This document shows, one piece after another, positions 1 to 30,354 of a DNA stretch of 30,354 nucleotides (position 1 is the first letter of the stretch; every line of letters begins with the position of its first letter). A program made the position numbers and the translations under genes. The notes under the pieces are model-generated. The model did not search any database, had not been told where the DNA came from, and saw only the letters and a program-made list of their open reading frames with translations. Source of the DNA: an uncultured Prevotellaceae bacterium (GTDB taxonomy: Bacteria; Bacteroidota; Bacteroidia; Bacteroidales; Bacteroidaceae); contig CAMJNN010000008.1 in the NCBI GenBank assembly GCA_946407325.1, positions 1 to 30,354 on the forward strand. The letters run 5' to 3'.

Positions 1-11
1 CAAACCTAATT

Positions 12-128
12 ATGAAGAATAAAGACCTTTGGAAGACGGTGATTCAGTTCGCCATCTCGATACTGACGGCAGCATTAACTGCTATGAGCACCACCTCGTG
101 CATGGGACATGGTCCTATCTTTATGTAA
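12..128 (+). CDS. smalltalk-type small protein (38 aa)
   Basis: A 38-codon ORF starts with ATG and ends with TAA. It has a short polar start (MKNKDLWK), one hydrophobic helix (about residues 9–26) and a TTSC motif around Cys30 that resembles a lipobox. This pattern (K-rich start, then TVIQF, then a helix, then TTSCM) matches the 'smalltalk protein' family of Bacteroidales, which I know as a tiny protein of unknown function often encoded next to an HU-family DNA-binding protein and an N-acetylmuramoyl-L-alanine amidase. The upstream neighbour lies outside the window. A strong terminator follows 17 nt after the stop, so this is the last gene of its transcript. It may be a membrane-inserted or lipid-anchored peptide; that part is inference. 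Confidence 0.72.
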   Translation: MKNKDLWKTVIQFAISILTAALTAMSTTSCMGHGPIFM

Positions 129-145
129 GAAGATACTTAAAAGAA

Positions 146-190
146 AATCCCGATAGGCTTCATTGAAAGTTTATCGGGATTCTTTTGTAT
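146..190 (+). terminator. Intrinsic terminator after the smalltalk-like gene
   Basis: A perfect 10-bp stem (AATCCCGATA at 146–155, TATCGGGATT at 172–181) with a 16-nt loop is followed by CTTTTGTAT. It lies just after the stop at 128, so it most likely ends plus-strand transcription. Confidence 0.8.
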
Positions 191-211
191 AACGAAATCA
201 GGAAATGCATG

Positions 212-246
212 GCCACACTGTCTATAAAGATAGTGTGGCGTATTTT
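212..246. terminator. Hairpin between convergent genes, possible bidirectional terminator
   Basis: A 12-bp stem (212–223 with 228–239, one G·T wobble) has a 4-nt ATAA loop. On the plus strand it is followed by GTATTTT. It lies 20 nt beyond the stop codon of the minus-strand gene that ends at 260, so it may also end that cassette. The T-tract on the minus side is weak. Confidence 0.55.
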
Positions 247-259
247 GAGTTCCAGACAA

Positions 260-991
260 TTATCTGCGCCCAAAGTTTTGGTATTGTACAACAACTTCAG
301 TCCATACGGTTTTCATTTGGAGTACATCAATTACAGAGTATAGCATGTAACGGCACATATCTACCATAGTATGACAAATACAAATACCGTCAAAATCACA
401 ACTTACAGGAATATCATGAGCCCATGAATGACCATCCTCCAATTCATCATGTATGATAGTATCTCTATCATCTTTATAATTGCAGTTAAACTCTATCGTT
501 TCACGATCATCATTCAACATATATATAGTTGACATCATCAAAGGAAAGTTGCTACCATAGCGCTCGGCTTCAGGTAAAAGATTTATGTCTTCTAGATCAC
601 CAAAATCAAAAGTAAGCGTTCCCGTTACTTCGTAATCATCTACATAATCATCTTTGGGTTTAACAACCAGTTCTTGACATATATCAGCCATCTTGATTCT
701 CAGTTTGAGCACTTTATCCTGAATGTATTGATTCTGCATCGCCATACGTTCACATTCTTCATTTGTACCTTCAAACATACTGTCAAGTAACCGCTTACGT
801 TCAAGAAGCAGTAACATCAGTTTTTCTTCATCTTTAGTATGACACAAAGCATTTTCCCAGTCATCACCTACTAGTTTCCTTATTTTCTTCTCGGTCTTCT
901 GTAATGCCTCTTTTATCGCCTCAAAAGAATCATCCAAAAGCTCTATCTTTTTGAGAATTTTCAATTCCTTATCAATACTAAAGTATCTCAT
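260..991 (-). CDS. Unknown protein, fourth gene of WYL/UDG-fold cassette
   Basis: I do not recognise this 243-aa protein. The first ~105 residues are charged and helical with heptad-like Leu/Ile/Lys/Glu spacing (for example the stretch LMLLLLERKRLL), suggesting a coiled coil. The rest is acidic and β-rich, with a Cys/His-containing segment (CDFDGICICHTMVDMC) near residues 200–215 that could bind metal, although the spacing is not a standard zinc finger. There is no signal peptide or membrane segment, so it is probably cytoplasmic. It starts inside the end of the preceding gene (4-nt ATGA overlap), which implies translational coupling with the UDG-fold gene upstream. It is likely a partner of the two UDG-fold proteins; its function is unknown. 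Confidence 0.75.
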   Translation of the reverse strand: MRYFSIDKELKILKKIELLDDSFEAIKEALQKTEKKIRKLVGDDWENALCHTKDEEKLMLLLLERKRLLDSMFEGTNEECERMAMQNQYIQDKVLKLRIKMADICQELVVKPKDDYVDDYEVTGTLTFDFGDLEDINLLPEAERYGSNFPLMMSTIYMLNDDRETIEFNCNYKDDRDTIIHDELEDGHSWAHDIPVSCDFDGICICHTMVDMCRYMLYSVIDVLQMKTVWTEVVVQYQNFGRR

Positions 992-1749
992 ATTGTCATA
1001 GTTTTTAAGTTATTTATCTCTTCTGCCAGATAAAGGATATTACCTTTATCATGCCATCCACGTTTACGACTTATGGGCAACACCAAGCGTTGGCCTTTTA
1101 TTTCGTCATATAGCTCATGAGTAACAGTATCACCAAGAAGAACAATTACATGAGGGTTCGTCAAATCTAATAGTCTGTGAAAACGGGTATGACATATCTT
1201 CCTTACACCAACATGATTGGTCTTGTCATATAGTTTAATCATGCGATAGAGTTTACTCGCATCTTGTGTAGCCATCGGATAGAGATTGGTTGCCATAACC
1301 TTCTGTTCAAATAAATCGCTGAGTTTCTCACGACTCATGTCAGGATAAACGTGCCTATAGATACTAACTAACAGCTCGCACATAGTGTAGGGAAAAAGAT
1401 TCTTCATTTTCTTACTTTTATCCCACCATTTTCCTTCTCTTGCATTATCATCAACTATCCATTGAAGATGACTTCTCCATAAGTTAGCACTTTCTGCGGG
1501 GATTATCTTCTTTGTTGGGTCTTTCAAACATTTCTTGTTCTTATCCCAATTAAACCTGTTCCAATGAATAAATTTTCCTGGTCCTGGATTGATCCCAACA
1601 AAAAGGATTTCAGGATTCTTGAAAATAGGACTATCTAAGTCTGCCCACCCCAGATAGTCTTGGTACTTATCCAGATTAAGTTTGATATTGTCTCTCACAT
1701 CGACAATATCTTTTGATATTTCTATGTAGGCTTGTTGGATTTCAGTCAT
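988..1749 (-). CDS. Uracil-DNA-glycosylase-fold protein (MUG/TDG-like motif)
   Basis: This 253-aa protein contains ILFVGINPGPG at residues 48–58 after a helical N-terminus. GINPG is the active-site loop of the MUG/TDG branch of the uracil-DNA glycosylase superfamily, where the Asn (here Asn54) is catalytic. A later hydrophobic strand, HVIVLLGDTV at about 200–209, fits the central sheet of that fold. The C-terminal loop reads ISRKRGWHD rather than a recognisable HPSPLS or NPSGLS motif, so the substrate may differ from uracil or the second catalytic motif may be degenerate. The middle (residues 60–130) carries a Trp- and Lys-rich insertion. It is third in a four-gene operon, 9 nt after another UDG-fold gene. 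Fold: fairly confident. Reaction: inferred. Confidence 0.7.
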   Translation of the reverse strand: MTEIQQAYIEISKDIVDVRDNIKLNLDKYQDYLGWADLDSPIFKNPEILFVGINPGPGKFIHWNRFNWDKNKKCLKDPTKKIIPAESANLWRSHLQWIVDDNAREGKWWDKSKKMKNLFPYTMCELLVSIYRHVYPDMSREKLSDLFEQKVMATNLYPMATQDASKLYRMIKLYDKTNHVGVRKICHTRFHRLLDLTNPHVIVLLGDTVTHELYDEIKGQRLVLPISRKRGWHDKGNILYLAEEINNLKTMTI

Positions 1750-1758
1750 AAGTTGTTA

Positions 1759-2535
1759 TTAATGACTAAGGTAAGCCCAATAATGATCCATAGCACTAAG
1801 ATAGTTAGGCTTGCCAGCATTAGCGCCAAAGACACCAGGATGATGGGTAAATAGTATTATGGTACCTGAAGGTTTATGATAGCGGATGCTGTTATGACCC
1901 GCAATCGTTTTTAATTCTCCCTTAGGATATTTCTTCAACACGAAATCATAGATAGGTTGTCCTGTACAGATTATAATATTAGGTTGCAAGATGTTATGAA
2001 TTTCTTGCCAAAGAAAAAAACCATAATCCCAAAGATGTTGCTTTAATAAACTGTCTTCGAGAAATCCTCCTCCTGGCTGCTTCTTACATTCTACCAAGGC
2101 AAAAGGTTGGGTATTAAAAAACTCTCTCATGTCATCTTCGTGCTTGACCACTTCTTCATAGGGCCAATCATTGATTTTCTCTGCTTTGCACACACCCCAG
2201 AGAATATAAGCAATATGTTTGATAAAAGGAGAATCAAGGTTTCTGTTCTTTTTTTTGATTTCAAGTTTTAAAGCATCATCCCCCTCATCATCTTTTAACC
2301 AATAACGGATGTCTTCATCCCATTTCTCTACACCCTTTTGGTTTTGGTCTTTCAGTAGGAATAGTACTCGCTTCTCGGCTTTCAGCCATTCTTGTACTGC
2401 TTGTTCTTTTGTTAAATGGTTCTTATAGATGACTCCGTCTTTTGTAAAGTGGGTATCACCGTTTTTCTGCATTGCACCAAACCAAGCTTCGAACAATTCT
2501 TTCAGCCTTGAATCTATGTCTATTTGAGTACCCAT
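1759..2535 (-). CDS. Second UDG-superfamily-like protein (HHPG motif)
   Basis: This 258-aa protein shows β-strand KRVLFLLKDQN (residues 55–65), strand NIIICTGQPIYDFV (about 186–199) and IILFTHHPGVFGAN (about 226–239). The layout (early hydrophobic strand with a loop, then a strand ending in a G-containing turn, then a strand ending in H-P) follows the uracil-DNA glycosylase fold, and HHPG sits where family members carry HPS. The first-motif loop reads LKDQN rather than GQDPY or GxNPG, so it is a divergent member. A region near 90–100 (KKKNRNLDSPF) is very basic. It begins 3 nt after the WYL regulator and precedes the other UDG-fold gene by 9 nt. Two non-identical UDG-fold proteins side by side suggest a heteromer or sensor/effector pair (inference). 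Confidence 0.6.
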   Translation of the reverse strand: MGTQIDIDSRLKELFEAWFGAMQKNGDTHFTKDGVIYKNHLTKEQAVQEWLKAEKRVLFLLKDQNQKGVEKWDEDIRYWLKDDEGDDALKLEIKKKNRNLDSPFIKHIAYILWGVCKAEKINDWPYEEVVKHEDDMREFFNTQPFALVECKKQPGGGFLEDSLLKQHLWDYGFFLWQEIHNILQPNIIICTGQPIYDFVLKKYPKGELKTIAGHNSIRYHKPSGTIILFTHHPGVFGANAGKPNYLSAMDHYWAYLSH

Positions 2536-2538
2536 ATT

Positions 2539-3444
2539 TCAATCACAATATATGTTATTCATTAATGAAACCTTAAATGCTATAATCTTACGCAAACCTT
2601 CAGGGGAAATCACTTCTACGTCCGGTATGTGTGATAATATCTCTTGCTGGAAGTCGAATGTTGGGCGTAAATCATATTCAAAGATTGAATAATCTTCACC
2701 AACAAGCGTTTCTTTTTGTGATTCATGCAAAGGCAAAGAACGGATATATTTGGCTTGGTTCCCTGTAACCTTCAGCCTTATACGTTCTTTCTTTGTGCCA
2801 TCATCAGCTATAATGCCAAAGCAATCTTTGAAATAAGCTTCGGCTGAGAAGTCTTTTGGCATTGTGTACTGTATGTCCGTCTTCTTCAATTCAAGTATTC
2901 TGTCAAGCGCAAAGATCAGGGCTTTTTCGTGTGATTGGCAATAAGCCACCACATACCACCGCTGCTTAAACAATTTAACGCAATAGGGTTCTATCAAGTA
3001 TTCTTTACTTTCTGTGCGCCAAAAACTTTGATAGGACAATTGCAAGACCTTGTTTTCTCTCATAGCTTCAATGACCAGCGATAGGTATTCATGCCCTGAT
3101 GGTATGCTTTCCAACAATATCCTGTCTTTCAAGCTCTGGTTTTCTATTAGCAGGTTACTTACAGAAATGGTATTTAGCAACCAACTTCGCAAGCTACCAT
3201 TCTTTAAATCATCAGCGTTATCAATATAATAATGGTATCCACCTCTTCGGTTGCAGTCAATTATAAGACCAAACAATTCTTCTACCGCTATACGCCATTT
3301 GTGAAAGGTACGAAGAGGTAATTCCTCGCCTTCACTGAGGTCACTATTCTGCCATCTTGCGTTGATTTCCTCAAAGGTTATTCGCTTAGCCTTGTATATG
3401 GTCTCTACAAGCCAAACATACTTGTTTAAAAGGTTCTTTGCCAT
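2539..3444 (-). CDS. WYL-domain transcriptional regulator
   Basis: This 301-aa protein has an N-terminal winged-helix-type region (residues ~1–75), then a WYL domain centred on KQRWYVVAYCQ and followed by ALIFALDRILEL, and a C-terminal WCX-type extension (EILSHIPDVEVISPEGLR). WYL proteins bind DNA and sense nucleic acids or nucleotides, and commonly repress defence operons (BrxR and CapW types). I chose the ATG at 3444 because the reading frame further upstream opens only with GTG and lacks family-like sequence, while MAKNLLNKYVWLVETIYKAK is a typical start. It is first in the four-gene operon, so it is the likely autoregulator of the cassette. Confidence 0.85.
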   Translation of the reverse strand: MAKNLLNKYVWLVETIYKAKRITFEEINARWQNSDLSEGEELPLRTFHKWRIAVEELFGLIIDCNRRGGYHYYIDNADDLKNGSLRSWLLNTISVSNLLIENQSLKDRILLESIPSGHEYLSLVIEAMRENKVLQLSYQSFWRTESKEYLIEPYCVKLFKQRWYVVAYCQSHEKALIFALDRILELKKTDIQYTMPKDFSAEAYFKDCFGIIADDGTKKERIRLKVTGNQAKYIRSLPLHESQKETLVGEDYSIFEYDLRPTFDFQQEILSHIPDVEVISPEGLRKIIAFKVSLMNNIYCD

Positions 3445-3463
3445 AACAATACATTTATGGTCG

Positions 3464-3471
3464 TAAAAGTA
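3464..3471 (-). promoter_or_regulatory. Weak −7-like box before the WYL operon
   Basis: On the minus strand TACTTTTA matches the Bacteroidetes −7 consensus TAnnTTTG at 7 of 8 positions and lies 19 nt before the WYL ATG. No clear TTG −33 box is seen at the right distance, so the call is tentative. Confidence 0.3.
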
Positions 3472-3684
3472 TGAAAAAGATGTGTAAAATTGAGGCACAT
3501 GTTTGGGAAAATTAAGTATCGCATTTATTTTCTTTGTTTTCTATAATCATTCTCTTCAACTATTACTATATTTGCGGATGAAGTGTAGTTTGAATAGAGA
3601 TGCCCTTTTAACAATATCTTAATAAGAAACGACAATGAAGCACACGTTTTTGGTCTTTTACCACTAAAAAAAAGAATTTCATCA

Positions 3685-3716
3685 TTTGTTCATCTGAATA
3701 ATTGCATATATATTTG
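3685..3716 (+). promoter_or_regulatory. Bacteroidetes-type promoter for the DUF6575-like gene region
   Basis: TTTG (3685–3688), 20 nt, then TATATTTG (3709–3716) matches the TTTG/TAnnTTTG consensus of the Bacteroidetes primary sigma factor exactly. Transcription should begin near 3721–3724, leaving about 145 nt before the DUF6575-like ATG. That leader holds the broken or short ORF described at 3728–3880. The rest of 3499–3740 shows no convincing gene. Confidence 0.75.
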
Positions 3717-3727
3717 CAAAGGAATAA

Positions 3728-3880
3728 CTAACCAAATTTAGGAATGCCAATATAGCTGAAATAACGCTGGAACCTAAAGATGGTATGATAAAGAAGACTT
3801 TCAGTGATTCACACTATTCATGGTGGAGATCAACAAATTTTGATGTTTCACAAGCTACAATAATAAGAAATGAAGAATAA
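3728..3880 (+). pseudogene. Probably frameshifted small ORF before the DUF6575-like gene
   Basis: The frame 3728–3880 reads as protein-like sequence for 50 codons (…NIAEITLEPKDGMIKKTF… ending …SQATIIRNEE) but has no start codon at its head. An ATG at 3744 lies one frame off and runs into a stop after three codons (ATGCCAATATAG). Restoring one nucleotide after ATGCC would give a continuous small protein beginning MPNIAEITLEP. The only in-frame ATG (3785) would yield 31 aa. Its stop overlaps the start of the next gene by 11 nt, an arrangement typical of coupled genes, so it was probably once (or still is) a functional small partner. Alternative reading: a real 31-aa protein, or a sequencing indel. 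Confidence 0.4.
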
Positions 3881-4292
3881 ATTGAAAACAGAAAAGATTC
3901 TTGACTTTGTGGATGTACCACAATTGTTTGTGGCTCGTGATTCTTTTGACACTCGCTATCTCTGCATGCTATATGACGACGAGTCAGTATGCAGATACTC
4001 AGCTATCAGAATCTCAGCCAATCGTCTTGATGACTTTTATCAAGGTGTATGCGACTTGCGCTATCTTTTCTTGTACCCGGAAAATACGGGTGAATATTTC
4101 GATGTATCTTTCATTGATGGAGAGTATATACTATCCCTTAGCAATGAAACTTCATTATCTGAAACGAAACTCCCAGCCGAGGGATACAAGCTGTCTGCCG
4201 ACTTGAACGACAAAGTGATTGTCAACCTTCCCTTAAAGGATCACAACCTACTGACAGAGTTAGTCCGCAAGTTTGGTTGGGCGTGTATGTAG
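3870..4292 (+). CDS. DUF6575-like protein
   Basis: A 140-aa soluble acidic protein with no signal or membrane segment. The start, MKNKLKTEKILDFVDVPQLF, followed by VARDSFDTRYLCMLYDDE, resembles the small proteins grouped as DUF6575 (from memory, not searched). Function is unknown; such proteins often sit in accessory or toxin–antitoxin-like islands. The length seems complete: TAG follows FGWACM. It is transcribed from the exact-consensus promoter at 3685–3716, opposite to the WYL cassette, and its first codons overlap the tail of the small ORF at 3728–3880. Codon use is A+T-rich like the rest of this 3.5–4.6 kb stretch and unlike the G+C-rich operons at 5–11 kb. Confidence 0.6.
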   Translation: MKNKLKTEKILDFVDVPQLFVARDSFDTRYLCMLYDDESVCRYSAIRISANRLDDFYQGVCDLRYLFLYPENTGEYFDVSFIDGEYILSLSNETSLSETKLPAEGYKLSADLNDKVIVNLPLKDHNLLTELVRKFGWACM

Positions 4293-4359
4293 GCAAGTCG
4301 AACCAAAAGGCCTTTAAATACGATTATAGAATAAAGGAGCGATGCCTATCGGTTGGTAA

Positions 4360-4464
4360 CTAACCATTACGCAAGAACACATTGAATTCAATGCAGCTGT
4401 ACGCAAAATGCTAACTGAGCGTGGCATCATACTTTCATCCGAACAACGAACAGTAGAACAGTAA
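4360..4464 (+). pseudogene. Possible DinD-like C-terminal remnant
   Basis: An open frame following a TAA reads LTITQEHIEFNAAVRKMLTE and continues RGIILSSEQRTVEQ before a stop. The N-x-A/E-VRK-x-L-x-x-RGI pattern resembles the C-terminal part of DNA-damage-inducible protein D (DinD). There is no start codon and no upstream domain, so if the match is right this is a decayed fragment. A neutral reading as chance ORF is possible. Confidence 0.3.
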
Positions 4465-4641
4465 AAAAACTGATTCATATCCAGGTCTGTTTCGTGGCAG
4501 GTATGCTCTACCTCTTGCACTTGTTCTTTTTAATCTCCCACGAGGAATTATTTTTTCTCTCACGAGGGATAAAAATAAGGTCGTTCAATTAATAGATAAC
4601 CTGACCATGTTCTAAGAGGGCAATGGTGCATTAATAAATGC

Positions 4642-4677
4642 AAAAAAGAGGGGTGAGCCGTAAGACTCACCCCTCTT
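4642..4677 (-). terminator. Strong hairpin terminator (minus strand, perhaps both)
   Basis: A perfect 12-bp stem (AAGAGGGGTGAG at 4646–4657, its complement at 4666–4677) has an 8-nt loop. On the minus strand it is followed by a six-T tract (A-tract at 4642–4647). It closes the candidate RNA unit starting near 4750 and may also stop plus-strand transcription from the DUF6575-like gene. Confidence 0.8.
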
Positions 4678-4750
4678 AGTTAATTAAAAGTCAAATAGAT
4701 ATAAAAGGAAGTGTGAGCTAATTTAGCTTTTAAATATAATCCTAATCAAC
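4642..4750 (-). ncRNA. Candidate small RNA 2 (promoter–terminator unit, no ORF)
   Basis: On the minus strand TATCTTTG (4755–4762) is a full −7 consensus with TTTG at 4781–4784, 18 nt upstream, slightly shorter than the usual 19–21. Downstream there is no ATG-started ORF, but an internal hairpin candidate (AGCTAAATTAGCT) and the strong terminator at 4642–4677. A transcript of about 110 nt is expected. It would begin just past the terminator of candidate RNA 1. Confidence 0.4.
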
Positions 4751-4754
4751 ACCA

Positions 4755-4784
4755 CAAAGATAAGAAAGTCAATTGAAAAACAAA
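4755..4784 (-). promoter_or_regulatory. Promoter of candidate small RNA 2
   Basis: Read on the minus strand: TTTG, 18 nt, TATCTTTG. The −33 element overlaps the T-tract of the upstream terminator, which could make it a fortuitous match. Confidence 0.4.
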
Positions 4785-4814
4785 AAAAAGAGGATGCTGT
4801 AATAGCACCCTCTT
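4782..4814 (-). terminator. Terminator of candidate small RNA 1
   Basis: An 11-bp stem (4788–4798 with 4804–4814, one A·C mismatch) and a 5-nt loop are followed on the minus strand by eight T (A-tract at 4782–4789). This is a strong intrinsic terminator with no coding gene directly upstream, so it ends either the candidate RNA or read-through from the DUF1080 gene. Confidence 0.8.
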
Positions 4815-4932
4815 AATATTTTGATTGAAGAATAAAACTCGTTGCAACGTTATAATTCCAAAAACAATGTTAGTCTTGTCATGAATGAAAATGCTTTCGC
4901 ATTAGTCGTTTTAATGATTCCTCTTTCAAAAC
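4783..4932 (-). ncRNA. Candidate small RNA 1 (about 150 nt)
   Basis: An exact promoter (TTTG, 19 nt, TACCTTTG, minus strand, 4937–4967) and a T8 terminator bracket about 150 nt without a credible ORF. Within it are a possible CGTTTT/AAAACG stem near the 5' end, a GNRA-capped hairpin (AATGC-GAAA-GCATT) and the self-complementary CGTTGCAACG near 4841–4850. The 10-mer TTGCAACGTT (4842–4851) is the exact inverse complement of 4930–4939 at the transcript start, so 5' and 3' parts may partly pair. The promoter/terminator layout resembles Rfam families such as Bacteroidales-1; I cannot test that match. Confidence 0.55.
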
Positions 4933-4936
4933 GTTG

Positions 4937-4967
4937 CAAAGGTAGTCTTTGTTTTTATACCTACAAA
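4937..4967 (-). promoter_or_regulatory. Promoter of candidate small RNA 1
   Basis: On the minus strand TTTG (4964–4967), 19 nt, TACCTTTG (4937–4944) fits the Bacteroidetes consensus exactly. It sits about 50 nt downstream of the DUF1080 gene, with no coding gene after it until the far side of two terminators. Confidence 0.72.
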
Positions 4968-5018
4968 CAATTATCTGCTTTTTTTTTACTCTGATGCAAA
5001 AAAAAGCGAAAATAACCG

Positions 5019-5762
5019 TTATGGCAGCTCTTTTATCTTAATATTCTTGTAGAATACCTCGTGACCGTGGTCCTGCAACAGGATGGGACCCTCAGCAAAA
5101 TTGCCGAAGTTAGGCCAGTCCTTGTACTTGCTATAAGCCACCAGGGCATTCCACATCTGGTTGTTTCGCTCATACTCCAGCAACTTGGTGCCGTTGAGCC
5201 AATGCTCTACATGGTTGCCCTGCACGATGATGACGGCGGTGTTGAACTCGGCCTTGTTGAAGGGCTTGTCGTCCGACACGGGAATGAGGTCGTACAAAGC
5301 GCCGAGCTTACGATTGCCCTTGACACCCAGCTTGGCATCGGGGTGCAGGTCGTCGTCGAGTACCTGGAACTCACAGCCGATGGCGGAGCCAGCGCCTTGG
5401 TTGAGGTCGGTATTGACAAAATACTTGATGCCGCTGTTGGCACCGGGGGTAATCTTGAAATCGACCTTGAGGATGAAGTTGCGGTAGTTGCGGGTGGTGA
5501 CAATATCGCCACCGTTAGCTGACTCCTGGCCGTCGCCTGGCAACACACGCAGGATGCCGTTGGCTACCTCCCACCCTCCTTTAGGGAAGGTCTGGGCCTT
5601 GGCACTGCGCCAGCCGTTGGTGGTCTTGCCGTCGAACAACAGCTGCCAGCCGTCGCGCACTTCTTCTTTGGTCAACTGGTTATCACCTAGCTCGGCCTTG
5701 ACCTGAGCTTGCAGCGCCAGACTGCCGAGAATGGTTACTATAAAGAGAAATAGCTTTTTCAT
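5019..5762 (-). CDS. Secreted DUF1080 protein (3-keto-disaccharide hydrolase family)
   Basis: A 247-aa protein with a cleavable signal peptide ([20 protein letters not shown]; no lipobox Cys). The mature part is one DUF1080 domain: [15 protein letters not shown] (about 39–53), a GGDIVT segment, a jelly-roll strand [20 protein letters not shown] and the C-terminal [15 protein letters not shown]. The family is a concanavalin-like β-sandwich; members hydrolyse 3-keto-glycosides made by oxidoreductases. It lies 5 nt after a Gfo/Idh/MocA oxidoreductase gene, the expected partner, so the two likely act in sequence on a glycoside in the periplasm. The specific sugar cannot be read from sequence. Length is normal for single-domain members. 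Confidence 0.88.
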
Positions 5763-5767
5763 GATGA

Positions 5768-7183
5768 TTAGAGTTTATAGAAATATTCCCAACCCTGTCG
5801 TGGCAGCGAGCCTGCGAGCATGGCGTTGGCGAACTGGTTGTTGGTGAACTGCTTCAGGCGGGTGTCGAAGTAGAGGTCGGCATTGAGGCGCTGGGCAATG
5901 ACACCCAGGCAGAACACCTGACTCAAGACACCATTGATCTCGAAAGGAGAGCGGGTCTTCTCCTCTCCACGCACGGCACGGAGGAAGTTGACGTAGTGGT
6001 TCGACGGGCTCTTAGGTACCTCGGGCAGAAGGCCTTCCATCTCCTTGGCACGCTTCTCGGGGATGATGGAGAGGGTACTACCGTGACTGCCGCCCTTGAA
6101 GATAAGGTCTTTGGTGTAGATAATCTTACCGGGGTTGAGGTCGCTGTCGCGATACTCGCCTTGGTTGGTGGCAGGGATATTGGCTGCCAGCTCTGACTTG
6201 CCGAAACCTTCGGGCAACGGTGGCAGGTTGTCGATGCCATCGTACCAGGTGACATCCACTGGGGGCATATTGCCGCGTGCACCGAAGCGGAACAGAATGG
6301 TGGATGAATAGGGATAGAAATAGTCGTTGTGGCCCTTGGCATACTCCATCTTGATCTGATAAGGCAATCCCAGGTCGAGGAACTCGTGTACGGTATCGAG
6401 GATGTGTGCACCCCAGTCGCCCAAGGCACCCATACCAAAGTCGTACCAGCAACGCCAGTTGCCTTGGTGGAACTTCTCGTTATAGTCGTGATATGGCACG
6501 GCACATAACCAAGTGTCCCAGTCCATGGTCTGGGGCATTGGGTCTGCTGGCGGGAAACGCTTGATGTTGCTATCCCACTGGTGCCAGCGACGCAGGTTGT
6601 TCATGTGGCCCACCACAGCGGTGACATCCTTGATGATGCCTGCCTCCTGCCATGCCTTAAACTGGAAATAGTTGGCCTCGGAGTGACCCTGGTTGCCTAC
6701 CTGCGTAGCCAGATGGGGGTTCTTGCGGGCCAGCTGCATCATCAGCTCGGCCTCGAGGAAGGTGCGGCTCATGGGCTTCTCTACATAGACGTGCTTGCCC
6801 TCAGAGAGCGCCAGCATGGCGATGGGGAAGTGCGAGTGGTCGGGGGTGGCGATGCACACGGCTTCAAACTCGTTGCCTGCCTTCTCGAACAGCTCACGGA
6901 AATCCTTGAAGCGCTTGGCCTTGGGATACATATTCATAACTTTCTCGGTCTGCTTGTTGCCCATATCCACATCGCAGAGGGCCACCACCTCTACCATGCC
7001 AGTCTTGGCAAACTCGTCGATGTCTTGCTCACCACGGTTACCGATGCCTATATAGGCTATCTTTACCTTGTCGAAATGGGGTTGCTGCACGTAGTTGCTC
7101 TTTGCCAGCAGATCGGCGCCATTGAAGGCCAAGCCTGCGGAAAACAGCGATGCTGTCTTGAGGAAATCTCGTCTTGTAGCCAT
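5768..7183 (-). CDS. Tat-exported Gfo/Idh/MocA family oxidoreductase
   Basis: A 471-aa protein beginning with a twin-arginine signal (RRDFLKTA at 4–11, hydrophobic stretch to ~27). The NAD(P)-binding Rossmann domain starts at [13 protein letters not shown] (about 41–53), with DVD at about 71–73 after the second strand, ATPDHSH (112–118) and the family EKP motif in YVEKPMSR (133–140). The C-terminal half, including [13 protein letters not shown], is the substrate domain; the His in DWGAH is in the position of the catalytic His. Tat export implies a folded, cofactor-loaded periplasmic enzyme. It is paired with the DUF1080 gene downstream and probably oxidises a glycoside hydroxyl to a keto group. 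It has its own promoter candidate at 7214–7243. Confidence 0.9.
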
Positions 7184-7213
7184 ATTGTAATAGATTTAAG
7201 ATTATTTTCTTTG

Positions 7214-7243
7214 CGAATATACGCATTATTCTGGATAAACAAA
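7214..7243 (-). promoter_or_regulatory. Promoter of the Gfo/Idh–DUF1080 operon
   Basis: On the minus strand TTTG (7240–7243), 18 nt, TATATTCG (7214–7221) matches the TAnnTTTG consensus at 7 of 8 positions. It lies between the MBOAT stop and the oxidoreductase ATG, about 30 nt upstream of the latter, so the two-gene glycoside operon probably has its own promoter. Confidence 0.55.
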
Positions 7244-7247
7244 AGAA

Positions 7248-8723
7248 TTAGAACTGAAAATAGATAAACGGCTGAATCTCGGCACTCTTCATCTGAATGA
7301 CGAGGTAGATGACGGCCACCATGAGCAGGGCCTTGCCCACCAACGGCAACCAGGTGACGAAGCGTACACAGCCTTGCTCCCAACTATCGGGTACGAAATG
7401 CAGGACAAAGCCCAACAACATGAGGGTGAACACGGCCCAGTAGCCTGCCACGAGCTGGGGGAACACCTCGGGCGAGAAGTGATAGACCATCTGACCGAGC
7501 ATGTCGGCAGCGCTGGCAAAGTCGTGGTGACGGAAGAAGATCCAGCAGAAGCACACGAAATGGAAGGTGATGAGCACGGCCAGAAAACGACGCAGGCCAT
7601 GACTCTGGTAGGTCTTGTCGCGCCCCAGCAGGGTGCGGTAGGCCTTGTGGAACGCCAACGCCACGCCGTGCAACATGCCCCAGAAGATGAAATTCCATGC
7701 GGCTCCGTGCCACAGGCCACCCAAGAACATGGTGATGATGAGGTTGACATACTGGCGCACCTTGCCCTTGCGATTGCCTCCCAGGGAGATGTAGAGGTAG
7801 TCGCGCAGCCACGACGACAGCGAGATGTGCCAGCGGCGCCAGAACTCGGTGACGGAGGCCGACTTATACGGCGAGTTGAAGTTGATGTTGAAATGGAAAC
7901 CCAGCAGCAGGGCAATGCCGATGGCCATGTCGCTATAGCCTGAGAAGTCGCAGTAGATTTGCAGTGTATATCCATAGACGGCCATGAGGTTCTCGACGCC
8001 TGAATAGAGCAGCGGGTTGTCGAACACTCGATCGACAAAGTTGACGCTGATATAGTCGGAGATGACAGTCTTCTTAAACAAGCCTGCCATGATGAGGAAG
8101 AGGGCGCGTCCCAGCATCTCATCGCTCACAAACAAGGGCTTGCGTATCTGGGGAATGAAATCCTTGGCACGAACAATAGGACCTGCCACCAACTGGGGGA
8201 AGAACGACACGTAGAAGGCATAGTCGAGCAGGTTGTCCAAAGGCTTTATCTCACGACGATAGACATCAATGGTATAGCTGAGCGACTGGAACGTAAAGAA
8301 CGAGATGCCTACGGGCAGGAAGATGTCGAGTGGATCGAAATGGCCACCTGTGAGCGAGGCTATCATCTCCCCAAAGAAATTAGTATATTTGAAATAGCAC
8401 AGCAGACCGAGGTCAATGACCAAACTGAGGGTGACGAGCCACTTGCGCCCTAGCCTATTCTCTGTCTTCTCCATCCATTGGGCAATGAGGTAGTCGCTGA
8501 CGGTGACGATGGCCAGCAAGAAGAAGTAGGTGCCGCTACTCTTGTAGTAGAAATAATAGGAGAAAAGCAGTACGAACAGCAGACGGGCGGTGTCTTTATG
8601 GCGCAACAGGGTATAGACCATGAAGAAACCGGCAAAGAGCCACAGGAACAAGCCACTACTGAAGAGCATGGGCTCGGTGGCGTGGTAGGTGAGTATGTCT
8701 TTAACGGTATCCCACATAGTCAT
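7248..8723 (-). CDS. MBOAT-family O-acyltransferase (AlgI-like)
   Basis: A 491-aa polytopic membrane protein with about ten or more hydrophobic segments. It holds the MBOAT signatures: FPQLVAGPI (175–183), QIYCDFSGYSDMAIGIALL (255–273), FWRRWHISLSSWLRDYLYI (294–312) and GGLWHGAAWNFIFWG (335–349). His339 in LWHG is the expected catalytic histidine, and a second His-Gly follows at 352–353. AlgI, DltB and PatA-type proteins move acyl groups across the inner membrane to an extracytoplasmic acceptor. The start overlaps the previous SGNH gene by 23 nt; a second ATG two codons on (8717) is equally possible. It works, by context, with the two SGNH hydrolases upstream. The polymer acetylated is unknown. 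Confidence 0.92.
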   Translation of the reverse strand: MTMWDTVKDILTYHATEPMLFSSGLFLWLFAGFFMVYTLLRHKDTARLLFVLLFSYYFYYKSSGTYFFLLAIVTVSDYLIAQWMEKTENRLGRKWLVTLSLVIDLGLLCYFKYTNFFGEMIASLTGGHFDPLDIFLPVGISFFTFQSLSYTIDVYRREIKPLDNLLDYAFYVSFFPQLVAGPIVRAKDFIPQIRKPLFVSDEMLGRALFLIMAGLFKKTVISDYISVNFVDRVFDNPLLYSGVENLMAVYGYTLQIYCDFSGYSDMAIGIALLLGFHFNINFNSPYKSASVTEFWRRWHISLSSWLRDYLYISLGGNRKGKVRQYVNLIITMFLGGLWHGAAWNFIFWGMLHGVALAFHKAYRTLLGRDKTYQSHGLRRFLAVLITFHFVCFCWIFFRHHDFASAADMLGQMVYHFSPEVFPQLVAGYWAVFTLMLLGFVLHFVPDSWEQGCVRFVTWLPLVGKALLMVAVIYLVIQMKSAEIQPFIYFQF

Positions 8724-9594
8724 TATATGCCTTTACGATGGCTTGGTAGAGCAGCTGGCCCTGAAAAACATAGCCCTCAACGGTGTAATGCACATGGTCG
8801 GGGCGCATCATCTTGGCACTCTGCCAGTTGAGGCAGGCCCTACGGGCTCCGCCCACGATGGTGAACATATCCCACACGGCTATGCCGTTGTCGGCAGCAA
8901 AGCGGTGGATGGTCTGCACGGCCACGGCGGTGCGAGGGTTGAGCGAGTAGGCACGACGGCGCCCTTGGTAGGAACCAGGAGGGGTGGTCATGAGGATAGG
9001 CACCCCAGGCAAGGCGGTGCGCAGCATGCGTACGAAGGTATCCATCTGCTGGTAATGACGCAGGACGTTATAGCCTCGGTTATGGCTCTCGTTGGTGCCA
9101 AAGGAGAGGATGAGGAGATCGGGACGTTCCGCCTGTATCTCGCGAATCTTGGCAGGTGTGGAGAAGGTTTCGCAGGTGGCTCCGTTGATGCCCATGTCGG
9201 TATAGGTGAGGCGTCCCACTGCCAACTGCAACGAGTCGCCTGTCGTGCGGGGAAGGATATGGCCACGGATGTGGCTGTCACCTACATGCAGCACACGAAG
9301 GATATTGCCCGACTTATTGCGTCTGAGTTGTTTGACCTTTTCCCAAAATGGAGCGAGGATGCCCAAAGTATCGACAATCTGGTTTTCCTGTGTCTGCTGG
9401 AACGTGCGGGGCATGATGGGCACCAGCGGCAGGGGCAGGGTGTCTTGCAGCTCGCCATAGCGCGCTAAGGAGTCGTGGGCCACGATGCCTTTGTCGAGGG
9501 CTGCTGCCACAGGCAGGGCATCTTGCGCCCAAATAAGAGAAGGGATGAAGGGTAACAGCAAGATGAGCAGGATGTGCTTAACGGGATGTCTCAT
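8701..9594 (-). CDS. Secreted SGNH/GDSL hydrolase, acyl-transfer partner
   Basis: A 297-aa protein. I chose the ATG at 9594 because it opens a clear signal peptide (MRHPVKHILLILLLPFIPSL ending IWAQ); an upstream extension in the same frame reads as low-quality shadow of the preceding gene. SGNH blocks are present: VLHVGDSHIRG with Ser107, SFGTNESHNRG (block with Asn), and the C-terminal DHVHYTVEGY with Asp266 and His269. The periplasmic or surface location and the coupled MBOAT gene suggest it acts like AlgJ/AlgX/PatB, transferring or removing acetyl groups on a glycan. The start overlaps the preceding SGNH gene by 17 nt. Confidence 0.88.
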   Translation of the reverse strand: MRHPVKHILLILLLPFIPSLIWAQDALPVAAALDKGIVAHDSLARYGELQDTLPLPLVPIMPRTFQQTQENQIVDTLGILAPFWEKVKQLRRNKSGNILRVLHVGDSHIRGHILPRTTGDSLQLAVGRLTYTDMGINGATCETFSTPAKIREIQAERPDLLILSFGTNESHNRGYNVLRHYQQMDTFVRMLRTALPGVPILMTTPPGSYQGRRRAYSLNPRTAVAVQTIHRFAADNGIAVWDMFTIVGGARRACLNWQSAKMMRPDHVHYTVEGYVFQGQLLYQAIVKAYNDYVGYR

Positions 9595-10957
9595 ACGCAC
9601 GCCTCCTGTCGTATTGTTCTTTGCCATAGACCAACGCCTCGAACAGCAGGCCTGCCAAGTGTCGGCCTCCGCGCACGTTGATGTGGGTATAGTCGTAGTT
9701 AGCCATCGACGGCTTGGCATCGACCAACGTCTTCATGCTCTCGTTGCCGCCCATAGCCTCAAACATATTCCAGAAAGCCACCCCTTCCTCAGCTGCGAGG
9801 TTCTGCTGGTAGCGTACCAGGTTACGGATGCCAGGCATGGTGCGCACCTCTCCCTCGGGAGTTTTATAGTCGCGATCGGCCACGCTGACCACCAGGATGC
9901 CTGCTCCGGGGAAACATTCCTTGATATGATCAATAGTGCTCTTCATGCTCTTGTAATAGCTGTCGTAGTTGCTGCCTAGCTTAGTGGCCACATTCAAACC
10001 ATATTGCAGGATGACAAGGTCGTAGGGGCGCAACTCATAGAAGCGGCGCATCATCTTGGCAGGCACGGCACGCACATTGATGCCTGAAGCGCCTCGCATG
10101 GAGAGGTTGTCGAGGGCGATGCCCGAATCGCCATCCATCGCCACGCCATAGAACAGGGCGCTGGTATCGGCCTCTTGCACGCTGAAGGTGACGCTGCCTA
10201 TCTTTCCCTCTACCTCAGCCACCTGTAACTGATTGCCCTTGTACTTCTTGCTAAGTGCACCTTTGCCGTTGACCACCGCTGAAATGGTGGCTTCCTCGTA
10301 TGGATTGAAGAAAAAGGCGGCGTGGTAGAAGGTGTCGAGGTGGGCATAGTTGCGCGTCTGTCCTCGGAAACGGATGCTGGCCTCAGCATCTGCCTTGAAA
10401 TAGTGGTTGGAGATGTCTTGCAGGGAACGGTCGAAATAAACGCTATCCATGATGGAGTGGCGCGTAAAACCTTCGGCCGTCTGACGTGTGGTCATCCTAA
10501 AGCCCGAGGAGATAGAGGTAATGGGAGAATAGCCCACACCGCAACCGCCGTATTTGTCTTGCAGCATCTCACGCAGATCGGCTGTAAGGATATCGCCCTC
10601 CACGAACGAGTCGCCATAATAGGCAATCTTGACCAATCGCTTACCGGCAACGAGTTCATCGAGGGCCTTGTAGAAGGGCTGCATGCCTCGTTGGGAGTCG
10701 TCGCTATAGTCTTCGATGCAGACCTTGCCCGTGGGACAGGTCTCTACAAATGCCGGCTTCGGGGGCGGAGGAAGGAGCATCGCATCTTCTGCCTGCGTGG
10801 CATCAAGCGAATCTTCCTTCGGATAGAGGTCAGAGAGGAGGTTGACAGGTCGCAACGGATGGCCAAACACAGAGAGCTGCGGAAACAAGCCCATGAGCAG
10901 CAGGCCACCCATGACGAGCAGGATCAGGATGCCAATATGATGAATGAGATTCTTCAA
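9578..10957 (-). CDS. Membrane-anchored SGNH-like hydrolase, TTG start
   Basis: A 459-aa protein with an N-terminal signal anchor (ILILLVMGGLLLMGLF, about residues 10–25) and a Pro-rich linker (LLPPPPKPAF). The SGNH domain begins at VKIAYYGDSFVEGD with Ser117; YGLNVATK carries the block-III Asn, and the C-terminal DYTHINVRGG supplies Asp422 and His425. A ~150-residue insertion between blocks I and III (AYYG to LQYGL) looks like a β-rich carbohydrate-binding segment, as in AlgX/PatB-like proteins. The start codon is TTG in a TTGA overlap with the stop of the gene upstream; no ATG occurs before residue 16, which lies inside the anchor. It is the second gene of the O-acetylation operon. Confidence 0.86.
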   Translation of the reverse strand: MKNLIHHIGILILLVMGGLLLMGLFPQLSVFGHPLRPVNLLSDLYPKEDSLDATQAEDAMLLPPPPKPAFVETCPTGKVCIEDYSDDSQRGMQPFYKALDELVAGKRLVKIAYYGDSFVEGDILTADLREMLQDKYGGCGVGYSPITSISSGFRMTTRQTAEGFTRHSIMDSVYFDRSLQDISNHYFKADAEASIRFRGQTRNYAHLDTFYHAAFFFNPYEEATISAVVNGKGALSKKYKGNQLQVAEVEGKIGSVTFSVQEADTSALFYGVAMDGDSGIALDNLSMRGASGINVRAVPAKMMRRFYELRPYDLVILQYGLNVATKLGSNYDSYYKSMKSTIDHIKECFPGAGILVVSVADRDYKTPEGEVRTMPGIRNLVRYQQNLAAEEGVAFWNMFEAMGGNESMKTLVDAKPSMANYDYTHINVRGGRHLAGLLFEALVYGKEQYDRRRAYETSR

Positions 10958-11577
10958 CGCAGTTTCTCCAGATACTTACCTATGACATCGGCCCTCTCGC
11001 TTTCTTCCTGAGAGAATTGGTCGAGCAATGCTGGCTGATGGGTGGAAAGCAGGCGGGTCATCATCTCCTTACCCACGAAATCGGCTTCGCCAGTGCCTGG
11101 GTTGATGACATAAAAGACCTTGTCGTTCAGGTTGCTGGCATTGATGGCATCGCCCACAGTGCCTCCCAGTTTGGAGCCTTCTTTCGGTACCAAGGTACTG
11201 GAGGCTATCTGGCCTAACGGCTGTGCCTGGAAATAAACATGACCCTTGATAAGCTCAGCTTGTGCATACCAGTTGCCAAAACGGTATTTCTTATATTTCA
11301 GCGCCTTGCAGTTGATGTAAAGAGTATCGTTCAGGCGAACAGCATAAGCTCTTTTCTTGAGGTATTTGGACAACTCCCTGTTGCCTGCCGAATAGATCTC
11401 ATAGTCGGCTCCAGGAGAAAGGGCAATCTGACTCTTGCTGCGCTTGGTCTTGTTGAGGGTAGTCAGCACTTCGCCCTCATCGCTCAAGAGGTCTGCCAGG
11501 TTCACATACATCTTGTCTTGCGCCGATGCTGCTGTAGTGAAGAACAACAAAACGAACAAATATATTACCTTCTTCAT
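10954..11577 (-). CDS. DUF6563-like secreted protein
   Basis: A 207-aa protein starting with a signal peptide (MKKVIYLFVLLFFTTAASAQ). I chose the ATG at 11577 over one 21 nt upstream because it places the signal peptide at the N-terminus. The mature part begins DKMYVNLADLLSDEGEVLTT and contains RYGNWY-like RFGNWYAQ and QPLGQIASST; I recall this pattern from Bacteroidales proteins labelled DUF6563, function unknown (not searched). It leads the four-gene operon with the two SGNH hydrolases and the MBOAT protein and overlaps the next gene by 4 nt, so it may be a periplasmic accessory of glycan O-acetylation. Confidence 0.7.
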   Translation of the reverse strand: MKKVIYLFVLLFFTTAASAQDKMYVNLADLLSDEGEVLTTLNKTKRSKSQIALSPGADYEIYSAGNRELSKYLKKRAYAVRLNDTLYINCKALKYKKYRFGNWYAQAELIKGHVYFQAQPLGQIASSTLVPKEGSKLGGTVGDAINASNLNDKVFYVINPGTGEADFVGKEMMTRLLSTHQPALLDQFSQEESERADVIGKYLEKLR

Positions 11578-11609
11578 AGTCACTACGTTTATATCCATAG
11601 AATCCGGTG

Positions 11610-11640
11610 TAAAATTAGTTGATTATCTTCATACGAGCAA
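11610..11640 (-). promoter_or_regulatory. Promoter of the O-acetylation operon
   Basis: On the minus strand TTG (11638–11640), 20 nt, TAATTTTA (11610–11617) matches the Bacteroidetes consensus with one deviation in the last base of the −7 box. It sits about 33 nt before the DUF6563-like ATG and just after the ribosomal-operon terminator. Confidence 0.5.
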
Positions 11641-11660
11641 GAATGTGGCGCATAAAAAGC

Positions 11661-11692
11661 AAAAAAAAGTCGCCTTATCACTAAGGCGACTT
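11661..11692 (-). terminator. Terminator of the ribosomal superoperon
   Basis: A perfect 11-bp stem (11667–11677 with 11682–11692) with a 4-nt TCAC loop is followed on the minus strand by eight T (A-tract 11661–11668). It lies 25 nt after the rplQ stop and ends the long minus-strand operon. Confidence 0.9.
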
Positions 11693-11717
11693 CTCAATAT
11701 AGTTAGAGATAGTTGGT

Positions 11718-12224
11718 TTATTCAGCTTTATTATCGTCTTCAGCTGCAACCTCTTCTGCTTTTGGAGCCTCAGCCTCAACAACAGCCTCAGTTACCTCAG
11801 CAGTAGCCTTCTTTGAACGACGGCGGGTGCGGGTAGCCTTCTTAACTGTGTCTTTAGCCATATTCTCATCATAGTCAACCAGCTCAATGAAGCACATAGC
11901 TGCATTGTCGCCCAGACGATGACCTGTCTTGATAATACGAGTATATCCTCCCGGACGATCTGCAATCTTGACAGAAATTTCCTTGAACAACTCGGTTACA
12001 GCATACTTGTCCTGAAGATAACTAAACACAACTCGGCGTGAGTTGGTAGTATCGTTCTTAGACTTTGTCAACAAAGGCTCTACATATTTCTTCAATGCCT
12101 TAGCCTTCTCAACGGTCGTAGTGATTCTTTTGTGCTTGATCAGAGAGACAGCCATGTTTGCCAACATAGATGCTCTGTGAGAAGCAGTACGACCTAAATG
12201 GTTAATTTTCTTATTATGTCTCAT
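11718..12224 (-). CDS. rplQ: Ribosomal protein bL17
   Basis: 168 aa, opening [20 protein letters not shown], the canonical bL17 N-terminus, with the family core to about residue 125. The C-terminal ~40 residues ([20 protein letters not shown] and on) are an Ala/Glu-rich low-complexity tail absent from the ~127-aa E. coli protein; acidic extensions of this kind are common in Bacteroidetes bL17. It is part of the large subunit near the exit tunnel. It is the last gene of the operon, 3 nt after rpoA, followed by the terminator. Confidence 0.97.
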
Positions 12225-12227
12225 TTT

Positions 12228-13220
12228 TTATTCTTTATCTAATTTGTACTTAGAAATATCCATTCCAAACGACAGATTCAGACTCGCGAGCAAATCATCA
12301 AGCTCGGTGAGCGATTTCTTACCGAAGTTTCTGAACTTCAGCAGGTCGGTCTTATTGTATTGTACCAGGTCGCCCAAGGTCTCAACATCAGCTGCCTTCA
12401 AGCAATTGAGGGCGCGAACAGAGAGATCCATGTCAACGAGCTTGGTCTTCAACAATTGACGCATGTGCAGAACTTCTTCATCAAATTCCTCATTGCTGTC
12501 AGCATCAGCAGCCTCTAACGTAATCTTCTCGTCAGAGAACAACATGAAGTGATAGATGAGAATCTTGGCTGCTTCTTTCAAAGCATCCTTCGGGTGTATG
12601 GAACCATCAGTATCAATCTCAAGTGTCAGCTTATCGAAATCAGTCTTCTGCTCTACGCGGAAAGGCTCGACAGTGTACTTGACATTGCGGATTGGGGTGT
12701 AAATCGAATCGATAGCAATCACATTAACGTCGGTGCAGTAAATCTGGTTTTCCTCTGAAGGAACATAGCCACGGCCCTTGTTAATGGTCAGCTCCATCTG
12801 CATCGTAGCCTTAGCATCTAAATGACAAATAACTAATTCGGGATTTAACACTTCAAATCCAGACAAATACTTGCCGATGTCACCTGCCTTGAATACAGTA
12901 GTACTATCAATAGAAATACTCACTTTTTCAGTTTCATATTCCTCAATAATTTGCTTAAATCTCACTTGCTTGAGGTTGAGGATGATGTTGGTTACATCTT
13001 CTCTAACACCAGGAACACTTGAGAATTCATGCTCTACTCCGTCGATCTTGACGGTAGTAATAGCAAAGCCCTCCAATGAAGAAAGCAGGATACGGCGCAG
13101 GGCATTACCAATAGTGATACCAAAGCCTGGCTCCAAAGGACGGAACTCGAACTTTCCGTGCTTAGAGTCTGCTTCCAACATCAGAACTTTTTCAGGTTTT
13201 TGAAATGCTAATATCGACAT
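12228..13220 (-). CDS. rpoA: RNA polymerase alpha subunit
   Basis: 330 aa, typical length. The N-terminal dimerisation domain carries [20 protein letters not shown] and [20 protein letters not shown]; the C-terminal domain has [20 protein letters not shown] and [19 protein letters not shown], the helix-hairpin-helix region that contacts UP elements and activators. Assembly scaffold for core RNA polymerase. It is located after rpsD (10-nt gap) in the usual alpha-operon order, with rplQ next. Confidence 0.98.
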
Positions 13221-13230
13221 GAAATAATTA

Positions 13231-13833
13231 TTATTTAGAATACAACTCTACGATCAACTGCTCTTTAATATTCTCAGGAATGTCAGCTCTTTCAGGAACA
13301 TGCAACATCTTGCCTGTCTTAGAAGCCTCGTCCCACTCGAACCAAGGATACTTACTGTGGTTGAAACCTGCCAATGAATCGGCAACTACCTCGAGAGACT
13401 TTGAGCGCTCACGAACACCAATCAACTGACCTGGCTTCACCTGGTATGAAGGAATACCTACTACCTCACCATCAACTACAATATGACGGTGGCTTACAAG
13501 CTGACGAGCAGCATCACGGGTTTTTCCAATACCCAAACGATAAACCACATTGTCGAGGCGGCACTCCAACATCTGCAAAAGGATCTCACCTGTAATACCC
13601 TTCTTCTTGGCAGCTTTCTCAAACATGTTACGGAACTGTCTTTCCAGCACACCATAAGTGTATTTTGCTTTCTGTTTCTCGCGTAACTGAATACCGTATT
13701 CAGAAGTCTTCTTGCGTGAAGCACCATGCTGTCCAGGAGGATTTGTCCTCTTTGCAAGAACTTTATCAGGGCCGTAAATAGGCTCTCCAAACTTACGAGC
13801 GATTCTTGTTTTTGGTCCAGTATATCTAGCCAT
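13231..13833 (-). CDS. rpsD: Ribosomal protein uS4
   Basis: 200 aa. [20 protein letters not shown] is the start, PPGQHG the conserved early motif, and [11 protein letters not shown] with [21 protein letters not shown] marks the S4 RNA-binding domain. The N-terminal region lacks the four-Cys zinc site found in some bacteria. Primary 16S-binding protein of the 5' domain; in E. coli it is the autogenous regulator of the alpha operon. Here it lies between rpsK and rpoA, with 33-nt and 10-nt gaps. Confidence 0.97.
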
Positions 13834-13866
13834 TTTATCTCTATTTTAATTCAAACCAATAATAAA

Positions 13867-14256
13867 TTATACTCTACGTCTCTTAGGAGGACGGCAACCG
13901 TTGTGTGGCAATGGTGTTACGTCGATAATCTCAGTAACCTCGATACCTGCACCGTGGATAGTACGGATGGCAGACTCACGACCATTACCTGGACCCTTTA
14001 CATAAGCCTTTACCTTTCTCAAACCGAGGTCATAAGCCACTTTGGCACAATCCTGTGCAGCCATCTGAGCTGCGTAAGGAGTGTTCTTCTTAGAACCTCT
14101 AAATCCCATCTTACCTGCAGAAGACCATGAGATAATCTGGCCCTCGCTGTTTGCCAGTGAGACGATAATGTTGTTGAATGAAGAGTGAACATGCAACTGA
14201 CCCATTGCGTCAACCTTCACAACTTTCTTCTTTGCTACAACTTGTTTTTTTGCCAT
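13867..14256 (-). CDS. rpsK: Ribosomal protein uS11
   Basis: 129 aa. The conserved core includes [15 protein letters not shown] near residue 20, [20 protein letters not shown], and the C-terminal [18 protein letters not shown] that reaches the platform RNA. Platform protein of the small subunit, near the mRNA exit. It follows rpsM by 10 nt, as in the alpha operon of most bacteria. Confidence 0.98.
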
Positions 14257-14266
14257 ATCAAATTAT

Positions 14267-14647
14267 TTATTTAGTAGCCTTTTTCTTGTTAGCAACTGTC
14301 TTCTTTCTACCCTTACGTGTACGAGCATTGTTCTTTGTGCTCTGACCACGAACAGGAAGACCCAAACGGTGACGAACACCACGGTAGCAACCAATATCCA
14401 TGAGGCGCTTGATGTTCATTTGTACTTCTGAGCGAAGATCACCTTCCACCTTGTAGTTTGCAGCTATGATTTCACGAATCTTAGCAGCCTGATCATCAGT
14501 CCAGTCTTTTACCTTCAGGTCTTTGTCAACACCTGCAGCTTCCAAGATTTTTGCTGAACTACTGCGACCTATTCCAAAAATATAGGTCAACGCAATCTCG
14601 CCTCTCTTATTCTGAGGCAAATCTACACCAACTATTCTTATAGCCAT
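14267..14647 (-). CDS. rpsM: Ribosomal protein uS13
   Basis: 126 aa. [20 protein letters not shown] opens the protein; the helix–turn segment [20 protein letters not shown] and the basic tail ([17 protein letters not shown]) are typical. Small-subunit head protein contacting P-site tRNA and the uL5 bridge. It is the first gene of the classical alpha operon block; a −7-like box lies in the 33-nt gap before it. Confidence 0.98.
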
Positions 14648-14666
14648 ATACTTAATTATTTCTTTG

Positions 14667-14674
14667 CAAAAATA
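14667..14674 (-). promoter_or_regulatory. Possible internal promoter before rpsM
   Basis: On the minus strand TATTTTTG matches TAnnTTTG fully, about 20 nt before the rpsM ATG. No TTG is found at the proper −33 distance, so this may be a weak internal start for the alpha block or a chance match in A+T-rich DNA. Confidence 0.3.
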
Positions 14675-14680
14675 ATATTA

Positions 14681-14797
14681 TTATCCTTGACGCTGTTTAT
14701 ACTTAGGATTCTTCTTATTAATTACATAAAGAACGCCACGACGACGCACAATCTTACAGTCTGGCGTACGCTTCTTTAAGGATACTCTAACTTTCAT
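14681..14797 (-). CDS. rpmJ: Ribosomal protein bL36, zinc-free form
   Basis: 38 codons: [20 protein letters not shown] then [18 protein letters not shown]. This aligns along its full length with bL36, including the invariant KQRQG end. The zinc ribbon of the classical form (three Cys and one His) is degraded: only Cys14 remains, with Thr, Asn and Tyr at the other positions, so this is a zinc-independent (C−) version. It lies 6 nt after infA and 33 nt before rpsM, as expected. Confidence 0.95.
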
Positions 14798-14803
14798 ATC
14801 TTT

Positions 14804-15022
14804 TTATTTATATCTAAATGAAATTCTACCTTTTGACAAATCATAAGGAGACATCTCAACCCTCACCTTATCGCCTGGCAATATCTTAATGTAATGCATA
14901 CGCATCTTGCCAGAGATATGAGCGGTTATTTCATGCCCATTAGTCAATTCTACGCGAAACATTGCATTCGACAATGCTTCAACTATTACTCCATCCTGTT
15001 CTATTGCTGACTGCTTTGCCAT
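14804..15022 (-). CDS. infA: Translation initiation factor IF-1
   Basis: 72 aa, a single S1-like OB fold: [67 protein letters not shown]. Normal family length. IF-1 occupies the A site during initiation. It follows secY directly by 12 nt, without the methionine aminopeptidase gene (map) that often sits between them in related genomes. Confidence 0.98.
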
Positions 15023-15034
15023 AAATCACAGAAT

Positions 15035-16378
15035 TTAATAAGCTGCAATGCCAGCGCTACGACCCTTGATACGACCAGACTTGAGCAAACCATCATAGTG
15101 CCTCATCAGCAAATGGCTCTCAACCTGCTGCAACGTGTCAAGTACCACACCCACGGTAATCAGCAATGATGTACCACCGAAGAAGTGAGCGAACTCATTC
15201 TGCACGCCAAACAGACCAGCGAAAGCAGGCATGATAGCGATGAAAGTCAGGAAGAGAGCACCTGGCAAGGTGATGCGTGACATAATATCATCGATATAGT
15301 CAGCTGTCTTCTTGCCTGGCTTAACACCAGGGATGAAACCATTGTTTCTCTTCATATCCTCTGCCATCTGAGTCGGGTTGATCGTAATAGCAGTATAGAA
15401 ATACGTAAACAGAATGTTCAAGACGGCAAAGATAAAGTTGTACCAGAAGCTGGTAGAGTCAGTAAGTGAGCGCAGGAAACTGCTTGAATTGTTCAGGTCG
15501 GTGAAACCAATCAATGAAATTGGAATGAACATAATGGCCTGAGCAAAGATGATAGGCATCACATTGGCAGCATTCACCTTCAAAGGGATATACTGGCGTG
15601 CGCCACCCACCTGCTTGTTACCAACAACTTTCTTAGCATACTGTACAGGAACTTTTCTTACACCCTGAACCAGAAGAATTGCCAAGGCTGTCACTATCAG
15701 CAAAATGACAATCTCAATCAAGAACATAACCAAACCACCGGTCTTGTCAGTAATACGAGATACAACTTCCTGGAAGAAAGCCTGAGGCAGACGGGCAATG
15801 ATACCAATCAAGATAATGAACGATACGCCATTGCCAACACCCTTGTCAGTGATTCTTTCACCCAGCCAGAGGATGAACATACTACCGGCAGCCAAGATGA
15901 TGGTGGAGGTAAACATAAACAGAGTCCAATCTAATGAAGCATTTAAGGATGGACCAGCCTGATATTTCAGGTTGAGCAGGTAAGAAGGACCCTGAATCAG
16001 CAGGATAAAGATAGTAAGGTATCTTGTGTACTGATTCATCTTTCTTCTACCACTCTCACCCTCACGCTGCAGCTTCTGGAAATAAGGAACTGCGATACCC
16101 AGCAACTGGATTACGATAGAGGCTGAGATGTAGGGCATAATTCCCAATGCGAAAATTGACGCATTAGAAAATGCTCCACCAGAAAACATGTTTAACAAGG
16201 CTAACAGGCCCTCACTTGTTTGTTCACGCAATTGTGTAAGCATTGAGGGGTTGATGCCCGGCAATACTACATAAGAACCAAAACGGTATATTGCTACAAA
16301 CAATACGGTGATGAGGATCCTTTGTCTCAGATCCTCGATCTTCCATATATTCTTTAATGTTTCAATAGCTTTTCTCAT
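15035..16378 (-). CDS. secY: Sec translocon subunit SecY
   Basis: 447 aa with ten hydrophobic segments. The start MRKAIETLKNIWKIEDLRQR leads into TM1; PGINPSMLTQL and LLALLNMFSGGAFSNASIFA (plug region) follow; the cytoplasmic loop QGVRKVPVQYAKKVVGNKQ and the C-terminal loop NNGFIPGVKPGKKTADYI are the family marks for SecA and ribosome contact. Forms the inner-membrane protein-conducting channel with SecE/SecG. It lies 4 nt after rplO in the spc block. Confidence 0.98.
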   Translation of the reverse strand: MRKAIETLKNIWKIEDLRQRILITVLFVAIYRFGSYVVLPGINPSMLTQLREQTSEGLLALLNMFSGGAFSNASIFALGIMPYISASIVIQLLGIAVPYFQKLQREGESGRRKMNQYTRYLTIFILLIQGPSYLLNLKYQAGPSLNASLDWTLFMFTSTIILAAGSMFILWLGERITDKGVGNGVSFIILIGIIARLPQAFFQEVVSRITDKTGGLVMFLIEIVILLIVTALAILLVQGVRKVPVQYAKKVVGNKQVGGARQYIPLKVNAANVMPIIFAQAIMFIPISLIGFTDLNNSSSFLRSLTDSTSFWYNFIFAVLNILFTYFYTAITINPTQMAEDMKRNNGFIPGVKPGKKTADYIDDIMSRITLPGALFLTFIAIMPAFAGLFGVQNEFAHFFGGTSLLITVGVVLDTLQQVESHLLMRHYDGLLKSGRIKGRSAGIAAY

Positions 16379-16382
16379 CGAA

Positions 16383-16829
16383 TCAGAGTTTTACTACCTT
16401 ACCACCTGCAGCTTCGATAGCAGCTTCAGCAGACTTTGAGAAAGCATGTGCTGCTACTTCAACCTTTGCGGTCAAGGTTCCTTTACCTAATACTTTTACC
16501 AACTGCTTTGAAGAAACAAATCCTGCATTCACCAATTCATTGATATCAACAGTCTGCAAATTCTTCGTTTCAGCAAGCGCTTGAATTGTATCCAGGTTGA
16601 TAGCTTTATATTCTACACGGTTAATGTTCTTAAAGCCAAACTTAGGAACTCGGCGCTGAAGAGGCATCTGACCACCTTCAAAACCGATTTTCTTCTTATA
16701 GCCTGATCTTGACTTAGCACCCTTGGTTCCTCTTGTTGAAGTACCGCCTAAACCAGATCCTGGGCCACGACCGATTCTCTTTCTTGAAGGAGTAGATCCT
16801 GCAGCAGGTTTCAAATTACTTAAATCCAT
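16383..16829 (-). CDS. rplO: Ribosomal protein uL15
   Basis: 148 aa. MDLSNLKPAAGSTPSRKRIG followed by the Gly-rich RGPGSGLGGTSTRGTKGAKS and the FEGGQMPLQRRVPKFGF motif identify uL15; the C-terminal domain holds LVKVLGKGTLTAKVEVAAHA. Late-assembly large-subunit protein. It follows rpmD by 30 nt and precedes secY by 4 nt, the standard spc arrangement. Confidence 0.98.
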   Translation of the reverse strand: MDLSNLKPAAGSTPSRKRIGRGPGSGLGGTSTRGTKGAKSRSGYKKKIGFEGGQMPLQRRVPKFGFKNINRVEYKAINLDTIQALAETKNLQTVDINELVNAGFVSSKQLVKVLGKGTLTAKVEVAAHAFSKSAEAAIEAAGGKVVKL

Positions 16830-16859
16830 ATTGTAATTCTTTTTATATTCTACAACTAA

Positions 16860-17036
16860 TTACTTAACGATGGTAACCAAGTGCTTAACTTTCTCTACCA
16901 TACCACGGATAGAAGGGTTATCTTCGTGCTCAACAGTATGATTCAGCTTACGCAGGCCCAGAGAATCAAGGATTCTTTTCTGGTTCTTAGGAGCACCAAT
17001 TCTACTCTTAATCTGTTTAATCTTAATTGTTGACAT
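16860..17036 (-). CDS. rpmD: Ribosomal protein uL30
   Basis: 58 codons, ATG at 17036 to TAA at 16860–16862: MSTIKIKQIKSRIGAPKNQK then RILDSLGLRKLNHTVEHEDN, PSIRGMVEKVKHLVTIVK. This is full-length uL30 with the IGAPKNQKRILDSLGLRK signature. It sits between rpsE and rplO as in other spc operons. An AGGAGG sequence lies 5 nt before the ATG, overlapping the rpsE stop, which is unusual for this phylum. Confidence 0.97.
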   Translation of the reverse strand: MSTIKIKQIKSRIGAPKNQKRILDSLGLRKLNHTVEHEDNPSIRGMVEKVKHLVTIVK

Positions 17037-17041
17037 GTTAT

Positions 17042-17047
17042 CCTCCT
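17042..17047 (-). promoter_or_regulatory. Shine–Dalgarno site of rpmD
   Basis: AGGAGG on the minus strand, 5 nt from the rpmD ATG, overlapping the first base of the rpsE stop codon. Nearly all other genes of this operon lack such a site. Confidence 0.75.
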
Positions 17048-17562
17048 TATCCTTTAAATACTTTTTCCATACTTACGCCTCTATTCTGAGCAACCATGTA
17101 AGCATCACGCATTTCACTCAGTGCCTTGATTGTTGCCTTTACCAAGTTGTGAGGGTTAGAAGAACCCTTTGACTTAGCCAGCACGTCAGTAATGCCCACG
17201 CTCTCCAAAACGGCGCGCATTGCACCACCAGCCACAACACCAGTACCCTGAGAAGCAGGCTTGATGAATACCTCAGCACCACCAAACTTTGCTGTTTGCT
17301 CATGAGGAACTGTTCCTTTATATACTGGAACCTTTACCAAGTTCTTCTTTGCAGACTCAACACCCTTAGCAATTGCAGTGGTAACTTCGCTGGCCTTACC
17401 TAAGCCGTAGCCAATAACGCCATCTTCATTACCAACCACCACAATGGCAGCGAAAGTGAAGGTTCTACCACCCTTGGTTACCTTGGTTACACGATTAATA
17501 GCAACCAATCTGTCTTTCAGCTCTGTATCGCTAGAAACTTTTACTCTATTTAATTCTGCCAT
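17047..17562 (-). CDS. rpsE: Ribosomal protein uS5
   Basis: 171 aa. The dsRBD-like N-terminal domain has [20 protein letters not shown] and [20 protein letters not shown]; the C-terminal domain has [20 protein letters not shown] and [20 protein letters not shown]. Small-subunit protein at the mRNA entry channel, involved in accuracy. Its Gly-rich loop and residues used by spectinomycin-resistance mutants look wild type. It follows rplR by 5 nt. Confidence 0.98.
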
Positions 17563-17567
17563 AATGA

Positions 17568-17912
17568 TTAAAATTTAAGTCCACCGTTACGTGCGGCATC
17601 AGCCACTTCTTTAACTCTACCATGATATAAGTAACCATTACGGTCGAAAACAACTGTCGTAATGCCAGCTTCCTGAGCTTTCTTGGCAATCAGATCACCA
17701 ACCTTAGCTGCCTGCTCTTTCTTTGGCATCTTCTCAGTCATACCAAGAGATGAAGCTGCTGCCAGTGTATTGCCAGTCAGATCGTCGATCAACTGTACAT
17801 AGATCTGCTTATTGCTTCTGAATACGGACATACGTGGTCTTTCAGCTGTGCCAGAGACCTTATTACGTACTCTATATTTAATCTTAATTCGTCTTTCTAT
17901 CTTTGCTGTCAT
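17568..17912 (-). CDS. rplR: Ribosomal protein uL18
   Basis: 114 aa. [40 protein letters not shown] and the C-terminal [20 protein letters not shown] with ARNGGLKF are diagnostic. Binds 5S rRNA together with uL5. Order rplF–rplR–rpsE is conserved; the gap to rpsE is 5 nt. Confidence 0.98.
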
Positions 17913-17931
17913 GATATATACAATTTAAATG

Positions 17932-18501
17932 TTACTTCGCGCCAGCAGCCTTACCAGACTTCCTGCGAATAATTTCACCAACAAACTTAACGCCTTTTCC
18001 TTTGTAAGGTTCAGGCTTACGGAAAGAACGAATCTTAGCGCAAATCTGACCAAGGAGCTGCTTATCGCATGACTCTAACAAAATCAGAGGATTCTTGTTT
18101 CTTTCAGACTTTGTTTCCACCTTCACCTCAGGAGGTAACTGGATGAAAATATTGTGAGTATAGCCTAAAGCCAACTCAATGATGTTGCCCTGATTAGAAA
18201 CACGGTAACCAACACCTACCAGTTCAAGTTCTTTCTTATATCCCTCAGATACACCAATCACCATATTGTTAACCAACGCACGATACAGTCCATGGAATGC
18301 ATGGCGCTGCTTTGGATCGTCCTGCATGGTCTCTTCATTCTCAACGAATGAAATATGGCCATCTTCGATAGTAACCTTGATAGCAGGATTAACATACTGG
18401 CTCAATTCGCCCTTAGGACCCTTTACGGTCACTACATCATCCTTGAAGTTTACAGTAACTCCGGCAGGAATGCTAATGGGTAATTTTCCTATTCTTGACA
18501 T
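17932..18501 (-). CDS. rplF: Ribosomal protein uL6
   Basis: 189 aa starting MSRIGKLPISIPAGVTVNFK at 18501. An in-frame extension 10 codons upstream exists but lies over the rpsH end and the Shine–Dalgarno site, so the shorter start is clearly right: AGGAGG lies 7 nt before it. The two uL6 repeats are visible, with VKGPKGELSQYVNPAIKVTI and the C-terminal PEPYKGKGVKFVGEIIRRKS. Large-subunit protein at the GTPase-associated region and sarcin–ricin loop. Confidence 0.98.
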   Translation of the reverse strand: MSRIGKLPISIPAGVTVNFKDDVVTVKGPKGELSQYVNPAIKVTIEDGHISFVENEETMQDDPKQRHAFHGLYRALVNNMVIGVSEGYKKELELVGVGYRVSNQGNIIELALGYTHNIFIQLPPEVKVETKSERNKNPLILLESCDKQLLGQICAKIRSFRKPEPYKGKGVKFVGEIIRRKSGKAAGAK

Positions 18502-18508
18502 GCTAAAT

Positions 18509-18514
18509 CCTCCT
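18509..18514 (-). promoter_or_regulatory. Shine–Dalgarno site of rplF
   Basis: AGGAGG on the minus strand, 7 nt before the rplF ATG and just after the rpsH stop. It decides the rplF start against an in-frame upstream alternative. Confidence 0.8.
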
Positions 18515-18515
18515 A

Positions 18516-18911
18516 TTAATAAACATAACACAATACTTCGCCGCCAATCTTCAGCTCGGCAGCTTCTTTGTCTGTCATCACACCCTTAGATGTTGAAAGA
18601 ATAGCAATACCCAAGCCATTGATAACTCTTGGCATCTCCTTGTAACCAGTGTACTTACGCAAACCAGGAGAAGACACGCGAACGAGCTTCTTGATTGCGT
18701 TCACCTTATTCACTGGGTCATACTTCAGCGCCACCTTGATGGTGCCCTGAGGACCATCTTCTACAAACTTATAATTAAGAATGTAGCCCTTGTCAAAAAG
18801 AATCTTAGTGATTTCTTTTTTCAAATTTGAGGCAGGAACCTCTACTACTCTGTGCTTAGCCTGAATAGCGTTTCTCAACCTCGTTAAATAATCTGCTATT
18901 GGATCAGTCAT
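18516..18911 (-). CDS. rpsH: Ribosomal protein uS8
   Basis: 131 aa. MTDPIADYLTRLRNAIQAKH is the canonical start and PRVINGLGIAILSTSKGVMT with DKEAAELKIGGEVLCYVY the canonical C-terminus. Central-domain 16S-binding protein; in E. coli it represses the spc operon by binding its mRNA. A small hairpin (TCAGG/CCTGA, 18932–18946) lies in the 54-nt gap before this gene, one of the longest gaps in the operon; any regulatory link is speculative. Confidence 0.98.
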   Translation of the reverse strand: MTDPIADYLTRLRNAIQAKHRVVEVPASNLKKEITKILFDKGYILNYKFVEDGPQGTIKVALKYDPVNKVNAIKKLVRVSSPGLRKYTGYKEMPRVINGLGIAILSTSKGVMTDKEAAELKIGGEVLCYVY

Positions 18912-18965
18912 ATAATAAATAATTAAATTAATCAGGACTACCCTGACAATATTTAAACATTACAT

Positions 18966-19265
18966 TTACCAGCTTGCCTTGTGTACGCCAGGAATCAAAC
19001 CATTAGAAGCCATCTCACGGAATGCAATTCTGGAAATGCCAAACTGACGGAGGTAGCCTTTTGGACGACCACTCATCTTGCAACGGTTGTGCAAACGGAT
19101 TGGATTGGCATTCTTTGGGATAGCCTGCAGTTTCTGAGCTGCTTCGTAAGCATCAGCTGGCTCGCCTTTTCTAACGATCTCTTTCAGAGCTGCTCTCTTA
19201 CTGGCATATTTTGCTACAAGTTTCGCACGTTTAACCTCACGTGCCTTCATTGATTCTTTTGCCAT
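18966..19265 (-). CDS. rpsN: Ribosomal protein uS14, zinc-free long form
   Basis: 99 aa: [20 protein letters not shown] at the start, [20 protein letters not shown] and [20 protein letters not shown] at the end. The length and the lack of the CxxC…CxxC zinc motif make it the long, C− form. Small-subunit head protein. It lies 6 nt after rplE. Confidence 0.98.
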
Positions 19266-19271
19266 AATATA

Positions 19272-19829
19272 TCAATCTTTATTAGCGTTCTTAAAAGGTA
19301 AACCAAATTCCTTCAGCAAAGCATATCCTTCTTCATCGGTATTAGCTGAAGTAACGAACGTGATGTTCATACCCTTGATAGACTGCACGCTATCGATATT
19401 GATTTCAGGGAAGATAATCTGCTCCTGAATACCCAGTGAATAGTTCCCACGGCCATCCAGTTTGCTTTCGATACCCTTGAAGTCACGAATACGTGGCAGC
19501 GCCACACGGATCAGCTTCTCCAAGAACTCATACATACGCTCACGACGCAATGTTACCATCACACCGATAGGCATCTTCTTACGCAACTTGAAGTTTGCGA
19601 TATCCTTCTTAGAGAGAGTAGCAACAGCCTTCTGACCAGTAATGGCAGTCAGCTCGTTGATAGCATCATCAATAATCTTCTTGTCAGCTACAGCACCACC
19701 TAAACCCTGGTTTACTACAATCTTCTTCAATACAGGGATCTGCATGGTAGAAGTGTACTGGAACTTAGCTTTCAAAGCAGGAGCGATACGCTCAGCATAT
19801 TCTTTCTTTAAACTTGCAGTATTACTCAT
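19272..19829 (-). CDS. rplE: Ribosomal protein uL5
   Basis: 185 aa starting at the ATG at 19829, whose A is shared with the TGA stop of rplX (TGATG, one-base overlap); a GTG one codon upstream is less likely. Core motifs: [60 protein letters not shown] and the C-terminal [20 protein letters not shown]. Binds 5S rRNA and contacts P-site tRNA. Confidence 0.98.
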
Positions 19830-20149
19830 CACTTAATCTCCTCTCCTGATTTTTTAGCGTAACGAACTAATTTACCATTATCGCCCAATCTTCTACCAAT
19901 ACGAGTAGGCTTGCCTGTCTTAGGATCCAGAGGATTCAAATTTGAAATATGAATAGGAGCCTCTTTCTTTACAAAACCACCCTGAGGGTTCTTTGCATTA
20001 GGCTTGGTGCTCTTCTGAACCATGTTGACACCTTCAACAATGGCACGGTTCTCTTTAACAAGAACCTTCAACACACGACCAGTCTTGCCTTTATCTTCGC
20101 CGGCATTTACATATACCTGATCGTTCTTTTTAATATGCAATTTACTCAT
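19829..20149 (-). CDS. rplX: Ribosomal protein uL24
   Basis: 106 aa with a KOW motif at the N-terminus ([20 protein letters not shown]) and [14 protein letters not shown], the family signature. A primary assembly initiator of the large subunit. It follows rplN by 20 nt and is translationally coupled to rplE through a one-base overlap. Confidence 0.98.
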
Positions 20150-20169
20150 TAGTTTAAAACTTTAAAAAA

Positions 20170-20535
20170 TTAAAGTACTTCAGGAGCTAGTGAGACTACT
20201 TTCATGTTAGTAGCACGAAGCTCGCGGGCAACAGGGCCGAAGATACGGCTACCGCGAAGTTCGCCTGCATTATTCAACAACACACAAGCATTATCATCGA
20301 AGCGAATGTAAGAACCATCAGCACGACGGATTTCTTTCTTCGTACGAACAATCAAAGCTTTTGACACTGCACCTTTTTTAATATCACTTGAAGGGATAAC
20401 ATTCTGAACGGCAACAACGATAACGTCGCCAACAGAAGCATAACGACGTCCGGTACTACCCAGGACACGGATGCACAGAGCCTCACGTGCTCCACTGTTA
20501 TCGCATACAGTAAGTTTGGTCTCTACTTGTATCAT
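20170..20535 (-). CDS. rplN: Ribosomal protein uL14
   Basis: 121 aa: [60 protein letters not shown] and [20 protein letters not shown]. Full-length uL14, an interface protein that contacts 16S helix 14. It begins 2 nt after rpsQ. Confidence 0.98.
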
Positions 20536-20537
20536 AA

Positions 20538-20795
20538 TTACTTAGCTCTTTCAGTTATTTCTACTAATCTCCATCTCTTCAGCTTGCTCAGCGGACGAGT
20601 TTCCATGATACGTACAGTATCACCGATATTGCACTCATTCTTTTCATCATGAGCGTAGTACTTCTTCGTCTTGCTGACGAACTTGCCATACAAGGGGTGC
20701 TTCACTTTAAACTTAGAAGCTACAGTGATAGTCTTATCCATCTTATTGCTCAGGACAACCCCTGTTCTCACTTTTCTTAAATTTCTTGCTTCCAT
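20538..20795 (-). CDS. rpsQ: Ribosomal protein uS17
   Basis: 85 aa from [20 protein letters not shown] at 20795. In-frame starts 9–12 nt upstream (ATG, TTG) exist, but the MEARNLRK start matches the family. OB-fold motifs: [20 protein letters not shown] and the end [20 protein letters not shown]. Early-binding 16S protein of the 5' domain. It follows rpmC by 12 nt. Confidence 0.96.
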
Positions 20796-20807
20796 CAAGG
20801 CCATCAA

Positions 20808-21002
20808 TTAATTGTTAAGTTCTCTTTCACGCAGGATTGTCAACATGCGTGCAATAGTCTTGCGTAATTTCTTGATCTGAGAAGGGTCTTCCAGAGGAGA
20901 GATTGCATGATTCAACATCATCTGGTGCAACCTAACTTTTTCAGTCTCTACTCTTTCCTTCAGGTCAGCGGTAGTTAATTCTCTAATTTCTGCTATCTTC
21001 AT
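20808..21002 (-). CDS. rpmC: Ribosomal protein uL29
   Basis: 64 aa, two antiparallel helices: MKIAEIRELTTADLKERVET and HAISPLEDPSQIKKLRKTIA then RMLTILRERELNN. Sits by the exit tunnel, where it helps dock trigger factor and SRP. It follows rplP by 5 nt. Confidence 0.97.
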   Translation of the reverse strand: MKIAEIRELTTADLKERVETEKVRLHQMMLNHAISPLEDPSQIKKLRKTIARMLTILRERELNN

Positions 21003-21007
21003 ATCTT

Positions 21008-21445
21008 TTACGCATTTTGATTCTGATAATCGTAATCACGCCTTACAACAAACTTTGTTGTGATAGGCAGTTTCTGAGCAGCCAAGCGCAAAGCTTCCTT
21101 TGCAATATCAAAAGGAACGCCCTCGGCTTCAATAATGATTCTACCAGGAGTAACAGGTGCAACCCATCCTGCTGGATCACCCTTACCTTTACCCATACGC
21201 ACATCAGCAGGCTTACGAGTGATAGGTTTATCCGGGAAGATACGAATCCAGATCTGACCCTGACGTTGCATATATCTTGTTACTGCAATACGAGCAGCTT
21301 CAATCTGCTGAGCGGTAATCCACTTACGCTCCAGTGCTTTAATACCGAAAGAACCGAATGCCAATGTTGTGCCTCTGTGAGCATCGCCCTTGCGGCCACG
21401 ACCATCTTGCGGTCTTCTGTATTTAACTCTTTTTGGTTGTAACAT
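21008..21445 (-). CDS. rplP: Ribosomal protein uL16
   Basis: 145 aa: [40 protein letters not shown] and [20 protein letters not shown] are diagnostic. Late-assembly protein that positions A-site tRNA. It follows rpsC by 15 nt. Confidence 0.98.
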
Positions 21446-21460
21446 AATTACTAAAATTAA

Positions 21461-22186
21461 TTAGCGGTTATTCTTTTTTCTCTTAAAGTTTCTTCCGCCG
21501 TTGCCATTGTTGCCACGAACGGAATCCTTTGGCTGTGTGAAGTTAGGTGCCAAGTCACGCTTGCCGTAAACCTCACCTCTGCAAATCCACACTTTCACAC
21601 CCTGAATACCAACCTTAGTCAGCGCCTCTGCCAAGCAGTAGTCAATGTCTGCACGGAAGGTATGCAATGGAGTTCTTCCCTCCTTATACATTTCAGAGCG
21701 TGCCATTTCAGCGCCATTCAAACGACCTGAGATTTGAATCTTGATACCTTCAGCACCCATGCGCATTGTATTGGCGATAGCCATCTTGATGGCACGACGG
21801 TAAGCGATCTTACCTTCCACCTGACGAGCTACATTGTTAGCTACAATAACAGCATCCAACTCTGGACGACGTACCTCAAAGATATTGATCTGGATCTCTT
21901 TGTCAGTGATCTTCTTCAACTCCTCTTTCAACTTATCAACTTCCTGACCACCCTTACCAATGATAATACCTGGACGTGAAGTGCATACTGTAATTGTAAC
22001 AAGTTTCAACGTACGTTCAATAACGATGCGTGAAACGCTTGCCTTAGCCAGACGAGCATTCAGATACTTACGAATCTTGCTGTCTTCCAACAAACGGTCA
22101 CCATAGTTCTTGCCACCGTACCAATTAGAATCCCATCCACGGATGATTCCTAAACGATTACTTATCGGATTAACTTTCTGTCCCAT
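21461..22186 (-). CDS. rpsC: Ribosomal protein uS3
   Basis: 241 aa: [20 protein letters not shown] start, type-II KH domain with [20 protein letters not shown], and a C-terminal domain with [20 protein letters not shown] and [11 protein letters not shown]. The final ~25 residues ([20 protein letters not shown]) are an Asn/Gly/Lys-rich tail, as in many Bacteroidetes. Forms part of the mRNA entry helicase with uS4 and uS5. It follows rplV by 5 nt. Confidence 0.98.
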
Positions 22187-22191
22187 AAACC

Positions 22192-22602
22192 TTAATTTTG
22201 ATCATCGTTATTAACCTTAGAACCAACAAACAGCGTTACATGATTTGAACGCTTGCGGATTCTATATCCTCTACCCTGTGGTGCTGGTCTCATACGTTTG
22301 AGAGTCATACCACCGTCAACAAAAATCTTGGTCACGAACAGTTCTCCGCTTTCAGCTTTGCGCTCGTTCTTCTGCTCCCAGTTTGCAATAGCAGAACGCA
22401 GCAGTTTCTCAACTTTAGCTGCGGGCTCCTTAGAAGAGAACTTCAGTACGCCAAGCGCTCTGTTCACCTCCATACCACGAATCATGTCTGCCACCAGGCG
22501 CATCTTACGTGGGGAAGTAGGAACATTGTTCAGCTTAGCAAAATACATAGTCTTAAGGGCTTCTTTTCTCTTTTCAGCCGATATTTTCTTTCTTGCTCCC
22601 AT
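22192..22602 (-). CDS. rplV: Ribosomal protein uL22
   Basis: 136 aa: [20 protein letters not shown], the start of the core, [20 protein letters not shown] and the β-hairpin [20 protein letters not shown] that lines the exit tunnel. The hairpin shows no deletion or duplication of the macrolide-resistance kind. It follows rpsS by 36 nt. Confidence 0.98.
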
Positions 22603-22638
22603 TATTTAATAATACTTTTTATCTATTTTTACCTGTCT

Positions 22639-22905
22639 TTATTTCCTGTTACCAGAGTGACCCTTGAAGGTACGTGTTGGAGAGAATTCACCCAACTTGT
22701 GACCTACCATATTCTCGGTAATGTAAACAGGAATGAATTTATTTCCGTTATGCACCGCGATGGTATGACCAACAAAATCAGGAGAGATCATTGATGCACG
22801 AGCCCATGTCTTGACAACATCCTTCTTGCCACTCTCATTCATGGCGAGGACTTTCTGCTCAAGCTTCACGTTGATATACGGACCTTTTTTTAATGAACGA
22901 CTCAT
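22639..22905 (-). CDS. rpsS: Ribosomal protein uS19
   Basis: 88 aa: [40 protein letters not shown] and [20 protein letters not shown], all diagnostic. Small-subunit head protein. It follows rplB by 21 nt. Confidence 0.98.
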
Positions 22906-22926
22906 AATATATTCGATTTATTCAGA

Positions 22927-23751
22927 TTACTTCTTTCTTCTCTCAATAATATACTTAGAAGACTGCTTCTTCGGAGCACGAGTCTTGAGACCCTTAGAGT
23001 ACAAGCCCTTGCGTGATCTTGGGTGACCACCAGAAGCACGACCTTCGCCACCACCCATTGGGTGATCAACTGGGTTCATAACAACACCACGGTTGTGAGG
23101 ACGACGTCCTAACCAGCGAGAGCGACCAGCCTTACCAGAGCTCTCCAGACCATGATCTGAATTACCAACACTACCAATTGTAGCTTTACATGCGCTCAAG
23201 ATCTTGCGCAATTCACCTGAAGGCAATTTGATTACACAGTAGTCACCCTCACGAGAGGTCAACTGTGCGAAATTACCAGCAGAACGAACAAGCGCTGCAC
23301 CCTGACCTGGACGCAACTCGATATTATGAATCACTGTACCTACAGGTATATTCTGCAGAGGGAGAGCGTTACCTACTTCAGGAGCCACATCTGGACCTGA
23401 CAACAAGGTAGCACCTACCTGCAAACCATCAGGAGCAATAATATAGCGTTTTTCACCATCTGCATAGAACAGCAGTGCGATACGAGCTGAACGGTTAGGA
23501 TCGTACTCGATAGTCTTTACAACTGCTGGAATGCCGTCTTTATTACGCTTGAAGTCAACATTACGGATCACCTTGGTATGACCACCACCAATATAACGCA
23601 TGGTCATCTTACCAGTATTGTTGCGACCGCCTGACTTCTTAACACCAAACACAAGAGATTTCTCTGGTACACGTGCAGTAATTTCTTCGAAAGTACCAAT
23701 AATTTTATGTCTTTGACCCGGTGTTGTGGGTTTAAATTTACGTACTGCCAT
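22927..23751 (-). CDS. rplB: Ribosomal protein uL2
   Basis: 274 aa, normal length: [40 protein letters not shown], the loop [20 protein letters not shown] and the conserved C-terminal [20 protein letters not shown] holding the His near the peptidyl-transferase centre. Large-subunit core protein. It follows rplW by 5 nt. Confidence 0.98.
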
Positions 23752-23756
23752 CTTAA

Positions 23757-24050
23757 TTAAATATTGCTATAAAAATCTATAGTATCACCGTCTTTCAGGG
23801 TTACTATTGCCTTCTTGAAAGCATTCGTGCGACCCTTCAAAAGACCACTGCGGGTATAGCGGCTCTTGCTCTTACCCTGATATTTCATTGTGTTCACATC
23901 AACAACCTTCACGTTGTAGAGTGCCTCAACTTCATGCTTAATCTCCAATTTATTAGCATCAGGACGAACGATGAAACCGAAACGATTAGGCATCTTCTCG
24001 GTCATCGCTGTCATCTTCTCTGTTACCAATGGTTTAATAATAACTGCCAT
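23757..24050 (-). CDS. rplW: Ribosomal protein uL23
   Basis: 97 aa: [40 protein letters not shown] and [20 protein letters not shown]. It forms the exit-site docking point for trigger factor and SRP. The gene starts 3 nt after rplD, and an AGGAGG lies 8 nt before the ATG, inside the last codons of rplD. Confidence 0.98.
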
Positions 24051-24053
24051 TCT

Positions 24054-24692
24054 TTACGCCTCCTTTTTATCTAACAGATCGTCGATTGCTGAAAGTGCTT
24101 TTTCAGTAAACATAACTACTCCAGCGTCCAATACACGGTAGGTATTTACGCCAGAAACAGTCTGTACCTTGGCACGCTGCAAGTTACGAGCCGACAAATA
24201 TACGTTTTTATTAGCTTCGGGTAAAACTAACAGTAGCTTTTTGTCAGAAACTTTAAGATTATTTAACAAAGCTACGAATTCCTTAGTCTTAGGTGCTTCA
24301 AAAGAGAAGTCCTCAACTACCATAACGCCACCATTCTGAGCCTTATAAGAGAGGGCTGACTTACGAGCCAATTGCTTAACTTTCTTATTCAACTTGAAAG
24401 AGTAATCTCTTGGTTTTGGGCCGAACACACGACCACCACCAACCAATACTGGTGAGTTGATATCACCGTGGCGAGCACCGCCACCACCTTTCTGACGGCC
24501 TAATTTACGAGTAGAGCCACTGATGTCGCTTCTTTCCTTAGACTTAGCAGTACCCTGGCGTTGGTTAGCCAAAAACTGCTTCACGTCCAGATAGATTGCA
24601 TGGTCATTGGGCTCGATTCCAAAGATAGATTCGTTTAACGTAATCTTTCTTCCGGTGTCTTCACCTTTAATATTGTAAACGCTAACTTCCAT
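24054..24692 (-). CDS. rplD: Ribosomal protein uL4
   Basis: 212 aa: [20 protein letters not shown], the tunnel loop [40 protein letters not shown] and the C-terminal Rossmann-like half. In E. coli uL4 autoregulates the S10 operon. Its ATG shares a base with the rplC stop (TAATG). Its last codons (AAA AAG GAG GCG) provide the Shine–Dalgarno of rplW. Confidence 0.98.
24059..24064 (-). promoter_or_regulatory. Shine–Dalgarno site of rplW
   Basis: AGGAGG on the minus strand, 8 nt before the rplW ATG and within the last sense codons of rplD. It could partly be a by-product of coding KKEA, but the spacing is ideal. Confidence 0.55.
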
Positions 24693-25309
24693 TATTTCTC
24701 AATTAAAACGATTGAATTTTTGCAACCAGGAACAGAGCCCTTTACCAAGAGCAAATTGTGTTCCGCAATTACCTTTAATATTTGCAAGTTCTGAACCGTT
24801 ACACGGTTGCCACCCATCTGACCAGCCATACGCATACCCTTGAACACCTTTGCAGGATAAGAGCAAGCACCGATTGAACCTGGCTTACGGCCACGGTTGT
24901 GCTGACCATGTGTCTGCTGACCTACGCCACCAAAGTGATGTCTCTTCACAACGCCCTGGAAGCCCTTACCTTTAGAGGTTCCAATAACGTCAACGAAAGC
25001 AGCGTCATAAAACAGCTCCACGTTTACAGTATCACCCAAATTCAATTGGGTATCAAAATTCTTGAACTCAGCCAAGTGTCTCTTTGGTGTTACACCAGCC
25101 TTCTTGAAGTGACCCATCATCTGCTTGGTGGTGTTCTTCTCCTTCTTCTCCTGGAAGCCGAGCTGAACAGCCTCATAGCCATCGGTCTCAACAGTCTTAA
25201 CCTGAGTAACAACACAAGGACCTGCTTCGATAACAGTGCATGGTACATTCTTACCATCGGCACTGAACACGGATGTCATTCCGATTTTCTTTCCTAATAA
25301 TCCTGGCAT
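24692..25309 (-). CDS. rplC: Ribosomal protein uL3
   Basis: 205 aa: [20 protein letters not shown], then [20 protein letters not shown] and [20 protein letters not shown], with the His/Gly-rich tip that approaches the peptidyl-transferase centre ([20 protein letters not shown]). The conserved Gln for methylation lies in THGQHN. It follows rpsJ by 19 nt and overlaps rplD by one base. Confidence 0.98.
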
Positions 25310-25328
25310 TTCACTTAATAATTAAAAA

Positions 25329-25634
25329 TTACACTTTGATTTCTACTTCTACACCGCTAGGCAACTCCAGCTTCATCAATTCATCGATAGTCTTAGCTGT
25401 TGAGCTGTAAATATCGATCAGACGCTTGTAAGAAGAGAGCTCGAATTGTTCGCGAGCCTTCTTGTTTACGAAGGTTGAACGGTTAACTGTGAAAATCTTC
25501 TTGTGTGTTGGCAATGGAATAGGACCACTGACAATAGCTCCAGTTGACTTTACAGTCTTTACGATGCTAGCAGCTGACTTGTCTACCAAGCTGTGATCGT
25601 AGGATTTCAGTTTGATTCTGATTTTTTGACTCAT
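25329..25634 (-). CDS. rpsJ: Ribosomal protein uS10
   Basis: 101 aa: [40 protein letters not shown] and [14 protein letters not shown]. Head protein of the small subunit; uS10 also joins NusB in antitermination. It is the first S10-block gene, 80 nt after fusA, with a stem-loop in the gap. Confidence 0.98.
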
Positions 25635-25672
25635 TTTCTTAAATTTATTAATGTTACTATTAATTTTGAAAG

Positions 25673-25704
25673 CCTTGGGTTAAGAGTCATTCACTAACCC
25701 AAGG
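25673..25704 (-). other. Stem-loop between fusA and rpsJ, possible attenuator
   Basis: A perfect 10-bp stem (CCTTGGGTTA at 25673–25682, TAACCCAAGG at 25695–25704) with a 12-nt loop sits 10 nt beyond the fusA stop. On the minus strand it is followed by CTTTCAAAATT, a poor T-tract, so partial termination, RNA processing or a 3'-end stabiliser are all possible. Confidence 0.6.
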
Positions 25705-25714
25705 TCATTCGTTC

Positions 25715-27835
25715 TTACTTCAATAAATCCACGCGGCCCCCCACTTCCTCAAGCACAGCTTTTGCGATTGAGGTAGAAACAGCTGCATGATGATCATAAC
25801 TCATGGTTGAGGTAGCACGGCCAGAAGTGATGGTACGCAACGCTGTTACATAACCAAACATTTCTGCCAGTGGCACCATAGCCTTCACGATACGGGCACC
25901 AGAGCGAGTGCTTTCCATACCCTCTACTTGACCACGACGCTTGTTCAAGTCACCAATCACATCACCCATGTACTCCTCTGGAGTTACCACATCGAGCTTC
26001 ATGATAGGCTCCATTAATACAGGACCTGCCTTTGAAGAAGCAGTCTTGTATGCCTGAATGGCGCAAATTTCGAATGACAGCTGGTCAGAGTCCACTGGAT
26101 GGAATGAACCGTCCAACAAATCTACCTTCATGGAATCCATAGGATAACCACCAAGCACGCCACTCTTCATAGCAGTTTCGAAGCCCTTCTGAACAGCTGG
26201 GATAAATTCCTTAGGAATATTACCACCCGTTACAGAGTTAACGAACTGCAAGCCACCTTGGGTGTAATCTGGGTCAACAGGACCGATATTTACAATGATA
26301 TCTGCAAACTTACCACGACCACCGCTCTGCTTCTTGTAAACCTCACGGTGATTAACAGTCTTGGTAATGGCTTCCTTGTAGTTCACCTGAGGCTTACCCT
26401 GGTTGCACTCTACCTTGAACTCACGCTTCAGACGGTCGATAATGATATCAAGGTGAAGTTCACCCATACCAGAAATCACGGTCTGACCACTCTGCTCATC
26501 GGTATGAACAGTAAAGGTAGGATCTTCTTCTGCCAGCTTAGCTAAGCCGTTAGAAAGTTTCTCCATATCCTTTTGGGTTTTTGGCTCAACTGCAATACCA
26601 ATTACAGGATCTGGGAAGTCCATAGACTCCAATACGATTGGTGCATCCTCATCACACAGAGTATCACCAGTGCGGATATCCTTCAAACCTACAGCAGCAC
26701 CGATGTCACCAGCAGAAATCTCATCTACAGGATTCTGATGGTTAGAGAACATCTGGAACAAGCGGCTGATACGTTCCTTCTTGCCAGAGCGGGTGTTGTA
26801 AGCATAAGAACCAGATACCACGCTACCTGAATAAACGCGGATGTAAGTAAGACGACCTACATAAGGATCGGTAGCGATCTTGAATGCTAATGCAGATGTC
26901 TTCTCATCCTCAGATGGCTTACGCTCTTCAATATCACCAGTTGAAGGGTTGGTACCCTCAATGTTTGGAGTATCAAGAGGTGATGGCAAGAAAGCACATA
27001 CATAGTTCAACAATGTCTGCACACCTTTATTCTTGAAAGATGAGCCGCAAGTCATTGGAACTATTGACATGCTCAGGGTTGCCTTGCGAACAGCAGCGAT
27101 CAACTCTTCTTCTGTAATGGTAGAAGGATCATCAAAGAACTTCTCCATCAAAGCGTCATCATACTCAGCTGCAGCCTCGATCAACTTAGCGCGATATTCT
27201 TCAGCTTCTTCCACCAGGTTAGCAGGAATATCCTCGGTAGAATATTCAGCGCCCATGGTTTCATCGTGCCAGAAGATGGCCTTCATCTGAATCAAGTCAA
27301 CTACACCCTTGAAATTTTCCTCTGCACCGATTGGAATCATCACAGGAACAGGGTTTGCACCCAGAACGTCCTTCATCTGACGCATTACTTCAAAGAAGTC
27401 AGCACCTGAACGATCCATCTTATTCACATAAGCGATGCGAGGAACATTGTATTTATCTGCCTGGCGCCATACGGTCTCACTTTGTGGCTCAACACCACCT
27501 ACTGCACAGTAAGTAGCTACAGCACCATCGAGCACACGCAGAGAACGTTCTACTTCAGCAGTGAAGTCAACGTGTCCCGGAGTGTCAATCAAATTAATTT
27601 TATAGGTATTGTCGTTCCATTTCCAGCGGCAAGTGGTAGCAGCAGATGTAATGGTGATACCACGCTCCTGCTCCTGAACCATCCAGTCCATGGTGGCAGC
27701 ACCATCATGAACCTCGCCAATCTTATGGGTCATACCAGTATAAAATAAGATTCGCTCAGATGTAGTAGTCTTACCAGCATCGATGTGTGCCATGATACCG
27801 ATATTTCGCGTCAAGTGTAAGTCTTGTTTTGACAT
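25715..27835 (-). CDS. fusA: Elongation factor G
   Basis: 706 aa. P-loop [12 protein letters not shown] (from residue 16), switch-[13 protein letters not shown]3 DTPGH and G4 NKMD are all intact, so this is an active translocation GTPase of the EF-G1 type. Domains II–V follow, with [18 protein letters not shown] in domain III and the tip of domain IV around [20 protein letters not shown]. No fusidic-acid resistance change can be assigned from reading alone. It follows rpsG by 34 nt; no tuf gene follows, the next gene being rpsJ. Confidence 0.98.
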
Positions 27836-27869
27836 TCTTGTTATCTTAAAAACCTATTAAAAACCTATA

Positions 27870-28346
27870 TTAGAATCTGAAATGTGCAAATGCACGGTTA
27901 GCCTCAGCCATACGGTGCATATCCTCCTTACGCTTGAATGCGCCACCCTGCTCATTGTAAGCATCCATAATCTCAGCGGCCAGCTTCTCAGCCATACCCT
28001 TACCACCACGCTTACGCGCGAAGGCAATCATATTCTTCATAGAGATTGATTCTTTACGATCAGGACGGATTTCTGTAGGTACTTGGAAAGTCGCACCACC
28101 GATACGGCGTGACTTAACCTCTACTTGAGGAGTGATGTTGTCAAGAGCTTTCTTCCAGATTTCGAGAGCAGACTTCTCTTCGCTCTGCAACTTCTTACCA
28201 ACTGTTTCCAGTGCAGCATAGAAGATTTCATAAGAAGTGTTCTTCTTGCCATCATACATCAGATGGTTAACGAACTTGGAAACTTTCACATCGCCATAAA
28301 CTGGATCCGGGAGGATCTGGCGTTTCTTTGGTTTTGCTTTTCTCAT
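27870..28346 (-). CDS. rpsG: Ribosomal protein uS7
   Basis: 158 aa: [60 protein letters not shown] and the C-terminal [20 protein letters not shown]. Head-organising 16S-binding protein; in E. coli it represses the str operon by binding the rpsL–rpsG gap. Here that gap is 150 nt, the longest within the operon, and contains a short hairpin. Confidence 0.98.
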
Positions 28347-28402
28347 TTTGTTTAAAACCTTTAGTTTTTTGTTCTTGGTTGTTTGCTTCTGTCTTCTTCA
28401 AC

Positions 28403-28418
28403 ATCTCCCACTGGAGAT
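28403..28418 (-). other. Short hairpin in the rpsL–rpsG gap
   Basis: ATCTCC (28403–28408) and GGAGAT (28413–28418) form a 6-bp stem with a 4-nt loop, in a 150-nt gap (28347–28496) without any ORF. The gap length is atypical for this packed operon, and in other bacteria uS7 binds here. Whether this one does is unknown. Confidence 0.35.
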
Positions 28419-28496
28419 ATTTACTCAACCTTTAATGCATCCAATAACTAAAAAACGAAATTAATACTTTTGTTTTTTAACTCTTTTAGAAGAGGT

Positions 28497-28883
28497 TTAC
28501 TTTTTCTTAGCAGCTTTAGGCCTCTTAGCACCATACTTAGAACGACGCTGAGTGCGGCTTGCAACACCTGCGGTATCCAAAGTACCACGAACGATGTGAT
28601 AGCGTACACCTGGCAGGTCCTTTACACGGCCACCACGTACCAAAACGATTGAGTGCTCCTGCAAGTTATGGCCTTCACCTGGGATATAAGAGTTCACCTC
28701 TTTACCGTTGGTCAAACGAACACGAGCTACTTTACGCATAGCTGAATTAGGCTTCTTGGGAGTAGTTGTATAAACTCTCACGCAAACGCCTCTTCTCTGA
28801 GGGCATGAATCCAATGCAGGAGACTTGCTCTTGTCAACCAGCACCTGACGGCCCTTTCTTACTAATTGCTGAATTGTAGGCAT
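28497..28883 (-). CDS. rpsL: Ribosomal protein uS12
   Basis: 128 aa: [20 protein letters not shown] (with Lys43), [20 protein letters not shown] and [17 protein letters not shown]. Both lysine positions that mutate to streptomycin resistance (PKKPNS and GRVKDLPG) are wild type. Decoding-centre protein. First gene of the superoperon, about 60 nt after its promoter's −7 box. Confidence 0.98.
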
Positions 28884-28943
28884 TTTACTTGTTTTTTATA
28901 TATTATTATTTTAATTAAATTCAAAACTATACATTTTGGGCTG

Positions 28944-28973
28944 CAAAGTTACAAATAATCTTTGAAACAACAA
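28944..28973 (-). promoter_or_regulatory. Main promoter of the ribosomal superoperon
   Basis: On the minus strand TTG (28971–28973), 19 nt, TAACTTTG (28944–28951). The −7 box is an exact TAnnTTTG and continues into GCAGCCC. The leader to rpsL is about 55 nt. No other strong promoter is visible for the genes that follow. Confidence 0.8.
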
Positions 28974-29109
28974 TGCCGTTTTCTTAAATATTTTTAAAAA
29001 TATCGCAAAAGGGGCGTTTCTCATGCTTATATATATAAATAAGGTGTGTCATTGGCACTCCAGTAGAGGCCAGCAACCAGTATGAACAAATACAAATAAG
29101 GTTTAGATT

Positions 29110-29260
29110 TTTGCCCCCCCTCATCCCCAATAAGGGAATAGTCTGTTCCCTCCAGGGGAACTGCCTGTTCCCCCCGTAGGAACAGGTAGTTCCCTACGGG
29201 GGAACAATCCACAACACATAAAGAAACGAGCTGCTCCCTACGGGGGAACAGCTCGTTATC
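29110..29260. repeat. Cluster of GTTCCC/GGGAAC palindromes
   Basis: Between the rpsL promoter and rpmH, related short palindromes occur in a row: TTCCC-TCCA-GGGGAA near 29146–29160, CCTGTTCC-N7-GGAACAGG near 29164–29186, GTTCCCTACGGGGGAAC near 29189–29205, and a larger one at 29225–29257. The 16-mer TCCCTACGGGGGAACA occurs twice exactly. The last unit probably doubles as the rpmH terminator. The remainder of the 28884–29279 gap contains only the rpsL promoter; I see no gene in it. Confidence 0.7.
29225..29257 (-). terminator. Terminator of rpmH, made from a repeat unit
   Basis: A stem of up to 14 bp with one C·A mismatch (29225–29238 with 29244–29257) and a 5-nt loop is followed on the minus strand by TTCTTTATG. 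It lies 23 nt beyond the rpmH stop. It shares the palindrome core of the neighbouring repeats. Confidence 0.65.
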
Positions 29261-29279
29261 TTATAGCTGACGGTGTGGC

Positions 29280-29441
29280 TTATGCCTTCACGCCATTGTA
29301 CTCGTCAGAAACAGTCAGTTTCTTGCGACCCTTAGCACGTCTTGAAGCCAGCACTCTGCGACCATTAGCGGTTGCCATTCTTTCACGGAAACCGTGCTTG
29401 TTCTTTCTCTTCCTGTTAGAAGGTTGGAATGTTCTTTTCAT
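29280..29441 (-). CDS. rpmH: Ribosomal protein bL34
   Basis: 53 codons from ATG at 29441 to TAA at 29280: [40 protein letters not shown] and [13 protein letters not shown]. The core is full-length bL34; the last ~8 residues extend beyond the ~46-aa E. coli protein, as is usual in Bacteroidetes. It is not next to dnaA/rnpA here, but transcribed away from efp with its own promoter. Confidence 0.97.
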
Positions 29442-29486
29442 TGCTCAATATATTTTTACGTTATTATTTTAATCACAATCGGGCTG

Positions 29487-29517
29487 CAAAATTAGATACT
29501 TTTTCTAAAATAAGCAA
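29487..29517 (-). promoter_or_regulatory. Promoter of rpmH
   Basis: On the minus strand TTG (29515–29517), 20 nt, TAATTTTG (29487–29494), an exact −7 consensus. Like the rpsL promoter it continues into GCAGCCC. The leader is about 40 nt. Confidence 0.75.
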
Positions 29518-29544
29518 GAGATAATTCTTTTTATATCGAAACTT

Positions 29545-29576
29545 TTTGTGTTTTTTATCAATTTCAGCTATCTTTG
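29545..29576 (+). promoter_or_regulatory. Promoter of efp
   Basis: TTTG (29545–29548), 20 nt, TATCTTTG (29569–29576), exact consensus. Transcription should begin near 29582, giving a leader of about 45 nt without a Shine–Dalgarno. It diverges from the rpmH promoter with only about 30 nt between the −33 boxes. Confidence 0.8.
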
Positions 29577-29625
29577 CAACGCAAAAATGAGTAAAATCGA
29601 ATAAAAACTATAAAAACAAACGAGT

Positions 29626-30195
29626 ATGATTAATGCCCAAGACATTAAAATCGGTACCGCTATCCGCATGGATGGCAAATTGTATTTCTGCATTGACTTC
29701 CTGCATGTAAAGCCAGGTAAGGGTAACACATTCATGCGCACCAAACTGAAAGACGTGGTGAGTGGCTATGTATTAGAGCGCCGTTTCAACATCGGTGAGA
29801 AGTTGGAAGATGTACGCGTAGAGCGTCGTCCATATCAATATCTCTATAAGGAAGGTGAAGATTTTATCTTCATGAATCAGGAAACTTACGACCAGCTGCC
29901 TATCGCCAAGGAAATTATCAATGGCGTTGACTTCCTGTTGGAAGGTATGGTAGTGGATGTGGTTTCTGACGCATCGACAGAGACTATCCTCTATGCTGAC
30001 GTTCCTGTTAAGGTTCAAATGAAGATTACTTACACAGAACCAGGACTGAAGGGCGATACAGCTACCAACACACTGAAGCCTGCTACCGTTGAGAGCGGTG
30101 CTGAAGTTCGCGTACCTCTGTTCATCAACGAAGGAGATACGATTGAGATCGACACACGTGACGGTTCTTATGTAAGTCGTGTTACCAGCAAGTAA
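29626..30195 (+). CDS. efp: Translation elongation factor P
   Basis: 189 aa. KOW-like N-terminal domain with FLHVKPGKGNTFMRTKLK, in which Lys32 (PGKGN) occupies the position that is post-translationally modified in many bacteria; middle OB domain to about 125; C-terminal OB domain ending INEGDTIEIDTRDGSYVSRV. Relieves ribosomes stalled on proline runs. The window does not show a modification gene (epmA/epmB, earP), so the modification type is unknown. It is single-gene, with its own promoter and a terminator after the stop. Confidence 0.98.
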   Translation: MINAQDIKIGTAIRMDGKLYFCIDFLHVKPGKGNTFMRTKLKDVVSGYVLERRFNIGEKLEDVRVERRPYQYLYKEGEDFIFMNQETYDQLPIAKEIINGVDFLLEGMVVDVVSDASTETILYADVPVKVQMKITYTEPGLKGDTATNTLKPATVESGAEVRVPLFINEGDTIEIDTRDGSYVSRVTSK

Positions 30196-30213
30196 TATGC
30201 AGAACTAAAACAT

Positions 30214-30260
30214 CAAGACTGCTCCCCTTGTTTCGTACAGAGGAGCAGTCTTGTTATCTT
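30214..30260 (+). terminator. Terminator of efp
   Basis: A perfect 12-bp stem (CAAGACTGCTCC at 30214–30225, GGAGCAGTCTTG at 30242–30253) with a 16-nt loop is followed by TTATCTT. It begins 19 nt after the efp stop. Confidence 0.8.
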
Positions 30261-30276
30261 AGAAAGCTACAAAGGC

Positions 30277-30354
30277 ATGAGGTTCTCTATTATTGTTCCT
30301 GTTTTCAATCGTCCGGATGAAGTGGACGAATTGCTACAAAGTCTTTCAGAACAA
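30277..30354 (+). CDS. Family 2 glycosyltransferase, N-terminal fragment
   Basis: Twenty-six codons run from ATG to the window edge: MRFSIIVPVFNRPDEVDELL then QSLSEQ. SIIVPVFNR is the first strand and nucleotide-sugar-binding loop of GT-A fold, family 2 glycosyltransferases. The gene is cut by the window edge, so substrate and full length cannot be judged. It lies after the efp terminator, and no clear promoter is visible in the ~20 nt before it. Confidence 0.8.
   Translation, partial: MRFSIIVPVFNRPDEVDELLQSLSEQ

Follow-up and report, generated by a model that had tools for sequence, protein, structure and literature searches.

A WYL-headed operon encoding two proteins of uracil-DNA glycosylase fold in a Bacteroidales genome, a candidate base-excision defence module

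The window, a stretch of 30,354 nucleotides from an uncultured Prevotellaceae bacterium (GenBank assembly GCA_946407325.1, contig CAMJNN010000008.1), carries at positions 260 to 3444 the tight four-gene operon on the minus strand that had been claimed for it from the letters alone. The operon encodes, in order of transcription, a WYL regulator, two proteins of uracil-DNA glycosylase (UDG) fold, here called HHPG and GINPG, and a fourth protein (Table 1). The window covers the DNA to the right of position 1, where the named neighbours of the operon are metabolic and ribosomal genes; no recognised defence gene was found among them, PADLOC having been run on five window proteins. With PADLOC-DB 2.0.0, GINPG and the fourth protein matched no system model, HHPG matched HORMA only (E 0.016), and the WYL protein matched generic WYL models. 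NCBIfam returned nothing useful and PHROGs no match for HHPG, GINPG or the fourth protein, and the WYL protein hit a single weak, unnamed PHROGs family. Scans of the window for tRNA and Rfam families gave no match.

Table 1. Features of the operon and its upstream region
Feature	Position	Strand	Basis or remark
Fourth protein, unnamed family	260..991	-	relatives in at least 11/349 genomes (family search); alignment A5
UDG-fold protein 2 (GINPG)	988..1749	-	AF2 model, structure matches, alignment A4
UDG-fold protein 1 (HHPG)	1759..2535	-	AF2 model, PDB matches, 40-row alignment
Transcriptional regulator with WYL and WCX domains, at the head of the operon	2539..3444	-	301 aa from ATG 3444; Pfam
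-7-like box TACTTTTA	3464..3471	-	7/8 to Bacteroidetes TAnnTTTG consensus; 8 nt downstream of palindrome
21-bp imperfect palindrome ATGTGCCTCAATTTTACACAT, candidate WYL operator	3480..3500	-	36-56 nt upstream of WYL ATG

AF2 models of HHPG (pLDDT 94.5, pTM 0.92) and GINPG (pLDDT 94.5, pTM 0.91) predict the UDG-superfamily fold for both proteins, in agreement with the sequence-only reading. The best PDB matches of the HHPG model were enzymes of the UDG superfamily, with the S. tokodaii UDG at the top by VIA-align, and the GINPG model matched SMUG1 and family-IV UDG. Against Pfam PF03167 the two proteins scored 17.9 bits (HHPG) and 18.5 bits (GINPG), under the curated cut-off of 24.3. Canonical UDGs have a motif I of the G-x-x-P-G type and a motif II of the H-P-S type, and families I to VI, taken as those with both motifs intact, include neither protein. 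HHPG keeps the H-P of motif II and has LLKDQ at the place of motif I; GINPG keeps a motif I that reads VGINPGPG and has motif II replaced by RxxGWH in 11 close rows. Thus, either protein could be inactive. The other motif residues do not vary across the 40 rows of HHPG (K62, Q64, E149, K151, K152 and the C-terminal H232-P233, with D63 in 39 of 40) or the 25 rows of GINPG (N54, N155 and R228), a constancy that would be expected if the active site had been kept. E149 of HHPG and N155 of GINPG each end a like strand, and we infer from secondary structure that they are equivalent; an hhalign comparison of the two families gave a weak match (39%, E 3e-4) that shifts the motif region against this equivalence.

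The first gene of the operon encodes a protein with Pfam matches to WYL (6.9e-18) and WCX (2.1e-8), residues 1 to 118 being covered by no Pfam match; BrxR/CapW-type regulators have a winged helix-turn-helix at the N-terminus. BrxR/CapW-type regulators likewise combine WYL with a C-terminal WCX, head their operons and have a palindrome at the promoter, which judged by its sequence the window has too. The palindrome core, TRTGC-N9-GCAYA, lies at 3481 to 3499 and is fitted by the window copy at 9 of 10 core positions, and related WYL genes carry the element upstream in the same register. The Bacteroidetes -7 consensus is TAnnTTTG, and boxes of this form stand at like spacing in several WYL relatives. 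Of the 39 upstream regions from which the consensus had been drawn up visually, 15 scored 9 or more, so that this count is not independent. Held-out WYL upstream regions reached that score in 5 of 20 cases (null, 1.1%; P 2e-6) and distant WYL genes in 2 of 21 (null, 1.0%); within the whole 30-kb window a score of 9 is attained at five sites, one of which is the palindrome. We conclude that the operon is headed by a WYL regulator, as had been proposed, and that the palindrome is its candidate operator.

Co-occurrence of the four genes in other genomes, which the sequence-only reading had made a test of its proposal, was borne out by one locus (L003), which contains relatives of all four; the set is not fixed. 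L003 is a nine-gene run with intergenic gaps of -28 to +99 nt, in the order WYL, DEDDh exonuclease, HHPG, GINPG, DUF6140, tubulin-like, X, fourth-gene relative, SprT-like, the last with a WLM match (E 4.2e-5) below the cut-off. Another locus (L083) reads WYL-GINPG-fourth gene. Among the loci read, from which the contigs of three metagenome proteins with 90-96% identity (P0001, P0093, P0103) were absent, the exact four-gene set was not found outside the window. A fixed four-gene system was dropped as a candidate; the DEDDh exonuclease, the tubulin-like gene and other cargo vary between loci.

Linkage to WYL and to defence-type genes was also seen in relatives. In 10 of 25 UDG loci a WYL gene is found no more than 6 kb away (0.16 expected), on the strand of the UDG gene in 8 of those 10; this measure is looser than membership of one operon, with intervening genes in G226 (L039, other strand) and G046 (L041). 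The other 15 loci have no WYL gene within 6 kb, and several of their contigs are short. GINPG relatives adjoin Wadjet JetC/JetD, type I restriction-modification, a CBASS cyclase with phospholipase, and Cas1-Cas2. A defence-type neighbour was found by PADLOC or Pfam in 9 of 14 GINPG loci, a count without a background rate; the other 5 were only read, and in the unscanned L007, L011, L012 and L014 no defence neighbour was seen on reading. Tubulin-like genes lie behind or near GINPG in L002, L003, L005 and L057, and MoxR-like genes occur in L057 and, on reading, in L044. Near HHPG homologues, an ADP-ribosylglycohydrolase is encoded in L052 (Pfam 9.3e-73) and L041 (5.7e-42), and genes that look ordinary on reading surround those in L040, L042, L043, L045, L046, L048 and L050. 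The predicted proximity to known defence genes is thus seen in several relatives, and relatives are not consistently in a housekeeping context; on location, the window's own copy speaks the other way. We conclude that the gene set is modular and that its relatives may often lie in defence-rich surroundings.

The fourth protein had been described as unrecognised, and its status as an orphan did not survive: a family search, a larger alignment and a profile-profile comparison connect it to relatives. The profile-profile match to an MTVQEIF-type family spans 208 columns (98% probability, E 3.1e-13). A small profile (A2) had found no relative in L001 to L014, missing the candidates of L003 and L057. 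Relatives follow WYL-GINPG in L083, stand eighth of nine in L003, and elsewhere lie near WYL, GINPG and tubulin-like genes. The relative in L075 has a WYL-like N-terminal stretch (E 3.2e-4; 21.1 bits against a cut-off of 21.8) and lies close to HHPG and to a WYL gene in two frames, on mixed strands; in L072, L074 and L080 the fourth gene and WYL are on opposite strands. The fourth protein may act as effector or scaffold, as had been proposed.

Relatives of the WYL protein itself (49-60% identity) were sampled as close loci (20 of the 25 best matches, 4 being already in the set and G864 left out), intermediate loci (20 of 21 matches at 6.6e-91 to 1.5e-80, G916 left out) and distant loci (20 of the 25 weakest matches), many of which end at contig ends. 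Same-strand gene arrays follow 8 of 20 fetched relatives (L114, L115, L121, L123, L127, L128, L129 and L132), and opposite-strand genes follow several close ones (L116, L117, L119 and L125). The cargo of WYL-headed arrays includes GmrSD_N/_C, PDDEXK_4, PLD/DrmC-like, Mrr and TIR proteins and another weak UDG match. A DEDDh exonuclease lies near the WYL gene in 8 of 20 close loci versus 0 of 20 distant ones; among the 20 close loci, HHPG occurs in 1 and GINPG in 0.

On balance, we favour the reading that the operon is a WYL-repressed, Brig-like base-excision defence module. The sequence-only proposal of a defence system is thus kept for its folds, its WYL regulator and its linkage, with the fixed gene set replaced by a modular one. 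Base excision on invading DNA is suggested by the fold and by analogy with Brig1 and Brig3. In the uninfected cell, a WYL dimer on the palindrome would block its own promoter, and repression would be lifted by products of infection or of DNA damage, perhaps when the WYL domain binds nucleotides or single-stranded DNA. HHPG and GINPG would next act on incoming DNA by flipping out modified or aberrant bases and excising, or at least binding, them; replication would stall at the abasic sites that result. The two base pockets, with E149 in HHPG and N155 in GINPG, may cover two modifications. The fourth protein, joined in larger arrays by the DEDDh exonuclease and the tubulin-like GTPase, might process abasic DNA or give a stronger response. 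A wider proposal is put forward tentatively: Bacteroidaceae may carry WYL-headed "plug-in" defence arrays with a shared operator (WYL, often DEDDh, variable cargo), of which the window holds a compact base-excision version. Its two UDG-fold enzymes with different pockets would together restrict DNA in a modification-dependent way without a nuclease, and the fourth protein, with the tubulin-like GTPase in larger arrays, would convert the presence of abasic phage DNA into a response at the level of the cell.

An operon for host DNA repair or genotoxic stress, with a damage-responsive WYL regulator and UDG-fold enzymes that clear deaminated or oxidised host bases, would accord with the metabolic and ribosomal neighbours in the window, with a fold that is mainly a repair fold, and with the DEDDh exonuclease and SprT/WLM-like protein of L003; the portions of the literature consulted also describe WYL regulators of DNA damage (DriD, PafBC, SiwR). 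We consider it unlikely given the changing cargo, which includes restriction-type and TIR proteins, the relaxase- and primase-like genes named on reading near WYL and the fourth gene in L072 and L074, and the patchy occurrence of HHPG (at least 17 of 393 genomes of the order) and GINPG (at least 3 of 393), counts that are lower bounds because scoring was confined to the 6-7 top candidates in each genome. We likewise doubt, somewhat more strongly, that the UDG-fold proteins are base or nucleotide sensors and no enzymes, with the effector role falling to the fourth protein or, where arrays are larger, to the tubulin-like protein or the exonuclease: the replaced motifs and the tubulin-like genes beside GINPG would suit such sensors, but the invariance of the other motif residues argues against them. 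A mobile-element module for anti-restriction, addiction or element stability is suggested by the same relaxase- and primase-like genes and is improbable, as tblastn (E <= 1e-5) matched neither HHPG nor GINPG to any of 72,556 plasmid and 50,697 phage records, the profiles of GINPG, HHPG and the fourth gene (37, 57 and 129 pattern stretches) yielded no relative in viral contigs, and L004 and L083 lie within chromosome-size contigs (5.1 and 2.2 Mb).

If the base-excision defence reading is correct, this WYL-headed pair of UDG-fold proteins would extend to gut Bacteroidales an immunity by base excision that Brig-type enzymes and restriction glycosylases already exemplify, and it would suggest that the phages of these bacteria bear modified bases worth attacking. 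The tubulin-like and fourth-gene partners hint at a possible further step after excision, and the palindrome offers a handle for locating whole WYL-headed arrays.

In the journals covered, we found no literature combining WYL, uracil-DNA glycosylase and anti-phage defence, or WYL, Bacteroidales, defence systems and exonuclease; a pairing of uracil-DNA glycosylase with the WYL domain returned only annotation work, judged by title, and the UDG superfamily in phage defence returned the Brig3 preprint only. Such absence is weak evidence because most subscription journals lay outside the search. The operon resembles those of BrxR (BREX) and CapW (CBASS) in its WYL protein at the head and its palindrome at the promoter. 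CapW sites, in the text consulted, are imperfect palindromes of 19-24 bp that overlap the -10 site, and BrxR sites consist of a pair of 11-bp repeats separated by 5 bp (PMC9122601, PMC9122588); the window operon differs in its cargo and in its own candidate operator, which lies upstream of the -7-like box. Restriction glycosylases, as excerpted, cut out a base so that an abasic site remains, are sequence specific and are blocked by methylation (PMC10273834); a similar defence through base removal is inferred here, but no methyltransferase was seen in the window operon. The tubulin-like genes near GINPG and the MoxR-like genes of L057 and L044 resemble MoxR-vWA and GTPase/tubulin conflict systems. 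Tubulin-family proteins are present in conflict systems, and a DNA-glycosylase domain occurs rarely in GAP1-N1 systems, according to the portion seen (PMC7159879); unlike these, the window operon is WYL headed and has no recognised GAP1, GTPase or HSP70 component. A UDG domain also appears, as an abbreviation in a figure legend, in a defence system predicted computationally by DefensePredictor and unvalidated in the part consulted (PMC13092281). The likeness to the Brig systems, the anti-phage DNA glycosylases Brig1, Brig2 and Brig3, is one of fold; no Brig protein was named in the PDB match outputs for HHPG or GINPG. In the sections consulted, Brig1 has the S. tokodaii UDG as best structural match and E147 where UDGs often have Asn, many of its homologues lie in defence islands, and Brig3 belongs to a two-gene operon (PMC11078745, PMC13160076). 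HHPG shares with Brig1 the superfamily fold, a top structural match to the S. tokodaii UDG and, if E147 and the invariant E149 are equivalent, Glu for the usual Asn; an ADP-ribosylglycohydrolase is reported near Brig loci, as it is found near HHPG homologues. The window operon differs from Brig in having two distinct UDG-fold proteins, a WYL regulator at its head, another fourth gene and a place in Bacteroidales.

The regulator and three further genes form a compact minus-strand run from 3444 to 260 (spacings of 3, 9, and −4 nt), confirming the tight operon proposed in the sequence-only reading, and the A+T richness noted there also held (operon block, 37.3% G+C, versus 44.4% for the window). 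The window stops 259 bases past the last gene. Upstream, beyond a partial DUF6575 open reading frame (ORF), lie metabolic genes and a ribosomal region (RpoA, S4, S11, S3, EF-G, S12, and EF-P among ten proteins scanned). We take the 38-amino-acid ORF on the window edge to be like the Bacteroidales "smalltalk" proteins.

Features of the window and of loci fetched from other genomes (L numbers)
Feature	Position	Strand	Remarks
WYL regulator, first gene	2539-3444	-	WYL 6.9e-18, WCX 2.1e-8
HHPG, UDG-fold, second gene	1759-2535	-	258 aa; HHPG motif close to C-terminal end
GINPG, UDG-fold, third gene	988-1749	-	253 aa; VGINPGPG close to N-terminal start
Fourth protein, last gene	260-991	-	243 aa; unnamed by any library scanned
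Candidate operator	3481-3499		TGTGCCTCAATTTTACACA; within 21-bp imperfect palindrome 3480-3500
Partial DUF6575 ORF	3870-4292	+	about half of DUF6575 matched, E 1.2e-7; divergent from operon, upstream; possibly decayed
Edge ORF	12-128	+	38 aa
Different protein behind WYL	L115:3917-4651	-	weak Pfam UDG match, E 8.1e-5, just below cut-off
Different protein behind WYL	L131:9800-10489	+	weak Pfam UDG match, E 0.081, below cut-off
GINPG relative	L010:9908-10615		between specificity/PDDEXK genes and restriction subunit of type I R-M locus
ADP-ribosylglycohydrolase near HHPG homologue	L052:10478-11428
ADP-ribosylglycohydrolase near HHPG homologue	L041:13183-13989

Protein searches returned 92 relatives of HHPG, 10 of GINPG, and 3 of the fourth gene, and a GINPG profile run against genome contigs gave 14 loci. 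L001 to L003 all encoded a WYL regulator, a DEDDh exonuclease, HHPG, and GINPG; L002, on reading nearly identical to L003, had its fourth-gene relative split over two frames. Nine genes lay on one strand in L003 at spacings of −28 to +99 nt: WYL, DEDDh (RNase_T, 1e-20; PADLOC PDC-S48), HHPG, GINPG, DUF6140, a tubulin/FtsZ-like gene (8.6e-31), a 140-aa protein, a fourth-gene relative, and a SprT/WLM-like protein matched below cut-offs. In L083, WYL (7e-101), GINPG, and a fourth-gene relative of 235 aa shared a strand, spaced by 39 and 134 nt, which is the window gene order minus HHPG. In L005 (Sunxiuqinia), a type I restriction subunit preceded an overlapping WYL and GINPG pair, which a tubulin-like gene followed. 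Relatives of all four genes occur together in L003, and the arrays are modular.

Of 393 genomes sampled across the order, at least 17 carried HHPG and at least 3 carried GINPG (E ≤ 1e-8); a genus sample gave GINPG in at least 2 of 348 genomes. The 22 genomes with a UDG locus held 41 WYL matches over about 80.6 Mb, and WYL lay within 6 kb of 10 of 25 UDG loci (21 with HHPG and 4 with GINPG alone) versus 0.16 expected, or 9 of 24 when genome G003, a near-duplicate of G001, was left out. Eight of the 10 had both genes in a same-strand row (G001, G003, G002, G005, G295, G209, G032, and G044, the last with HHPG in two frames); in G226 and G046, WYL was near the UDG gene but outside any such row. 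The other 15 loci had no WYL within 6 kb, and several of these contigs were short.

A fourth-gene relative was found in at least 11 of 349 genomes of the same family as G002, with WYL within 8 kb in six (L072, L074, L075, L076, L080, and L082) and no WYL within the stretch read in L073, L077, L078, L079, and L081. Both genes shared a strand in L076 (adjacent), L082, and L075; in L075 an opposite-strand HHPG intervened, WYL was in two frames, and the N-terminus of the fourth-gene protein resembled WYL (21.1 bits, against a cut-off of 21.8). Profile-profile comparison aligned the window-type family (A7) with the MTVQEIF-type family (A6; L003, L057, L082, L083, and L132) over 208 columns (98% probability; E 3.1e-13). 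The L072 and L074 segments that hold WYL and the fourth gene also contain genes read as relaxase- and primase-like, and L072 has a tubulin-like gene as well; these segments are possibly a mobilisable carrier.

WYL was present at E ≤ 1e-50 in at least 103 of 221 genomes of the same family as G001. Among three sets of 20 WYL loci each (close, intermediate, and distant), DEDDh occurred in 8, 3, and 0 (close versus distant, Fisher P 0.003), tubulin-like genes in 1, 2, and 0, fourth-family genes in 2, 0, and 0, HHPG in 1, 0, and 0, and GINPG in none of any set; the UDG proteins are therefore one cargo among several. Same-strand arrays started from WYL in 8 of 20 close loci (L114, L115, L121, L123, L127, L128, L129, and L132), and opposite-strand genes followed it in L116, L117, L119, L125, and others of that set. 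From these cargo and strand counts, we conclude that some members of this branch, but not all, stand at the head of variable arrays. Same-strand WYL-headed arrays were also seen in L001, L003, and L082, and across all of these arrays DEDDh often accompanied WYL. Cargo included GmrSD_N and GmrSD_C proteins (L082), HEC-06/Orf5/SspE matches related to GmrSD (L123 and L127), PDDEXK_4/PDC-S26 (L132), PLD/DrmC-like and PDC-S23 (L115), Mrr (L001), and TIR (L130); PDC-S23/RhuM-like and MoxR-like cargo, both names partly on reading, was also noted. Further UDG-fold families may occur in these arrays.

The palindrome TRTGC-N9-GCAYA recurs upstream of close WYL genes, often directly before a TAnnTTTG box. 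At least 9 of 10 core positions matched in 15 of 39 distinct upstream regions of close genes (null, 1.3%) and in 2 of 21 of distant genes (null, 1.0%). Because the consensus was derived from the 39 regions counted, the palindrome was retested on 20 later-fetched regions, of which 5 reached the same threshold (null, 1.1%; P 2e-6). Five places in the window, this site included, score 9 or more for the core, and therefore position, not rarity, distinguishes the candidate operator. WYL-headed arrays with a shared operator are perhaps a general Bacteroidaceae defense-array layout.

Proximity to defense genes was also raised earlier: 9 of 14 GINPG loci had a defense-type neighbor (PADLOC or Pfam; raw count), and no defense gene was recognized among the window proteins scanned. 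Besides L001 to L003, the nine comprised L004 (JetC and JetD), L005 (type I REase), L006 (CBASS-type cyclase, 5 kb distant), L008 (cyclase and phospholipase), L010 (flanking type I MTase, specificity, and REase genes), and L013 (Cas1 and Cas2). The others (L007, L009, L011, L012, and L014) were assessed by reading alone; L009 has a WYL match 7 kb from GINPG.

With the operon, UDG folds, WYL linkage, and recurrent palindrome established, we propose that WYL would repress the operon until infection or damage relieved repression, that the UDG-fold proteins would excise or bind bases on foreign DNA, and that the fourth protein may be their partner. Host repair remains an alternative role for the operon, as does a mobile-element function, and the UDG-fold proteins as sensors without catalysis remain a further alternative.

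The proposed regulation has precedents: in the available text of two reports, BrxR, a repressor of BREX, recognizes inverted repeats, and CapW, which represses CBASS, binds palindromes of 19 to 24 bp over the −10 site (PMC9122601, PMC9122588). Likewise, the accessible portions of the Brig papers describe Brig1 and Brig3 as UDG-fold enzymes able to protect by excising modified phage bases, an operon partner that broadens the Brig3 range, and ADP-ribosylglycohydrolase neighbors like those near HHPG homologues in L052 and L041 (PMC11078745, PMC13160076). In the sections available, DefensePredictor lists UDG in a predicted, unvalidated system (PMC13092281), and Kaur et al. report rare DNA-glycosylase domains in GAP1-N1 systems (PMC7159879). 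The gene set had been called undescribed, and no paper joining WYL, uracil-DNA glycosylase, and anti-phage defense was found in the open literature searched, but glycosylase-type defense was already known. We call glycosylase-type defense the known kind and the proposed WYL switch with its modular arrays the variant.
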